Of a stretch of DNA of 64,000 nt, positions 1 to 64,000 are shown in pieces. This DNA is from Acetobacteraceae bacterium H6797. GTDB taxonomy: Bacteria; Pseudomonadota; Alphaproteobacteria; Acetobacterales; Acetobacteraceae. Position numbers and translations under genes: made by a program. Numbering within the stretch: position 1 is the first letter of the stretch; each line of letters begins with the position of its first letter. The notes under the pieces were generated by a model that did not search any database, was not told the origin of the DNA, and saw only the letters and a program-made list of their open reading frames with translations. The stretch is taken from NCBI GenBank assembly GCA_015223225.1, contig JADFCQ010000003.1, positions 558,001 to 622,000 of the forward strand, in the 5' to 3' direction.

Positions 1-705
1 CTGCGGCTGGTGGGCGTGCCCGTCTCCGGCTTCGCCACCGAAATCCTGATCGGCGCCGGCTGCGTCACGGATTTGCAGACCAGCGCCTGCTCGCTGGGCG
101 AGGCGGGTTTCGCGCCGCGCTTCACCGCCGCCGTGCGCGAAGGCCGCATCACGCTGCGCGATGCCACCTGCCCCGCGATGCACACCATGCTCCAGGCCGC
201 CGAGAAGGGCGTGCCCTTCATCCCGCTGCGGGGCTTGATCGGCAGCGACGTGCTGGCGCACCGGCCGGACTGGAAAGTCATGCCCAATCCCTTCGCCGCC
301 GAGGGAGAGGATCCGATCGTGCTGCTGCCGGCGCTGCAGCCCGATATCGCCGCCTTCCACGCCGTGATGGCCGATAGCGAGGGCAATGTCTGGCTCGGCC
401 GCCGCCGCGAATGCGCGACCATCGCCCATGCCAGTCGCCGCACCATCGTCACCGTCGAGCGCGTGGTGGAGGGCAATTTCCTGGAGGATGAGCGCCTGGC
501 CCCCGGCACCATCAGCGCGACCTATGTGGATGACGTCGCCATCGCCGAGCGCGGCGCGCATCCGGTGGCGCTGCTCGACCAATATGGCGCCGACCCTGCC
601 TATGTCGCCGAATACGCCCGCATGGCCAGGTCCGAGGCGGGCTTCAAGGAGTGGCTCCATCGCGAAGTCTTCGCCCAAGGCGCCGCCGCGAGTGCCGCCG
701 CATGA
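1..705 (+). CDS. CoA-transferase subunit A (3' part; start lies outside the window)
   Basis: The reading frame is open from the first base. The visible 234 or so codons match the C-terminal two thirds of a glutaconate/3-oxoacid-type CoA-transferase alpha subunit, with conserved stretches such as GAGCVTD near the start and FHAVMADSEGNVW in the middle. An internal GTG at base 10 could be called as a start, but it falls inside the conserved fold, so the gene is best read as truncated by the window edge. Its stop overlaps the next start (ATGA), which implies translational coupling with the beta subunit. The family moves CoA between acyl-CoA and a free acid in the cytosol; the acid cannot be told from sequence. 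Confidence 0.85.
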   Translation: MRLVGVPVSGFATEILIGAGCVTDLQTSACSLGEAGFAPRFTAAVREGRITLRDATCPAMHTMLQAAEKGVPFIPLRGLIGSDVLAHRPDWKVMPNPFAAEGEDPIVLLPALQPDIAAFHAVMADSEGNVWLGRRRECATIAHASRRTIVTVERVVEGNFLEDERLAPGTISATYVDDVAIAERGAHPVALLDQYGADPAYVAEYARMARSEAGFKEWLHREVFAQGAAASAAA

Positions 706-1454
706 GCCCCGCCAAGCATGAGGAAATGCTGGCCAGCGCCGTCGCCCGGCTGATCCTGGACCCTTCGGCCCCGCCCGTGCGGCATATCGCGGCGGGTGCT
801 GCCTCGCCGATTCCGGCCGCGGCCTGCTGGCTGGTGAAGAAAATGGGCCATCCCGTGCGGCTCTCGCTGCTGCACAAGCCCAATGGCAATCCCTTCACCG
901 AGGGCACGCGCGAGCTCTTCGACCTGACCGGGCAGGGGCGGCTCGACCTCTTCTTCCTCGGCGGCGGTCAGATCGACGGCCAGGCGAATATCAATCTCAT
1001 CGGCACCGGCGAATGGCCGGGGCTGGAGGCGCGCTTCCCGGGCAGTTTCGGCAGTGCCTATATGTATTTCATGACGCCCCGCACCATCCTCTTCCGCGAG
1101 GAGCATTCGCCCCGGGTGCTGGTGCCGCGCGTGGACAATATCTCCGCCCCCGGCCTCTCGCCCCCCGGCGTCTTCCGGCGCGGCACGGCCCAGGCGCTGG
1201 TCACGGGCAAGGCCATCTTCCGCTTCGACCCGGCGCGCGGCCGCTTCACGCTCGAAAGCGCCCATGCGGGCGAAACGGCGGCCAGCATCCGCGAGGCGAC
1301 CGGCTTCGATTACGACGAACCGGCCGAGCTTCCCCAAACGCCCCCGCCGAGCGAGGCCGAACTCGCCTTGCTCCGCGGCCCGGTCTGCGACGAAATGTTC
1401 GAGACCTATCCTGACTTCTGCGCGCGTATCTTCGAGAGGAAACTAGCGGCATGA
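702..1454 (+). CDS. CoA-transferase subunit B
   Basis: This 250-residue protein carries the glycine-rich FFLGGGQIDGQANINLIG segment typical of beta subunits of the glutaconate CoA-transferase family. I chose the ATG at 702 because it overlaps the TGA of subunit A and starts the family-like sequence MSPAKHEEML; an upstream in-frame start at 651 would add residues lying inside the alpha gene. It should form the enzyme with the gene before it. It overlaps the following CaiB-like gene by four bases (ATGA), so all three probably form one operon. Substrate unknown. Confidence 0.85.
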   Translation: MSPAKHEEMLASAVARLILDPSAPPVRHIAAGAASPIPAAACWLVKKMGHPVRLSLLHKPNGNPFTEGTRELFDLTGQGRLDLFFLGGGQIDGQANINLIGTGEWPGLEARFPGSFGSAYMYFMTPRTILFREEHSPRVLVPRVDNISAPGLSPPGVFRRGTAQALVTGKAIFRFDPARGRFTLESAHAGETAASIREATGFDYDEPAELPQTPPPSEAELALLRGPVCDEMFETYPDFCARIFERKLAA

Positions 1455-2707
1455 ATGATGCCATTCCGCAGGCTGAAACCGCTTCTGACACCGTCGGCCT
1501 CGCCAAGTCCGCCGGCGCTCTCGCGGGGCTGAAGGTCATCGACCTCACCCGCGTGCTGGGTGGCCCCTATTGCACCATGATCCTCTCCGACCACGGCGCC
1601 GAGGTGATCAAGATCGAGCCGCCGCAGGGCGACGAAGTGCGCGAATGGGGCCCTCCCTTCCTGGAGCAGACCGACGGCAACAAGGCCGCCAGCTACTATC
1701 TCGGCGTGAACCGCAACAAGCAGTCCCTGGCGCTCGACCTGTCGAAGCCCGAGGGCCGCGCGGTGCTGATGCGCCTGCTCGAAGGCGCCGATGTGCTCAT
1801 CGAGAATTACAAGCCGGGCTCCATGGAGAAATGGGGCATGGGCTATGACACGCTGTCGGAGAAATTCCCCCGGCTGATCCATTGCCGCGTCTCGGGCTTC
1901 GGTGCCGATGGGCCGCTGGGCGCGCTGCCGGGCTATGACGCGATCATCCAGGCGATGGTCGGCCTGATGTCGATCAATGGCGACCCTTCCACGGGCCCGA
2001 TCCGCATGGGCACGCCCATCGTCGATCTGGCGACGGGCCTCTATTCCGCCATCGCCATCCTCATGGCGCTGCAGGAGCGCGAGCGTTCGGGCCGCGGCCA
2101 GTATTGCGACATGACGCTGCATGACTGCGGCATGGCCCTGCTGCATCCGCAGGCGCCGAACTACTTCCTCAATGGGAAGCAGCCAAAGGCGACGGGCAAT
2201 CCGCATCCGAATATCTCGCCCTATTCGAAGTTCCGCACCCGGACCTGCGAGATTTTCGTGGCCGCCGGCAATGAGCCCGCCTTCCGCAAGTTCTGCGCTT
2301 TCCTGGGGCTCGACTCCCTGCCCGCCGATGAGCGCTTCAGCAGCAACGGTAAGCGCGTGGAGAACCGCGAGGCGCTGACGGCGGTGCTGGAGGCGCGGCT
2401 GGCTGATGAGGATGGGCACGAGCTTTGCGACCGCATGCTGCGCGCCGGCCTGCCCGCCGGGCCGGTGATGTTCGTCGACGAGGCAATGCAGGCGCCTCAT
2501 ACGGCGCATCGCGAGATGGTCGCCCAGATCGGGCCTTTCCGTGCGCTGAACACGCCGATCAAGCTCTCCCGCACGCCGGGTGGCGCGCGTGCCGTGCCGC
2601 CGGCCTTCAACGAGCATGGCGAGAGCGTGCTGGCGCGGCATGGCTTCACCGAAGAGGAAGTGGCGGCGCTCAAGCGCGAGGGCGTGCTGGTCGAATCGCG
2701 CCGTTGA
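1451..2707 (+). CDS. CaiB/BaiF family (class III) CoA-transferase
   Basis: The 418-residue product has the class III hallmarks: LKVIDLTRVLGGPYCTMILSD near residue 28, the EVIKIEPPQGD segment, and GYDAIIQA, in which Asp163 aligns with the aspartate that forms the acyl anhydride in formyl-CoA transferase. Class III enzymes swap CoA between carboxylic acids in the cytosol. Being translationally coupled to a class I two-subunit transferase is unusual: one enzyme may activate the acid and the other recycle CoA from a product. The acid is not identifiable. The end of the gene is followed by a GC-rich hairpin. Confidence 0.9.
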   Translation: MNDAIPQAETASDTVGLAKSAGALAGLKVIDLTRVLGGPYCTMILSDHGAEVIKIEPPQGDEVREWGPPFLEQTDGNKAASYYLGVNRNKQSLALDLSKPEGRAVLMRLLEGADVLIENYKPGSMEKWGMGYDTLSEKFPRLIHCRVSGFGADGPLGALPGYDAIIQAMVGLMSINGDPSTGPIRMGTPIVDLATGLYSAIAILMALQERERSGRGQYCDMTLHDCGMALLHPQAPNYFLNGKQPKATGNPHPNISPYSKFRTRTCEIFVAAGNEPAFRKFCAFLGLDSLPADERFSSNGKRVENREALTAVLEARLADEDGHELCDRMLRAGLPAGPVMFVDEAMQAPHTAHREMVAQIGPFRALNTPIKLSRTPGGARAVPPAFNEHGESVLARHGFTEEEVAALKREGVLVESRR

Positions 2708-2714
2708 AATTCGG

Positions 2715-2734
2715 GGCGCGCTTCAGGGCGCGCC
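2715..2734 (+). terminator. GC-rich hairpin after the CoA-transferase operon
   Basis: A perfect 7-bp stem (GGCGCGC/GCGCGCC) with a 6-nt loop begins 8 bases after the stop codon. There is no real T-tract, so it may be a weak terminator or an mRNA 3'-end stabiliser. Confidence 0.4.
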
Positions 2735-2916
2735 TTCATCGACGGGACCGTTCTATTCCGCTACCGTAATTCGGAGCGGGTCCCTGCAACCGTCGCGAGT
2801 GCTGCAGCGCCAAAATGACGGTTTCCGCGCGAATTCATCCAAAAAATCACACATTCGCCCGGTTTAAAGATGATTCGTCTGGTTAACCTCCCACCTGCGT
2901 GATAGGTGGCCGGTTC

Positions 2917-4338
2917 ATGATCTTCGCGTCGTTCGAGTTCGTGTTCCTGTTTCTGCCGATCTATTTCACGGCTTACTTCCTCGTGCCCGCGAAGTGGCGC
3001 AACTGGCCCGTCCTGCTGCTCTCCTGGCTCTTCTACGGATGGTGGCGGCTGGACTTCCTGGCCCTGCTGATGGCCGTCACGGTCTTCACCTTCTTCACCG
3101 CCCGGCTGATGGATGCGAAGGGGCCGAAGACGAAGGTCGGTACCCGGCTGCTGGTGATGGGACTGGTCGGCAATCTTTCCGTCCTCGCCTATTTCAAATA
3201 CGCGAATTTCGGTGTCGGCGCCTTCAACGACATGATGGTGGCCTTCGGCCTCACCACGGTCGGCTGGAGCGAGATCATCCTGCCGATCGGCCTATCCTTC
3301 TACGTGCTGCAATCGGTCAGCTACCTGATCGACCTTTGGCGCGGCGATGTGCCGGTCAGCCGCAGCTTCGTGAATTACGCCGCCTATAAGGCGATCTTCA
3401 GCCAGCTCATCGCCGGCCCCATCGTGCGCTATGCCGAGATCGAGAAGGATCTCAAGCATCGCGAGCACAGCCTCGCCCTTTTCGGGGAGGGCGCGCGGCG
3501 CTTCATGATCGGCTTCGTCATGAAGGTCGCGCTCGGCGATACGCTGAGCCCCGTGGTGGAGGCCGCCTTCCATCTGCCCTCGCCCACGCTGCTCGATGCC
3601 TGGACGGGCATGCTGGCCTATACGCTGCAGCTCTATTTCGATTTCGCCGGCTATTCGGCCATGGCGATTGGCCTCGCCCTGATGTGCGGCTTTCATTTCC
3701 CGGAGAATTTTAACAACCCCTATCTCTCCGGGAATATCCAGGAATTCTGGCAGCGCTGGCACATGACGCTCGGCCGCTTCCTGCGCGACTATCTCTACAT
3801 TCCCCTCGGCGGCAGCCGCGCCGGCCCCATCCGGACCTATGTGAACCTCTTCCTCACCATGGTCATCGGCGGCTTCTGGCACGGCGCGAACTGGACCTTC
3901 CTGCTCTGGGGCGCCTGGCATGGCGGCATGCTCGCCGTCCATCGCGCCTGGAGCCGGGCGGGTTTCGGGCCCATGCCCTATTGGCTCGCCAATCCGATCC
4001 TGCTCCTGGCCGTGGCGCTCGGCTGGGTGACCTTCCGCGCCACCGACATCCATGGCGCCTTCGCGATGTACAAGGGCCTGATCGGGCTGAACGGCACCGG
4101 CCTTTCCGACGGGCTCGCCTGGCAGATCACGCCCGACCAATGGTGGTGCCTGCCCATCGCGCTGGGCTTCGTCTATCTGCCGCTGCTTTCGCGCTGGACC
4201 GGCTTCGGCCGCCCACCCGAGGCCCATGGCCCGCTCTGGCGCGCGGGCTGGGCGGTGCTGCCCTTCCTCGGCTTCCTGCTGAGCCTCGTGCTGCTCTACA
4301 GCCGCGCGGCCGTGCCCTTCCTCTATTTCCAGTTCTGA
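2917..4338 (+). CDS. MBOAT O-acyltransferase, AlgI/WssH-like
   Basis: A 473-residue polytopic membrane protein of the AlgI branch of the MBOAT family, which passes acetyl groups across the inner membrane for O-acetylation of exopolysaccharide. The N-terminus (FVFLFLPIYFTAYFL), the LYFDFAGYSAMAIG segment, the EFWQRWHMTLGRFLRDYLYIPLGG block and the WHGANW and AWHGG histidines (His322 and His335) are classic AlgI signatures. The ATG at 2917 is preferred over the GTG at 2899 because AGGTGG lies 6 nt upstream and the family starts here. It heads a rightward run of acetylation/export genes that continues to 12041. Confidence 0.93.
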   Translation: MIFASFEFVFLFLPIYFTAYFLVPAKWRNWPVLLLSWLFYGWWRLDFLALLMAVTVFTFFTARLMDAKGPKTKVGTRLLVMGLVGNLSVLAYFKYANFGVGAFNDMMVAFGLTTVGWSEIILPIGLSFYVLQSVSYLIDLWRGDVPVSRSFVNYAAYKAIFSQLIAGPIVRYAEIEKDLKHREHSLALFGEGARRFMIGFVMKVALGDTLSPVVEAAFHLPSPTLLDAWTGMLAYTLQLYFDFAGYSAMAIGLALMCGFHFPENFNNPYLSGNIQEFWQRWHMTLGRFLRDYLYIPLGGSRAGPIRTYVNLFLTMVIGGFWHGANWTFLLWGAWHGGMLAVHRAWSRAGFGPMPYWLANPILLLAVALGWVTFRATDIHGAFAMYKGLIGLNGTGLSDGLAWQITPDQWWCLPIALGFVYLPLLSRWTGFGRPPEAHGPLWRAGWAVLPFLGFLLSLVLLYSRAAVPFLYFQF

Positions 4339-4345
4339 GGGCGCC

Positions 4346-5485
4346 ATGGACGAGAAGACCTCCCGCTTCCGCCTCCAGGCCCATCGGCTCCAGGCTGTGG
4401 CGACCATCGCGCTGCTGGGCTGGGGCTTCTGGGAGGGCGTGCAGGCGCTCTCCACGCCCGAGACGCGCGAGAAGCTGCGCCAATCGCTCTCCATCGAGGC
4501 GCTGCTGGATGGCCGGCTCGCCGGTGCGGTGAACCACGCCATGGCCCATGCGCTCCCGGCCGATCCGGTGCTGCGCGGCACCGGATCGGCTTTGCGCTGG
4601 GAGTTGTTCGGCTCGGCCGGGCCGCAGGTGAGGGCGGGCTGCGACGGCTGGCTCTTCCTGACCGAGGAACTCCGCCCCTGGCCCGCGCCGGAAGCCGCCA
4701 TGGCCGAGCGCATCGCCGTCGTGGAACGGGTGCGCGAGAAGCTGGCGAGCCAGGGCATCGCCCTGCTGGTCGCCCTGGTGCCGGACAAGGCGCGGATCGA
4801 GGCCGCCCATCGTTGCGGCATTCCCTATTCGGCACAATCAGAAGGGCGGCTCGCGGCGCTGCTCGACGGTTTCGCGAAAACGCTCGTGCCGGTCGTGAAC
4901 CTCGCCCCCGTGCTCACGGCCGCCAATCAGGATGGCGCGGCCTGGTATCGCACCGACACGCATTGGAGCCAGGAGGGCGCCGCGGCCGCGGCCAAGGCCG
5001 TGGCGGAGGCCGCGAAGCGCCTCACGCCCGGGCTGGAGCCGCGCGCCTTCCGCACCACGGCCGCCGCCAGCCCGAGCGACGGGCCGGGCGACCTCATCCG
5101 CCTCATGGGGCTCGATATCGTCCCGCCCGCGCTGCGCCCCGCGCCCGATCGCCAGCGTCTCGAGACCACGGAGGCAGAAGCGGCCCCGGCGGGCGGCGGA
5201 GGCGGCGGGCTGCTGGACGAGACGCCGGCCGTGCCGGTGGCACTGCTCGGCTCCTCCTATTCGCTGAACGCCAATTTCCACGGCCGCCTCCAAGAGGCGC
5301 TGGGCGCCGAGGTGACCAATGCCGCGCAACTCGGCGGCGGCTTTCACCGTGCCGCGGCACGCTATCTGGCCGGCGCCACCTTCCGCGAGGCGCCGCCGAA
5401 ACTGATCATCTGGGAAATGCCCGAACGCGTGATGACGCAGCCGCCCTCCGACGAGGAAAAAGTCTTTCTCGGAAGCTGGCGATGA
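4346..5485 (+). CDS. AlgJ/AlgX-like SGNH acetyltransferase, first copy
   Basis: A 379-residue protein with one N-terminal membrane segment (about residues 15-32) and a periplasmic SGNH-type domain. It has the family's opening CDGWLFL, the TDTHW motif (Asp204 and His206) and GSSYS (Ser303/304), which together supply the catalytic Ser-His-Asp set used by AlgJ/AlgX to transfer acetyl groups onto the polymer. It follows the AlgI-like gene by 7 bases. A glycine-rich insert (around residues 288-293) sits between the middle of the domain and the GSSYS motif. A second, Tat-leader version follows, so the two may act in succession, as AlgJ and AlgX do. Confidence 0.85.
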   Translation: MDEKTSRFRLQAHRLQAVATIALLGWGFWEGVQALSTPETREKLRQSLSIEALLDGRLAGAVNHAMAHALPADPVLRGTGSALRWELFGSAGPQVRAGCDGWLFLTEELRPWPAPEAAMAERIAVVERVREKLASQGIALLVALVPDKARIEAAHRCGIPYSAQSEGRLAALLDGFAKTLVPVVNLAPVLTAANQDGAAWYRTDTHWSQEGAAAAAKAVAEAAKRLTPGLEPRAFRTTAAASPSDGPGDLIRLMGLDIVPPALRPAPDRQRLETTEAEAAPAGGGGGGLLDETPAVPVALLGSSYSLNANFHGRLQEALGAEVTNAAQLGGGFHRAAARYLAGATFREAPPKLIIWEMPERVMTQPPSDEEKVFLGSWR

Positions 5486-5564
5486 GCGGCATGATCGTCC
5501 AAGCCAAGGGCACGGCCAGTGGTATGGTCAAAATTTATCGTCTAATCTCAGAAACTGTAACACG

Positions 5565-6554
5565 ATGAGTGTGGGAATGAACAAGATCGGTCGCCGCGCA
5601 GCCCTGGCTGGTTTGGTCGCGGCCTCGACTATGAGTGTGACGCGAGCCCGCGCCGCCGTGGTCAATAGTGCCGTCATCGGCAGCGATGGCTGGCTCTTCC
5701 CCGCCTGGGACGACGTCCGCCGCTTCGACGCCGCACGCATGCGCCAGGGCGCTGCCCTCATCCAGCAGGCGGCCGGTATCCTGAAGGCCGGCGGCATCGA
5801 CCTCGCCATCGCGCTCACGCCCATCAAGGCGCGGCTCTATCCTGAATTCCTGCCCAATGACTTCCGCCCCGGCCCCGATGCCGAGAAGCGTTATGGGCAG
5901 ACGATGCAGGAACTGGCGAAGAGCGCGCTCGTCCCGGATCTCGCCGCCGCCATGGCCGCGGCGAAGAAGGCCTATCCGCAGCAGCTTCTCTACATCAAGG
6001 CCGATACCCATTGGACGGCCTTCGGCGCCGAGGTCTGCGCGCTTGAGGTCGCCAAGGCCATGCAGGGAAAGTTCCGCCTGCCGGCCAGCACCCGCCCGGG
6101 CGTGCAATTCGGCCAGCCGCAGCTCTTCACGCAGGAGCAGAACGACCTCGCCGAGCTTCTGCCCGCCGCGCAGCAGGAAGCTTATCCGCCACAGCAATTT
6201 TGGGTGCGCCCGGTGGTCTCTGCCGGCCAGGCCTCGCTGCTCGACGATGACACGGCCGATGTCGTCGTCGTCGGCAACAGCTATATGCAGCCGAAATACG
6301 GCTTCGCGAACGTGCTGTCGCATACGCTGAACCGCCCGGTGGCGCTGTCGTGGAAAATCCACCGCTACGGCCCCTACAAGACGCTGCTCACCTATCTGCA
6401 GAGCGAGCCCTTCCGCCGCCAGCGGCCCAAGGCCCTGGTCTGGACCTTCCGCGAGACGGACCCGGAATTCATGCCCGACCAGGCCGGGATCTGGGGCACC
6501 AATGCCATGCCGCCGCGCCAGTTCCTCGACGACGTGAAGAAGGCCGTCGGCTGA
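5565..6554 (+). CDS. AlgJ/AlgX-like SGNH acetyltransferase, second copy
   Basis: A 329-residue relative of the preceding gene, with GSDGWLFPAWDD near the N-terminus, the ADTHW motif (Asp147, His149) and GNSYM (Ser239). The leader GRRAALAGLVAAS...ARA resembles a twin-arginine signal, suggesting export in folded form. An alternative start at 5577 (MNKIGRR) would fit such a leader better than 5565. A 79-bp gap, more AT-rich than its surroundings, separates it from the previous gene and could hold an internal promoter, though no clear boxes are visible. The stop overlaps the next start by one base. Confidence 0.82.
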   Translation: MSVGMNKIGRRAALAGLVAASTMSVTRARAAVVNSAVIGSDGWLFPAWDDVRRFDAARMRQGAALIQQAAGILKAGGIDLAIALTPIKARLYPEFLPNDFRPGPDAEKRYGQTMQELAKSALVPDLAAAMAAAKKAYPQQLLYIKADTHWTAFGAEVCALEVAKAMQGKFRLPASTRPGVQFGQPQLFTQEQNDLAELLPAAQQEAYPPQQFWVRPVVSAGQASLLDDDTADVVVVGNSYMQPKYGFANVLSHTLNRPVALSWKIHRYGPYKTLLTYLQSEPFRRQRPKALVWTFRETDPEFMPDQAGIWGTNAMPPRQFLDDVKKAVG

Positions 6555-7246
6555 TGCGCGCCCTCCGCCGCCTCGCGCTCGCCGCATCCCTGACCGTGCT
6601 GGGGGCCTTCGCGGCCCCCGCCATGGCGCAGCAGATCCTGTATGAGCCGGTGCCGCCGCCGGGCTCGGCCTATCTGCGCTTCGTGAACACGCTGGGCGCT
6701 GAGGTGACGGTGAAGCCGGACTTCCTGGCCGAGCGCCGCATGGGCACTGCGCCGGAGGATCGCGTCGGCGGTTTCGCGGTGGTCGAGAAGGTCGCCGGCC
6801 GTCAGCTGCGGGTGGAACTCGCCGCCGGCACCGCCACGGGCCGTGCGAGCCTGACCATCGAGCCGGGCAGCTTCAACACCATCCTGATCCAGCCCGGGCC
6901 GGGCGGCACCCTGGCCGCGCTGCCGGTGCAGGACGACACTGCCTTCAACCAGAACCGCGCACGGCTCGCCTTCTACAACGCCATCCCCGGCTGCGCCGAT
7001 GGCAGCCTGATGCTGGAGCCGGGCAAGCAGGCGGTCTTCCAGGGCGTGGCGCCGGGCAAGGCTTCCGCCCGCAGCGTCAATCCGGTGACGGCCCAGCTTC
7101 TCGCCTCCTGTGGCGGGCGCAGCGCGCCGGTCTTCGACCTCAAGGGCGTCGAGGCGGGCGGCATGTACAGCATCTGGCTGATGCAGCCCGGCGGCGAGCC
7201 GCTGGCCTTCGTCACGCGTGACCGCACGCTGCGCTGGCAGCCGTGA
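6554..7246 (+). CDS. AlgF/WssG-like periplasmic acetylation protein
   Basis: A 230-residue exported protein with a Sec leader ending AMA-QQ (about residue 26). The mature start (LYEPVPPPGSAYLRFVN) and general layout match AlgF, a periplasmic partner needed for polymer O-acetylation, followed by two beta-rich segments. The ATG is fused to the preceding stop (TGATG) and the gene overlaps the next one by GTGA, so it is translationally coupled on both sides. Similarity is at the level of the family pattern; AlgF-like proteins diverge quickly, so the assignment leans on context. Confidence 0.75.
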   Translation: MRALRRLALAASLTVLGAFAAPAMAQQILYEPVPPPGSAYLRFVNTLGAEVTVKPDFLAERRMGTAPEDRVGGFAVVEKVAGRQLRVELAAGTATGRASLTIEPGSFNTILIQPGPGGTLAALPVQDDTAFNQNRARLAFYNAIPGCADGSLMLEPGKQAVFQGVAPGKASARSVNPVTAQLLASCGGRSAPVFDLKGVEAGGMYSIWLMQPGGEPLAFVTRDRTLRWQP

Positions 7247-10200
7247 CACATCGCTTCGCATTGCGATGGGCCATTGCCTTGCCCATCGTATTGCCCTGGT
7301 GCATGGCGCTGAACGGCGCCCAGGCCCAGACGCAACCTCCGCCGCCGCCCCCGGCCCTGCCGGGCGATCCGGCAGCGGCCGCGCCTGAACCCGTCGCCGC
7401 GCCTCCAGCCCCGGCGGAAGCTCCCCCGGCCATCGCTGCGCAGGCGCCCGTCCAGGCCGCCAGCACGGCCGAAGTGCCGCAGGCGCTCGCCGTGCTGCTC
7501 CGGCAGATCGCTTTTTGGCGCGCGCAGCAGCAGCCCGACCGCGCGATGCGCACCGTCGAGACGATGCTGCAATCCTACCCGCAGCATCCCCAGGCCCTGG
7601 CCGCCGCCTTCGACGTCGCCGCGCAATTGGGCGACCGTGCGGCAATGCAGGACTATCGTGCGCGCCTCGTCGCCGTCTCGCCCAACGACCCGCAACTTCC
7701 CCGGCTCGATTCCGCCCTGCGCGCCGCCGCCATGGACCCGGCCGTGCTGCGCGAGGCCCGCAGCCTCGCCGCCGCCGGCAAGGCGGATGAGGCCGTGGCC
7801 CGCTACAAGGCCGCCTTCGGCAATGGCCCGGTGCCGGATTCCCTGGCCCTCGAATATTACCGGACGCTCGCGAGCACCGGCATCCTCGGCTATCGCGAGG
7901 CCCTGCCGGTGCTGCGCCGCCTCTCGGCCGCCTCGCCCAACGACTATCAGCTCCAGCTCGCCGTCGCCGAGGTCATGACCTATCGCGAATTGGCGCGGAC
8001 GGAAGGGATGGAGCGACTCCGCGCGCTCACCCGCCAGCCGGAAGTGGCCGAGCAGGCGCGCCGCTCCTGGCGCCTCGCGCTCACCTGGCTGGGCCCGACC
8101 TTCGACGGGCAGGACATGCTGAACAGCTACCTGTCGCAATTCCCGAGCGATCCGGAGCTGGAGGCCAAGCGCGAGGAATTCCGCCGCAGCCTGCCGGACG
8201 AGGCGCAGCGCGTGCTGCTCGCGGGCTATGGCGCCTTCAATGCCGGCGACATGGCCACCGCCGAGCGGAACTTCCAGCAGGCGCGGCAGATGAAGCCGCA
8301 GGATACGGAGGCCATCGTCGCCCTGGCGGCGGTGCGCAAGCAGCAGGGCCGCAATGCCGAGGCCACCGCGCTGATCCAGGAGGCGATCCGCCTCGCGCCC
8401 GAACGGCGTGAGGAATTGCTGGGCGGGCCCTCCGTGGCGGCCGCCATTCCGCAAAGCCCCTCGCTTCTCGCCCGCCGCGCCCTGCAGCGGGACGATCTCG
8501 AACGCGCCGATGGCCTCGCCCGGCGCGCGGCCAAGAGCAACAACGATGGCGAGCGACTGCAAGGCCTCGTGGTGCTGGCCCAGGTCGCGCTGCGCCGCAA
8601 TGACCTGCCGACCGCCGAGGCGCGCTATCGCGAGGCCCTGGCCCTCCGCCCGAACATGCAGGAGGCGCTTTCCGGCCTCTATGACGTGTTGCAGCGGCAG
8701 AACCGCATCGCCGAGGCCGATACCCTCCGTCAGCAGACCGGGCTCACCCCCTGGTCCGGCACCACCAGCGTCGTCGCCGCGCGGTTGCAGGAAGAGGCGG
8801 GCAAAGAGAGCGACCCGGCCAAGGCGCTCTCGCTGCTGCGCGAGGCGCAGCAGGCCGATCCGAGCAGCCCCTGGATCCGCCTCGACCAGGCCCGGCTGCT
8901 GAAGGACCAGGGCGACCTCGCCGGCCGGCGGCAGGTGGAGCAAGGGCTGCTCGATATGGGCAGCCCGGATGCGCTCTATGCCGCCGCCCTGATCGCTTCC
9001 GGCGACGAGCGCCATGCCGAGGCGGCCCAGGCGCTCGAGCGCGTGCCCGTGCGCCTGCGCTCCTCCGACATGTCGCGCCTGTTGAATACCGAACGCATCA
9101 AGGCCGAGGCCGAGCGGCTCGAGGGTTTCGCGCGCAACTATCCCGCCCAGGGCGTCGGCCCGCTCGTGGCCCTCGCCGCGCGCCGGGATGGCAGCGGGCT
9201 GGGCGCGAGCGAGGCGGTGCAGGCGCTGGGCCGGCTGGAGCAGGGCGCCGCCGCCCGCGCCGCCGCCAGTGCCGCCATGGCCGCCAACCCCTATTGGAGC
9301 CCCGCGCCGATCATCCAGCTCGCCGGCGCCCTGATGCGGGCCAAGGAGCCGGAGGCCGCCTATAAGCTGCTCGGCGAGCGGCTCGATGAATCGCGCCTCA
9401 CCGACGAGGAGCGGCGCCAGCTCAAGGCGCTGCGCACCGGCGAAACGATCATGCAGGCCGAGCGCCTTTCCGCGCGGGGCGACTATGTCGCCGCCCAGGC
9501 CAGGCTCGCCCCCTTGCAGCAGTCGATGCCCGGCAATGCCTCGGTGATCGCGGCCAATGCGCGGCTGCAACTCGCCGCTGGCCATCCCCGCGAGGCCCGG
9601 CGCATAGGCGAGGAGCTTCTGGCGCGCGATCCGGAGAATATGGAAGCCCGGATGGTGGTGGTCTACGCCGCCATGGCCCAGGGCGACTATCGCACCGCCC
9701 AGGCGATGACGGAGCAGGCCCGGCTGCGCAAGCCGGAGGACCCCCAGCTCATCCTCCTCAGCGCGCAGCTTGCCCGGGCCCGCGGCGATTTCAGCACCGC
9801 CTGGCGCGGCGTGGAGGAAGCCGCCCGGGCCAAGGCGGCCGAGCAGCGCGCGAAGGGCGAGCCCGTCTCGCCCCAGCTCGTCTCCAGCCTCTCGGCGACG
9901 CGGCTCGGCGGCGTGGGCACGAGCGACCCGCTGGTCGATGAGATCGTGCGGGAACGCAAGGCGCTCAAGGAAGAATCCGAAATCCGCTTCGCGGCTACCG
10001 GCAGCCTGCGCGCGCATAGCGGCACGGCGGGCACGGGGCGGCTGACGGAGGCCTCGCTGCCGCTGGAAGCCTCGGCCCCCATGCCCGGCCTCGGCGGCCG
10101 CATCTATGGCCGCGTGACGCCCGTGACGCTCGATGCGGGCAGCATGAAGGGGGAAGGGGCCGGCGAATTCGGCACCAACCCGCTGACCGGCGCCACCCCG

Positions 10201-11082
10201 GCCAATCGCGATTCAACCCGCGCCACGGGCGTCGGGCTCCAACTGGGCTATGTGAACTACAACACGGGCACCTTCCTCGGTCAGGTGCTGGGCGATGCGG
10301 GCACGACGCCGATCGGCTTCCGACAGACCAACTTCGCCGGCGGCATCGAGATCGCACCCTCGCTGACCGACCAGCTCCGCCTGCGCCTCGCCGCCGACCG
10401 CCGGGCCATCACCGACAGCGTCCTCTCCTACGCCGGCGCGCGCGACGAGGAGAGCGGCCGCACCTGGGGCGGCGTGATGCGCACGAGTTTCCGGGGCCAG
10501 CTCGAACTCCAGACGGGCAAGACCACGTGGTATGCCGGCGGAAGCTGGTCGATGCTGCGTGGGCAGAATGTCGCGTCCAATACCGGCCGCGAAATCGGGG
10601 TGGGCTTCAACCACAACCTCATCAAGACCGACGATCAGGACCTGATCCTCGGCCTCGATCTCCGCTACGCCGCCTTCGACAAGAACCTGCGCTACTACAC
10701 CTATGGCCAGGGCGGCTATTTCAGCCCGCAATCCTCGCTGGCGGCGGTCGGCTCGCTACAATGGCGCCAGCGCTGGGGCGATTGGGAGACGAAGCTCGGC
10801 GGCTCGCTCGGCGTGCAGCGGTTCCGCGAATCCTCGAGCCCCTATTTCCCGACCGACGCGGCCATGCAGGCCGCCCTGGAGGCGAGCGGGGAGACGAGCA
10901 GCTATGCCGGGCAGGAGAAGACGGCGGTGGTCGCTGGCCTCAACGCCGCCATCGAATATGACCTGACGCAGCAACTCACGCTCGGCCTCTCGGGCCGCTA
11001 CATCAAGAGCGGTGTGTGGAACGAAGGGGCCGGGCTGCTCTATGCGCGCTACAGGTTCAGCCCCCTTTCATCCTCTCCCTGA
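7243..11082 (+). CDS. BcsC/WssE-like TPR and outer-membrane barrel export protein
   Basis: A 1279-residue protein: a leader ending AQAQT, a proline/alanine-rich linker (to about residue 70), a long array of TPR-like helices (about residues 75-870), then a C-terminal beta-barrel of the BcsC type. The barrel shows the family landmarks LSYAGARDEESGRTWGGV and TYGQGGYFSPQ and ends in an aromatic-rich strand (LLYARYRFSP). BcsC guides cellulose through periplasm and outer membrane. The start is GTG, overlapping the previous stop. No cellulose synthase (BcsA/B) or alginate polymerase is in this window, so the exported polymer is unknown; acetylated cellulose, as in the Pseudomonas Wss system, is the closest precedent. 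Confidence 0.88.
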   Translation: MTHRFALRWAIALPIVLPWCMALNGAQAQTQPPPPPPALPGDPAAAAPEPVAAPPAPAEAPPAIAAQAPVQAASTAEVPQALAVLLRQIAFWRAQQQPDRAMRTVETMLQSYPQHPQALAAAFDVAAQLGDRAAMQDYRARLVAVSPNDPQLPRLDSALRAAAMDPAVLREARSLAAAGKADEAVARYKAAFGNGPVPDSLALEYYRTLASTGILGYREALPVLRRLSAASPNDYQLQLAVAEVMTYRELARTEGMERLRALTRQPEVAEQARRSWRLALTWLGPTFDGQDMLNSYLSQFPSDPELEAKREEFRRSLPDEAQRVLLAGYGAFNAGDMATAERNFQQARQMKPQDTEAIVALAAVRKQQGRNAEATALIQEAIRLAPERREELLGGPSVAAAIPQSPSLLARRALQRDDLERADGLARRAAKSNNDGERLQGLVVLAQVALRRNDLPTAEARYREALALRPNMQEALSGLYDVLQRQNRIAEADTLRQQTGLTPWSGTTSVVAARLQEEAGKESDPAKALSLLREAQQADPSSPWIRLDQARLLKDQGDLAGRRQVEQGLLDMGSPDALYAAALIASGDERHAEAAQALERVPVRLRSSDMSRLLNTERIKAEAERLEGFARNYPAQGVGPLVALAARRDGSGLGASEAVQALGRLEQGAAARAAASAAMAANPYWSPAPIIQLAGALMRAKEPEAAYKLLGERLDESRLTDEERRQLKALRTGETIMQAERLSARGDYVAAQARLAPLQQSMPGNASVIAANARLQLAAGHPREARRIGEELLARDPENMEARMVVVYAAMAQGDYRTAQAMTEQARLRKPEDPQLILLSAQLARARGDFSTAWRGVEEAARAKAAEQRAKGEPVSPQLVSSLSATRLGGVGTSDPLVDEIVRERKALKEESEIRFAATGSLRAHSGTAGTGRLTEASLPLEASAPMPGLGGRIYGRVTPVTLDAGSMKGEGAGEFGTNPLTGATPANRDSTRATGVGLQLGYVNYNTGTFLGQVLGDAGTTPIGFRQTNFAGGIEIAPSLTDQLRLRLAADRRAITDSVLSYAGARDEESGRTWGGVMRTSFRGQLELQTGKTTWYAGGSWSMLRGQNVASNTGREIGVGFNHNLIKTDDQDLILGLDLRYAAFDKNLRYYTYGQGGYFSPQSSLAAVGSLQWRQRWGDWETKLGGSLGVQRFRESSSPYFPTDAAMQAALEASGETSSYAGQEKTAVVAGLNAAIEYDLTQQLTLGLSGRYIKSGVWNEGAGLLYARYRFSPLSSSP

Positions 11083-11092
11083 TGGAGCCGTG

Positions 11093-11860
11093 ATGCGCCT
11101 GCGGATCGAGACGAAGCGCCTTCTGGGAGCCCTGGCGGGCGTGGTTCTGGCAGTGTCGGGGCAGGCGGCCCTGGCGGCCGAGGCCTGCCCCGGCCTGCCG
11201 CTCCGCCAGCCGCCGCCGCGGGAGGCCATCCCCGCCGCCTTCACCGAGCCGCAATGGGTGGCGCGGAACAACCAGCTCGAACAGCAGATGGCCGGCGCCA
11301 ATTTCTCGCGCACGCGGCTGCTCTTCCTGGGCGATTCCATCACGGAAAGCTGGCCGCCCAATCTTTACCAGCATTTCTACGGCCATCGCGGCGCCTTCAA
11401 CATGGGCGTGCGCAGCGACAATACGATGGGCATGCTCTGGCGCCTGCCGCGCGCGCCTCTGGGGCGCACGCTGAAGCCGCAACTCGTCGTACTGCTGCTC
11501 GGCACCAACAATATCTGGCCGGGTGCCAAGCCCGAGGATGTCGCCACCGGCATCGCCGAGGTAGTGCGGCAGATCCGCCGTCAATCGCCCACGAGCCGCG
11601 TGCTGCTGGTCGGCGTGCTGCCGCGCGGCGCCGATGCGAGCGAGCCCGCGCGGCCGGTGATCGCGCAGGTCAATGCCCTGCTCGCAGGCTGCGCCGATAA
11701 CAGCACGGTCTTCTTCGCCAATCCCGGCCCGATGCTGCTCGACGGCCAGGGCGTGCTCTCGGAGCAGATGTCGCCCGACAGGCTCCATCTCACCTGGCTC
11801 GGCTATGCCATTCTCGGCGCGGGTCTCGAACCCGATATCCGGCGCATCCTGGGCGAATAG
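11093..11860 (+). CDS. Secreted SGNH/GDSL-family esterase
   Basis: A 255-residue protein with a Sec leader (cleavage near ALA-AEA, about residue 28) and clear SGNH blocks: GDSIT (Ser82), GTNNI (block III Asn) and DRLHLT (Asp229, His232). This branch resembles platelet-activating-factor acetylhydrolase-like and acetyl-xylan esterase-like lipases. In this context it could remove or edit acetyl groups on the polymer, or act like the SGNH protein of acetic-acid-bacterial cellulose operons. The ATG at 11093 is chosen because it begins the signal peptide; a start at 11012 would lie inside the barrel gene. It follows that gene by 10 bases. Confidence 0.85.
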   Translation: MRLRIETKRLLGALAGVVLAVSGQAALAAEACPGLPLRQPPPREAIPAAFTEPQWVARNNQLEQQMAGANFSRTRLLFLGDSITESWPPNLYQHFYGHRGAFNMGVRSDNTMGMLWRLPRAPLGRTLKPQLVVLLLGTNNIWPGAKPEDVATGIAEVVRQIRRQSPTSRVLLVGVLPRGADASEPARPVIAQVNALLAGCADNSTVFFANPGPMLLDGQGVLSEQMSPDRLHLTWLGYAILGAGLEPDIRRILGE

Positions 11861-11861
11861 G

Positions 11862-12041
11862 ATGGATCTGAGCCGGCTGCTGATCCGTCTGGCGATGTGG
11901 TGGCGCAACCCGCCCTCGCCGAAGCGGATGAAGCTGATCCTGGCCGTGGTCGCGATCTGCCTCGTGATCGTGCTCATCGAGCATCTCTTCGGCCGGCCCG
12001 AATGGATGCATGTCGAGAAAGTGCCGATCAGGCGCTTCTGA
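11862..12041 (+). CDS. 59-residue single-span membrane protein
   Basis: A short gene that starts one base after the preceding stop. The product has a basic N-terminal half (WWRNPPSPKRMK), one hydrophobic span (about residues 24-41, LILAVVAICLVIVLIEHL) and a short tail GRPEWMHVEKV. It is too small for an enzyme and looks like an inner-membrane accessory subunit of the acetylation/export block. The span and tail resemble the 37-residue protein encoded at 20578-20691 (shared VVAICL, then Gly and Glu-Trp about ten residues later). I do not recognise a named family. Confidence 0.65.
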   Translation: MDLSRLLIRLAMWWRNPPSPKRMKLILAVVAICLVIVLIEHLFGRPEWMHVEKVPIRRF

Positions 12042-12047
12042 AAGCCC

Positions 12048-13346
12048 TCAGCCGCAATGGCGGTAGATGGCCGCCGCGATCACCTGCGCGGCCTCAACGA
12101 GGCTCGCCAGATCGACATATTCGTCCGGCCCATGCGCATTGGCGCCGAGCGGGCCATAGACCACGCCCGGGATGCCCTGCGCCGCGTAATGCGCCGCATC
12201 GGTCACGCCCAGCATGCCCTCGAGCCGCACCGGCAGCCCCGCCGCCTCGCGCGCGCCGCGCAGCGCCGTCACCAGCGGGTGGTCGATGGGCGTGTTCACG
12301 GGCGGGAAGTGCAGGCCGTAGAGATCCCACTCCACGCGCGGCGGATTCTTCACCAGCCAGGGGTCGGTGGCCGCGAAACGCGCGATGGCGTCTTCGAAGT
12401 CGCGGCGAATGGTCGCCGGGTCCTCATGCGGCAGGAATTTCAGGTCGAAATCCAGAACGCAGGTATCGGGCACGATGCCGGGATTGTTGAGCACGGTCGG
12501 GAGCCCATCCGCGCCCATGCCCACACCCGCGATCATCATGCCGGGCGAGATGGTGTTCATGCCCGCGGGCATATGAGGAAAGCGCTTCTCGCGGCCCCAG
12601 CGGGCTTCCAGCGCCTGCACGGCGGCGAGCAGGCGCGCGCCGAGTTCCATGGCGTTGACGCTCTTCACCGGCACGGTATCGGCCGCTTCGGAGGGATAGA
12701 TCGAGGCGAAGCGGCGCGAGGAATGGCCGTTGCGGCCTCGTACGGTGACGCGCACCCAGTCGAGGCCGCCGGCCCAGGGGCGGAGCGCATTGGCGCTGCC
12801 CTCGGCGACCAGCACGGCGCTGGGCTTGGGCTCGCGCTTCGCGGCCTCCATGGCGCCGAAGCCGCCGGCTTCCTCATCGACCACGGCGTGGAATTCGAGC
12901 CGGCCTTCGAGGGGGATGCCGAGCTTCCTGATCGCGCGGCAGGCGGCGAGGCAGGCGGCGAGGCCGGCCTTCATATCGCCCGTGCCGCGGCCGAACATTT
13001 TTCCCTCCGCGATCTGCGCGCCGAAGGGCTCGTAGTTCCATTTCTCGATGTCGCCGACAGGCACGACATCGACATGGCCGCAAAGCGCGAGGCTCTTTCC
13101 CTGCGTGCCGGGCAGCACGCCGATGAGGTTCGGGCGGCCGGGGAAGGGGTGCTGGCGGCTGGTCGAAAAACCCAGCGTCTTTAACTCGGCCTCGATGACG
13201 TCTTGAACCTCGGGCTCGTTATTGAGCGCCGGATCACGTTCGAATTTGGGGTTCACGCTGGGGATGCGCACGAGGCGCGTCAGCATCGCCACCAGCCAAT
13301 CGGCATCGGCCGCCACGGCGTCGCGGAGCTTTTCTTCTATGCTCAT
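12048..13346 (-). CDS. M20 family metallopeptidase (ArgE/DapE/acetylornithine deacetylase type)
   Basis: A 432-residue zinc-dependent amidohydrolase. Visible metal-site blocks are LCGHVDVVP, GTGDMKAG, VDEEAGG and, near the C-terminus, NAHGPDE; a dimerisation/lid domain lies between about residues 190 and 320. Family members remove acyl or peptide groups from amino-acid derivatives in the cytosol. It is the last gene of a leftward four-gene operon (start TGATG-coupled to the N-formylglutamate amidohydrolase-like gene), which points to an N-acyl or glutamyl amide as substrate. The exact substrate cannot be read from the sequence. Confidence 0.88.
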   Translation of the reverse strand: MSIEEKLRDAVAADADWLVAMLTRLVRIPSVNPKFERDPALNNEPEVQDVIEAELKTLGFSTSRQHPFPGRPNLIGVLPGTQGKSLALCGHVDVVPVGDIEKWNYEPFGAQIAEGKMFGRGTGDMKAGLAACLAACRAIRKLGIPLEGRLEFHAVVDEEAGGFGAMEAAKREPKPSAVLVAEGSANALRPWAGGLDWVRVTVRGRNGHSSRRFASIYPSEAADTVPVKSVNAMELGARLLAAVQALEARWGREKRFPHMPAGMNTISPGMMIAGVGMGADGLPTVLNNPGIVPDTCVLDFDLKFLPHEDPATIRRDFEDAIARFAATDPWLVKNPPRVEWDLYGLHFPPVNTPIDHPLVTALRGAREAAGLPVRLEGMLGVTDAAHYAAQGIPGVVYGPLGANAHGPDEYVDLASLVEAAQVIAAAIYRHCG

Positions 13347-14104
13347 CAGGCATCTTCCGTCACGCTGGCGATGGCGCGCGCGATGAGCGGCGCGAGGCGC
13401 CGGGCCCAGTCGAGGGCGGCGGCATCATGGGCGATGAGGTCCTGCCGGATCTCGATCAGCAGCGAGGGCAGGCCGCGTGCCTCGCCATGCACGGGCACGG
13501 TATAGTCATCGGCGTCGATGACATAAGGCTCGTTGTCGCCCACGGTGAAACCCTGCGCGCGGAGCCCTTCCATCATCGGCGCGGCGAAACGGCCGGCGGA
13601 GGCATAGAGGAACCCCGCCTCCCAAGGCCGCGACACGCCGCGATAGGAGGGCGTGAAACTATGCACGCCGATCACGCAGCGCCGCGCGGGCGTCGCGTCG
13701 AGATGCGCCGTCACCGCGTCATGGAAGGGGTGGAACAGCTCGTTCTGCCGCGCCGCGCGATCGGCGGCCGAAAGGCCGAGATTGCCGGGCACGACCGTCT
13801 CCTCGCTGATCTCCGGGATGGAGCCGGGGCGGGAGAGGGGGCGGTTGCAGTCGATCACCAGCCGCGAATAGCCTGTGCTGAACAGCGCCGCGTCCAGATG
13901 GCGCGAGAGGGCGCGGGCCATGACGAGCGCGCCGATATCCCGGCCGATATGCCGCTCGATCTCGCCCGGCGGCAGGCCGAGATCGCCCAGCGCGCGGGGA
14001 ATGCGGTTCGAGGCATGTTCGCAGAGCAGCAGGCAGGGCGAGCGGCCGGCGAGATTCTCGGCCGTGAAGGCCGGAGGCTCGCCCGGTTGCAGTAGCGGCA
14101 TCAA
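13346..14104 (-). CDS. N-formylglutamate amidohydrolase family protein
   Basis: A 252-residue protein with the family's LLLCEHASNRIP start, HIGRDIGALVMARALSRHLDA and STGYSRLVIDCNRP blocks, and GVHSFTP in the middle. The founding enzyme splits N-formylglutamate in histidine breakdown, but many homologues sit in unrelated amide pathways. No hut genes are near. Here it overlaps a glutamine-synthetase-like gene (ATGA at 14101-14104) and is coupled to an M20 peptidase, so it more likely cleaves a glutamate amide made or processed by that pathway. Confidence 0.85.
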   Translation of the reverse strand: MMPLLQPGEPPAFTAENLAGRSPCLLLCEHASNRIPRALGDLGLPPGEIERHIGRDIGALVMARALSRHLDAALFSTGYSRLVIDCNRPLSRPGSIPEISEETVVPGNLGLSAADRAARQNELFHPFHDAVTAHLDATPARRCVIGVHSFTPSYRGVSRPWEAGFLYASAGRFAAPMMEGLRAQGFTVGDNEPYVIDADDYTVPVHGEARGLPSLLIEIRQDLIAHDAAALDWARRLAPLIARAIASVTEDA

Positions 14105-15411
14105 TAGATGGCCTTGTAGCGGGCGCAGAGCCCCTCGGCATCCAGCTCCTCGACCAGCGACATCTCCTTGCGCTTCACCGAGAAGAGGCAGTTCTTGAGC
14201 GTCTTCGGCAGCCAGGCGCCGAGCATGGCATCGGCCTCGAATGCGGCCATGGCGGCGGGCAGATCGGCCGGCAGGCGGCGGACGCCCATGGCGTTCAATT
14301 CGGCCTCGGGGAATTCGGACGGGTCCTTGTTCACTAGCGGCGGCTGGGCGAGCCCTTCGCGAATGCCCGCGAGCCCGGCCATGATCAGCCCGGCCAGCGC
14401 CAGATAGGCATTGGCCGTCGCATCGGTCGCGCGGAATTCCACATTCATCTGCTTGGCCGCATCGCCGCCGCCCAGCGTGGCAATGGGGCAGATGCGCAGC
14501 CCCGCCTCACGGTTGCACTCGCCAAGGCAGGCATAGGCCGCGCTCCAATGATGCGGCTGCAGGCGGAGGTAGGAGATGGGGCTCGGCGCCGTCAGGGCCA
14601 TCAGTCCCGGCATATGCCGCACGATGCCCGCGCAGAATTGCCCGGCCTTCTCGGAGAGCGCGCCGGGGCGGCTCTCATCGCGCATCGCGGGGTTGCCCTC
14701 GGCGTCGCGCAGGCTGAGATGGATATGCACGCCATTGCCCACGCCTTCGGCCGCCGTCTTGGGCGCGAAGCTCGCCTGCCAGCCGCGCTGCGCCGCCAGT
14801 TCCTTCACCAGCAGGCGCATGGCGATGGAGCGGTCGGCCGCCGTCAGCGGATCGGCCGGGCGCATCGTCACCTCGAACTGGTCCTGGCCGTATTCGGGCA
14901 GGAACATCTCCGGCTCCAGCCCCGCCTCGGCCATGAGTGCCATGAGGTCTGGCCCAAACGGGTCGGCGTGGCGCATGGCGGCGAGGGAGAAGGCTGGGGC
15001 GGCGGGCCAGTTGGCGCCCAGGATCTGGAATTCGTGCTCGAAGGTGGAGAGCACGCTCAGCCCCGTCTCCGCCTGGAGCTGCGCCACCGCCCGCTTCAGC
15101 AGCGTGCGCGGGCAACATTCCCAAGGGGTGCCGTCCAGCTCGGTGATGTCGGAGAAGTAGAGATGCAGCGGCGAGAGGCCGAAATTCGGCAGGCGGATGC
15201 GCGTCGCCTCGTCCGGCAGCAGCCGCAGGTCGCCGGCCGAGCCCCAGGGATTGTCCTCGGCGATGAGGTCGAAGGGTGTCAGCGCCATATTGGCCGGCAC
15301 CCAGCCGGTGCCGCGCTTGAGATAGCCCGCCAGTGCCTCGGCCGGGAAGCTGCGGCCCCGGGTGATGGCGACGAGGTCGGTCGTCAGGCAGGTCGCGAGT
15401 TCGGCGCTCAT
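14101..15411 (-). CDS. Glutamine synthetase family protein (gamma-glutamyl ligase-like)
   Basis: A 436-residue GS-fold enzyme with the active-site blocks EHEFQ, EYGQDQFEVT, GVHIHLSL, NREAGLR and VEFRATDATANAYLALAGL. These bind ATP, glutamate and metals. The sequence is of the GlnA-like/PuuA type rather than a housekeeping GlnA, and the operon contains amide hydrolases, so it probably gamma-glutamylates an amine before oxidation or hydrolysis. I chose the ATG at 15411 because it overlaps the upstream stop (ATGA); an in-frame start at 15465 would lie inside the neighbour. Confidence 0.85.
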   Translation of the reverse strand: MSAELATCLTTDLVAITRGRSFPAEALAGYLKRGTGWVPANMALTPFDLIAEDNPWGSAGDLRLLPDEATRIRLPNFGLSPLHLYFSDITELDGTPWECCPRTLLKRAVAQLQAETGLSVLSTFEHEFQILGANWPAAPAFSLAAMRHADPFGPDLMALMAEAGLEPEMFLPEYGQDQFEVTMRPADPLTAADRSIAMRLLVKELAAQRGWQASFAPKTAAEGVGNGVHIHLSLRDAEGNPAMRDESRPGALSEKAGQFCAGIVRHMPGLMALTAPSPISYLRLQPHHWSAAYACLGECNREAGLRICPIATLGGGDAAKQMNVEFRATDATANAYLALAGLIMAGLAGIREGLAQPPLVNKDPSEFPEAELNAMGVRRLPADLPAAMAAFEADAMLGAWLPKTLKNCLFSVKRKEMSLVEELDAEGLCARYKAIY

Positions 15412-16046
15412 GCGGCCATCTCCTTGAAGCGCGCGAGCACGGTCGCGGTATCGGTCACCCAGCAATAGCCGCCGAAGGCCTTCACGGCCGCGCGGTGGCG
15501 CTCATCGCTATAGGTGGCGCAGGCATCGTCGATGAGGGTGACCATGTAGCCGCGGTCGGCGGCATCGCGCACGGCCATGTCCACGCATTGGTCCGTCACC
15601 ACCCCGGCGATGACGAGATAGCGGATGCCGAGGTTCCGCAGCACATAGTCGATATTGGTGGAGTTGAAGACGCCCGAGGAGGTCTTGGGCAGCACGATTT
15701 CGTCCGGCAGCGGCTCCAGTGCCGGGATCACGCGGCCCTCGGGCGCGCCCTTCGGTACATGCATGTCGGAAAGCTTATGGTCCAGCGAGCGGTCGCGGCC
15801 ATGGCTGGTCAGGCTTTCGATGATGGTGTGCATCACCTCCACCTTCGCCGCCCGCGCGGCCTCCAGCAGCTTGCGCTGGTTGGGCACCACCAGGCCGTCG
15901 AGCCGGTCATGGTAATAGGAGAAATCCTGCCCCGCATGCGCCGGGTCGAGCCCGCGCTCGCACCAGATGCGCTGCATGTCGACGAAGAACATCGCCGTCT
16001 CGCCCGGCACGAAGGGCGCATCTCGGCGAGTGGGGAAGGCGGTCAT
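15408..16046 (-). CDS. Isochorismatase-like cysteine hydrolase
   Basis: A 212-residue protein with the cysteine hydrolase triad layout: Asp in FFVDMQ near residue 23, Lys in VLPKTSSGVF, and Cys in GVVTDQCVDMAVRDA. Such enzymes hydrolyse small amides (nicotinamide, carbamoylsarcosine, ureidoacrylate types) in the cytosol. It is the first gene of the leftward operon, with GGAG 5 nt before the start, and is divergent from a peptide-type binding protein at 16192. Likely role: amide cleavage in the same pathway as the GS-like ligase and the two downstream hydrolases. Confidence 0.87.
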   Translation of the reverse strand: MTAFPTRRDAPFVPGETAMFFVDMQRIWCERGLDPAHAGQDFSYYHDRLDGLVVPNQRKLLEAARAAKVEVMHTIIESLTSHGRDRSLDHKLSDMHVPKGAPEGRVIPALEPLPDEIVLPKTSSGVFNSTNIDYVLRNLGIRYLVIAGVVTDQCVDMAVRDAADRGYMVTLIDDACATYSDERHRAAVKAFGGYCWVTDTATVLARFKEMAA

Positions 16047-16191
16047 GGCAGCTCCAGGGCGGTGTTGAGTATTTTATTACAGAGCGAGGATCGGGCCGTG
16101 AAGATGAAACATGATTGACAGAAACCGGCCCAGCCGGTGTTCTTCGGCCGATAGTTTCGCCCGCCTCACGTCCATCACCGGAGCCCACGCC

Positions 16192-17772
16192 ATGCAGCGC
16201 CGCCACCTCTTCGCCCTGGGTGCCGCCTCGGCGGCCAGCCTCGCCATGCCGAGGCTCGGCCTGGCCCAGGGCAGCCGGACGCTGCGCTTCATCCCGCATG
16301 CCGATCTGGCGGTGCTCGACCCCATCGTGTCGAACGTCTACGTCACGCGCAATCACGCCTATCTCGTCTACGACACGCTCTTCGGCCAGGACGAGGCGAT
16401 GAACCCCCAGCCGCAGATGGTGGAGGGCTTCACCACGGAGGATGACGGCCGCCGCTGGGTGCTCACGCTGCGCGAGGGCCTGCTTTTCCATGATGGGCAG
16501 AAGGTGCTGGCGCGGGACTGCGTGGCCTCCATCCGCCGCTGGGGCCAGAAGGACGATCTGGGCCGCGCGCTGATGGCCGTGACCGACGAGCTTTCCGCCC
16601 CCGATGACCGCCGCATCGTCTTCCGCCTGAGCAAGCCCTTCCCGCTGCTGCCCTTCGCCCTGGGCAAGACGCCCGGCGTGGTCTGCGCCATGATGCCCGA
16701 GCGCATCGCCAATACGCCGGTGGACAAGGCCTTCACCGAGGTCGTCGGCTCCGGCCCCTTCCGCTTCCTGCCGGCCGAGCGCGTCTCGGGCGATCGCGTG
16801 GCCTATGAGCGTTTCGCGGGCTACAAGCCGCGCGAGGGCGGCAAGGCCGAGGGCACGGCGGGGCCGAAGGTCGCGCATTTCGACCGGATCGAGTGGAAGG
16901 TGATCGCCGACGCGGCCACCGCCGCCGGCGCGCTTCAGGCCGGCGAGGTCGATTGGTGGGAATTGCCGAGCAACGACATGCTGCCGCTGCTCCGCCGCGG
17001 CCGGGGCTTCACCATCGAGCCGCTGGACCCGTCGGGCTACATGGTCTCGATGCGGATCAACCACCTCCAGGGCCCCACGGCCAATCCCGCCATCCGCCGC
17101 GCCATGTTCATGGCGCTCAACCAGAAGGACGTGGTGATGGCCATGGCCGGCACCGATGCCAGCCTGTGGAAGGACGGCGTGGGCTTCTTCTGCCCCGGCA
17201 CCGCCATGGCCAATGACGCGGGCATGGAGGCGCTGAAGGGCGATCCGGCGGCGGCGAAGAAGGCGCTGGAGGCGGCGGGCTACAAGGGCGAGCCCTTCAT
17301 GATCATGCTGCCTGGCGACCTCCAGGCGAATGCCATCGGCGGCTCCGTGGTGGCCGATGCCCTGCGCCGCGCGGGCATGACGGTCGATGAGGTGAGCATG
17401 GACTGGGGCACGCTGCTCCAGCGCCGCAACAAGAAGGAGCCGGTCGCCCAGGGAGGTTGGGGCGGATATGTGGTGATGAATACGGGCGTCGATCTCGGCA
17501 GCCCGGCCGTGCATGCCAATCTGCGCGGCGACGGCAAGAGCAGCCTCTACGGCTGGTGCGAGAGCCCGGCCATCGAGACGCTGCGCGGCGAGTGGCTCGC
17601 CGCCCCCGGCCTCTCGGAGCAGCAGGCCATCGCCCGTAAGCTCCAGAGCCAGGCCTTCCAGGACCTGCCCTATATGCCCCTCGGCCAGGTGGCCCAGCTC
17701 ACGGCCTATAAGGCCGAGCTGAAGGGCATGCTGCATGGGGTGCCCGTTTTCTGGAACGTGAAGCGCGGCTGA
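16192..17772 (+). CDS. Family 5 (peptide/nickel/opine type) ABC transporter substrate-binding protein
   Basis: A 526-residue periplasmic binding protein with an RR-containing leader (MQRRHLFALGAASAASL) cleaved near GLAQG, then the family 5 fold: PQMVEGFT, LREGLLFHDGQKV and a C-terminal domain. It would capture a peptide-like or amide solute. No permease or ATPase gene is adjacent; the divergent amide-hydrolase operon may consume what it binds. It is a paralogue of the binding protein at 39588-41210 (shared TRNH...VYD, GLLFHDGQ, PERxANTP blocks). The start at 16192 begins the signal peptide; 16111 is an in-frame but less likely start. Confidence 0.9.
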   Translation: MQRRHLFALGAASAASLAMPRLGLAQGSRTLRFIPHADLAVLDPIVSNVYVTRNHAYLVYDTLFGQDEAMNPQPQMVEGFTTEDDGRRWVLTLREGLLFHDGQKVLARDCVASIRRWGQKDDLGRALMAVTDELSAPDDRRIVFRLSKPFPLLPFALGKTPGVVCAMMPERIANTPVDKAFTEVVGSGPFRFLPAERVSGDRVAYERFAGYKPREGGKAEGTAGPKVAHFDRIEWKVIADAATAAGALQAGEVDWWELPSNDMLPLLRRGRGFTIEPLDPSGYMVSMRINHLQGPTANPAIRRAMFMALNQKDVVMAMAGTDASLWKDGVGFFCPGTAMANDAGMEALKGDPAAAKKALEAAGYKGEPFMIMLPGDLQANAIGGSVVADALRRAGMTVDEVSMDWGTLLQRRNKKEPVAQGGWGGYVVMNTGVDLGSPAVHANLRGDGKSSLYGWCESPAIETLRGEWLAAPGLSEQQAIARKLQSQAFQDLPYMPLGQVAQLTAYKAELKGMLHGVPVFWNVKRG

Positions 17773-17897
17773 CCCCTGCGCGCACAGGGCTGGTAATCGC
17801 GGTCAGACACTTCCATTTGGGCCGGGGGCGCTGCAAAAGCTCCCGACCTGAATTGCCGGCCGGGGCGTGACTCCGGCCATCCGGAGTGGGACGCGCA

Positions 17898-18755
17898 ATG
17901 GCTGCACCTCTTTCTGAACTCAAGGTCGGCTCGGTGGCCTTCGGCAATCACCTGCCGGTCAGTGTCATCGCCGGTCCCTGCCAGCTCGAAAGCCGGGCCC
18001 ATGCGCTGGAGACGGCCGCGGCGCTGAAGGAAATCGCGGCGCGGGTGGGCTTCGGCCTCGTCTACAAGACCTCCTTCGACAAGGCGAACCGCACCTCGGG
18101 CAAGGCCCAGCGCGGCCTGGGCCTGGAGAAGTCGCTGCCGATCTTCGCCGAGATTCGCGAGACGCTGGGCCTGCCGGTCATCACCGACGTGCATGACGCC
18201 CACCAATGCGCCCCCGTGGCCGAGGCGGTCGATATCCTCCAGATCCCGGCCTTCCTCTGCCGCCAGACGGATCTGCTGCTGGCCGCGGCTGCGACCGGCA
18301 AGGCCGTGAACGTGAAGAAGGGCCAGTTCCTCGCGCCCTGGGACATGGCCAATGTGGTCGACAAGCTGGTCGATGCGGGCAATCCGCAGGTGCTGGTGAC
18401 CGATCGGGGCACCAGCTTCGGCTACAACACGCTGGTCTCCGATTTCCGCGGCCTGCCCATCATGGCCCGCACCGGCGCGCCGGTGATTTTCGACGCGACC
18501 CATTCGGTGCAGCAGCCGGGCGGCATGGGCGGCTCCTCGGGCGGGCAGCGCGAATTTGTCCCCGTCCTGGCGCGCGCCGCCGTGGCCGTGGGCGTGGCCG
18601 GCCTCTTCATCGAGACGCATGAGAACCCGGACAAGGCGCCGTCGGATGGGCCGAACATGGTCCCCCTCAGCCAGTTCGAGGCCCTGATGCGCGATCTCTT
18701 CGCCATCGACGGGCTGTGCAAGGCCCAGGCCCATGCGGCGAGCGCCTCGGCATGA
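17898..18755 (+). CDS. kdsA: 3-deoxy-8-phosphooctulonate (Kdo-8-P) synthase
   Basis: A 285-residue TIM-barrel enzyme that condenses phosphoenolpyruvate with arabinose-5-phosphate, the committed step to Kdo for lipopolysaccharide. Signature blocks: [10 protein letters not shown] near the N-terminus, [60 protein letters not shown] and [20 protein letters not shown]. The Asn in NVKKG is typical of the metal-independent type. ATG 17898 is preferred over GTG 17886. It overlaps kdsB by ATGA and leads a complete Kdo supply operon. Confidence 0.97.
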
Positions 18756-19489
18756 ACCCCATCCTGATGATCCCCGCCCGCATGGCCTCCACGCGCCTGC
18801 CGGGCAAGGCGCTCGCCGATATCGCCGGCGAGCCCATGGTGGTGAAGGTCTGGCGCCGGGCGATGGAGGCCGATGTGGCCCCGGTCGTGGTCGCGACCGA
18901 TACTGACGAGATCGCCGAGGCCGTCCGCGCCGTGGGCGGCCAGGCGGTGATGACCAAGGTGGGCCATCCCTCCGGCTCCGACCGCATTTTCGAGGGGCTG
19001 ACCCGGCTCGACCCGGATGGGCTCTATGACGCGGTGATCAACGTGCAGGGCGACCTGCCGACGCTCACGCCGCATACCATCCGCGCCACGATGGAGCTGC
19101 TGCGGGATCGCACGGTCGATATCGGCACCCCCGTCGCCGAGATCACCCATGAGGAGGAGAAGACGGCCTCTTCCGTGGTGAAGATGGTGGGCTCGCCGCT
19201 CGGCGAGGGCCGCTTCCGCTGCCTCTATTTCACCCGCGCCACGGCGCCCTGGGGCGAGGGGCCGCTCTTTCACCATATCGGCCTCTATGCTTGGCGCCGG
19301 GCGGCGCTGGCGCGCTTCATCAGCCTGCCGCCCTCGCCGCTGGAACAGCGCGAGAAGCTGGAGCAGCTGCGCGCGCTGGAAGACGGCATGCGCATCGACG
19401 CGATCGAAGTGGCCGAGGTGCCGCTCGGCGTGGATACCGCCGATGACCTGAGCCGCGCCCGTGAGATGCTGAAGGGCGAGCGCGCATGA
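18752..19489 (+). CDS. kdsB: 3-deoxy-manno-octulosonate cytidylyltransferase (CMP-Kdo synthetase)
   Basis: A 245-residue nucleotidyltransferase that activates Kdo with CTP. It shows the KdsB N-terminus [16 protein letters not shown], the [12 protein letters not shown] block, HPSGSDRI and NVQGDLPT (usually NVQGDEP), which bind nucleotide and magnesium, and HIGLYAWRR toward the C-terminus. The start ATG at 18752 overlaps the kdsA stop and the end overlaps the next start, both by ATGA. The Leu in place of Glu in the usual QGDEP motif is a small oddity. Confidence 0.95.
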
Positions 19490-20466
19490 GCGAGAGCATT
19501 CGCGGCGCGGGCGTCCGCACGCTCGAGGTCGAGGTGCAGGGCCTCGCCGCCCTGCGCGAGGCCCTGGCGGGCGAGCCGCTGGGCGCGCGTTTCGAGCAGG
19601 CCATCGCCGCCATCCAGGGCCTGGAGGCCAAGGGCGGGCGCGTGATCGTCACCGGCATGGGCAAGTCCGGCCATGTGGGGCGCAAGATCGCCGCAACCCT
19701 GGCCTCGACCGGCACGCCGGCCTATTTCGTCCATCCGGGCGAGGCCAGCCATGGCGACCTCGGCATGGTCAGCCGGGCCGATACCGTCCTGGCCCTTTCC
19801 TGGTCGGGCGAGGCGCCGGAACTGGCCGATATCATCGCCTATACCCGCCGCTTCGGCGTGACGCTGATCGCCATCACGGCGGGGGCGGAGAGCGCGCTCG
19901 GCCGCGCGGCGGACGTTCCCCTCATCCTGCCCCGCATGGCCGAGGCCTGCCCCAACGGGCTGGCCCCGACCACGTCGACGACCATGCAGCTTGCCATGGG
20001 CGATGCCCTGGCCGTGGCGCTCCTCTCGGCACGCGGCTTCACGGCCCAGGATTTCCGCCAGTATCACCCCGGCGGCAAGCTCGGCTCGCAGCTGAAGAAG
20101 GTGCGGGACCTGATGCACAAGGGCGCCGAAATCCCGACCGTGCCGGAGCGCGCCATGCTCTCCGAGGCCATCGTGGAAATGTCGGGCAAGCGCTTCGGCG
20201 TGACGGCGGTCCTGGGGGCGGACGGCGGCATGGTGGGTGTCGTCACCGACGGCGACGTGCGCCGCGCCTTCAAGAGTGCCTTCGTGGATCGTCCGGTGGG
20301 CGAGATCATGACGCGCAAGCCGCTGAGCATCGCGCCCGAAAGCCTGGCCCAGGAAGCGCTGGCGGTGATGAACGAGAAGCGGATCACCAGCCTCTTCGTG
20401 CTCGAGGACGGGCGTCTGGCCGGCATCCTCCATCTGCACGATCTGCTGACCAGCGGCGTGGCCTGA
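19486..20466 (+). CDS. kdsD: D-arabinose-5-phosphate isomerase (KpsF/GutQ family)
   Basis: A 326-residue enzyme that turns ribulose-5-phosphate into arabinose-5-phosphate, the sugar used by KdsA. It has an N-terminal SIS domain ([41 protein letters not shown]-like [18 protein letters not shown]) and two CBS domains (about residues 205-325). The three Kdo genes overlap tightly, so the pathway from ribulose-5-P to CMP-Kdo is made from one transcript. A GC-rich hairpin follows 67 bases after the stop. Confidence 0.95.
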
Positions 20467-20533
20467 GGGCCCGCTGCTTTTAATGTATCGAGGCCCGCGC
20501 CGCCTTTTACGGTCGCGGCGCCTCGCGAGGCTG

Positions 20534-20558
20534 AGCGGCCGTCATGGCCGCTGCCTTT
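20534..20558 (+). terminator. Probable terminator after the Kdo operon
   Basis: A 7-bp perfect stem (AGCGGCC/GGCCGCT) with a 5-nt loop at 20534-20552 is followed by GCCTTT. It lies between the convergent kdsD and the small gene at 20578-20691. The T-run is short, so strength is uncertain. Confidence 0.45.
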
Positions 20559-20577
20559 AGTGAACGGCTGAGCCGCC

Positions 20578-20691
20578 TTAGAGCGAGCTGATCAGCCACT
20601 CCTGCCCGGTACCGAGGCTCAGGAGTTCCACCGCCAGGCAGATGGCGACGACGACCAGCATGGCCGGCAGGACGAGTTTCAACTGCAACAT
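20578..20691 (-). CDS. 37-residue single-span membrane protein
   Basis: A very short ORF with a good ribosome site (GGAG 7 nt before ATG). The product is almost all one hydrophobic span (LVLPAMLVVVAICLAVELLSL) with a GQEWLISSL tail. It resembles the 59-residue protein at 11862-12041: both have K-L-x-L, VVAICL, then Gly and Glu-Trp about ten residues on. A small membrane-protein family with a copy in the acetylation block is a reasonable inference. It is also the 3' end of a long antisense frame that I reject. Function unknown. Confidence 0.5.
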   Translation of the reverse strand: MLQLKLVLPAMLVVVAICLAVELLSLGTGQEWLISSL

Positions 20692-20958
20692 TGTGAGGCT
20701 CCGTGGGGGGATGCGTTGCCTTAATGCCGCCATAAACGCACGGAACGGACGAAGGTTGTGTGGTTGTTGCATTAATATAACGCTGGTTTTACTGCCTTTC
20801 GCCTCTCGACATGACCGGGCGCCCGGTCCAGCCTTGGCGCGCTTAGAAGCGCCCGCGAATGTAACCGAGAGGCGCCGCGCGGTCTGGGGAATCTGTCGGT
20901 TCGCGGCCCTGAAGAGGGCGCGCCTCACTTCGCGCGCCCGTGCCGAGGATATGCGACG

Positions 20959-22905
20959 ATGGATCATGTGCCGACGACCTGCTGCAGCGCCAAGCCAGCC
21001 CAGAAGGGGGCTGGAGCGGCCCATCCGCTGGACCCGCTGAGCCCCGCCGAATTCCAGGCCATCGTCTCCATCATCCGCGGCTCCGGCCTGTTCGAGAGCG
21101 GCATCCTCTTCGAGACCGTGGAACTGCTCGAACCCTCCAAGGAGGCCCTGGCTTCCGGCGCCCCGCTGCCGCGTGAGGCCCGCGTCAATCTCTTCAATAA
21201 GACCGCCGATGGCGTCTGGCGCCTGACCGTCTCGCTCGACGAGGCCAAGGTGCTGACCTGCCGCTTCGTGGCGGGTGTGAAGCCGATCATCCAGCTCGAA
21301 CAGTTCCTGGAGATCGAGGGCTTCGTCCGGGCCGATGCCCGCTTCATCGAGGCCTGCCGCAAGCGCGGCATCGAAGATATGTCCAAGGTCTGCGTCGACC
21401 CCTGGTCGGCCGGCAGTTTCGGCATTCCGGGCGAGGAGGGGCGCCACCTCTGCCATACCTTCGCCTGGCTGCGCCTGCGCGAGGACGAGAATTTCTACGC
21501 CCACCCGATCGAGGGGCTGAATGCCGTCATCGACCTCAAGACCGGCGAGGTCATCCGCGTCGACGATTACGGCGTCACCCCCATCCCGATGGCGGAAGTG
21601 AATTACGACGCCAAGTTCCTCGACAATCTCCGCTCGCCCTATAAGCCGCTCGATGTGGTGCAGCCCGAGGGGGTGAGCTTCGCCTTGGAAGGCCGCAAGC
21701 TGACCTGGGACCAATGGTCGCTCCGCATCGGCTTCAATGCCCGCGAGAGCCTGACCCTTCACGAGATCAGCTATGCCGGGCGGCCCATCATCCACCGCGC
21801 CTCGCTGGTCGAGATGGTGGTGCCCTATGGCAGCCCGGAGCGGGGGCATTACCGCAAGAACGTCTTCGATATCGGCGAATACGGGCTGGGCAAGCTCTCC
21901 AACTCCCTGAAGCTCGGCTGCGACTGCCTCGGCGCCATCCAGTATCTCGACGCGCATCTCGGCGGGATGGGCGGCGATGTGATGACCATCGAGAACGCCA
22001 TCTGCATCCATGAGGAGGATAACGGCCTGCTCTGGAAGCACTGGGATTTCCGCACCGACCGCACCGAGGTGCGCCGTGCGCGGAAGCTCGTGGTCTCGAC
22101 CATCTGCACGGTCGGGAATTACGAATACGCGCTCTATTGGTATTTCCACACCGACGGCACGATCGAATTCGAGGTGAAGGCGACGGGCATCATCAATACC
22201 GTCGCCTGCCTGCCGGGCGAGCCGGGGAAATACGCGAAGGAGGTCTCGCCGGGCGTCGCCGGGCAGATCCACCAGCACATCTTCTGCGCGCGGCTGGACA
22301 TGGCCGTCGACGGGCCCACCAACAGCGTCGTCGAGTGCAACACCTATGCCGAGCCGGAGGGGCCGGAAAACCCCTATGGCAATGCGTTCTTCGAGGAGGA
22401 GACGGTGTTGAGGACGGAGCTTGCCGCCCGCCGGCGGATCGAGCCCGCGACGCATCGCTACTGGAAGATCGTGAACCCCAACCGGCTCAACCATGTTGGC
22501 CGCCCGACCGGCTATAAGCTCGAGCCGAGCCATTGCGTGACGCCTTACGTCCATCGCAATTCGCCCTCGGGGCGGCGCGCGGAATTCGTGCAGAACCACC
22601 TCTGGGTGACGCCTTTCGACCCCGAGGAGCGCTACGCGGCGGGCGAATACATGAACCACTCGGACGGTAAGGACGACCTCGCGGCCTTCACCGCGAAGGA
22701 CCGCCCGATCGAGAATACCAATGTGGTCGTCTGGCACACATTCGGCCTGCACCATGTGGTGCGGCCGGAGGATTTCCCGGTGCAGCCCTGCATCCGCACC
22801 GGTTTCAAGCTGATGCCGAGCGGCTTCTTCGACCGCAACCCGGGCATCGACCTGGCGCCCGCGGTCAATGCCGCGAGCCGCCATGCGGGGAGTTGCTGCG
22901 GCTAG
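20959..22905 (+). CDS. Copper-containing primary amine oxidase
   Basis: A 648-residue quinoprotein that oxidises primary amines to aldehydes with release of ammonia and hydrogen peroxide. The TPQ precursor Tyr388 lies in TVGNYEYALYW, the catalytic base Asp304 in VFDIGEYGLG, and the copper ligands are His438/His440 (HQHIF) and a histidine at 598/599 (FGLHHVVRPEDFPV). No signal peptide is visible, so it is probably cytosolic like the Arthrobacter enzymes. Oddly, both ends carry paired cysteines (TTCCSA and GSCCG). It stands alone; its stop overlaps the convergent ABC-F gene by four bases. Confidence 0.95.
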   Translation: MDHVPTTCCSAKPAQKGAGAAHPLDPLSPAEFQAIVSIIRGSGLFESGILFETVELLEPSKEALASGAPLPREARVNLFNKTADGVWRLTVSLDEAKVLTCRFVAGVKPIIQLEQFLEIEGFVRADARFIEACRKRGIEDMSKVCVDPWSAGSFGIPGEEGRHLCHTFAWLRLREDENFYAHPIEGLNAVIDLKTGEVIRVDDYGVTPIPMAEVNYDAKFLDNLRSPYKPLDVVQPEGVSFALEGRKLTWDQWSLRIGFNARESLTLHEISYAGRPIIHRASLVEMVVPYGSPERGHYRKNVFDIGEYGLGKLSNSLKLGCDCLGAIQYLDAHLGGMGGDVMTIENAICIHEEDNGLLWKHWDFRTDRTEVRRARKLVVSTICTVGNYEYALYWYFHTDGTIEFEVKATGIINTVACLPGEPGKYAKEVSPGVAGQIHQHIFCARLDMAVDGPTNSVVECNTYAEPEGPENPYGNAFFEEETVLRTELAARRRIEPATHRYWKIVNPNRLNHVGRPTGYKLEPSHCVTPYVHRNSPSGRRAEFVQNHLWVTPFDPEERYAAGEYMNHSDGKDDLAAFTAKDRPIENTNVVVWHTFGLHHVVRPEDFPVQPCIRTGFKLMPSGFFDRNPGIDLAPAVNAASRHAGSCCG

Positions 22906-24719
22906 CCTTCCAGCTCTTCCCGCAGCATCTCCAGCTCCAGCCATTCCTCCTCGGCCTTGGCCAGCGCCTCCTCGCGCTGGGCGAGGCCGGCGGAGTAGCG
23001 GTCGAAGGCGCCCTTGTCGCGGGCATAGAGATCGGGTGCGGCCAGCATCTCCCGCAGCTTCGCGATCTCGGCGTTCAGCTTCTCCATGGTCGCGGGCAGC
23101 GTCTTGAGCGCATGCTGCTCCTTGAAGGTCATCTTGCGCTTGCCCGGCGCGGCGGGCGCCGCGGCCGGGGCACTCGCGGCGGGCTTGGTCGCCGCCGGCG
23201 CGGCCTCGCTCTCACGGGCGCGGACGCCATGGCCGCGCTGGGCCACCATGTCCGAATAGCCGCCCGCATATTCCTGCCAGCGCCCGTCGCCCTCATAGGC
23301 GATGACGGAGGTGCAGACGCGGTCGAGGAAGTCGCGATCATGGCTGATGACGATGACCGTGCCGGCGTAATCGGCCAGCACTTCCTGCAATAGGTCCAGC
23401 GTCTCGAGGTCGAGGTCGTTGGTCGGCTCGTCCAGCACCAGCAGGTTGGAGGGCTTGGCCATGGCGCGGGCCAGCATCAACCGCCCCCGCTCGCCGCCCG
23501 ATAGCGCCGAGACGGGGCTGCGCGCCTGCTCGGGCGGGAAGAGGAAGTCCTTCATATAGCCGATGACGTGGCGCGGCTGGCCATTGACGAAAACCTGGTC
23601 GCCCCGGCCCTCGGTCAGCGTATCGGAGAGGGTCTTGCCCGGATCGAGCATGGCGCGGCTCTGGTCCAGGCTCTGCATCTGAAGCTGGGTGCCGAGCTTC
23701 ACCTCGCCCGTATCGGGGGGGAGTTCGCCGGTGAGGATCTTGAGCATGGTGGTCTTGCCGGCGCCGTTCGGCCCGACGATGCCCACGCGGTCCCCGCGCA
23801 TGATGCGGGTGGAGAATTCCCGCAGCACGGCGCGCTCGCCGAAGCTCTTGGCGATCTTGTCGGCCGCGATCACGAGGCTGCCGGAGCCTTCGCCCTCCGC
23901 CACTTCCATCTTGGCCAGGCCCGGCGTCGTCACGCGGCTCTTGCGCTTCTCGCGCAGCGCGGCGAGTTCCGCCACGCGGCGCACGTTGCGCTTGCGCCGC
24001 GCGGTGACGCCGTAGCGCATCCAATGTTCCTCGCGCACGATGGCGCGGGCGAGCTTCTGCGCCTCGACCTCTTCCAGGGCCAGGATCTCGTCGCGCCAGC
24101 TTTCGAAGCGGCCGAAACCCTCTTCCAGCCGCCGCGTATTGCCGCGATCGAGCCAAACCATGGCGCGGGTGAGGTCGGTGAGGAAGCGCCGGTCGTGGCT
24201 GATGAGCACGAAGGCGGAGCGCATGGAATTCAGCTCGCCCTGCAGCCATTCGATGGCCGGGAGGTCAAGATGGTTCGTCGGCTCGTCCAGCAGCAGCACG
24301 TCGGGGGAGGGGGCGAGCGTGCGAGCGAGCGCCGCGCGGCGGGCCTCGCCGCCCGAAAGGCGGTCGGGCGTTTCCTCGCCGGTCATGCCGAGCTGCTCGA
24401 GCAGGTAGCGGGCGCGATAGAGGTCATCCCCCGGCGCGAGGCCCGCCTCGACATAGGCGAGGGTATTGGCATGGCCGGAGAGGTCCGGCTCCTGCGGCAG
24501 GTAGCGGATGGTCGCGCCGGGCTGGAGGAAGCGGGTGCCGCTATCGGCCTGCACCAGCCCCGCCGCGATCTTGAGCAGGGTGGATTTGCCCGAGCCGTTG
24601 CGGCCGATGAGCGCGATGCGCTCGCCGGGCGAAAGGGTCAGCGTCGCGCCCTGGAGGAGGGGCGTGGTGCCGAAGCCGAGGCGGATATCGGTGAGGTGCA
24701 GCAGGGGGGGCGGAGCCAT
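22902..24719 (-). CDS. ABC-F family ATPase (Uup-like)
   Basis: A soluble protein of 605 residues with two ABC domains and no membrane part. Walker A motifs GRNGSGKST and GPNGAGKTT, signatures LSGGEARR and LSGGERGR, and Walker B DVLLLDEPTNHLD and LLVLDEPTNDLD are all intact, with the charged inter-domain linker and a C-terminal coiled coil (last 80 residues) after an Ala/Pro-rich spacer. ABC-F proteins act on ribosomes or DNA, not in transport; the C-terminal coil favours Uup. ATG 24719 is preferred over TTG 24731. Confidence 0.93.
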   Translation of the reverse strand: MAPPPLLHLTDIRLGFGTTPLLQGATLTLSPGERIALIGRNGSGKSTLLKIAAGLVQADSGTRFLQPGATIRYLPQEPDLSGHANTLAYVEAGLAPGDDLYRARYLLEQLGMTGEETPDRLSGGEARRAALARTLAPSPDVLLLDEPTNHLDLPAIEWLQGELNSMRSAFVLISHDRRFLTDLTRAMVWLDRGNTRRLEEGFGRFESWRDEILALEEVEAQKLARAIVREEHWMRYGVTARRKRNVRRVAELAALREKRKSRVTTPGLAKMEVAEGEGSGSLVIAADKIAKSFGERAVLREFSTRIMRGDRVGIVGPNGAGKTTMLKILTGELPPDTGEVKLGTQLQMQSLDQSRAMLDPGKTLSDTLTEGRGDQVFVNGQPRHVIGYMKDFLFPPEQARSPVSALSGGERGRLMLARAMAKPSNLLVLDEPTNDLDLETLDLLQEVLADYAGTVIVISHDRDFLDRVCTSVIAYEGDGRWQEYAGGYSDMVAQRGHGVRARESEAAPAATKPAASAPAAAPAAPGKRKMTFKEQHALKTLPATMEKLNAEIAKLREMLAAPDLYARDKGAFDRYSAGLAQREEALAKAEEEWLELEMLREELEG

Positions 24720-24876
24720 GGCCCGCACCAAGCGCGGCGCGCGCCTCGCGTCAAGCCCGGCGGCGGGCCGGAGGGCCGCCTGGCGCCCGAATGAGCGCGG
24801 CCGCCGCCGCCGAGGCCCCGCAGTGAAGCCAGGCGCGCGGCGGGCGCGCCCGGTATCCGAAGGCTACTTCTTAGGC

Positions 24877-25098
24877 TTACTTCTTCGGGGCCGGCAGGTC
24901 TTCGGCCAGCACCGCGATCTGCACCGCGTAGGAGACGTCGCCGTCCTCGTCGTCGCGATGCACGGTGCCGATGAACTCGTCATCCAGCTTCACCTCGACA
25001 GTGCCGCCCTTACGGGGCGGGGGAACCAGCGTCAGGGTGTTGTTGCCGAACATCTTGCGCAGATAGGTCTGCAGGCGGGAAATCTCGTCAGCGTTCAT
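24877..25098 (-). CDS. DUF3126 family protein
   Basis: A 73-residue protein matching the small alphaproteobacterial DUF3126 family (MNADEISRLQTYLRKMFGNN, the VEVKLDDEFIGTVHRDDEDGD core and a Val/Ala-rich end). Function is unknown. The internal ATG at 25098 is preferred over 25119 because family members begin MNADEI. Just after the stop, the GAAGAAGTAAGCC at the gene's end is nearly repeated (AAGAAGTAGCC), a small tandem duplication. Confidence 0.85.
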   Translation of the reverse strand: MNADEISRLQTYLRKMFGNNTLTLVPPPRKGGTVEVKLDDEFIGTVHRDDEDGDVSYAVQIAVLAEDLPAPKK

Positions 25099-25272
25099 GA
25101 CTGGGGCATCCTCTATCATGGCCGCGCGGGTGTCGCCCCGGCCGAATGGTGGGGCGGGATAGCCTCATCCCGCCCGCGGTTGAACCCCTTTTGCCACGGG
25201 CCAGGGGTGCGCGGCCAGTTATGCCCCGCCAGTCACCGGGGAGCCTGGACGGCCCGGCACGCCGGTTCTAGC

Positions 25273-25288
25273 CTTTCGGTAACGAAAG
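25273..25288. promoter_or_regulatory. 16-bp operator-like palindrome upstream of the GMC oxidoreductase
   Basis: CTTTCG-GTAA-CGAAAG is a perfect 6-bp inverted repeat ending 24 bases before the GMC start. It may be a regulator site or a small leader hairpin. No regulator gene is adjacent. Confidence 0.35.
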
Positions 25289-25312
25289 AAAGCCAGGGGA
25301 GAAGCAGGGGCC

Positions 25313-26917
25313 ATGAGCAACCTGCCGCAGGAAGCGGATTATGTCGTGGTGGGCGGCGGCTCGGCGGGATGCGCCGTCGCCGCCCGGCTCTCGGAAGACC
25401 CGAGGGTCAAGGTGGTGCTGCTGGAAGCGGGCGGGAAGGCGACCAACCCCTGGCTGCATATTCCCATCGGCTATGCCAAGACGATGATGCACCCCACGCT
25501 GTCCTGGAATTTTATGACCGAGCCCGAGCCCGAATTGGAGGGCCGCCGCATTGCTTGGCCGCGCGGGCGGGTGCTGGGCGGCTCCTCGGCCATCAACGGG
25601 CTGCTCTATGTGCGCGGCCAGGCCGAGGATTACGACCATTGGCGCCAGCTCGGCTGCCCCGGCTGGTCCCATGCCGAGGTGCTGCCCTATTTCCGCAAGG
25701 CCGAGGATCAGGAGCGGGGCGAGAGCGAGCATCACGGCACCGGCGGGCCGCTCGCCGTCTCCGATCTCGGCATGCGTAACCCGCTGGTCGATGCCTTCAT
25801 CGCGGCGGGACAGGAGATCGGGCTGCCTTACAATCCCGATTTCAACGGCGCCAGCCAGGAGGGGGTAGGGCATTTCCAGGTCACGGCCCGGAAGGGCTGG
25901 CGATGCAGCGCGGCGACGGCCTATCTGCGCCCCGCCCGCCGGCGGCCGAACCTGCTGGTGATCACCGGCGCCCAGGCCGAGCGGCTGCTGATGGAGGAGA
26001 GGCAGGTGACCGGCATCGCCTATCGCCGCGAGGGCGAGGCGCTGACCATCTCGGCGCGGCGGGAGGTGATCCTCTGCGGCGGTGCCGTCGCCTCGCCGCA
26101 ACTGCTGCTGCTCTCGGGCATCGGCCCGGCGGAGGAACTGGCCGCGCTGGGCATCGCGCCGGTGCATCACCTGCCGGGCGTGGGGCGCGATCTGCAGGAT
26201 CATCTCCAGGTCCGCATGATCTTCCGCTCGGCCAGGGGCGGTACGCTGAACGACAAAATGGCGAGCCTCCGGGGCCGGATGGAGATTGGGCTGGAATACG
26301 CGCTCTTCCGCCGCGGCTTCCTCGCCATCAGCGCGGGCTCGGCGGGGCTCTTCGCCCGCGCCTTGCCCGAGAGCGAAACGCCCGACACGCAATTCCACTT
26401 CGTGCCCTATGCGGCCGATCGGCCCGGCGGGAAGCTGCTGCCCTATTCGGCCTTCACCATCAGCACCTGCCAGTTGCGGCCGGAAAGCCGGGGCAGCATC
26501 ACCCTGCGCGATGCCGATCCGCGGAAGCCGCCGGTGATCCGCGCGAATTACCTGAGCGCCGAGAAGGACCGCCGCTGCATGCTCGCCGGGCTGCGTCTGG
26601 TGCGGCAGGTGGCACGGAGCAGGACGCTCGCGCCCTGGATCGCGGAGGAACTGCAGCCGGGCGGGAATGACGATAGCGAGGAGGCGCTGCTCGGCCATCT
26701 GCGCCGTACCGCCGCGACCATCTTCCACCCCACCAGCACCTGCCGCATGGGGAGCGATGCCAATGCGGTGGTGGACCCCCGCCTGCGCGTGGTCGGCTTG
26801 CGAGGCCTACGCGTGGCCGATGCCTCGATCATGCCGACGGTGGTCTCGGGCAATACCAATGCGGCCTGCATCATGATCGGGGAGAAGGCTGCGGATCTGG
26901 TGAAAGCGGCGGCGTGA
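25313..26917 (+). CDS. GMC family FAD-dependent oxidoreductase (choline dehydrogenase-like)
   Basis: A 534-residue flavoprotein with an N-terminal dinucleotide fold (YVVVGGGSAGCAVAARLSE), the GMC signature WPRGRVLGGSSAINGLLYVRG, the second signature ASPQLLLLSGIGP, and C-terminal active-site segments HPTSTCRMG and VSGNTNAACIMIGEKAADL. Family members oxidise alcohols (choline, polyethylene glycol, aliphatic alcohols). The protein has no leader. It stands alone, downstream of a palindrome and followed by a hairpin, so it is probably a single-gene transcript; substrate unknown. Confidence 0.93.
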   Translation: MSNLPQEADYVVVGGGSAGCAVAARLSEDPRVKVVLLEAGGKATNPWLHIPIGYAKTMMHPTLSWNFMTEPEPELEGRRIAWPRGRVLGGSSAINGLLYVRGQAEDYDHWRQLGCPGWSHAEVLPYFRKAEDQERGESEHHGTGGPLAVSDLGMRNPLVDAFIAAGQEIGLPYNPDFNGASQEGVGHFQVTARKGWRCSAATAYLRPARRRPNLLVITGAQAERLLMEERQVTGIAYRREGEALTISARREVILCGGAVASPQLLLLSGIGPAEELAALGIAPVHHLPGVGRDLQDHLQVRMIFRSARGGTLNDKMASLRGRMEIGLEYALFRRGFLAISAGSAGLFARALPESETPDTQFHFVPYAADRPGGKLLPYSAFTISTCQLRPESRGSITLRDADPRKPPVIRANYLSAEKDRRCMLAGLRLVRQVARSRTLAPWIAEELQPGGNDDSEEALLGHLRRTAATIFHPTSTCRMGSDANAVVDPRLRVVGLRGLRVADASIMPTVVSGNTNAACIMIGEKAADLVKAAA

Positions 26918-26926
26918 GCCGCATGG

Positions 26927-26967
26927 CAGGGGGGCAGGGCACGGCGGCAGAAAGCCCGGCCCCCCTG
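26927..26967 (+). terminator. Hairpin after the GMC gene
   Basis: A 9-bp stem (CAGGGGGGC at 26927-26935 with GCCCCCCTG at 26959-26967), plus a possible inner stem in the loop, starts 9 bases after the stop. There is no T-run, so it may terminate weakly. Confidence 0.45.
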
Positions 26968-27132
26968 GCTGTCACGATTTTCGTGACGACGCCCTTCCGG
27001 ATGCGGCGTGAGCCGACTCCTCTGGCCTTGCGAACTGATAAGAACGGGCCGGAGGAATAGTTTCCGTGAATTTTGTCACGCCGATCTTATCCGTGAGGTC
27101 GGCGTGCCCGAATGCCCCCATCGGGGATCTCG

Positions 27133-27606
27133 TCAGGCGTGCTTGGCGAGTGCCCGGCGAAAGGCGTCCAACGTCTCGGCGCTCACGTGATGCTCGATGC
27201 CCTCGGCGTCGATCCGGGCCGTCTCCTCGCTCACGCCGAGCGCGCGAAGGAAGCTCTCCACGATATGGTGCCGCTCCTGGTTCTCGCGCGCGAGCTTGCG
27301 CCCGGCCTCGGTGAGGAAGACGCCGCGATAGGGTTTCCGCGCGACCAGGCCGTCGGCGGCCAGGCGCGCCAGCATCTTGGCGACGGTGGGCTGGGCCACG
27401 CCCAGCCGGGCGGCGATATCCACCTGCCGCGCCTCTTGCCCCTCCTCGAGAAGGTCGGCGATCAGCTCCACGTAATCCTCCACCAGCGCGCTGCGCCGGG
27501 CCCGGCGGCTCTGGCGGAAACCCTCCGAATGCGCCTCGGCATCGGGGAGGGGAGCTTCGCGGCGCGGGGGGCGTCGGGCTGGTGACAAGCGTGCAGTCTC
27601 CGGCAT
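27133..27606 (-). CDS. mntR: Manganese-responsive DtxR-family regulator
   Basis: A 157-residue protein with a winged helix ([40 protein letters not shown], then [14 protein letters not shown]) and a metal-binding/dimerisation half ([39 protein letters not shown]). It lacks the SH3 domain of long DtxR proteins, as MntR does. Divergent from mntH, which is the classic MntR target. An extra 40 or so residues rich in Arg and Pro precede the helix domain. It should repress the manganese importer when Mn(II) is plentiful. Confidence 0.93.
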
Positions 27607-27711
27607 CGGCCGCCCAGTGAATCCGGGCTGTGAATCGGGCGGGTGCGGCTTATAGCACGGGCCGCGGCGCGGCGCGCGTTATTGCCAAGCCTACGGCCTG
27701 GAGCATATGGC

Positions 27712-27755
27712 GCATAATTAAGCCGGGGATACGTAATATACCATATTGCATAATT
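27712..27755. promoter_or_regulatory. AT-rich mntR-mntH control region with repeats
   Basis: Within a GC-rich genome this short stretch is AT-rich. It holds an inverted repeat AATAT-ACC-ATATT (27735-27747) and two direct copies of GCATAATT (27712-27719 and 27748-27755, 36 bp apart). It lies between the divergent starts and is the natural place for MntR binding and the mntH promoter. Whether these repeats are the operator is inference. Confidence 0.5.
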
Positions 27756-27795
27756 TGCCGCAGCACTCATCATTCTCGTGTTCAGGAGCGAGATG

Positions 27796-29154
27796 ATGCC
27801 TCACAGCGATGTCAGCGTGGATCTCGAGTGGAAGCGTGGGGCCGGCGCCCCGGGCGATAGCGAGGCGCGGCCGAGCCTGCCTGAAGTCAACGCATCCGTC
27901 CGTGTGCCGCGCGGCGGCTTCTGGGTGAAGCGGCTGCTGGCCTTCGCCGGGCCGGGCTACATGGTCTCGGTCGGCTATATGGACCCGGGCAATTGGGCGA
28001 CCGACCTCGCCGGCGGCTCGAAATTCGGCTATACGCTGCTTGCCGTCATCATGCTCTCGAACCTGATGGCGATCCTGCTCCAGGCGCTTTCCGCCCGGCT
28101 CGGCATCGCTTCGGGGATGGACTTGGCCCAGGCCTGCCGGGCGCGCTTTTCCCGACCCGTAAACCTGATGCTCTGGCTCGCCTGCGAATTGGCCATCATC
28201 GCCTGCGACCTGGCCGAGGTGATCGGCACCGCCATCGCGCTCAAGCTGCTCTTCGGCATCCCGCTGCTCTGGGGCGCGGTGATCACCGTTTTCGACGCCT
28301 TCCTCATGCTGCTGCTCATGAGCCGGGGCTTCCGCGCACTGGAAGCTTTCGTCATCGCGCTGCTCATCATCATCGCTGGCTGCTTCGCCATCCAGATCAT
28401 CGCGGCCGCTCCGCCCGTCGCGGCGATCCTCGGAGGCTTCATGCCTTCCAAGGAGATCGTGACCAATCCGGAGATGCTCTACGTCGCCATCGGCATCCTG
28501 GGCGCGACGGTGATGCCGCATAACCTCTATCTCCACTCCTCCATCGTGCAGACGCGCGATTACGACCGCACGACGGAGGGCAAGCGCGAGGCGATCGGCT
28601 TTGCGGTGGCCGACAGCACCATCGCGCTCATGCTCGCGCTCTTCGTCAATGCGGCGATCCTGATCCTCGCCGCCGTCGCCTTTTACGGCTCGGGCACGGA
28701 AGTGGCGGAGATCGAGCAGGCCTATGAGCTGCTCTCGCCCGTACTGGGCCTCGGCATCGCCTCGACGCTCTTCGCCATCGCGCTGCTCGCCTCGGGCATG
28801 AATTCCACCATCACGGCGACGCTCGCTGGGCAGATCGTGATGGAGGGTTTCCTGCGCCTGCGTTTGCCACATTGGGCGCGGCGGCTGCTGACCCGCGGCC
28901 TTGCCATCATCCCCGTGGTGGCGGTGACGGCGCTCTATGGCGAGGGCGGCACGGCGGAACTCCTGGTGCTGAGCCAAGTGGTCCTGTCGATGCAACTGCC
29001 TTTCGCGGTGATCCCGCTGATCACCTTCGTGACCAGCAAGCGCATCATGGGGCAGTTCGTGGTCTCGCGCTGGCTCGCGGTGCTGGCCTGGTTCGTGGCG
29101 GGGCTCATCGTGGTGCTGAACCTCAAGCTGCTCTGGGACACGCTCTTCGGCTAA
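27796..29154 (+). CDS. mntH: Nramp-type Mn(II)/H+ symporter
   Basis: A 452-residue, eleven-span importer. The metal-site motifs are intact: [12 protein letters not shown] in span 1 and [10 protein letters not shown] in span 6, together with the [19 protein letters not shown] segment. It takes up manganese (and iron) across the inner membrane with protons. ATG 27796 sits 7 nt from AGGAG; GTG 27778 and ATG 27793 are possible alternatives. The first 38 residues form a hydrophilic extension. The TAA stop is immediately followed by a MITE-like element. Confidence 0.95.
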
Positions 29155-29326
29155 GAGACTGTCATCAAGCTGGCGGCTGAGGCTCCGTCCAGAATTTTCC
29201 GCACCGGTGAGCCGGCGGCTTGGCCAAATGCGGGACATTTGGCCAAGCCGCCAACGAGGCTGGCGCGGAAAAGACTGCCGGAAAAAGACCGCCCGGGCCG
29301 ACCCGCCAGCTTGATGAAACAGTTTC
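29155..29326. mobile_element. MITE-like palindromic element, copy A
   Basis: A 172-bp non-coding element with imperfect terminal inverted repeats of about 25 bp (left GAGACTGTCATCAAGCTGG; right end, read in reverse, GAAACTGTTTCATCAAGC). In the middle is a 17-bp perfect stem, 29214-29230 with 29236-29252, around a CGGGA loop. TAA is repeated at both flanks, giving a 3-bp target duplication (4 bp, CTAA, is also possible). The ends resemble IS5/IS427-type termini, so a non-autonomous derivative moved in trans is likely. A diverged second copy lies inverted at 41309-41469. Confidence 0.75.
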
Positions 29327-30219
29327 TAAGCACCGAGGCGGGTCGCGGCGACTTTCTCGACGGCTGTCGAGAAGCGTCGCGCGGCCTGGGAGAGCGGGCG
29401 GTCCGCGTGGCGGACCATATGCAGCTCCGTCATGGGGGCGGGCTCGATGGGGCGGAAGACGAGGCCGGGGCGCGCCCTGTCCATGGCCATGAAGGCATCG
29501 ACGAAAGCCACGCCCGCCTCCGCCGCGACGAAATTGCAGGCGATCATCGGGTAGCGGACCGTCACCGTCTCGCGGCGCTTCAGACCGTGGCGCGCGAAAT
29601 GCTCGGCCACGACGCCGCCGATGGGGGTGTTCGCGCCATAGGTGATCAGGGGCTCGGCGGCGGCCTCGGCCAGCGGCACCACCTCCTTCCCGGCCAGTGG
29701 TGAATTGGCGGGAAGGGCGAGCCACATCGGGAAACGGCCGAGGCAGCGCGTGCGGAGCAGGGGGTGGCTGGCGGCGAATTGCGTCAGCCCCAGTTCCGCC
29801 CGGCGCAGCACGATGCGCTCCACCACGGCGAGATGCTCGGTCGTCACGATATCCAGCCGCGCGCGCGGGCTCGCCTGATGGAAGAGGCGCGAGGCCTCGG
29901 GCAGCAGCGTGGCGCCGAAAGAGGGGTTGGCCGCGACGCGCAGCACCGCCTCGCCCCCCGCGCCGAGGGCCGAGGCGAGGGCGGCCACGCGCTGGAGCCC
30001 AGCCAGCGCCGCATCAGCCTCGGTCCAGAGCGCCTCGGCCTCGGGCGTGGGCAACAGGCGCCCGGCGCGGCGCTCGAAAAGCTGGTAGCCGAGCTGATCC
30101 TCGGTATGGCGCAGCATGCGGCTGACGGCGGGCGCCGAGACGGCAAGCAGCCGCGCCGCCCCCGCGACGGAGCCCGATTGCATCACGGCGCGGAAGATCT
30201 CGACCTGTCGGATATTCAC
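29326..30219 (-). CDS. LysR-family transcriptional regulator
   Basis: A 297-residue regulator: an N-terminal helix-turn-helix (VEIFRAVMQSGSVAGAARLLAVSAPAVSRMLRH) and a LysR substrate domain. The start is taken as GTG 30219 (MNIRQVEIF), which matches family length; an open frame reaches 30327 but those residues lie outside the fold. It is divergent from a 2-oxoglutarate oxygenase, the most likely target. Its TAG stop reads into the junction of MITE copy A. Confidence 0.88.
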   Translation of the reverse strand: MNIRQVEIFRAVMQSGSVAGAARLLAVSAPAVSRMLRHTEDQLGYQLFERRAGRLLPTPEAEALWTEADAALAGLQRVAALASALGAGGEAVLRVAANPSFGATLLPEASRLFHQASPRARLDIVTTEHLAVVERIVLRRAELGLTQFAASHPLLRTRCLGRFPMWLALPANSPLAGKEVVPLAEAAAEPLITYGANTPIGGVVAEHFARHGLKRRETVTVRYPMIACNFVAAEAGVAFVDAFMAMDRARPGLVFRPIEPAPMTELHMVRHADRPLSQAARRFSTAVEKVAATRLGA

Positions 30220-30399
30220 GGCCCGGGCCCCTTGTCGGCGATTTTCGCGATGATCTTCGTCAAGGAAGCGATTTTTAACAAGAGGATGGGTGGGAAGCGT
30301 TAACCCCAGGTTCATAGCTGGGTTCAAAGCAGCACGCCGTTTTCGCCCTGGGCTCCATTACGGTTTCACTTGTCCCGCCCTTCACCGTGGAGCCCTCGC

Positions 30400-31380
30400 A
30401 TGTCTGTCGTGCCCATCATCGACCTTTCCGGTTTCGCCGGTGACCTCGCGGCGCGTCAGGCCGTGGCCAAGCAGATCGATGCCGCCTGCCGCGAAACGGG
30501 TTTTCTCTGCATCACCGGCCATGGCGTGCCCGCCGAGTTGATCGCCCAGGTGCGCGATCGCGGCCTGGCCTTTTTCGATGAGGAAGAGGCGAAAAAGCGC
30601 GAGATCGAGCGCCGCCCGCCGAGTTTCCGCGGTTATATCCCGCTGGCCAGCGAGGGCCTGGCGCGCAGCACCGGCCGCGCCGATGCCGCCGCCGACCTGA
30701 AGGAAGCCTTCAGCATGGGCCCGGTGAATGTTCCGGCCGATGCTTATCACACCGCTCCCGAGGCGGCGGCGCATTTCGCGCCCAATCGCTGGCCCACGAC
30801 GCCCGGTTACCGGGAGGCTTACGAGGCCTATTACCGTGAGCTTTCCGCCCTGGCCGACCGGCTGCTTTCCGGCTTCGCGCTCGCGCTCGGCCTGCCGGAG
30901 AACTGGTTTGCCGACAAGGTTGACCGCCACATCAGCAATATCCGCGCGCTGCATTATCCGGCGCAGGAGGTGGCCGCCGCGCCGGGCCAGCTTCGCGCCG
31001 GCGAGCATACCGATTACGGCTGCCTGACCATCCTGCTCACCGACACGGCCCCGGGCGGGCTCGAGGTGCTGACCAAGAGCGGCGAATGGGCCGCCGTGCC
31101 GCATGTGCCGGGCAGTTTCGTCGTGAATATCGGCGATCTCATGGCCCAGTGGTCGAATGACGTCTATGTCTCGACGCTGCATCGCGTGGTGAACCCGCCG
31201 GCGGGCACCGCGAGCCGCCGCCTGTCGATCGCTTTCTTCCACCAGCCGAATTACGACGCCCTGATCGAATGCATCCCCGGCTGCGAGCGGCCGGGCGAGC
31301 CGCCGCGCTATGCGCCGATCACCTCGGGCGACCACCGGCTGATGAAGGTCATGCGCGCGAACCAGCCCGCCATGGCCTGA
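30400..31380 (+). CDS. 2-oxoglutarate/Fe(II) oxygenase of the isopenicillin N synthase family
   Basis: A 326-residue double-stranded beta-helix enzyme. The iron site is visible as His203-x-Asp205 (GEHTDYGCLT) and His261 (TLHRVVNPP), and RRLSIAFF supplies the Arg/Ser that binds 2-oxoglutarate. N-terminal GFLCITGHGVP is typical of the DIOX_N domain. ATG 30400 has GGAG 7 nt upstream. Substrates in this superfamily range widely; context (LysR regulator, solute-binding protein, polyamine-type transporter) suggests catabolic hydroxylation of an imported compound. A second homologue lies at 58585-59583. Confidence 0.9.
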   Translation: MSVVPIIDLSGFAGDLAARQAVAKQIDAACRETGFLCITGHGVPAELIAQVRDRGLAFFDEEEAKKREIERRPPSFRGYIPLASEGLARSTGRADAAADLKEAFSMGPVNVPADAYHTAPEAAAHFAPNRWPTTPGYREAYEAYYRELSALADRLLSGFALALGLPENWFADKVDRHISNIRALHYPAQEVAAAPGQLRAGEHTDYGCLTILLTDTAPGGLEVLTKSGEWAAVPHVPGSFVVNIGDLMAQWSNDVYVSTLHRVVNPPAGTASRRLSIAFFHQPNYDALIECIPGCERPGEPPRYAPITSGDHRLMKVMRANQPAMA

Positions 31381-31489
31381 TCCCGATTGCGGCGGCCGCG
31401 CGACTTTCCAGGCGCAGCCGTCAAGAAACGAGACCACGGGCGGAGGCGCCTTTGCACACGGCAAAAACCCTCCGAAAGCGGATCACCCC

Positions 31490-32335
31490 ATGCTCGCCGC
31501 CCGTCTCGCCGCCGCCTTCACCCTCTGCCTCGGCCTGGCAGCCCTTGCGCCTGCCCAGGCGCAAACCCCGCTGCGCTCCGCTGTGGACCCGAATTTCCCG
31601 CCCCATGCTTCCGTGCGCCTGAGCGGCGGGTTGGAGGGGTTCCAGATCGACCTGGCCGCCGAGATCGGCAGAGTGCTCAAGCGCCCCGTCTCCGTCGATA
31701 GCGGCAATTTCGCGGGGCTGATCCCGGCGATGAATGCCGGGCGCTATGACTTTCTCGTCGCTCCCGTCACGGCTTCCGCCGAGCGGGCCGAGAGCATGCT
31801 CTTCACCGAGGGCTATCTCTTCACCGCGCTCCAATTCGGTCTCCGCCGCGGCAGCGAGCCGCTGAAGAGCGCCGAGGATCTGCGGGGCAAGGTCCTGGCC
31901 GTGAACAAGGGCAGCAATTACGACGGCTGGGCTCAGGCCAATGCGGCGAAATACGGCTTCACCGCGCTGGTGCTCGACAACTTCACCGACGCCACCATGG
32001 CTGTCATGCAGGGTCGTGCCTATGCGCAGCTCGGCGGCAATACGACCATTAAATTCGCCGCCTCGCGCAACCGACAATTCGTGGCCGATCTCGTGTTGCG
32101 CGAGACGCGGTCGCATTGGGCCATTCCGGTGGCCAAGGGCAATGTGGAACTGCGCAACCAGCTCGATGCCGCCATCGAATGCCTGAAGCAGGATGGCACG
32201 CTGGTGAAGCTGTCAGAGAAGTGGTTCGGCGAAGCGCCGGCTGAGGATGATGCCGAGCGCGTCGTCTTCCCCGGCTATGGCGTGCCGGGCCTGCCGGGCT
32301 ATGACCCGACGCCGCATGCGATGAACTGCCGCTGA
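31490..32335 (+). CDS. Family 3 (amino-acid type) ABC substrate-binding protein
   Basis: A 281-residue periplasmic protein with a Sec leader ending AQAQT (about residue 25) and the SBP_bac_3 layout: LEGFQIDLAAEIGRVLKR, GRYDFLVAPVTASAERAESMLFTEGY, LRGKVLAVNKGSNYD and LDAAIECLKQDGTLVKLSEKWFG. Such proteins bind amino acids or similar small solutes. No permease or ATPase is adjacent. It follows the 2-oxoglutarate oxygenase by 109 bp in the same direction and may share its transcript. Confidence 0.88.
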   Translation: MLAARLAAAFTLCLGLAALAPAQAQTPLRSAVDPNFPPHASVRLSGGLEGFQIDLAAEIGRVLKRPVSVDSGNFAGLIPAMNAGRYDFLVAPVTASAERAESMLFTEGYLFTALQFGLRRGSEPLKSAEDLRGKVLAVNKGSNYDGWAQANAAKYGFTALVLDNFTDATMAVMQGRAYAQLGGNTTIKFAASRNRQFVADLVLRETRSHWAIPVAKGNVELRNQLDAAIECLKQDGTLVKLSEKWFGEAPAEDDAERVVFPGYGVPGLPGYDPTPHAMNCR

Positions 32336-32342
32336 AAGGGGA

Positions 32343-32364
32343 GGAGCGGGGTTGCCCCCGCTCC
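32343..32364. terminator. Bidirectional hairpin between convergent genes
   Basis: A perfect 9-bp GC-rich stem (GGAGCGGGG/CCCCGCTCC) with loop TTGC fills the 32 bases between the convergent stops. It can fold in either transcript; no T-run is present. Confidence 0.6.
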
Positions 32365-32367
32365 GGT

Positions 32368-33690
32368 TCAGGCCGCCATGCGGTCGATCGCGTCCCGGAA
32401 GCGATACCAACCGCCGACCAGGGGCAGGAACCAGGGATTGCCCGAATAGCCCGGCGCCGTGGGGAAGGGCAGGCCGTCCAGCGCGAAAGGCTCATTGGCC
32501 GCGCCCGCGATTTTCAGCGCCGCGTTATGGCCGAGCCAACTCGCCATGGCGACGCCGCTGCCCTGGCAGCCGGCGGCGAAATGGATGCCGTCCTGCACGC
32601 CGATATGAGGCAGGAAGTCGAAGGTGAAGGCGACATTGCCCGTCCAGGCATGGGTCAGCTTCACCTTGGCGAGCTCCGGGAAAACCGCCGTCATGAAGCC
32701 GTGCAGCACGGGGGCGGCGACTTCCGGCGTCGTCGGGCCGAAGCTCGCGCGCCCGCCCCAGAGCACGCGCTTGCCGTCGGGGGCTGGGCGGAAATAGTTC
32801 AGGACGCGCTTGCTGTCGCCCACCATGCGGCGGCCGGGGAAGAGCTTGTCGATCAGCCCCGGCTCCAGCTCCTCGGTGGCGATGATATACGAGCCGACCG
32901 GGATCATGCGCTTCGCGAGCCATGGCATGGCCGAGCTGCCATCCGGCCCGCGCGAATAGCCATTGGTGGCGGTCAGCACGGCATCGGCGCGGATCTCGCC
33001 CCGGGTGGTCGCGATGCGGAAGCCGCTGCCCTCATGAGCGATGCCCGTCACACGCGTCTCGTCCACCAGCAGGGCGCCAGCGCGTTCGGCGGCAGCGGCA
33101 AGGCCGCGTGCGTATTTGCCCGGATGCAGCCCGCCCGCCGCATCGACGGCCATGCCGCCGTGATAGCGGTCGCTGCCCAGCACCTCGGCGCGCTGGCGCT
33201 CGCGTGGCACCATGCGCGTCGGCATGCCGGTGATGCGCTTGAGGTAATCGGCGCGCTTTTCCATCGCTGCATAATGCTTGGGCGTCCAGGCGCCCACGAA
33301 GCGCCCGACGCGGGCATAGTCGCAATCGATGCCTTCCCGCGCGATCAGCTCCTCGAGAAAGGGCATGGAGGCCGCGCCGGTTGTGACGATGGCACGGCCG
33401 CGTTCCACGCCATAGCGCTTCTCGAGCCCCTCGGAAGCGATCTTGAGCCCGCCCGAAACCATGCCGCCATTGCGGGAGGAGGCGCCCCAACCGATGCGCT
33501 CGGCATCGATCACCACGGGCTTATGCCCCAGGCGGCAGAGGGTGAGCGCCGCCGAGAGCCCGGCATAGCCGCCCCCGATGATCGCAACCTGCGCCCGGTC
33601 CGGCGGGGAATTGGCGCGTTTCGGGGGCTCCGCGGCCTCCCACCACCAGGGGCTGGCCTTGAAGCCGGGGGCGAAAAGCGGATGGTTCAA
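32368..33690 (-). CDS. FAD-dependent amine oxidase-like protein (DadA/PuuB type)
   Basis: A flavoprotein of about 440 residues with an N-terminal FAD motif (VAIIGGGYAGLSAALTLCRLG), the GWGASSRNGGMVSGG segment common in gamma-glutamylputrescine oxidase-like proteins, and a C-terminal GCQGSGVAMASWLG FAD block. Members oxidise amino acids or glutamylated amines. No ATG is in place: I take TTG 33690 (MNHPLFAPGF), preceded by GAGG 8 nt away; a GTG at 33762 is an alternative. It is divergent from a polyamine-type ABC operon, which supports a role in amine breakdown. Confidence 0.85.
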   Translation of the reverse strand: MNHPLFAPGFKASPWWWEAAEPPKRANSPPDRAQVAIIGGGYAGLSAALTLCRLGHKPVVIDAERIGWGASSRNGGMVSGGLKIASEGLEKRYGVERGRAIVTTGAASMPFLEELIAREGIDCDYARVGRFVGAWTPKHYAAMEKRADYLKRITGMPTRMVPRERQRAEVLGSDRYHGGMAVDAAGGLHPGKYARGLAAAAERAGALLVDETRVTGIAHEGSGFRIATTRGEIRADAVLTATNGYSRGPDGSSAMPWLAKRMIPVGSYIIATEELEPGLIDKLFPGRRMVGDSKRVLNYFRPAPDGKRVLWGGRASFGPTTPEVAAPVLHGFMTAVFPELAKVKLTHAWTGNVAFTFDFLPHIGVQDGIHFAAGCQGSGVAMASWLGHNAALKIAGAANEPFALDGLPFPTAPGYSGNPWFLPLVGGWYRFRDAIDRMAA

Positions 33691-33778
33691 GGGATGCGCC
33701 TCAGCCTGGAATGATTCTTGGATGCAAGCAAACCATCCGCGGCAACGACCGCGCAAGAGCACAGGGAATTGGTCGACG

Positions 33779-34885
33779 ATGGTTCAGAGCTTTCAGGAAG
33801 ACGCCTTCGAACTCGCCATGGAGAAGGTGAAGCGGGGCGAGATCTCGCGCCGCGCCCTGTTCGGCGCCATGGCCGCCATGGGCCTCGCCTCCTTCGCCGG
33901 GAAGGCCCAGGCGCAGGCGGCCAAGGAAATGGTCATGGTCAACTGGGGCGGCATCGCCAACCAGGGCTTCGGCAATTTCTACGGCGAGCCCTTCATGAAG
34001 GCCAATCCGGGCTGGAAGGTGGCGCAGGACAGCACCGGCCCCTCCGCCGGCCGCATCCGCTCCATGGTCGAGAGCGGCAAGACCACCTGGGACCTCTGCG
34101 ACAGCTCGGCGGCCTCCTCCATCCTGCTCAGCAAGCTCGGGCTGCTGAACAAGATCGACTATTCCGTCGTGAACAAGGCCGATGCCATCGACCCCTCCTT
34201 CACGCTGGACTACGGGGTGGCGCCTTATTCCTTCAGCTCCGTGCTGGTCTATGACAGCGCGAAATACCCCACGGCGCCGACGGGCTGGGCCGATTTCTGG
34301 GATCTGAAGAAGTTCCCGGGCACGCGCCTGATGCGCAAGGACGCGACGGTCATGCTCGACATGGCCCAGATGGCCCTCGGCAAGGACCCGAAGAACCTCT
34401 ACCCGCTCGATCTCCGCGCCTGCCTGAACAAGATCAAGGAGATCCGCGGCAGCGCCGTCTATTGGAACAATGGCGCCGAGAGCGAGCAGTTCATGCGCAC
34501 CGGCGAGGCCTCGATGGGCTGCATCTGGCACACGCGCGCCAAGGTGCTGCAGGCAGAGAGCAAGGGCCGCATCAAGTTCATCTGGAACCAGGGCCTGCTG
34601 CAGGCCGGCATCTTCGTCAGCCCCAAGGGCAATCCCGGCGGCGACATGGTGCAGAAGCTCTTCGCCAGCATGATGGGCAATGCCGAGGCGCAGGTCGGGC
34701 TGCTGGGCCTGATGGGCAATGGGCCGACCAATCCCAAGGCGGCCGCGATGGTGCCGGAGGCGCTCAAGCCCTTCAACCCGACCGACCCGGCCAATGTCGG
34801 CGTGCAGGTGCCGCTGAACGGCATCTACTGGGGCGAGAACTATCAGACCAACAATGCCGAATATCTGGACGTGATCACCGGCTGA
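33779..34885 (+). CDS. Polyamine-type ABC substrate-binding protein (PotD/PotF-like)
   Basis: A 368-residue periplasmic protein. A hydrophilic N-terminal stretch of about 22 residues leads into a twin-arginine-like leader (ISRRALFGAMAAMGLAS) cleaved near AQAQA. The mature part has the MVNWGGIANQGF start, GWADFWDLKKFPGTR and QTNNAEYLDVI end of PotD-like proteins. It would deliver a polyamine or similar solute to the permeases at 37826 and 38674. The ATG at 33779 is chosen to give the leader its usual length. A GC hairpin follows the gene. Confidence 0.9.
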   Translation: MVQSFQEDAFELAMEKVKRGEISRRALFGAMAAMGLASFAGKAQAQAAKEMVMVNWGGIANQGFGNFYGEPFMKANPGWKVAQDSTGPSAGRIRSMVESGKTTWDLCDSSAASSILLSKLGLLNKIDYSVVNKADAIDPSFTLDYGVAPYSFSSVLVYDSAKYPTAPTGWADFWDLKKFPGTRLMRKDATVMLDMAQMALGKDPKNLYPLDLRACLNKIKEIRGSAVYWNNGAESEQFMRTGEASMGCIWHTRAKVLQAESKGRIKFIWNQGLLQAGIFVSPKGNPGGDMVQKLFASMMGNAEAQVGLLGLMGNGPTNPKAAAMVPEALKPFNPTDPANVGVQVPLNGIYWGENYQTNNAEYLDVITG

Positions 34886-34894
34886 TGCCCAGGC

Positions 34895-34921
34895 GGGCGG
34901 CGGTCCGATGGCTCGCCGCCC
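34895..34921 (+). terminator. Hairpin after the first binding-protein gene
   Basis: An 8-bp stem (GGGCGGCG/CGCCGCCC) with an 11-nt loop begins 10 bases after the stop. With no T-run it may only attenuate or protect the abundant binding-protein transcript. Confidence 0.4.
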
Positions 34922-35018
34922 CGATTGGTCTCCCGCGCATGGTCGACAGCCCGGCGCGATCGGGGCAGCCTTGCTGCATCGCAAGATGGCGATTGATGCA
35001 TAGACGGATGGTTCAGCT

Positions 35019-35957
35019 GTGATCGTGTTGGTGAAGTCGGGCCCGGAATCCTTGGTCCCGGATTGGCGCAAGCATTTCCAGGCGGCGGACCCGCGCCTGG
35101 ATATCCGCTGGTGGGCGGACCCGAGCGTGAAGCCGGAGGATGTTCAGTATGTCGTGGTGTGGGACCCTGAGCCGGGCCGCCTGGCGACCTTCCCCAATCT
35201 GAAGATCACCTTCTCCTCGGCCGCCGGGGTGGACAATATCGTCCGTGACCCGAACTGGCCGCGCCATCTGCCGCTGGTCCGCATGGGCGGTGACGGGACG
35301 GAGCGGCGCATGGCCGAATTCGTCCTCTGGTCCTGCCTCTCGCTGGTGCGCAACGCGCGGCGGATGCAACTCGCGCAGAACGAGAAGAAGTGGATCAATA
35401 TCGAGCAGCGCACGGCCGTCGCCGAGCGCCGCGTCGGCATCATGGGCATGGGCAATCTCGGCAAAAAGGCCGCGATGCTGCTGCGTGACGTGGGCTTCGA
35501 AGTCGCCGGCTGGTCGCAGAGCCGCAAGGATATCCCGGGCGTGGAATCCTTCGCCGGCAAGGGCGAATTCGCGGGCTTTCTGGCGCGGACCGATATTCTC
35601 GTCTGCCTGCTGCCTTCGACGCCCGATACCAACGGGCTGATCGATGCCGAGAGCCTGGCGCTGCTGCCGGAAGGCGCGCAATTCGTGAATGTCGGCCGTG
35701 GCCAGCATGTGGTGGAGGCCGATCTTCTCGCGGCACTCGACAGCGGCCATCTGGCGGGCGCGCTGCTCGACGTCTTCAGCGAAGAGCCCCTGCCGGCTTC
35801 GAGCCCCTTCTGGACGCATCCGAAGGTGATCGTGACGCCGCATGTCGCCTCCCTCGCGCCGCGCTCCGAAAGGGCGCGCTATGTGGCCGAGGCCATCAAG
35901 GCGCATGAGCGGGGCGAGCCGCTGCCCAATGTCTATGACCCGGTGAAGGGCTACTGA
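35019..35957 (+). CDS. D-2-hydroxyacid dehydrogenase (glyoxylate/hydroxypyruvate reductase A-like)
   Basis: A 312-residue NAD(P)-dependent enzyme. The nucleotide fold is GIMGMGNLGKKAAMLLRDVGF; the catalytic set is Arg in FVNVGRGQHVVE, Glu in DVFSEEPLP and His in TPHVASLA. It reduces glyoxylate, hydroxypyruvate or similar 2-oxoacids. The start is GTG at 35019. It lies inside the ABC operon, between the binding-protein gene and the ATPase, followed by a class II aldolase two bases later, implying that the imported solute is broken into a 2-oxoacid. Confidence 0.9.
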   Translation: MIVLVKSGPESLVPDWRKHFQAADPRLDIRWWADPSVKPEDVQYVVVWDPEPGRLATFPNLKITFSSAAGVDNIVRDPNWPRHLPLVRMGGDGTERRMAEFVLWSCLSLVRNARRMQLAQNEKKWINIEQRTAVAERRVGIMGMGNLGKKAAMLLRDVGFEVAGWSQSRKDIPGVESFAGKGEFAGFLARTDILVCLLPSTPDTNGLIDAESLALLPEGAQFVNVGRGQHVVEADLLAALDSGHLAGALLDVFSEEPLPASSPFWTHPKVIVTPHVASLAPRSERARYVAEAIKAHERGEPLPNVYDPVKGY

Positions 35958-35959
35958 CC

Positions 35960-36723
35960 ATGCTGCTCACTCCCCCCGTGCCCCCGGCCAAGGACCATGT
36001 GCCGACGGAGCAGGAGCTGCGCGAGGATCTCGCCGCCGCCTACAGGCTTCTCGCGCTCTATGGGATGACGGATCTCGTCTACACCCATCTCTCGGTGCGC
36101 GTGCCGGGCGAGGGCCATCGCTTCCTCGTCAATCCCTACGGCCTGCTCTTCGAGGAAATCACCGCCAGCTCCCTCGTGCTGGTCGATGCCGATGGCGAAC
36201 CGCTGCAGCAGACTACCTGGCCGGTGAACCCGGCAGGTTTCGTCATCCATTCCGCGCTGCATCGCGGGCGGGAGGATGCGGCCTGCGTGATGCATACGCA
36301 TACGCTCGCGGGCATGGCCGTCGCCGCCCAGGCCGGCGGGCTGCTGCCGCTGAACCAGATGGGCATGGAATTCCATGGCCTGGTCGCGATGCATGAATAC
36401 GAGGGCGTCGCGGCGGACGATAATCTCTCCGAGCGCGAGCGGCTGGTGCGCGACATGGGCGACAAGCCCTGCATGATCCTGCGCCACCACGGGCTGATGA
36501 CGGTGGGCCGCACCGTCGCCGAGGCCTTCTACTACATGTGGTATCTCGAGCAGGCCTGCAAAATCCAGATCGCCGCGCAGAGCACCGGCGTGCCGCTCGC
36601 CACCGCGCCGATGGACATGGTCGAGCGCGTCGTGAAGCAGGGCAAGAAGGAATACAACAAGGGCTGGCTCCCCTGGCAGGCCCTGAAGCGCAAGCTCGAT
36701 CGCGAACAGCCGGAATATCGTTC

Positions 36724-36727
<4 letters not shown>
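35960..36727 (+). CDS. Class II aldolase/adducin family protein
   Basis: A 255-residue zinc-dependent aldolase-type protein. The metal-binding pair HTHT is visible in CVMHTHTLAGMAVA, with a third histidine in LRHHGLMTVGRTVAEAFYYMWYLEQACKIQ. Relatives act on hydroxyacid or sugar phosphates as aldolases, epimerases or decarboxylases. The last base triplet overlaps the ATPase start (ATGA-type). Along with the hydroxyacid dehydrogenase it probably processes the transported substrate. Confidence 0.9.
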
Positions 36728-37825
<1,098 letters not shown>

Positions 37826-37833
<8 letters not shown>

Positions 37834-38677
37834 GGCGAGCGTGGAGCGCGCCGGGCGCGGCTGGTGGATGCTGATCCTGCCGGCACTGCTGCTGATGACG
37901 GGCCTCTACCTTGCCCCCATCGTCCAGGTGCTGGTGATCAGCGTGACGGAGCCTTCCGTCGGGCTCGACAATTACGAGCGGCTCTTCACCAGCGAAGCCG
38001 TGCAGCGCGTGATCTGGACGACCTTGCGGATCTGCGTGATCACCACAGCGGTTTCGCTGTTTCTCGGCTATGCGCTGGCCTATCGGATCACCATGGCGCG
38101 GCCCTCGACGCAGCGCTGGTGGCTACTGGCCGTGCTGCTGCCGCTCTGGATCAGCGTGCTCGTCCGCGCCTTCGCCTGGGTGACGCTGCTGCGCCGCCAG
38201 GGGCTGGTGAATGAGGGGCTCATCTCGATGGGCGTCATCGAGCAGCCGCTCGCGCTGGTCTGGAACGAACTCGGCATCGTCATCGGCATGGTGCATTACA
38301 TGGTGCCCTATGCGGTGATGCCGATGCTGGGCGCGATGAAGGAGATCGACCCGCGCCTGCTCGCCGCCGCGCGCGGCATGGGTGCTTCGCGCTGGACGGT
38401 GTTCAGCAAGATCTTCCTGCCGCTCTCTCGCCCGGGGCTGATTGCGGCGGGCATTCTTGTCTTCATTTTCTCGCTCGGCTTCTACATCACGCCCGCCATC
38501 CTGGGTGGTGGCAAGACGCTGATGGTCGCGGAGTGGATCAAGCTGCAGATCCTCGACCTGCTGCGCTGGGGCCTCGGCGCGATGATGGCGACGGTGTTGA
38601 TCGTCGCCATTCTCGTGACGCTCGCGATCTTCTCGCGGATCGTGAATCTGCGGCGCTTGTTCGGAGCGGGCGCATGA
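37826..38677 (+). CDS. Polyamine-type ABC permease (PotB-like)
   Basis: A 283-residue six-span permease with the cytoplasmic EAA loop (DPRLLAAARGMGASRWTVFSKIFLPLSRPGL), which contacts the ATPase. ATG 37826 overlaps the end of the ATPase gene by 8 bases. Pairs with the next gene to form the membrane channel. Confidence 0.93.
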
Positions 38678-39465
38678 ACGGAGCCTACAAGCCGGGTTGG
38701 TTCGGCAATACGCTCGGCTGGGCGGTGGCGCTCTATCTGCTGCTGCCTATCACCATCGTCCTGCCGGTTTCCTTCACCGATCAGCGCTTTCTTTCGCTGC
38801 CGCATGATGGGCTGAGCCTGCAATACTACCGGAACCTCTTCACCTCGCCGGAATGGCTCGCCTCCATCGCGCAATCGGCGGGGATCGGGCTGGCCTCGAC
38901 GGTCATCGCGGTGGTGCTGGGTACGGCCTGCGCGCTGGGGTGCTGGCGGATTTCGCGTCGCTCGACGGAGTTGATCCGCGCGGTGATGCTGCTGCCGATC
39001 ATCATTCCGCCCATCGTCTATGCGATCGGCCTCTATCGCTATTTCGGCAAGTTGGGGCTGCTGGACAGTTTCCTGGGCGTGGTGCTGGCCCATGGCGTCA
39101 CCGGCATTCCCTATGTGGTAGTGACAGTTTCCACGGCGCTGGCTTCCTTCGATCCGCGGTTGGAGCAGGCGGCGCGGGGGATGGGCGCCTCGCTGGCGCA
39201 GACGCTGCGCTGGGTGATCCTGCCACGCATCATGCCGGGGATCGTCAGCGGGGCGATTTTCGCCTTCATCCATTCCTGGGATGAGCTGCTGGTGGTGCTC
39301 TTCATTTCCAGCCGCGCGATCTACACGCTGCCACGCCGCATCTGGAACGGCATCAACGAAAATCTCGACCCCACCATGGCCGCCGTGGCGGTGATGATGA
39401 TCGTGCTGACGGTGGTTCTGCTGCTGGTCGACCTCGCCTTCCGCCGCAAGGCGAAAGCCGACTGA
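38674..39465 (+). CDS. Polyamine-type ABC permease (PotC-like)
   Basis: A 263-residue second permease with its EAA loop (DPRLEQAARGMGASLAQTLRWVILPRIMPGI). The start overlaps the PotB-like stop by ATGA. The transporter operon ends here, in front of a cluster of strong hairpins shared with the convergent gene. Confidence 0.93.
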   Translation: MNGAYKPGWFGNTLGWAVALYLLLPITIVLPVSFTDQRFLSLPHDGLSLQYYRNLFTSPEWLASIAQSAGIGLASTVIAVVLGTACALGCWRISRRSTELIRAVMLLPIIIPPIVYAIGLYRYFGKLGLLDSFLGVVLAHGVTGIPYVVVTVSTALASFDPRLEQAARGMGASLAQTLRWVILPRIMPGIVSGAIFAFIHSWDELLVVLFISSRAIYTLPRRIWNGINENLDPTMAAVAVMMIVLTVVLLLVDLAFRRKAKAD

Positions 39466-39474
39466 TCGCGGGGT

Positions 39475-39562
39475 CCGGGGAGGTCGTACCTCCCCGGCCG
39501 GGGTTTGGGGGCGGAGCCCCCAAATTCTCAAACCATGCTTGGGGGCGGAGCCCCCAAATTCT
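39475..39562. repeat. Three-hairpin array between convergent genes
   Basis: First, a perfect 10-bp stem CCGGGGAGGT/ACCTCCCCGG with loop CGT (39475-39497). Then two near-identical units 34 bp apart, each GGGGGC-GGA-GCCCCC flanked by TT and AAATTCT: 39504-39524 (9-bp stem) and 39539-39557 (8-bp stem). The array lies between the stops at 39465 and 39588 and is probably a strong two-way terminator or a REP-like dispersed repeat. Confidence 0.7.
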
Positions 39563-39587
39563 TAAGCTATGTTCGCGGCCGAAGCCC

Positions 39588-41210
39588 CTACCGCTTCTCC
39601 ACACCCCAGAAGACCGGGATAGTCGTCGGCCGCAGCCCTTCCACATTGTTGCGATAGGCCGAGAGGGTGCGGAACTGCGCCGTCGGGATATAGGGCAGCA
39701 CTTCCGTCGCCCGGGCCTGGATCTGGTCGAGCAGGGCCTTGCGCTTGGCGTCGTCGGTCTCTTCCCACCAGGCCTTGCGCAGCGCCTCCAGCGTCTCGTC
39801 CTTGGGCCAGCCGGTCAGGCCGCTTTCGCCCGGGCTCGCGAGATAGAAGTTGGTCAGCGGGTTCTGCCCGTCGAGCACATTGGCGACGGTGACGAAGAGG
39901 TTCCAGCCGCCGGCCTCGGGCGCTTCCTTGCGGTTGCGGCGCTGGGTGACCGTGCCCCAATCCATCGCGGCGACATCGACGTTCAGCCCGATCTTCTGCA
40001 TGGCATCGGCCAGGACGAGCGTGGCGCTGTTGTTCAGCGGCAGGTCGGTCGGGTTCATGAAGAGGATCTTGCGGCCGTCATAGCCCGCCTCGCGCAGCAG
40101 CTCGCGCGCCTTGGCATAATCCGGCTCGCGCAGGCCCACGGCGCCGGCGCGGCTTTCCAGCGGCGTGCCGCAATAGAAGAAGGCCGGGCAATAGGGGATC
40201 TGCTCGGAGGGGCGGATGCCCATGCCGTCCAGCACGTCCTTCTGGTTGATCGCATAGAGCAGCGCCTGGCGGGCGCGCGGATCGTTGAAAGGCGGCTGGA
40301 GATGGTTGATGCGCAGCCAGGGCTGATAGCCCGCGGGGTTCAGCACGAAGGTGCGGACATTGCGGTTGCGCTCGAGCGTCGGCAGCACGTCGGGCGTGGG
40401 CTGCTCGATGAAGTCGATCTCGCCGCTCTGCAACGCGGCCGCCGCCGTCGCCGGATCGGGCATGGCGACCCATTCGACCGTTTCCACCTTCACCACCTTG
40501 CCGCCGGCCAGCCCGTCGGCGGGCTCGGGGCGGGGGCCATAGGCGGGGTTGCGGCGATAGACGGCCTTGTTGCCCACCTGCCATTCGCTGGTGCGGAAGG
40601 TGAAGGGGCCGGAGCCGGTCGGGTCGGTGATGGCAGTGCCGGCCGGGGTATTGGCCAGGCGCTCGGGCATCACGAAAAGGGCGCTGCCGGTCGGCCGGGC
40701 CAGGGCCTCGAGCACCAGGGCGAAGGGGCGGGCGAGGGTGAGGGTGAAGGTCTTGTCGTCGACCACGTCGATCGAGGCCGTGGCGGCGGCCAGTGCCTTG
40801 CCCACCACGTCGCGCTGCGCCCAGCGCTTGATGGAGGCGACCGCATCCACCGCGCGCACCGCCTGGCCATCATGGAAGAGCAGGCCGTCGCGCAGCGTGA
40901 AGCTGTATTTCATCTTGTCCGGCGAGACGGTGTAGCTCTCCACCATCTGCGGCTTGACCTCGCCCTTGCTGTCGAAAGCCAGGAGCTGGTCATAGACGAA
41001 GAAGCCGTGGTTGCGCGTGAAGGCCGCCTGGGAGAAGACCGGGTCGATCTGCGTCAGATCACCGATCAGCACGACGCGCAGCGTGTCGCGCGGGGACTGG
41101 GCCTGGGCGGGCGCGATGCCGAACCCGGCCGCGGCGAGCGGGGCCGCGAGAAGGCTGGCGGCAAGAAGGGCGGCGCGGCGCGTGAAACGGCCGGGCTGGG
41201 CTCTCGACAT
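39588..41210 (-). CDS. Family 5 (peptide/nickel/opine type) ABC substrate-binding protein, second copy
   Basis: A 540-residue periplasmic protein with a twin-arginine-like leader (FTRRAALLAASLLAAPLAAAG), cleaved near AQAQ, and the SBP_bac_5 fold (VKPQMVESYT, LRDGLLFHDGQAV, DPTGSGPFTF, PTTIPVFWGVEKR end). It is paralogous to the protein at 16192-17772. It lies downstream of an ABC exporter gene and MITE copy B, with no own permease. It could work with the OppDF-like ATPases at 48599-50514, but nothing in the sequence proves this. Confidence 0.9.
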   Translation of the reverse strand: MSRAQPGRFTRRAALLAASLLAAPLAAAGFGIAPAQAQSPRDTLRVVLIGDLTQIDPVFSQAAFTRNHGFFVYDQLLAFDSKGEVKPQMVESYTVSPDKMKYSFTLRDGLLFHDGQAVRAVDAVASIKRWAQRDVVGKALAAATASIDVVDDKTFTLTLARPFALVLEALARPTGSALFVMPERLANTPAGTAITDPTGSGPFTFRTSEWQVGNKAVYRRNPAYGPRPEPADGLAGGKVVKVETVEWVAMPDPATAAAALQSGEIDFIEQPTPDVLPTLERNRNVRTFVLNPAGYQPWLRINHLQPPFNDPRARQALLYAINQKDVLDGMGIRPSEQIPYCPAFFYCGTPLESRAGAVGLREPDYAKARELLREAGYDGRKILFMNPTDLPLNNSATLVLADAMQKIGLNVDVAAMDWGTVTQRRNRKEAPEAGGWNLFVTVANVLDGQNPLTNFYLASPGESGLTGWPKDETLEALRKAWWEETDDAKRKALLDQIQARATEVLPYIPTAQFRTLSAYRNNVEGLRPTTIPVFWGVEKR

Positions 41211-41308
41211 GATGTGGCTCCTGTATCGGTGGGGCCCGCATCAACCATGCCCGCCCCGGCGTGCCATCCTGCTTTGGGCAGGCCGGCCTCGCCAGGGCCA
41301 ATGTGACG

Positions 41309-41469
41309 GGGGCTGCTGCATAAAGCTGCCGGGTCGGCTCCCGCAGCCTTTTCCGCGCCAGCATCGTTGGCGGTTTGGCCAAATGTCCCGCATTTGGCCG
41401 GCGTCACCGCCTCCCCGGCACGAAAAATTCTGGCGGGAGCCTCAGCCGCCAGCTTTATGCAACAGCCCC
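41309..41469. mobile_element. MITE-like palindromic element, copy B (inverted)
   Basis: A 161-bp element that, read on the minus strand, aligns along its whole length with copy A (29155-29326): terminal repeat GGGGCTGTTGCATAAAGC, shared blocks AGCTGGCGGCTGAGGCTCC and GCTGGCGCGGAAAAG, and the same core palindrome GGCCAAATG-CGGGA-CATTTGGCC. The right edge again abuts a stop codon (TAG of the exporter gene, in CTAA). A clean target duplication is not visible. It separates the exporter from the binding-protein gene. Confidence 0.7.
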
Positions 41470-43338
<1,869 letters not shown>

Positions 43339-43456
43339 GGGGCGAGGCAGAACCCCCGCGACCGGGAAGTCAAGCCATGAACCCGTGACGCCCGGCTTGA
43401 CGGGGATGCGGCGTCATCCTTCGCTATCGGCCTCAACGAGAGATGAGGACTCTTCC

Positions 43457-44059
43457 ATGAAAATGTTCTTCTCCGGCGGCTCGCCCTTCGTGCGGAAAGT
43501 GTCGGTCGTGGCGCTGGAACTGGGGCTGGAGATCGAGCATCTGCCCTCCGCCGCCAATCCCGTCACGCGTGACCAGGCCATCATCGCCGAGAACCCGCTC
43601 GGCCAGGTGCCGACCTTCATCGCCGATGACGGCACCGTGCTCTATGACAGCCGGGTGATCTGCGAATATCTCGACAGCCTGGCCGGCGGCGGCAAGATCT
43701 TCCCCGCCACGGGCCCCGCGCGCTGGACGGCGCTTGTCGAGCACAGCCTGGCCGATGGTATCCTGAGCGCGGCCCTGCTGGCCCGCTACGAGAGCACGCT
43801 GCGGCCGGAGGAGAAGCGTTGGGACGGCTGGATGAACGGGCAGATGGACAAGGTCCGCACCGGGCTCGACGCGCTTGAGGCCAAGGTGGAGGGCTTCGGC
43901 GGGCGGCTCGATATCGGCACCATCGGCGTGGGCTGCGCGCTGGGCTATCTCGACTTCCGCTTCGGCGACCTGGGCTGGCGCGCGACGCGGCCGAAGCTCG
44001 CCGCCTGGTTCGAGCAGTTCGGCGCCCGCAGCTCCATGGCCGCGACGGTGCCGAAGTAA
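43457..44059 (+). CDS. Glutathione S-transferase family protein
   Basis: A 200-residue protein with a thioredoxin-like N-domain (KMFFSGGSPFVRKVSVVALELGL; NPLGQVPTFIADDGTVLYDSRVICEYLD carries the cis-Pro and the Asp-Ser glutathione site) and an all-helical C-domain. The serine in GGSPFVRK is the likely thiol-activating residue. ATG 43457 has GAGG upstream. It detoxifies electrophiles with glutathione. It stands alone between divergent and convergent neighbours. Confidence 0.9.
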   Translation: MKMFFSGGSPFVRKVSVVALELGLEIEHLPSAANPVTRDQAIIAENPLGQVPTFIADDGTVLYDSRVICEYLDSLAGGGKIFPATGPARWTALVEHSLADGILSAALLARYESTLRPEEKRWDGWMNGQMDKVRTGLDALEAKVEGFGGRLDIGTIGVGCALGYLDFRFGDLGWRATRPKLAAWFEQFGARSSMAATVPK

Positions 44060-44066
44060 GGTGGCC

Positions 44067-44090
44067 GCGGGGAGGGCGGCGCCTCCCCGC
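44067..44090. terminator. Bidirectional hairpin between GST and aldo/keto reductase
   Basis: A perfect 9-bp stem (GCGGGGAGG/CCTCCCCGC) with a 6-nt loop lies in the 39 bases between convergent stops. No T-run. Confidence 0.55.
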
Positions 44091-44098
44091 ATGCCGCC

Positions 44099-45100
44099 TC
44101 AGACCATGCGGCCTTCGATCGGATAGGCCGGGTCGTTATAGCCCGGCGTCGAGGCATGGCCGGGGACGACCAGCCCGCTGAGGAAAGCCTCGTCCTGGGC
44201 GGTGAAGCCGTAGTTCAGCGCCTCCAGATAGCCCTGCCAATGCGCCATGGTGCGCGGCCCGCCGATCACCGAGGAGACGGCCTTATTGGCCAGCACCCAG
44301 TTGATGGCGAGCACCGCCGCCGTGGTGCCGCGCGAGGCGGCGTAGTCGGCGATTGTCGAGGCCAGGATGAGGGATTCCTCGCGCCATTCCGTCGTCATCA
44401 TGCGCTTGTCGGCCCGCCCGGCGCGGCTCTGGGCATCGGGCTTGGCGCCGGGCCGGTACTTGGCCGTCAGCACCCCGCGCGCCAGCGGGCTATAGGGCAC
44501 CACGCCCAGGCCGTAATGCGCGGCCATGGGGATCTGCTCCACTTCCGGCATGCGGTTGAAGAGATTGTAATAGGGCTGCGTGACGATGGGCGGCTCGATG
44601 CCCGCTTCCTTCGCCAGGTGGCAGAGCTTGGCCACGCGCCAGGAGCGGAAATTCGACACGCCCACATAGCGCACCTTGCCCGCGCGGATCAGCGCCTCCA
44701 GCGCGCCGACCGTCTCCTCCAGCGGCGTGTCGAGGTCTTCCTTGTGCAGGTAGAGAATGTCGAGATAGTCGGTGCCGAGCCGCGTGAGGCTCGCCTCGGT
44801 CGCCTGCAGCACCCATTTGCGCGAGAGGCCGCGATGATTGGGCCAGTCGCTCGCCGGATTGCAGACCTTGCTGGCCAGCACCCATTTGTCGCGGTCGCTT
44901 CTGATCGCGGCGCCGACCACCCGCTCGGAATTGCCGGCATTGTACATATCGGCCGTGTCGATGAAGTTGATGCCGGCATCACGGGCCGAGGCGATGATCT
45001 CCCCCGCCTCCGCATCCGGCGTCTCGCCGCCGAACATCATGGTGCCGAGGCACAGGGGCGAGACCTTGAGGCCGCTGCGGCCCAGCTTTCCGTATTTCAT
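44099..45100 (-). CDS. Aldo/keto reductase
   Basis: A 333-residue TIM-barrel NADPH reductase. The catalytic tetrad can be seen as Asp in NFIDTADMYN, Tyr in the same motif, Lys in LASKVCNP and His in YLHKEDLDTP. The start at 45100 (MKYGKLGRSGLKVSPLCLG) matches the family; the open frame upstream is excess. It reduces aldehydes or ketones; the physiological substrate is not evident. Divergent from a luciferase-like monooxygenase. Confidence 0.93.
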   Translation of the reverse strand: MKYGKLGRSGLKVSPLCLGTMMFGGETPDAEAGEIIASARDAGINFIDTADMYNAGNSERVVGAAIRSDRDKWVLASKVCNPASDWPNHRGLSRKWVLQATEASLTRLGTDYLDILYLHKEDLDTPLEETVGALEALIRAGKVRYVGVSNFRSWRVAKLCHLAKEAGIEPPIVTQPYYNLFNRMPEVEQIPMAAHYGLGVVPYSPLARGVLTAKYRPGAKPDAQSRAGRADKRMMTTEWREESLILASTIADYAASRGTTAAVLAINWVLANKAVSSVIGGPRTMAHWQGYLEALNYGFTAQDEAFLSGLVVPGHASTPGYNDPAYPIEGRMV

Positions 45101-45297
45101 GGCGTTCCGTCTCCCGATACGCGTCGCGGGCAGGTTGTCCCGCCGGGGCGCGGCTGGAAAGGCCAATCCGGCGTGATGCCGGCGCATCCCTGCCCAGCGC
45201 CGCCCGGCCCCGGCCTGGAAAGCCGGGCCCATGGCAGCGATATAGCGGGCCATGATGGCGCCGGCATCCCGCCCGGCCGCCCAGGAGTAAGCGCCGC

Positions 45298-46338
45298 ATG
45301 CAGATCGGCATCGATACCTTCCTCACCACCAATCTTTCCGAGGCGGATTGGGGCAAGCCCGATCCTTCGCGCGTGGCCGAGATGCTCGAGGAGGTCCGCC
45401 TCGCCGATCAGGTCGGGCTCGACGTCTATGCGATCGGCGAGCATCATCGCCCCGATTTCGTGGCTTCCTCGCCGACCACGCTGCTGGCCGCCGCGGCGGC
45501 GGTGACGAAGAATATCCGCCTCGGCAGCGCCGTGAGCGTGCTCAGCTCCGATGACCCGATCCGCCTCTTCCAGCAATTCGCGACGGTGGACCTGATTTCG
45601 GGCGGCCGGGCCGAGATGGTGATCGGGCGGGGCTCCTTCATCGAATCCTACCCGCTCTTCGGCTACGATCTTCGCGATTACGACAAGCTTTTCTCCGAGA
45701 AGCTCTCGCTGCTGCTCGCCGTGCGCGAGAATGTCGAGGTGGAGTGGAAGGGCACGCATCGGCCGCCGCTGACGGGGCAAGGGGTCTATCCGCGCCCGGT
45801 GCAGAACCCGCTGCCGATCCGCATCGGCGTGGGCGGCAGCCCGGAATCCGTCGTCCGCGCGGGCACGCTCGGCCTGCCGCTCGTCGTCGCGATCATCGGC
45901 GGGCAGATCCGGCAGTTCCGCCCGCTGATCGACCTCTATCGCGAGGCCGGGCGCCGCGCGGGCCATGCGCCGGAGAAGCTGGAGGTCGGCGTGCATGCCG
46001 TGGGCTTCCTGGCCGATACGAAGCAGCAGGCGCTGGACGATCTCTGGCCCTATTACCAGGACCATTTCGGCCGCATCGGCCGCGAACGTGGCTGGCCGCC
46101 GACGAGCCGCGCGCAATTCGAGGCCAGCTGCGGCCCGAGCGGCGCCTATCTGGTGGGCGATGCGGATGAGGTCTCGGCAAAGATCATCCGCGAGGCCGCC
46201 GCCCTGGGCGGGATCGACCGCATCAGCCTGGTGATGAATGGCGGGGCGCTGATGCCGCAGGAGAAGATGCTCCATTGCATCGAATTGCTCGGCACCAAGG
46301 TCGCGCCCCGTCTGCGGGAGGCCGCGAAGGCGGCGTGA
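45298..46338 (+). CDS. LLM-class flavin-dependent oxidoreductase
   Basis: A 346-residue bacterial-luciferase-like protein (MQIGIDTFL start, YAIGEHHRPDF, TKNIRLGSAVSVLSSDDPIRLFQQFATVDLISGGRAEMVIGRGSF). Such enzymes use FMN or F420 for monooxygenation or reduction. AGGAG lies 9 bases upstream of ATG. A hairpin follows. No flavin reductase is adjacent. Confidence 0.92.
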   Translation: MQIGIDTFLTTNLSEADWGKPDPSRVAEMLEEVRLADQVGLDVYAIGEHHRPDFVASSPTTLLAAAAAVTKNIRLGSAVSVLSSDDPIRLFQQFATVDLISGGRAEMVIGRGSFIESYPLFGYDLRDYDKLFSEKLSLLLAVRENVEVEWKGTHRPPLTGQGVYPRPVQNPLPIRIGVGGSPESVVRAGTLGLPLVVAIIGGQIRQFRPLIDLYREAGRRAGHAPEKLEVGVHAVGFLADTKQQALDDLWPYYQDHFGRIGRERGWPPTSRAQFEASCGPSGAYLVGDADEVSAKIIREAAALGGIDRISLVMNGGALMPQEKMLHCIELLGTKVAPRLREAAKAA

Positions 46339-46345
46339 ACCGGCG

Positions 46346-46381
46346 CCGCAACCCCTTTCCTCATGCGGCGAGGGGTTGCGG
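46346..46381 (+). terminator. Hairpin after the LLM oxidoreductase
   Basis: An 11-bp perfect stem (CCGCAACCCCT/AGGGGTTGCGG) with a 14-nt loop starts 8 bases after the stop. No T-run; probably an mRNA 3' end or weak terminator before the next gene. Confidence 0.5.
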
Positions 46382-46441
46382 AGCCGCCGCGAAAGGCCTG
46401 TGATATCGTCGCCGACGGACGAAGAAACAGGAGGAAGCGGC

Positions 46442-47200
46442 ATGAAGGGCACGAAGCTCAAGCGGATGCTGGAAGCGGGCGAGCGGGGGCTCAATGCGTG
46501 GAGCTGCTTCCCGAGCCCGCTCGTGGCCGAGGTCTTGGCGCATCAGGCTTTCGATTCCATCACCATCGACATGCAGCACGGCCCGATCTCCTTCGACTCC
46601 GCGCTCGGCATGCTCCAGGCCATTTCCGCGACCGATGTGACGCCGATCATCCGCCCGCCTTCGCTGGAGCCCGGTATCATCATGGCCGTGCTCGATGCGG
46701 GCGCGATGGGCATCATCTGCCCGCTGATCAACACCGCCGAACAGGCGCGCGCCCTCGTCTCGGCCTGCCGCTACCCGCCCCAGGGCACGCGCAGCTTTGG
46801 CCCCCTGCGGGCCTCGCTCGTCGCCGGGCCCGATTACTTCAAGAAAGCCAATGACGCCGTCCTGGTCTTCGCGATGATCGAGACGCGGGAAGGGATGCAG
46901 AACCTGGCCGAGATCCTCGCCGTGGAAGGGCTCGACGGCGTCTATATCGGCCCGTCGGATCTCAGCCTGACCCATGGGCTGGACCCGATGGCCGATATCG
47001 GCAGCCCGGGCACGCTCGGCCGTATCGATCTGATCCGCGAGACCGCGCATCAGATGGGCAAGAAGGTCGGCATGCACAGCTCGTCGATCGACTATTGCGT
47101 CGCCATGTGGAACCGCGGCTTCGACTTCGTCACGGCGCCCAGCGATGTGGGGCTGATGAATATCGGCAGCGCCGCGCTCATGAGCGCGCTCGACCGCTGA
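46442..47200 (+). CDS. HpcH/HpaI-family aldolase
   Basis: A 252-residue TIM-barrel class II pyruvate aldolase. Visible active-site blocks are SITIDMQHGPI (base His), VFAMIETREG (metal Glu) and YIGPSDLSLTHG (metal Asp). Relatives cleave 4-hydroxy-2-oxoacids to pyruvate plus an aldehyde. AGGAGGAAG precedes the ATG at the right distance; earlier in-frame codons fall in the hairpin region. It may stand alone. Confidence 0.92.
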   Translation: MKGTKLKRMLEAGERGLNAWSCFPSPLVAEVLAHQAFDSITIDMQHGPISFDSALGMLQAISATDVTPIIRPPSLEPGIIMAVLDAGAMGIICPLINTAEQARALVSACRYPPQGTRSFGPLRASLVAGPDYFKKANDAVLVFAMIETREGMQNLAEILAVEGLDGVYIGPSDLSLTHGLDPMADIGSPGTLGRIDLIRETAHQMGKKVGMHSSSIDYCVAMWNRGFDFVTAPSDVGLMNIGSAALMSALDR

Positions 47201-47221
47201 GCGCCGCCTGATCCGCGCCGC

Positions 47222-47980
47222 CTAACCCTCGCCGCGCAGGCGGAGGAAGAGGCGGCGCAGCCCGCGCCAGCGCAGCAGCCGGCGATTGGCCAGCCGGCGC
47301 ATCTGGCGCCCGGCCTCCTCCGGCCCGTATCGCCGCGAGGACCAGGCATGGAGCGAGAATGCGTCATTGCGCGGCACCACCCCGTCGGCGCTGAGCTTTC
47401 CCGAGAGCCAGGCTTCGAAAGTATAGCGGTTGGTGCTTGGCTCGGGCTCCGGCAGCCGGGCGATGTAATCCGCCCTGGCCCACCAGAAGTTGAACCACAC
47501 CCAGCCTTCCTCGGCGGGGAAGAGGCCGGCCTTGGCGATCCCGCCGCGCCGGAGCAGCGGCAGGACGTCGCGCCAGGGCCGGAAGGTCTCCCGCGTCAGG
47601 GTGCGTTCCGTCTTGCTGCGCCGCTGAATGCCCCGGCTGATGCTCTTGGAATGGAAATAAGCGACCTCGCCTTCGGGGTTTTCCCGAGCCAGGCTCCAGA
47701 GGTGATGCAGCGCCCAGAATTCGTAGCGGTTCTCGCGATGGATGCGGAAGGTCGTCCCCGGCGGGCAGAGCTCAGTCAGGAAGGCCTCCAGCCCCGGCGT
47801 CCCGTGCAGGTCGGTGACGATGACATGCAGCGAGGCCGCGTCCAGCAGCCCGCAGGCGCGCAGATCGCCGATCTGCCCGGCCATGATGGCCCGCCAGTCG
47901 GAAGCGGGGTGCAGATAGACGCCGTAGACGACGCGGATCGGCCCGTTTGCCTGCGGTGAACTCTGCGGGTCGTCTGTCAT
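47222..47980 (-). CDS. Uncharacterised polysaccharide-associated protein (FWWA-motif family)
   Basis: A 252-residue soluble protein I cannot name. It has an N-terminal Rossmann-like part (RVVYGVYLHPASDW, LHVIVTDL), then EVAYFHSKSISRG, a tryptophan motif FNFWWARADYIARLPEP, NRYTFEAWL, and a basic C-terminus. From memory, this YFHxK / FWWAxxxYI / RxxxExW pattern occurs in uncharacterised proteins near capsule or lipopolysaccharide genes, some called glycosyltransferase-like. The start at 47980 (MTDDPQSS) fits best. Confidence 0.65.
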   Translation of the reverse strand: MTDDPQSSPQANGPIRVVYGVYLHPASDWRAIMAGQIGDLRACGLLDAASLHVIVTDLHGTPGLEAFLTELCPPGTTFRIHRENRYEFWALHHLWSLARENPEGEVAYFHSKSISRGIQRRSKTERTLTRETFRPWRDVLPLLRRGGIAKAGLFPAEEGWVWFNFWWARADYIARLPEPEPSTNRYTFEAWLSGKLSADGVVPRNDAFSLHAWSSRRYGPEEAGRQMRRLANRRLLRWRGLRRLFLRLRGEG

Positions 47981-48053
47981 GGCTGCTCGCCGAAATTCCT
48001 GAGCGCGCCTTAGCCTTCGCCCCGCCGGAAGGCGAGGGCTAATCTGCCGCCGG

Positions 48054-48380
48054 TCAGAGCCCGGCCCTGGCCCGCGCCGCGGCATCACGCGAGGCGACGA
48101 GAGCGGCCAGGGTCTGCCCCGCCTGTTTCACGAAGGCGGGCTCGCTGGCATCGGCATCGGCGGCCTGCTCCTCCGCATCGGCCACGCCGGCGTCGAGCAG
48201 GGTGAAAAGCTCGTCGAGCCTTTCCCGCACGGCGAAGGGATCACTCTCGCCTCCCAGCCATTCGCTGATGATGGATTCCACCTCCCGCGCCATGCGGCCC
48301 GGCTGTACGCCGCGCGTGGCCAGCTGGAGGAGGCGCTGCGTCGCCACCTCGATCGGGTTGGTCTGCTTCCTGGTCGCCAT
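48054..48380 (-). CDS. 108-residue conserved hypothetical protein
   Basis: A soluble, mostly helical, Ala- and acidic-rich protein (MATRKQTNPIEVATQRLLQL start; GRMAREVESIISEWLGGE; a run of Asp/Ala/Glu after residue 75). No leader or membrane span. Family not recognised. Start 48380 is preferred over 48416. It lies 166 bp from the Fur-like box at 48546-48564, which serves the divergent gene better. Confidence 0.6.
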   Translation of the reverse strand: MATRKQTNPIEVATQRLLQLATRGVQPGRMAREVESIISEWLGGESDPFAVRERLDELFTLLDAGVADAEEQAADADASEPAFVKQAGQTLAALVASRDAAARARAGL

Positions 48381-48545
48381 GCGGTACCGATCCCTCAAAG
48401 GGCCCATTCGGGGCAATACTGGCAGTGTTCCTAAATTGTTCTTATCTTCCCCGCAGGAGAAAAGCCAGTCTCAAAGCGATTGCCCCGAGGGGAGAGATCG
48501 AAACGGCTGGCGATGCCGGCTCGGGGTTGCATCCCACCCATATAC

Positions 48546-48564
48546 GATAATAAGAATCATTCGC
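48546..48564. promoter_or_regulatory. Fur-like box upstream of the OppDF-like genes
   Basis: Bases 48546-48564 match 15 of 19 positions of the consensus GATAATGATAATCATTATC, and the AT-rich stretch stands out from the GC-rich surroundings. It lies 34 bases before the ATG at 48599. The core AATAAGAATCATT is close to AATGAGAATCATT in the second box at 51132. Confidence 0.6.
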
Positions 48565-48598
48565 AAATTATTCATCCAGACTGACACGGAGCCGTGCG

Positions 48599-49618
48599 AT
48601 GCCCCTTCTCGAGGTCGATGACCTCGCCGTGCGTTTCGATACCGGCGAGGGTTCCGTGCATGCGGTCAATGGCGTGTCCTATGCGGTGGAGCCGGGCGAG
48701 ACTCTCGGCGTGGTGGGGGAGAGCGGCTCGGGCAAGAGCGTGCATGTGCTCTCCATGCTGGGCCTCATCCCCAAGCCGCCGGGCCGCATCCTGCGCGGCC
48801 GCGCCATCTTCGACGGGCGGGATCTGCTGAAGCTCTCCGAGAGGGAGTTGCGCGAGGTCCGCGGCGGCGAGATCGGCATCATCTTCCAGGACCCGATGAC
48901 CTCGCTGAACCCGGTGCTGAGCGTCGCGACGCAGATCACCGAGACGCTGGTGATCCACAAGAAGCTCAGCCGCCCGGCGGCGAAGAAACGCGCGATCGAA
49001 TTGCTCGATCTCGTCGGTATCCCCGACCCGCACCGGCGCGTGGACCAATATCCGCACGAATTCTCCGGCGGCATGCGGCAGCGCGTGATGATCGCGATCG
49101 GCATCGCCTGCGAGCCCAAGCTGCTGATCGCCGACGAGCCCACCACGGCGCTCGACGTCACGGTCCAGGCCCAGGTGCTCGACCTGATGCGAGACCTGAA
49201 AAGGAAACTCGGCATGGCGATGATCTGGATCACCCATGACATGGGCGTGGTCGCCGGCATCGCCGACAATATCCAGGTCATGTATGGCGGGCGCATCATG
49301 GAGCGCGGGCCGACGCGGGCCGTCTTCCAGGATACGCGCAGCGCCTATACCTACGGCCTGCTCCGCTCGCTGCCCGATCACGACCAGCCCCCGGTGCCCG
49401 ACGCCCAGGGCCGCCGCCCGCGCCTGCATCAGATTCCCGGTTCGCCGCCCGATCTCTTCAGGCCGCCCGCCGGCGATCCTTTCGCGCCGCGTAATCCCTA
49501 CGCCACCGAGCGCTGCCTCACGGAAGCGCCGCCGCTCGCCCAGGCGCCCGGCGGCGTGCCCGGCCATCTGGTCGCCGCCTGGTATGATCTTCGCTCCGTC
49601 CGGGAGAATGCCGCATGA
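48599..49618 (+). CDS. Oligopeptide-type ABC ATPase (OppD/DppD-like)
   Basis: A 339-residue ATPase with Walker A GESGSGKSV, Q-loop FQDPMTSLNPV, signature FSGGMRQRVMIAIGI, Walker B LLIADEPTTALDVT, and the C-terminal OppC-type extension with CLTEAPPL that can bind an iron-sulphur cluster in this family. It is coupled to the next gene by ATGA. No DppB/DppC permeases are next to it, so it must serve permeases elsewhere. A Fur-like box suggests iron-linked control. Confidence 0.92.
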   Translation: MPLLEVDDLAVRFDTGEGSVHAVNGVSYAVEPGETLGVVGESGSGKSVHVLSMLGLIPKPPGRILRGRAIFDGRDLLKLSERELREVRGGEIGIIFQDPMTSLNPVLSVATQITETLVIHKKLSRPAAKKRAIELLDLVGIPDPHRRVDQYPHEFSGGMRQRVMIAIGIACEPKLLIADEPTTALDVTVQAQVLDLMRDLKRKLGMAMIWITHDMGVVAGIADNIQVMYGGRIMERGPTRAVFQDTRSAYTYGLLRSLPDHDQPPVPDAQGRRPRLHQIPGSPPDLFRPPAGDPFAPRNPYATERCLTEAPPLAQAPGGVPGHLVAAWYDLRSVRENAA

Positions 49619-50514
49619 AGCCCGCCCCCATTCTCCAGGTCGATGGCCTGACGCGCGACTTCGTCATGTCGAGGAACCTCTTCGGCAAGCCGACGCATAA
49701 GCTGCGTGCGGTGGACGACGTCTCCTTCAGCATCATGCCGGGCGAGACGCTTGGCCTCGTTGGTGAATCCGGCTCGGGAAAATCGACGACCGGCCGCCTC
49801 GTGCTGCGCCTCGACGACCCGACGGAGGGCCAGGTGCGCTTCGAGGGGCAGGAGATCACCGGCCTGCGCGGCCCCGCGCTGCGCCCCGTCCGCAAGAAGC
49901 TGCAGGTCGTCTTCCAGGACCCGTATTCCTCGCTCAACCCGCGCATGCGCGTAGGCGAAAGCGTCGGCGAGCCGCTCTCCAATCATGGCGTGGTGAAAAG
50001 CCGCGCCGAGCAGCGCGACCACGTCGCGGAGCTCTTTCGCAAGGTGGGGCTCGACCCGCGCTTCATGGACCGTTTCCCGCATCAATTCTCGGGCGGCCAG
50101 CGGCAGCGCATCGGCATCGCGCGCGCCATCGCGCTGGGGCCGAAGCTGATCGTCGCGGACGAGCCCATCACCGCGCTCGACGTCTCGATCCAGGCGCAGA
50201 TCATCAACCTCTTCCTCGATCTGCAGGATCAGATGGGCATGGCCTATCTCTTCATCGCGCATGATCTCGGCATGGTGCGCTATCTCTGCCACCGGGTCGC
50301 GGTGATGCTGCGCGGGCGGATCGTGGAGATGGGGCCGACCGACCAGGTTTTCGCCGATCCGCGGCATCCCTATACGCGGGCGCTAATTTCCGCCGCCCCG
50401 ATCCCCGATCCGGATCGCGAGGCGGTGCGCACGCGGCTCTCCTATGAGCCGACCCCGCCCGCGCCGGATGCGGCGCTGCGCGAGGTCTCCATCGGGCATT
50501 GGGTTCTCGCCTGA
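49615..50514 (+). CDS. Oligopeptide-type ABC ATPase (OppF/DppF-like)
   Basis: A 299-residue second ATPase: Walker A GESGSGKST, FQDPYSSLNPRMRV, signature FSGGQRQRIGIARAI and Walker B LIVADEPITALDVS. It partners the previous gene. It is somewhat short for the OppF family, since the C-terminal extension is reduced. A 12-bp hairpin follows, shared with the convergent gene at 50573. Confidence 0.92.
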   Translation: MKPAPILQVDGLTRDFVMSRNLFGKPTHKLRAVDDVSFSIMPGETLGLVGESGSGKSTTGRLVLRLDDPTEGQVRFEGQEITGLRGPALRPVRKKLQVVFQDPYSSLNPRMRVGESVGEPLSNHGVVKSRAEQRDHVAELFRKVGLDPRFMDRFPHQFSGGQRQRIGIARAIALGPKLIVADEPITALDVSIQAQIINLFLDLQDQMGMAYLFIAHDLGMVRYLCHRVAVMLRGRIVEMGPTDQVFADPRHPYTRALISAAPIPDPDREAVRTRLSYEPTPPAPDAALREVSIGHWVLA

Positions 50515-50522
50515 GCCCGGCT

Positions 50523-50551
50523 GCGCCTTCCGGCATGGCGCCGGAAGGCGC
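50523..50551. terminator. Strong bidirectional hairpin
   Basis: A perfect 12-bp stem (GCGCCTTCCGGC/GCCGGAAGGCGC) with a 5-nt loop lies between the convergent stops at 50514 and 50573. No T-run is visible. Confidence 0.65.
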
Positions 50552-50572
50552 CAGTGCCCGCAGGTCAGGACC

Positions 50573-51091
50573 TCAGTGGAGGCACTGGATGGGCGCCTTG
50601 CCAGCGAGCGCGAGGATATTGCCCTGCCGCACCTGCGCCTCCAGGGCCGCCGCCCGGCGCGGCATGCGCAGCCCGGCGCGGTTGAGCTGGGCGACGAGCC
50701 GCGCCAGGGCCTCGCCCATCCGCCCGGCATGCGCGGGCTCCAGCAGCCGGCGCAGCACCGGCTGGGCTTCGTGGCCGCGGCCCTCCTGATGCAGCGCCAT
50801 GGCCAGGAGCAGGTCCATCTCGTCGCGGCTCACGCGGGGGTGGCAGACGCAATTCACTTCCAGCATTCGCGCCGCACCCTCGTTCAGCCGCTGCATGACG
50901 TCATCGAGGCAGAGGGCCGCGCGCGGGGCGCCGATATCGCGGAAGAAGGCATGGATCTCGGCCGAGACCTCGATGCCCCGGCTGAGCCCGACCGCCCAGG
51001 CGCGCATGGCCCAGAGCAGACCGGCCTCCATCTGTGGCAAGGCGTCGCGCGCCTCGACGAAGATCTCTTCTGGCGCCTCGATCGTCTGCAT
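50573..51091 (-). CDS. Fur-box-linked hypothetical protein, 172 residues
   Basis: A helical soluble protein with no leader (start MQTIEAPEEIFVEARDALPQ). Notable features are VNCVCHPRVSRDEMDLLLAMA, a Cys-x-Cys followed by a helical half, and an Ala/Leu/Arg-rich C-terminus. I do not recognise the family. A near-consensus Fur box lies 41 bases upstream of its ATG, so it is probably made under iron starvation. It converges on OppDF-like genes that have their own Fur-like box. Confidence 0.65.
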   Translation of the reverse strand: MQTIEAPEEIFVEARDALPQMEAGLLWAMRAWAVGLSRGIEVSAEIHAFFRDIGAPRAALCLDDVMQRLNEGAARMLEVNCVCHPRVSRDEMDLLLAMALHQEGRGHEAQPVLRRLLEPAHAGRMGEALARLVAQLNRAGLRMPRRAAALEAQVRQGNILALAGKAPIQCLH

Positions 51092-51131
51092 GGTGCTGAA
51101 TTCCCGTGATGCTGGTGCGGATGAGATTAAT

Positions 51132-51150
51132 GAAAATGAGAATCATTATT
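51132..51150. promoter_or_regulatory. Near-consensus Fur box
   Basis: GAAAATGAGAATCATTATT matches 16 of 19 positions of the Fur consensus and sits within a locally AT-rich stretch, between the 172-residue gene (start 51091, leftward) and the end of the DEAD-box gene at 51243. Confidence 0.75.
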
Positions 51151-51242
51151 AATTAAACTCGCAACACGGGATGGCGACGGCCATGAAGAAGGGCGGGTGC
51201 CTCGCGGCCCCGCCCTGTTCCGTCAGCCTGTCGCAGAAGGGC

Positions 51243-53060
51243 TCAGTAGCCCTGGCGCTTCCGGTTGCCGTAGCCATTGCCCTGGCGAACCTCGCCGCGC
51301 GGCGGGTAATAGCCCGGGCGGCTGTCGCCGCGATGGCCCTCATGACGCGGACCGTCGTGACGGGGGCCGCCACGATGCGGGCGCTGGAAGGCGTCGCGCG
51401 GCGCCGGGCGCGGCGTATTCGCCACTTCCGGCACGGCGCCGAGCGCGGTGATCTCCACCTGCGCATCCTCGCCCGCGGACGGGCGGTTGATGGCTTCGGC
51501 GAAATGCGCGGCGGCGTAGGGCGCCACCTCGACCACAGTCTCGTTGTCCTGGATGCGGATGCGGCCGATTTCCTTGCGGCTCACATCGCCCCGGCGGCAG
51601 AGCAGCGGCAGCAGCCAACGCGGATCGGCGTTGCTGTCGCGGCCCACATCGAGGCGGAACCAGACGCCTTCCTTATTCGCCGGCGCCGGCTCGCCCGAGA
51701 CGGAATATTCGCGGCGCGGGCGCTCGGCCTGCGTCAGCAGCTCTTCCGGGGCGGGGAGCGGGGCGCGGAGAACGCGGATCAGCGCGGTCGCCAGCTGTTC
51801 CTGCGTCATCGAGGCCATGCGCTCATCGGCCAGCAGCGCGCGGGCGATGGCCTGGTCGCGCTCGGCGGCCTCCTCGGCCAGCATCTCCACCGTCTGCTCC
51901 ACGAGGCGCTCGCCATCCTTGGCATGCACCGCATCGGCGGTCGGCGGCTGGACCCATTCGGCGCGCACGCGGGCGGCGTCGAGCAGGCGCTCGGCGAGGC
52001 GGCGACGCGAATGCGGCACCAGGAAGAGGCTGATGCCCTTGCGGCCCGCGCGGCCCGTACGGCCCGAACGGTGCAGCAGGGTCTCGGGGTCGCGAGGCAG
52101 TTCGGCATGGATGACCAGGCCGAGATCCGGCAGGTCGATGCCGCGGGCGGCGACGTCGGTGGCGACGCAGACGCGGGCGCGGCCGTCACGCAGGTTCTGC
52201 AGGGCGCGCGAACGCTCGGCCTGGGAAAGCTCGCCCGACAGCGCCACGGCGGTGAAGCCGCGCTCGGTCAGGTTGCTGTGCAGGCGCGTCACGGAGGCGC
52301 GGGTGGCGCAGAAGACCATCGCGATGCGCGGGTTCTCGAGGCGCAGCGCGTTCACCACGCAGCGCTCGATATCCTGGCCCACGATCAGCATGGCGCGATG
52401 CTCGATATCGCCATGCGCCTGGCCGCGCGCGGTCGCCTCGATGCGCATCGCGTCGCGCTGGTAGCGCTTGGCGAGCGACGCGATCGCATGCGGCACGGTC
52501 GCCGAGAAGAGCAGGGTACGGCGCTGCTCGGCGGGCGAGGCGTCGAGAATGGCCTCCAGCTCCTCGCGGAAGCCGAGGTCGAGCATCTCGTCGGCCTCGT
52601 CCAGCACGGCGACGCGCAGGTTGGAGAGGTTCAGGTTGCCGCGCTCGATATGGTCGCGCAGGCGGCCCGGGGTGCCGACGACGATATGGGCGCCGCTGTT
52701 CAGCACGCGGCGCTCCTGCACCGGATCGGTGCCGCCGACGCAAGAAGCGACGCGGCCTCCGGCGGAGGCGTAGAGCCAGGTCAGCTCCTCACGCACCTGC
52801 AGCGCCAGCTCGCGGGTCGGCGCGACGATCAGGGCGAGGGGGGCGCCGGCATGGGGCAGGCGTTCATTGTCGCCGAGCAACTCGTTCGCCATGGCGAGGC
52901 CGAAGGCGACCGTCTTGCCCGAACCCGTCTGCGCCGAGACCAGCAGGTCGCGGCCGGCGGTCTCGGCATTGAGCACGGCGGCCTGAACCGCGGTGGGTTC
53001 GGCATAGCCGCGCGCCGTGAGCGCCGAGAGGAGGGGGGCGGGCAGGGAGGAAAATGACAT
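51243..53060 (-). CDS. DEAD-box RNA helicase (DeaD/CsdA-like)
   Basis: A 605-residue helicase. Motif I AQTGSGKT (residues 43-50), PTRELALQVREE, GTPGRLRDHI, DEAD (154-157), SAT (186-188) and HRSGRTGRAGRKG are all present. After the core comes a helical spacer, a DbpA-type RNA-binding fold (around GVWFRLDVGRDSNADPRWLL) and an unstructured basic tail rich in Arg, Gly and His (about residues 545-605). It remodels RNA in ribosome assembly or decay, often at low temperature. The 356-bp upstream gap may hold a long leader. Confidence 0.94.
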   Translation of the reverse strand: MSFSSLPAPLLSALTARGYAEPTAVQAAVLNAETAGRDLLVSAQTGSGKTVAFGLAMANELLGDNERLPHAGAPLALIVAPTRELALQVREELTWLYASAGGRVASCVGGTDPVQERRVLNSGAHIVVGTPGRLRDHIERGNLNLSNLRVAVLDEADEMLDLGFREELEAILDASPAEQRRTLLFSATVPHAIASLAKRYQRDAMRIEATARGQAHGDIEHRAMLIVGQDIERCVVNALRLENPRIAMVFCATRASVTRLHSNLTERGFTAVALSGELSQAERSRALQNLRDGRARVCVATDVAARGIDLPDLGLVIHAELPRDPETLLHRSGRTGRAGRKGISLFLVPHSRRRLAERLLDAARVRAEWVQPPTADAVHAKDGERLVEQTVEMLAEEAAERDQAIARALLADERMASMTQEQLATALIRVLRAPLPAPEELLTQAERPRREYSVSGEPAPANKEGVWFRLDVGRDSNADPRWLLPLLCRRGDVSRKEIGRIRIQDNETVVEVAPYAAAHFAEAINRPSAGEDAQVEITALGAVPEVANTPRPAPRDAFQRPHRGGPRHDGPRHEGHRGDSRPGYYPPRGEVRQGNGYGNRKRQGY

Positions 53061-53416
53061 GCGGTAAGCTTGTTCCTAGTCGGGGATTCGGGAGACGCGC
53101 TGACCCTCCGGGGAGTCAGGTCCCGGACGGCACGAGGCGCCATGCAGGGTGTGATCGCGCCCCTTGGCCCTATCCGGCCATCCGCGACACACCCCAGCAG
53201 GCCTCGATGGATCGCCGGTTCCTCAAACCCGAACCGGCGCTGGCCGTCTTGCCCGCTGCGGCGCTCATGTAGTGGAGCGCCGCCCATAATGCCACCGCAG
53301 GCATTGGTGGGCAGGGATGCGCTGGCGGGGAGGCGGGGCTCCAAGCACGAGCTTGGCATTACGCTTTGTTTAAGCAAATCCGGCTTAGTTGGGGCGCACA
53401 GTCAGTGGAGCCGCCA
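53061..53416. other. 356-bp intergenic region between helicase and chemoreceptor
   Basis: Divergent promoter region. The only structured element I see is an imperfect palindrome at 53101-53118 (TGACcCtCCGGgGaGTCA; 14 of 18 positions symmetric). The AT-rich part near 53360-53390 (TTGGCATTACGCTTTGTTTA) may carry the chemoreceptor promoter, but the boxes are weak. No gene or RNA is evident. Confidence 0.4.
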
Positions 53417-55105
53417 ATGAGAGCCTTTCTGGATAACATCCGCATTCGCAACAAGATCATCGGCGCCTTCACGCTGATCCTGGCGCTGACCATCTTCCTG
53501 GGCGGCTTCGCCATCCAGCGGATGAGCGCGCTGAACGCCACCGCCCGCGACGTGGCGGAGAATTGGCTGCCGAGCGCCATTACCGTCGGCGCCTTCGCGA
53601 CGGAATTCGAGAAGCTCCGCGCCCGCGAATCCCAGATCCTCGTCCGCCCGCCCAGCCGGACGGAGGCGATGGCCAAGCAGATCATCGATGGCCATGCCGC
53701 GATCCAGGACATCCTGACGCGCTATGCGCCGATGGTGACGGGTGCCGAGGAGGCGAAGCTCGCCAAGGCGATGAACGAGCAATGGAACCTCTATCTGGCC
53801 CTGTCTCGGCAGGTGGTGGCGCTCGCTCGCGCGGGTGAGAAGGACAAGGCCAACGAACTCGTTTTCGGCCCGGCCAATGACCAGCTTGCGGCCCTGCGTG
53901 GCGCCTATCAGGCCAATCTGGACTATCAGGCCCGCGGCTCGAAGGCCGTCGCGAACGATGGCGTCCATACCGGCGAGGCGGCGCAGACCGCCATCGCCGT
54001 GACCCTCGGCGCCACCGCACTGCTGAGCCTGCTGATCGGCGCGCTGCTGGTGCGCGGCATCGCCGGCCCGATCCGGGGCATGACGGGGGCCATGACGCGC
54101 CTGGCCGAGAAGGATCTGGCCGTGGCGATCCCCGGCGCGGGCCGTGGCGACGAGATCGGCGGCATGGCCTCCGCCGTGCTGGTCTTCAAGAACAACATGA
54201 TCCGCGCCGATGAACTTGCCGCCGAGCAGGAGGCCGCCCGTGTCGCCCGTGAGCAGCGGGGCGCGCATATCGAAACCCTCGTGCGTGGCTTCGAGGCGCG
54301 CGTGGGCCAGATGGTGGGCATTCTCTCCTCCGCCTCGACGGAGCTTGAGGCGACCGCGAAGTCCATGACCGGCACGGCGCAGCAGACCAACGGGCAGGCG
54401 GGCGAGGCCAGTGCTGCGGCCGATCAGGCGAGCAGCGGCATCCACACGGTCGCCTCGGCGGCCGAGGAACTGACGGCTTCCATCGGCGAGATCAGCCGCC
54501 AGGTGACCCAGGCTTCCGGCGTGGCCGGCAAGGCCGTCGATACGGCGCGCCAGACGGACTCGACCGTGCGCGCCCTGGCCGAAGGCGCGAACCGCATCGG
54601 CGACGTGGTGCGGCTGATCTCGGATATCGCGGGCCAGACCAACCTGCTCGCGCTAAACGCGACCATCGAAGCGGCGCGGGCCGGGGAGGCGGGCAAGGGC
54701 TTCGCGGTCGTGGCTTCGGAGGTGAAGAGCCTCGCCGCGCAGACCGCCAAGGCCACGGAGGAGATCAGCGCGCAGATCAACCAGATCCAAGGCGCGACGC
54801 AGCAGGCCGTGGCCGCGATCAACGGCATCGCCAGCACGATCGACGAGGTCAGCAACATCACGGTGACCATCGCGGCCGCCGTGGAGGAGCAGGCGGCGGC
54901 GACGGGCGAGATCGCCCGCACCGTGCAGCAGACGGCCCAGGCGACGAGCGCGGTGTCGCAGAATATCAGCGCGGTCAGCCGTGGGGCGAACGACACCGGG
55001 GCAGCCGCCGCCCAGGTCCTGTCCGCCGCCACGGAGCTTTCGCGCCAGTCGGAAGGCCTCACCAGCGAGGTCAACGGCTTCGTCGCCCAGGTGCGGGCCG
55101 CCTGA
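53417..55105 (+). CDS. Methyl-accepting chemotaxis protein
   Basis: A 562-residue transmembrane receptor: span 1 (about residues 13-34), a periplasmic four-helix-type sensor (35-190), span 2 (about 197-218), a HAMP domain ([24 protein letters not shown]), and a signalling domain with the hairpin tip [31 protein letters not shown]. Ligand unknown. ATG 53417 is used because the upstream TTG start would add unrelated residues. No che genes are nearby; it must couple to a remote array. Confidence 0.93.
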
Positions 55106-55121
55106 ACCAGGCCCGCTGATG

Positions 55122-55156
55122 GCCGGGAGCCTGGGGCCGCGCCTCAGGCTCCCGGC
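55122..55156. terminator. Hairpin overlapping a stop codon
   Basis: A perfect 12-bp stem (GCCGGGAGCCTG/CAGGCTCCCGGC), extendable by three more pairs, begins 17 bases after the chemoreceptor stop. Its right arm includes the TGA and final codons of the convergent amidohydrolase. Confidence 0.55.
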
Positions 55157-55896
55157 GTCAGGCCGTAATAGGCCGCGGCGGTATCGTGCAGGGCGGCCTT
55201 GGCGAGATCCTCGCCGAGCACCTTGCGCAGCAGATCGATATCCCCCGCCTCGAAGGGCCGCTTGGCCCGGGTCGAGGGCATGTCGGTGCCGAACATGAGG
55301 GCCTTGGGCGCGCGGGCGGCGATGCGCTCTAGCGCGCGAGGCACATCGAGGGCCACGCGGCCGAAGCCGGTGGCCTTCACCTTCGCCCCGCCCGCCGCAA
55401 GCTCGAGCAGCAGGGGCAGGCCCGCCTCCGTCATGCCGAGATGGTCCACGACCAGCCCTTCGCCCAAGCTCGCCCAGCCCTGGGCGTCGGGCAGGGCGGA
55501 AAGATCGGCATAGATCTGCGCATGCAGCCCCGCGGCATCCCGCGCCCGGCGGGCCATGCCCAGCAGATCCTCGCCCGGCGCGCTGGTGCCGCGATAGAGA
55601 TTGTAGCGCAGCCCGCGCACGCCCTGAGCCGCGAAGCCGCGCAGATCCTCGTCGGTGAAGCGCTCATCGGCATTGAGCACGGCGACGAAGCCCGGCCCCA
55701 GCTCCCGCAGCGCGGCCAGCAGCGGCGCCGGATCGAGCCCATGGGTCGAGGCCGCGACCAGCACCCCGCCCGTGACACCGAGCGGCCGCGCGGCCGCCAG
55801 GTAATCGGCGACGGTGAAATCCGGCGGCGCATAGCCGTCATTGCCGGGCAGGGGGAAGGCAGGGTCGAAGACGTGGAAATGTGCGTCGATGAGCAT
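55144..55896 (-). CDS. Amidohydrolase-2 family (PDC lactonase-like) hydrolase
   Basis: A 250-residue TIM-barrel hydrolase with the metal-site start DAHFHVFDP, a VVDHLG motif in the middle and FGTDMPSTR near the end, as in 2-pyrone-4,6-dicarboxylate lactonase and related lactonases or decarboxylases. It likely opens a lactone in aromatic or sugar-acid catabolism. It is 9 bases downstream of the GntR gene on the same strand, so probably co-transcribed and self-regulated. Confidence 0.88.
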   Translation of the reverse strand: MLIDAHFHVFDPAFPLPGNDGYAPPDFTVADYLAAARPLGVTGGVLVAASTHGLDPAPLLAALRELGPGFVAVLNADERFTDEDLRGFAAQGVRGLRYNLYRGTSAPGEDLLGMARRARDAAGLHAQIYADLSALPDAQGWASLGEGLVVDHLGMTEAGLPLLLELAAGGAKVKATGFGRVALDVPRALERIAARAPKALMFGTDMPSTRAKRPFEAGDIDLLRKVLGEDLAKAALHDTAAAYYGLTPGA

Positions 55897-55905
55897 CAGT
55901 GACTT

Positions 55906-56706
55906 TCATGTGGCGACGGCGCGGTAGCGGAAACGGTCGGCCCGGCCCACGGCGCGGCGGGTTTCCACCGGCAGGCCGCGCAGCTCATAGGCGGTGCGCT
56001 CGACGATGACGACCGGCTCGCCCTCCGTGAGGCCGAGCGCCTCGGCCTCCTCGGCGCTGGCGCGGCCGACCGAGATATCGTCCTCCGCCCGCGAGACGAG
56101 CAGCCCACAGCGGGACTGCATCATGGGATAGAGCAGCGCCTCGTAATCTTCCGGCGCGAGGGCCAGCAGCGGCGCGACCTCGGGCAGGGGCAGATGCAGC
56201 ACCTCGTCCAGGATGACCGCCCCCTCCCAGGAGCGATGCCGGCGCAGGCGGAGGCAGGGCTCGCCCGGCTCGCGACGCAGGCGGCGCGCGGCCTCGGGCG
56301 GCATCGGTATCCGCTCGGCGGCCAGGATGCGGCTGCCCGGCGCCTGGTTACTGCCCTGGGCCTCGGCGAAGCGGAAGAAGCGCAGCAGCCCCTGCGCCGC
56401 GGCGGCCGAGCGGGTGAAAGTGCCGCGGCCATGGTGCCGGTCAACCAATCCTTCATTACTAAGGTGGTTTATTGCCCGCCGCATGGTCTGGAGGGAGACG
56501 CCATAATCCTGCGCCAGCTTCGATTCTGCCGGGAGCGCCGTGCCCGGCGGCCACTCCCCGGCCGCGAGACGGGCGGCGAGCTGGTCGCGAAGGCGGAGAT
56601 GCAGCGGCAGGCGAGAATCGGGCGGGTCGGCCAGCAGAAGGGAAGGGGCGTCTTGCATCGCACCAGCAAACACGAGGAGTGCATCCATGGCTATCGCGTC
56701 ACTCAT
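55906..56706 (-). CDS. GntR/HutC-type transcriptional regulator with UTRA domain
   Basis: A 266-residue regulator: a winged helix (PLHLRLRDQLAARLAAGEWPPGTALPAESKLAQDYGVSLQTMRRAINHL, GLVDRHHGRGTF) and a C-terminal UTRA ligand domain (EDDISVGRASAEEAEALGL, VVIVERTAYELRGLPVE). Start 56706 follows AGGAG at 3 nt; an in-frame ATG at 56688 is possible. A 20-bp operator-like palindrome directly abuts the start, so autorepression is likely. Divergent from a Bug-type binding protein. Confidence 0.9.
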   Translation of the reverse strand: MSDAIAMDALLVFAGAMQDAPSLLLADPPDSRLPLHLRLRDQLAARLAAGEWPPGTALPAESKLAQDYGVSLQTMRRAINHLSNEGLVDRHHGRGTFTRSAAAAQGLLRFFRFAEAQGSNQAPGSRILAAERIPMPPEAARRLRREPGEPCLRLRRHRSWEGAVILDEVLHLPLPEVAPLLALAPEDYEALLYPMMQSRCGLLVSRAEDDISVGRASAEEAEALGLTEGEPVVIVERTAYELRGLPVETRRAVGRADRFRYRAVAT

Positions 56707-56726
56707 CTACTCCTATGCAGGACTAG
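56707..56726. promoter_or_regulatory. Operator-like palindrome between the GntR gene and the Bug gene
   Basis: CTACTCCT-ATGC-AGGACTAG: two 8-bp arms with one mismatched pair, directly next to the GntR start codon and 47 bases before the Bug ATG. It overlaps the GntR ribosome site, so bound regulator could shut both genes. Confidence 0.55.
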
Positions 56727-56773
56727 AGGGCAATGCTACGGATAGGGCGAGGACAACGGGATCGAGGAACGTC

Positions 56774-57748
56774 ATGACCCATTCGCGCCGCACCCTTCTG
56801 GCGACGGTGGCCGCCGGCCTGGCCATGCCCGCCATCGCGCGTGCCGCGACCTGGGCGCCCAACCGTACCATCCGGATGATCGTTCCCTATGCCGCCGGCG
56901 GCGGCGCCGATACCACGGCGCGGCTGCTGACCAACCCGCTCTCCGCCGCCCTGGGCCAGACCGTCGTGGTGGAGAATCGCGGCGGTGCCGGCGGCTCGAT
57001 CGGCGCGGGCGAAGTGGCGCGCTCGGCGCCCGATGGGCATACAGTGATGCTCGACGCGCTGGGCTTCGTCGCCACGCCGAGCCTGCTGAAGGTGCCCTTC
57101 GACTACAATACGAGCTTCACGCCGATCAGCCAGCTGACGGTCCTGCCGCAGATGATGATCGTGCCCGCCAAGTCGCCCTACAATACGCTGCCGGAATTCC
57201 TGGCGGCGGCGAAGGACCACAAGAGCGGCCTGGTCGCCTATGGCTCCTCGGGCAATGCCTCGGCGGCCCATCTCGCGGCGGTGGAACTGCTGCGCCGCGC
57301 GAATGTGGAGCTGGAGCACGTGCCCTATCGCGGCGGCGGCCCCGCCCTGCAGGATCTGCTGGCGGGCAACCTGGCCTTCGTCTTCGGCACCGTCTCCTCC
57401 TCGACCCAGCTGGTGCGCGATGGGCAGGTGAAGGCGCTGGGCATCACGACGGCCAAGCGCATCCCGGCCCTGCCTAACCTGCCTACCATCGCGGAGCAGG
57501 GCTTCCCGGGCTACGAACTGAACGAGTGGAACGGCTTCTACGGCCCCGCCGGCATGGCGCCCGAGGTGGTCGATGCCTGGTACAAGGCGTTGCAGACCGC
57601 GCTGAAGGACGAGACGGTGAAGGCCCGGCTCGAGGCCATGGGCGCCATCGGCATGGGCACGCCGCCGGCGGAATTCGCCACCTTCCTCGCCGCCCAGCGC
57701 AAGGCGATGGGCGACCTGATCCGCGAGGCGGGGATTACGGCGGGCTAG
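56774..57748 (+). CDS. Tricarboxylate-type (Bug/TctC) substrate-binding protein
   Basis: A 324-residue periplasmic protein with a twin-arginine-like leader (THSRRTLLATVAAGLAMP) cut near ARA-A, then the Bug hallmarks RMIVPYAAGGGADTTARLL, VVVENRGGAGGSIGAGEVA, HVPYRGGGPALQDLLAG and TIAEQGFPGYELNEWNGFYGPAG. It binds a carboxylate for a TctAB-type carrier that is not in this window. Divergent from the GntR-UTRA gene and next to a lactonase-like gene; the bound acid may be that enzyme's substrate or product. Confidence 0.92.
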   Translation: MTHSRRTLLATVAAGLAMPAIARAATWAPNRTIRMIVPYAAGGGADTTARLLTNPLSAALGQTVVVENRGGAGGSIGAGEVARSAPDGHTVMLDALGFVATPSLLKVPFDYNTSFTPISQLTVLPQMMIVPAKSPYNTLPEFLAAAKDHKSGLVAYGSSGNASAAHLAAVELLRRANVELEHVPYRGGGPALQDLLAGNLAFVFGTVSSSTQLVRDGQVKALGITTAKRIPALPNLPTIAEQGFPGYELNEWNGFYGPAGMAPEVVDAWYKALQTALKDETVKARLEAMGAIGMGTPPAEFATFLAAQRKAMGDLIREAGITAG

Positions 57749-57827
57749 GCGGACCGCCATTCAGCCTGCGGCTCGGTCCGGCGGTGCTTTTCCGCCAGCC
57801 CGTCCCGGTGCCGAATGTCGATCGGCC

Positions 57828-58523
57828 CTAGTCGCCCGGCTGCCAGCCGCTCTCGAAAAGAGCGGCCAGGCGGTCCCAATTTGCGCGGATGAGCCCCTCC
57901 GTCAGTCGCTGCGCACCCTGTGGGTCGCGGCTGGCGATGGCTTCGGCCAAAGCGAGATTGGCCTCGACGGCCTGGTGCAGCACCTCGGGCAGATGCCTGT
58001 AGGAGGCGTAGCGGTAGCGCATCGCCAGCTTGTCCAGGCCCGAGAGCAGCCGCGTCAGCACCGGATTGCCGCATTCGGCGTGCAGCGTGTCGGTGATGGC
58101 GACATTGGCGGCGAAGGCCGCCGCCGCATCCTCCGCTTTTTCCGCCGCCGCCATGGCCGCCGCCTTTTCGCGCAGCCGGGCGATGGCCGAAGGTGAGGCA
58201 TGGGCCGCCGCCCCGGCCGAGGCCAGCCCTTCCAGCGGCAGGCGGCAGGCGGATATCGCGTCCAGATCCGCCCGCGTCATCGGCGGCACCTGGGTGCCCC
58301 GCCGGGGGTGCCGCAACAGCAGCCCATCGGCCTCCATCACCCGCATCGCCTCCCGCACGGGAGAGCGGCTCACGCCGAAACGCGCGCTCACCTCTTCCTC
58401 CCGCAGCCAGGCGCCGGGGGCATGGACGAGGGTGATCACCTCCTGCTCCAGGCGCCGCGCGATGGCGGCGGGAAGGCTGGCGGGGAGGGAATCCTGATCG
58501 GCTGGCATGAGCGTTGCTAGCAT
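57828..58523 (-). CDS. GntR/FCD-type transcriptional regulator
   Basis: A 231-residue regulator with an N-terminal winged helix (PGAWLREEEVSARFGVSRSPVREAMRVMEADGLLLRHPRRGTQV) and an all-helical FCD domain (metal-binding Asp/His type, NVAITDTLHAECGNPVLTRLL). Start 58523 has GAGG 7 nt upstream. Divergent from a 2-oxoglutarate oxygenase; a FCD-type operator lies between the two starts, so it probably controls the downstream transporter operon. Confidence 0.9.
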   Translation of the reverse strand: MLATLMPADQDSLPASLPAAIARRLEQEVITLVHAPGAWLREEEVSARFGVSRSPVREAMRVMEADGLLLRHPRRGTQVPPMTRADLDAISACRLPLEGLASAGAAAHASPSAIARLREKAAAMAAAEKAEDAAAAFAANVAITDTLHAECGNPVLTRLLSGLDKLAMRYRYASYRHLPEVLHQAVEANLALAEAIASRDPQGAQRLTEGLIRANWDRLAALFESGWQPGD

Positions 58524-58535
58524 TCTGAACCCTCA

Positions 58536-58547
58536 ATTGGATACAAT
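58536..58547. promoter_or_regulatory. FCD-type GntR operator
   Basis: ATTG-GATA-CAAT is a perfect 4-bp inverted repeat, one base away from ATTGTATACAAT, the form bound by many FCD regulators. It lies in the short gap between the divergent regulator and oxygenase starts. Confidence 0.6.
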
Positions 58548-58584
58548 CGACAAAAGCCCGGAAATTCCTTCGGGCAGGAGCCCG

Positions 58585-59583
58585 ATGCCCATGACCGAGG
58601 CAGCCACTGCTTCCAACCTGCTCGAAACCCTGCCGATCGTCGATCTCTCGGCGCTCGGGACGGAGGAGGGCGATAAGGCCATCGCCAAGTCGCTCGACTA
58701 TGCCTTCTCCACCATCGGCTTCGCTTATTTCGCGAATACGCCGATCACCGCCGAGCAGCATAAGGCCATTTTTGAAGCCTCCCGCCGCTTCCACGCCCTC
58801 CCAGAGGAGGCGAAGAAGGCGGTGGCGATGAACGAGTATCATCGCGGCTATATGGCGCCGAATACCTCGGTGATCCGCACCTCCTCGGTCGCCAATGTGA
58901 CCAAGCCGAATTACTCCGAGAGCTTCATGTTCATGCATGAAGTGCCGGAAGGCGACCCGCGCTACGGCCTGCCGCTCCAGGGCCCCACCCCCTGGCCGGC
59001 CGAACTGCCGGAATTCCGCACCGAGGTTCTCGCCTATCAGGCCGCGATGGAGGATTTCTGCCGTAAGCTGCTCGGCCCCATCGCCCTGGCGCTGGGCATG
59101 CCGAAGGATTCGCTGCTCTCCTATTTCGAGAAGCCGACCACCTTCCTCCGCCTGCTGCATTACCCTCCCCAGGCGCCCGATTCGCCGGATGACGCCTTCG
59201 GCTCCGCCCCGCATACCGATTACGGCTTCATCACCGTGCTGGTGCAGGACATGTCGGGCGGCCTCGAGGCGCGCCGCGCGGATGGCACCTGGCTGAAGGC
59301 CACGCCGATCCCCGGCACCTTCGTCGTCAATGTCGGCGACATGCTGAGCCGCTGGACCAATGGCCGCTGGCAGTCCACCCCCCATCGCGTGAAGAACCTC
59401 TCGGGCGGCGACCGCTACTCCTGCCCGTATTTCTTCGACATGGACATGGATGCGATGGTCGAGACCCTGCCCACCTGCGTCACCCCCGAGAACCCCTCGC
59501 GCTACCCGCCGGTGAAGTATGGCGACTACTTGCTTGAGCGCCTGAACAAGAACTATGCCTACCGCGAGAAGAAGGCCGGCTGA
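58585..59583 (+). CDS. 2-oxoglutarate/Fe(II) oxygenase of the isopenicillin N synthase family, second homologue
   Basis: A 332-residue oxygenase: DIOX_N part (IVDLSALGTEEGDK, FAYFANTPI), iron ligands in APHTDYGFIT and TPHRVKNL, and a C-terminal Arg/Ser segment RYSCPYFF. The ATG at 58585 follows AGGAG at 4 nt; 58591 is also possible. It is the first gene after the FCD operator and is followed by a polyamine-type ABC set, so it should act on the imported compound. It differs clearly from the copy at 30400. Confidence 0.9.
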   Translation: MPMTEAATASNLLETLPIVDLSALGTEEGDKAIAKSLDYAFSTIGFAYFANTPITAEQHKAIFEASRRFHALPEEAKKAVAMNEYHRGYMAPNTSVIRTSSVANVTKPNYSESFMFMHEVPEGDPRYGLPLQGPTPWPAELPEFRTEVLAYQAAMEDFCRKLLGPIALALGMPKDSLLSYFEKPTTFLRLLHYPPQAPDSPDDAFGSAPHTDYGFITVLVQDMSGGLEARRADGTWLKATPIPGTFVVNVGDMLSRWTNGRWQSTPHRVKNLSGGDRYSCPYFFDMDMDAMVETLPTCVTPENPSRYPPVKYGDYLLERLNKNYAYREKKAG

Positions 59584-59667
59584 CCGGCCCCGTTCTTGCT
59601 ACGACCGCGACGCTTCACGTTAGAGCCTCTCAAGGCCTCCCTCCCGGACCGAAGGACGAGACAACCC

Positions 59668-60702
59668 ATGATGATGCCCCGCCGCGGGCTGCTGGCCGGC
59701 ATGGCCGGCGCCGCCGCTCTCGCCAATATGCCGGCCTTCGCCCAGGGCCGCACACTGGTGGTCAATTCCTACGGCGGCCGTTGGGAGACCTTCTGGCGCA
59801 ACCAGCTCCTGCCCAAGTTCACGCAGCAGACCGGCATCCAGACCAGGCTGGATGTCGGGCTCGGCACCGGCTGGCTCACCGCCTTCCGCACGGCCGGCAA
59901 GGCGAACCCGCCTTTCCCCATGCTGATGACCAATGAGCGCTACAGCGTCATCCTGCGCGACGAGGGCTATTGCGAGCCCATCCCGGTGGCGAAGCTCAAG
60001 AACTATGCAGACCTGAACGACATCGCGAAGTTCCCGAACAACGCGGCGCTCACGGCGATGATCTCGCCCATCGGCATCGCCTATCGCACCGACATGGTGA
60101 AGGTGCCGCCCAAGGGTTGGAAAGACCTCTGGAACCCCCGCTACAAGGGCCAGATCGGTCTCTATTCCATCACCAACTCGGCCGCGATCATGCTGCTGAT
60201 GATGGCCGGCCAGCTCTTCGGTAAGGGTCAGGGCGACGTGGACACGGCGGTTGCCAAGTTCGCCGAGCTGAAGCCCTTCCCGCAGGTCGCCTTCTCCGGC
60301 CAGATGACCCCGCTGCTGCAGCAGGGCCAGGTCGCCATCGCGCCGATCGACTATTCGGAGGTCGCCGGCATGAAGAAGCGCGGCGTGCCGGTGGAGATCG
60401 TGCTGCCGGAAGACGGGATCATGATGTTCGACCAGACCTTCGCCATCGCCGCCGGCGCGCCGGCCGAGCAGAAGGACATGGCCGTTCAGTATCTCGACTT
60501 CCTGCTGAGCCCCGAGATCCAGCTGCTGATGGCCCGCGAATTCGCCCAGGCCCCAGTGAACAACAAGGTCACCCTGCCGCCTGATATCGCGGCCGACCTG
60601 CCGATCACGCCGGAAGCCCTGGCCAAGGCCGTTCGCTTCGACTGGAGCCTCGCCTCGACCCTGGTTGGCGAGATGGGCGAAAAGTGGTCGAAGGCCATCT
60701 GA
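59668..60702 (+). CDS. Polyamine-type ABC substrate-binding protein, second system
   Basis: A 344-residue periplasmic protein with an RR leader (MPRRGLLAGMAGAAALANMP), cleaved near AFAQG, and the SBP_bac_8/PotD-like start RTLVVNSYGGRWETFW and GWKDLWNPRYKGQ motif. It follows the oxygenase by 84 bases and precedes the ATPase, from which it is parted by a strong terminator, a common way to make more binding protein than transporter. Confidence 0.92.
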   Translation: MMMPRRGLLAGMAGAAALANMPAFAQGRTLVVNSYGGRWETFWRNQLLPKFTQQTGIQTRLDVGLGTGWLTAFRTAGKANPPFPMLMTNERYSVILRDEGYCEPIPVAKLKNYADLNDIAKFPNNAALTAMISPIGIAYRTDMVKVPPKGWKDLWNPRYKGQIGLYSITNSAAIMLLMMAGQLFGKGQGDVDTAVAKFAELKPFPQVAFSGQMTPLLQQGQVAIAPIDYSEVAGMKKRGVPVEIVLPEDGIMMFDQTFAIAAGAPAEQKDMAVQYLDFLLSPEIQLLMAREFAQAPVNNKVTLPPDIAADLPITPEALAKAVRFDWSLASTLVGEMGEKWSKAI

Positions 60703-60732
60703 GCCTTCGAACCAGTTGCTAGAAAAGAAGTA

Positions 60733-60768
60733 GGGGTCTGGGGGAATGCTTTCCCCCAGACTCTTTTT
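60733..60768 (+). terminator. Rho-independent terminator between binding-protein and ATPase genes
   Basis: A perfect 11-bp stem (GTCTGGGGGAA/TTCCCCCAGAC) with a TGCT loop at 60736-60761 is followed by TCTTTTT. This is the clearest intrinsic terminator in the window. Read-through should feed the transporter genes. Confidence 0.85.
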
Positions 60769-60785
60769 GCGTATCGGGAAGACCC

Positions 60786-61850
60786 ATGGCCCACGTCGAA
60801 CTCCAGGCCCTCCACAAGAAATACGGCACGTCGATCGCCCTCGACGACGTGACGCTGGAAGCGCGCGAAGGCGAGCTCGTCTCGCTCCTCGGCCCATCGG
60901 GCTGCGGCAAGACAACCACGCTCCGCTGCATCGCCGGCTTCATGGACCCTGATGGCGGCGATGTGCGCGTCAATGGCCAGTCCGTGCTGCGGGACCCGTC
61001 GCATAAGCGGGATTTCGGCGTCGTCTTCCAGAATTACGCGCTCTTCCCGCATCTGAGCGTTTTCGAGAACGTCGCCTACGGCCTTTCCGTCCGCCGCGTC
61101 TCCAAGGCGGAGCAGAAGACGCGAGTGGCCGAGGCGCTGGCCATGGTGAAGCTCACTGGGCTCGAGGATCGCCTGCCGCGGGCGCTCTCGGGCGGCCAGC
61201 AACAGCGCGTGGCGCTGGCCCGCGCGCTGGTCATCCGCCCCCGGCTGTTGCTGCTCGACGAGCCGCTGGCCAATCTCGACGCCCGGCTGCGCCATGAAGT
61301 GCGCTGGCTCATCCGCGAGGTGCAGCAGGCCGCCGGGACCACGGCCTTCTACGTGACGCATGATCAGGCCGAGGCCATGGCGCTGTCGGACCGTGTCGCC
61401 GTCATGAAGAAAGGCCGCGTGGCGCAATTCGCGACGCCGCGCGAGATCTATCAGCGCCCGCTGGAACGCTATGTGGCGGATTTCACCGGCGAGGCGAATT
61501 TCCTGGCCGCGACGGTCGAGGCCATGCCGGGCGAGGGGCTCTATCGCGTCGCGACCGGCGGGGTTTCGCTCGAGGTGCCGGGCGTGCCGGGCATCACGGG
61601 CAGGGCGGTGCTGATGGTGCGGCCCGAGGCGCTCTCCCTCGCGCCTACGGCCATCGCGGGCCACACGCTGCCCGCGACCGTCACCTCCATCGCCTTCCTC
61701 GGCGCCGCGCAGCAGATCGAGGCGACGCTCGCCGATGGCGCCATGCTTCGCCTCATGGTGCCCCCCAATGCCGAACTCGCGCTGCGGGGCGGGGTGCATC
61801 TGGCGGTCGATCTGGAGCATGCCTGGCTCATGCCGGATATCGCGCCGTGA
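60786..61850 (+). CDS. Polyamine-type ABC ATPase (PotA-like), second system
   Basis: A 354-residue ATPase with Walker A GPSGCGKTT, FQNYALFPHLSV, signature LSGGQQQRVALARAL, Walker B LLLLDEPLANLD and THDQAEAM, then a TOBE domain. Stop overlaps the next gene (GTGA). Works with the permeases at 61847 and 62704 and the binding protein at 59668. Confidence 0.94.
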   Translation: MAHVELQALHKKYGTSIALDDVTLEAREGELVSLLGPSGCGKTTTLRCIAGFMDPDGGDVRVNGQSVLRDPSHKRDFGVVFQNYALFPHLSVFENVAYGLSVRRVSKAEQKTRVAEALAMVKLTGLEDRLPRALSGGQQQRVALARALVIRPRLLLLDEPLANLDARLRHEVRWLIREVQQAAGTTAFYVTHDQAEAMALSDRVAVMKKGRVAQFATPREIYQRPLERYVADFTGEANFLAATVEAMPGEGLYRVATGGVSLEVPGVPGITGRAVLMVRPEALSLAPTAIAGHTLPATVTSIAFLGAAQQIEATLADGAMLRLMVPPNAELALRGGVHLAVDLEHAWLMPDIAP

Positions 61851-62707
61851 CGCGCAGGCAGCTCCCCCGCATCCTGCTCGGCGTCCCGGCCCTGGCGCTG
61901 CTGCTGGTCTTCTTCGTGCTGCCCTATGTCGAGATGGTCACCATGAGCTTCCGCGCGAGCGGGGCCACGGGCGCGCCTTTTGGCAATGGCTATACCGTCG
62001 CGCATTACGCCAAGGCGCTGACCGACACCTATTATCTCGGCGCGCTCGGCAATTCGCTGCTCTGCGGGCTGATTATCACGGTCCTCTGTCTGCTGCTCTC
62101 CTTCCCGTTGGCGCTGCATCTCGCGCGCAGTTCGGGGCGGTGGCATGTCGTGATCTATGCCTGCATCGTCTCGCCGCTGCTCATCGGCGTGCTGGTCCGT
62201 AATTTCGGCTGGATGATCCTGCTCGCGGTCGATGGGCCGCTGAACCGCTGGCTCATGGCGCTGGACATCATCGACCGGCCGATGAAGCTGCTCTTCAACC
62301 AGGGGGTGGTGATCATGGCGCTGGTCCATGTCTTCACGCCCTTCATGGTGCTGCCCATCGCCAATGCGCTGCGGAACGTGAATCTCTCGCTCTATGACGC
62401 CTCGGCCTCGCTGGGCGCGGGCAAGGTCGAAACTTTCTTCCGCGTGACGCTGCCGCTCAGCTTCCCGGGCGTGCAGGCGGGGGTGATCCTGGTTTTCGTG
62501 CTCTCGGTCGCGGCCTATGTGACGCCGGCGCTGCTAGGCGGGCAGTCCATCCCGCTGATGCCGGCCGTCGTGGTGCTGCAGCTCACCGGCTCCTTCGCCT
62601 GGCCCTTCGGCGCGGCGCTGGCGGTGATGATGGCGGTGGCGACGCTCTCGCTCGTCACGGTCTTCACCCTGCTGACGCAACGCCTCGCGGAAAGGACCCG
62701 CGCATGA
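61847..62707 (+). CDS. Polyamine-type ABC permease (PotB-like), second system
   Basis: A 286-residue six-span permease with the EAA loop YDASASLGAGKVETFFRVTLPLSFPGVQAG. The start is GTG, embedded in the ATPase stop (GTGA), so it is translationally coupled. Confidence 0.92.
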   Translation: MTRRQLPRILLGVPALALLLVFFVLPYVEMVTMSFRASGATGAPFGNGYTVAHYAKALTDTYYLGALGNSLLCGLIITVLCLLLSFPLALHLARSSGRWHVVIYACIVSPLLIGVLVRNFGWMILLAVDGPLNRWLMALDIIDRPMKLLFNQGVVIMALVHVFTPFMVLPIANALRNVNLSLYDASASLGAGKVETFFRVTLPLSFPGVQAGVILVFVLSVAAYVTPALLGGQSIPLMPAVVVLQLTGSFAWPFGAALAVMMAVATLSLVTVFTLLTQRLAERTRA

Positions 62708-63498
62708 GCCGCCGTTTCTCCCCCGCGCGGATCGCGGGCAGCGCCCTGATGGCGCTGATCTACGCCTTCCTGCTGGTGCCGCTGGTGGCCGTCGTCGCGG
62801 CCTCGCTCACCGCGGGCGAGCTGATGCGCGTGCCGCCGCAAGGGCTCTCGCTCAAATGGTTCGAGCGCTTCCTGGCCAATCAGAGCTTCATGGAGGCGCT
62901 GACCCTCTCGCTGCGCGTGGCGCTGACCACCATGGTCTGCGTCACGGTGCTGGCGCTGGGGGCGGCGCTCTGCCACCGGGCGCTCTCGCGCAAGCTCGGC
63001 GCCTGGTTCCGCGTGGCGATGACCCTGCCGCTGTTGCTGCCGGAACTGCTGACCTCCATCGGCCTGCTTTTCTTCCTCTACAGCATCGGGTTGGGGAAGA
63101 CGCTCACCGGGCTGCAGATCGGCCATATCATCATCGCCTTTCCCTTCGCCTTCATCTCCATCACCGCGGCGCTGGAGCAGATCGACCCGGCGCTGGAAGA
63201 GGCCTCGGGCAGCCTCGGGGCGGCGGGCTGGACGACCTTCCGCCGCGTGATCCTGCCCATGGCGCGGCCGGGGCTGATGACGGGGGCGCTCTTCGCCTTC
63301 ATCGTCTCCTTCGACATGTTCACCATTTCCCTGCTGCTGAAGCCGATCGGCGGGAATACGCTGCCGCTGGCGCTGTTCGACTTCCTGTCCTACGAATTCG
63401 ATCCGACGGCCGCCGCGGCGGCCACCCTCTCGGTGATCTTCGCCTTCATCGGCGTGGTGGTGATCGAGAAGCTCGTGGGCTTGCGCCAAGCCTTCTGA
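62704..63498 (+). CDS. Polyamine-type ABC permease (PotC-like), second system
   Basis: A 264-residue permease with the EAA loop DPALEEASGSLGAAGWTTFRRVILPMARPGL. ATGA overlap with its partner. A terminator with a run of six T follows 21 bases later, which ends the operon. Confidence 0.92.
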   Translation: MSRRFSPARIAGSALMALIYAFLLVPLVAVVAASLTAGELMRVPPQGLSLKWFERFLANQSFMEALTLSLRVALTTMVCVTVLALGAALCHRALSRKLGAWFRVAMTLPLLLPELLTSIGLLFFLYSIGLGKTLTGLQIGHIIIAFPFAFISITAALEQIDPALEEASGSLGAAGWTTFRRVILPMARPGLMTGALFAFIVSFDMFTISLLLKPIGGNTLPLALFDFLSYEFDPTAAAAATLSVIFAFIGVVVIEKLVGLRQAF

Positions 63499-63519
63499 CG
63501 CCAGCTACGCCGCATGCGA

Positions 63520-63547
63520 GGCCGGCCCTTCGGGACCGGCCTTTTTT
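63520..63547 (+). terminator. Rho-independent terminator of the second transporter operon
   Basis: Stem GGCCGG/CCGGCC plus an inner CC/GG across one mismatch, loop TTCG, followed immediately by TTTTTT. Confidence 0.85.
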
Positions 63548-63663
63548 CGTGCAGCCTGCTGATCAATTGATCAATTCAAGTGATCATTTAATTCTCGTTG
63601 CACGCCTGCTCAAGGACGTGTCATTCTCCGCCCCAGGGCCGTCAGCCGGCCAGGAGATCCCCC

Positions 63664-64000
63664 ATGACCAAGATGCGTATCGAGGGCTCGTTCGTTGCCC
63701 TGATCACTCCGTTCAATGCCGATGGCAGCGTCGATTTCGGCGCGTTCCGGACGCTGCTGGACTGGCACGAGAAGAGCGGCACCTCGGCGGTGCTGATCAT
63801 GGGCTCGACGGGCGAAGTGTCGATGCTGACGCCGGAGGAGCGCCGCGAGATCGTCGAGAAGACGGCCGCGATGAAGACCGGGAAGATGAAGTTCTTCTAC
63901 GGCTGCACCGGCACCAGCACGGCGGGCACGATCGCCTATCTGAAGCATGCCAAGGCCGCCGGCGCCGATGGCGCGATCCTGGCCGCGCCCGCCTATATCT
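63664..64000 (+). CDS. DapA-family aldolase/lyase (5' part; cut by the window end)
   Basis: The first 112 codons of a dihydrodipicolinate synthase/N-acetylneuraminate lyase-family protein: FVALITPFNADGSVDF, the substrate motif GSTGEVSML (usually G-T-T-G-E) and AAGADGAILAAPAY. The altered motif suggests a substrate other than aspartate semialdehyde, such as a 2-keto sugar acid. The Schiff-base lysine lies beyond the window. It is on a separate transcript, after the terminator. Confidence 0.88.
   Translation, partial: MTKMRIEGSFVALITPFNADGSVDFGAFRTLLDWHEKSGTSAVLIMGSTGEVSMLTPEERREIVEKTAAMKTGKMKFFYGCTGTSTAGTIAYLKHAKAAGADGAILAAPAYI

Follow-up and report, generated by a model that had tools for sequence, protein, structure and literature searches.

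A gene block for polysaccharide acetylation and export in an Acetobacteraceae genome that probably acts in trans on cellulose from a distant synthase locus

To our knowledge, little is understood of how a synthase and an exporter are paired with the enzymes that modify their polymer. The type I bcs operon of Komagataeibacter has the order cmcAx/bcsZ, ccpAx position, bcsA, bcsB, bcsC and bcsD. The Wss operon (wssABCDEFGHIJ in Pseudomonas fluorescens SBW25, also found in Achromobacter and Bordetella avium) is a cellulose-devoted set that includes a GDSL-type protein (PMC10302187, PMC7112194, PMC9318390), and acetylation of cello-oligomers by WssI has been demonstrated biochemically (PMC10302187). 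Very few acetylated-cellulose operons were known before; a survey covering 1733 genomes turned up 4 (PMC7112194). The Komagataeibacter bcsII operon (bcsAB-bcsX-bcsY-bcsCII) ties a second BcsC to putative cellulose acylation and encodes an SGNH protein, BcsX, and wssGHIJ-type genes are absent from K. xylinus E25 (PMC9318390).

We analyzed a 64,000-nucleotide stretch of the genome of Acetobacteraceae bacterium H6797 (the window), in which an initial annotation had described a tightly packed, one-strand run of acetylation and export genes. An ORF check of the window recovered this run in full (7/7 ORFs, + strand, positions 2917-12041). Gaps between block genes are at most 79 bp, and the closest neighbors share 4-bp stop/start overlaps (algX2/algF at 6551-6554, algF/bcsC at 7243-7246). 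A promoter scan returned 0 candidates and is uninformative. The seven ORFs are as follows.

2917..4338, + strand: AlgI/WssH-like membrane-bound O-acyltransferase (MBOAT), 473 aa; Pfam MBOAT 5.7e-27, conserved His322
4346..5485, + strand: AlgX1, AlgJ/WssI-like O-acetyltransferase 1, 379 aa; Pfam ALGX 7.9e-72, N-terminal hydrophobic anchor
5565..6554, + strand: AlgX2, AlgJ/WssI-like O-acetyltransferase 2, 329 aa; Pfam ALGX 2e-51, twin-arginine-like signal
6551..7246, + strand: AlgF/WssG-like putative periplasmic adaptor, 231 aa; Pfam AlgF 5.6e-7, PDB AlgF 6czt 1.4e-4
7243..11082, + strand: BcsC2, second BcsC (TPR scaffold and outer-membrane barrel), 1279 aa; BCSC_C 7.6e-87 and TPRs
11093..11860, + strand: secreted SGNH/GDSL esterase-like protein, 255 aa; Pfam Lipase_GDSL_2 5.5e-25
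11862..12041, + strand: 59-aa candidate ORF, probably with a single membrane helix; open frame 1 bp past the SGNH stop

The window AlgI is the only MBOAT that a genome-wide search finds in this genome, and its His322 is invariant among 31 homologues. The two AlgJ/X-like copies noted earlier are both present, with AlgJ a better match than AlgX for each protein (PDB AlgJ 4o8v at 9.1e-40 for AlgX1 and 4.2e-25 for AlgX2). Both carry permuted SGNH motifs of the WssI/AlgJ type, with DTH first and GSS or GNS after; D204, H206 and S303/S304 of AlgX1 are invariant among 29 homologues, and D147, H149 and S239 of AlgX2 are also invariant. Because the ALGX domain spans the whole of both proteins, neither has room for the AlgX carbohydrate-binding module. 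The AlgF candidate scores 29.7 bits against a curated Pfam cut-off of 34.4 bits, and its homologues occur in block-bearing relatives adjoining other block genes; the evidence for a putative AlgF/WssG-like identity is thus weak but consistent. The SGNH protein has its motifs at GDS 80-82, GTN 137-139 and D229xxH232, all invariant in homologues, and among solved structures it comes closest to PAF acetylhydrolase and O-acetylesterase-type proteins. The tiny membrane protein of the initial annotation exists as an open frame; it has no homologue in any fetched relative's locus, and we keep it as a candidate gene whose membership of the block is unproven.

The absence of a synthase from the window was confirmed by genome-wide searches, which place the only BcsB of the genome on another contig (C1:1272022-1273857). 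The C1 bcs locus is of type I (bcsZ of family GH8, a proline-rich gene, bcsA/B, bcsC1 and bcsD) and contains no acetylation genes, as would be expected if, as had been proposed, the block serves a remote synthase. A complete bcs or alg operon elsewhere had been named as evidence against that proposal; the remote locus does have a BcsC of its own, but it has no AlgI, AlgJ or AlgF, and an AlgE-type alginate export porin (PF13372) had no match in the genome. BcsA contains a PilZ domain and is therefore probably activated by c-di-GMP. In nearly all relatives BcsA and BcsB form one fused ORF, and here they are two overlapping frames; this break at the junction could mean a defective synthase or an assembly error. 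In the tree the synthase clusters with acetylation-attached synthases and not with the second-synthase clade. An artefact of contig edges was ruled out, as the block's own contig is 622 kb long and two relatives (G360 and G385) carry block and bcsAB deep inside long contigs.

This genome thus has two BcsC copies, BcsC1 at the bcs locus and BcsC2 in the block, which share 40-49% identity (BcsC counts per genome are from a 54-genome search). All acetylation-linked full-length BcsC proteins form a single clade (BcsC2, SH-aLRT 100) apart from the BcsC1 clade; the position of the window BcsC2 within its clade has no support (60). Elsewhere in the family the block is accompanied by the TPR half of BcsC only, which suggests the TPR scaffold as a dock for the acetyltransferases.

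Comparison of neighborhoods, as the initial annotation had advised, showed that the same genes adjoin bcsAB in relatives. In Roseococcus (L027, L030) the order is bcsB-algX2-algF-bcsC2-SGNH with algX1-algI convergent, the same block genes adjoin bcsA/B in G215 and G364, and another attached order, pieced together from contigs, is seen in G014, G160 and G203. We dropped G160 and G203 as candidates for synthase-less blocks on finding bcsB or bcsA fragments at their contig ends. The acetylation genes of these relatives and the same BcsC lineage adjoin bcsAB, which makes cellulose the very probable client of the block. AlgX1 and BcsB also co-occur, with BcsB in 47/51 block genomes and in 113/346 others (Fisher p 1.4e-16, uncorrected for kinship). 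One genome (G163, 92% complete) has the block and neither BcsB nor a BcsC barrel. A literature search found no papers on cellulose acetylation in Roseomonas.

Detached blocks occur in five species of the neighboring genus g16, each with exactly one BcsC in its genome, the BcsC2 of the block. At the bcs locus of these five genomes bcsB is followed directly by bcsD, with bcsC1 missing between them, whereas five block-less g16 genomes retain bcsC1 after bcsB. As BcsC2 is the sole BcsC and the bcs locus lacks bcsC1, the g16 block must act in trans, and gene content implies that in these five species block and distant bcs locus must work together. The window AlgI is sister to the AlgI of the g16 detached blocks (support 99); the window and g16 blocks have no flanking genes in common, which leaves a shared detachment event unproven.

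We conclude that the block is probably the acetylation-and-export half of a Wss-type acetylated-cellulose system, acting in trans on cellulose from the single BcsA/BcsB. This was the first option of the initial annotation, and it is well supported by the attached blocks of relatives and by the sole BcsC in the five g16 blocks. In such a system cellulose would be extruded by BcsA with BcsB, acetyl groups would be carried across the inner membrane by AlgI, as predicted from its likeness to WssH, and the two AlgJ/WssI-like enzymes, with AlgF as their adaptor, would acetylate the glucan as it passes. The TPR domain of BcsC2 would dock the acetyltransferases, a step suggested by analogy with AlgK-AlgX (PMC9734138) and by the lineages in which only the TPR half accompanies the block, and the modified chain would leave through the BcsC2 barrel. 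The SGNH esterase may then trim or relay acetyl groups.

As this genome also retains BcsC1 beside bcsAB, it does not by itself show that BcsC2 is needed, and one synthase may have two outlets. We tentatively suggest that the two exporters at different loci divide the product, BcsC1 (which would work with BcsD) exporting plain cellulose and BcsC2 with its docked acetyltransferases exporting the acetylated form, so that choice of exporter would set the modification state. Relatives would then have fixed one choice, by loss of bcsC1 or by a TPR-only BcsC2 recruiting acetyltransferases to another barrel.

The paralogous exporter already adjoining bcsAB, the frame break at the BcsA/B junction in the assembly and a decayed bcsC in one relative (G347) could instead mark the block as a relic of a lost second bcsAB, with acetylation genes and BcsC2 inactive or weakly active. 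We consider this very unlikely, as none of the six major ORFs is disrupted, their catalytic residues are invariant and detached blocks are retained in five g16 species, where export must come from the block. Equally improbable is that the block serves the genome's other cellulose-synthase-like GT2 (C2), which would make an acetylated non-cellulose beta-glucan. This GT2 has a PilZ domain and forms a Bgs-like pair with an adjoining HlyD-like protein; no dedicated outer-membrane exporter is evident near the pair, and the HlyD partner is somewhat enriched with the block (13/51 versus 15/346 genomes). The partner is, however, absent from 38/51 block genomes and found in 0/5 g16 detached-block genomes, and on the latter count we rejected the pair as main client; in relatives the block is joined to bcsAB. 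Least credible is the earlier suggestion of a distinct polymer system with a hybrid alginate/cellulose layout, taken here with a dedicated but unknown synthase: Alg-like and Bcs-like genes are indeed mixed here away from any synthase, but synthase-attached homologues adjoin bcsAB and the AlgI lineage groups in the tree with Wss-like beta-proteobacterial AlgI, apart from the separate Pseudomonas group; on this and on the missing AlgE-type porin we also rejected an alginate system.

The modification and export module thus appears separable from its synthase while retaining its own exporter lineage, in some lineages as the TPR half only. Cellulose loci should therefore not be judged by operon content alone, since export need not be deficient where a bcs locus lacks bcsC.

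Compared with the alginate system (AlgI/J/F/X, AlgK, AlgE), the block has homologous acetylation enzymes, and a TPR scaffold docked to an acetyltransferase is likely a common principle (PMC9734138); the block differs in its BcsC-type exporter, with AlgE not found, in having no AlgX carbohydrate-binding module and in an AlgI outside the Pseudomonas group. The remote C1 locus has the order of the type I bcs operon, including the GH8 BcsZ and BcsD, but in the five g16 species bcsC is missing there and the BcsC2 of the block would substitute in trans. The block resembles bcsII in its second, acylation-linked BcsC and its SGNH protein; unlike bcsII, it has no bcsAB of its own, its acyltransferase is an AlgI-type MBOAT and AlgI, AlgJ and AlgF are all present. 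At 1e-4 the SGNH protein has no similarity in a Wss-like Paraburkholderia locus, where a small ORF that matches no Pfam family takes the place of WssF. Closest is the Wss operon, with homologues of AlgI/WssH, AlgJ/WssI, AlgF/WssG and BcsC/WssE and with the exporter inside the same locus as the acetylation genes (PMC10302187, PMC7112194, PMC9318390). The block departs from it in having two AlgJ-like enzymes, in a genome with two BcsC, and in that the WssB/WssC counterparts (BcsA/BcsB), in-operon in Roseococcus and G014-type relatives, lie outside the block as a single copy on contig C1.

Seven tightly packed ORFs lie on the + strand at window positions 2917-12041, bearing out the AlgI, two AlgJ/X, AlgF, BcsC and SGNH genes packed on one strand in the initial annotation:

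2917-4338, first ORF, +, MBOAT protein, AlgI/WssH-like by sequence similarity
within 2917-12041, +, two AlgJ-like SGNH acetyltransferases (AlgX1, AlgX2)
within 2917-12041, +, AlgF-like protein
within 2917-12041, +, BcsC of 1279 aa with TPRs and barrel (BcsC2)
within 2917-12041, +, SGNH/GDSL esterase
11862-12041, +, 59-aa ORF, probably with a single membrane helix, directly 3' of the SGNH gene

Because intergenic spacing runs from 79 bp down to 4-bp stop/start overlaps, the ORFs of this block are likely co-transcribed. A scan found no sigma-70-like promoter, a search that is uninformative at such high GC. The block is flanked most closely by metabolic genes, with a family III CoA-transferase upstream and an M20 peptidase downstream. 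Both AlgJ/X proteins hit AlgJ (4o8v) much more strongly than AlgX, and the ALGX domain fills them (residues 95-360 of 379 in AlgX1, 37-297 of 329 in AlgX2), leaving no room for the carbohydrate-binding module of AlgX. Invariant residues are the Asp-x-His and Ser of AlgX1 (29 aligned sequences) and AlgX2 (27) and His322 of AlgI (31); in the GDSL protein, G80-D-S, G-T-N-N and D229xxH232 are retained across 19 aligned sequences. AlgF is the weakest assignment, falling under the Pfam cut-off with a PDB AlgF match of 1.4e-4. No homologue of the 59-aa ORF was found in any of the relatives' loci fetched.

The whole-genome search for bcsA/bcsB proposed in the initial annotation located them on contig C1, without acetylation genes of their own. 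The genome (G000; 4.84 Mb, 9 contigs), whose stretch C3:558001-622000 is the window, encodes one BcsB, one MBOAT (the window's AlgI), two BcsC proteins (40-49% identical) and further GT2 genes. The C1 locus (L013) has a type I bcs layout: bcsZ (GH8), a proline-rich protein gene, bcsA (GT2 and PilZ), bcsB, bcsC1 and bcsD. The window genome is in a two-exporter state, with BcsC1 adjoining bcsAB and BcsC2 in the block, most simply read as one synthase with two outlets. Nearly all relatives carry a single fused BcsAB ORF, whereas bcsA and bcsB here occupy overlapping, different frames (L013:11900-12560), and a stretch resembling the BcsB signal sequence sits in the bcsA frame. The break comes either from misassembly or from real damage to the sole cellulose synthase, and its nature decides whether the system works in the window strain.

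We profiled AlgX1 and BcsB across 397 Acetobacteraceae genomes. AlgX1 matched in 58 (strongly in 51) and BcsB in 160; BcsB was present in 47 of the 51 strong-AlgX1 genomes versus 113 of the 346 others (p 1.4e-16, kinship ignored). Of the four strong-AlgX1 genomes lacking a BcsB match, G160 and G203 carry pieces of bcsB or bcsA adjoining the block at the ends of contigs, and G373 is an assembly of about 600 contigs. The fourth, G163 (L147, L148; 92% complete), combines acetylation genes with a BcsC-like protein made of TPRs only, and gave no BcsB or BcsC barrel match. The neighbourhood comparison suggested in the initial annotation found homologous genes attached to bcsAB. The order in Roseococcus (L027, L030), G215 and G364 is bcsAB-algX2-algF-bcsC2-SGNH, with algX1-algI convergent to it or, in G364, about 30 kb away; contig pieces of G014, G160 and G203 read algX2-algF-bcsC2-bcsA and bcsB-SGNH-algI-algX1. 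Given these attached arrangements, cellulose is very likely the client of the acetylation genes, and the window block would probably acetylate and export the chain made by the remote BcsA/BcsB.

In a maximum-likelihood BcsC tree (quick IQ-TREE, SH-aLRT support only; all our trees are quick), every full-length BcsC from blocks with algF and algI/algX, attached or detached, falls in one clade (13/13, support 100). Outside it lie the BcsC proteins adjoining bcsAB without acetylation genes, including BcsC1, and those of the more distant G006 and G142, which differ in gene order. The G000 synthase groups with the synthases that adjoin acetylation genes (support 87) and apart from the second synthases of some relatives. 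The window AlgI is sister to the five detached AlgI of the neighbouring genus g16 (99), next to Roseococcus; the family's AlgI as a whole have the Wss-like beta-proteobacterial AlgI as their sister (99), with Pseudomonas AlgI further out.

Five g16 species (G360, G385, G106, G268, G292) carry a detached block of algI, algX1, algF and bcsC2, which by genome-wide search holds their only BcsC. Cellulose export in these species, if BcsC-based at all, must therefore use BcsC2. Their bcs locus, on another contig, has bcsB followed by bcsD (Pfam-confirmed in G360 and G385) with no bcsC between, the matched stretches lying about 75-140 bp apart. The block-less g16 species G015, G161, G204, G238 and G313 have one BcsC directly 3' of bcsB, with bcsD next in four of five. 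In g16, having BcsC2 goes with having lost BcsC1, though one event passed down to all five species may account for this. The window and g16 blocks share no flanking genes, so they may stem from one detachment or from two. Separately, in G347 (L129) bcsC1 and bcsD adjoining bcsAB are apparently decayed, algI-algX1 lie elsewhere, and the genome has no BcsC barrel.

Blocks of genus g4 (G290, G371, G329, G358; L114, L119, L165, L166) contain, adjoining the acetylation genes, a barrel-less TPR-only protein that is placed inside the BcsC2 clade (support 100); by analogy these members would be AlgK-like scaffolds. BcsC is split in G010 (L116/L133) and G239 (L159/L146), with a TPR-only frame of 880 or 913 residues in the block and, at the bcs locus, a barrel for which at most one TPR was detected. 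Judged by these blocks, it is the TPR scaffold that always accompanies the acetylation genes. This fits the alginate system, in which the TPR protein AlgK and the acetyltransferase AlgX have been solved together by crystallography, and the known TPR-enzyme contacts in PelB-PelA and PgaA-PgaB (PMC9734138). From this companionship and these precedents, the TPR domain of BcsC2 may serve as a dock for the acetyltransferases.

A rival client, and conceivably an additional one in G000, is a cellulose-synthase-like GT2 with PilZ, adjoining an HlyD-like protein gene on contig C2 (L016:8703-11917). The pair resembles the Bgs mixed-linkage glucan pair, although BgsA is reported without a predictable c-di-GMP domain (PMC5567048); traced by its HlyD partner, it occurs in 28 of 397 genomes and in none of the five g16 detached-block genomes. 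The block is possibly a relic, yet every one of its ORFs is intact. It is unlikely to serve a separate alginate-like polymer, the system of hybrid alginate/cellulose layout raised in the initial annotation, as a G000 genome search found no AlgE-type porin and the Pseudomonas AlgI proteins group apart.

Acetylated cellulose operons (Wss) are known, four of them in a 1733-genome survey that also described alpha-proteobacterial cellulose loci in which BcsB is divergent and BcsC is missing, none having been identified (PMC7112194). Two tandem BcsB-like genes, described for Bordetella avium (PMC7112194), also occur in a Wss-like operon of Paraburkholderia podalyriae (L031:1-12587). The literature searched, with most subscription journals outside it, held no earlier description of an acetylation-plus-exporter module detached from its synthase. 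We rate the detached module with its own exporter as a new form of a basic kind already known, the acetylated cellulose of Wss.
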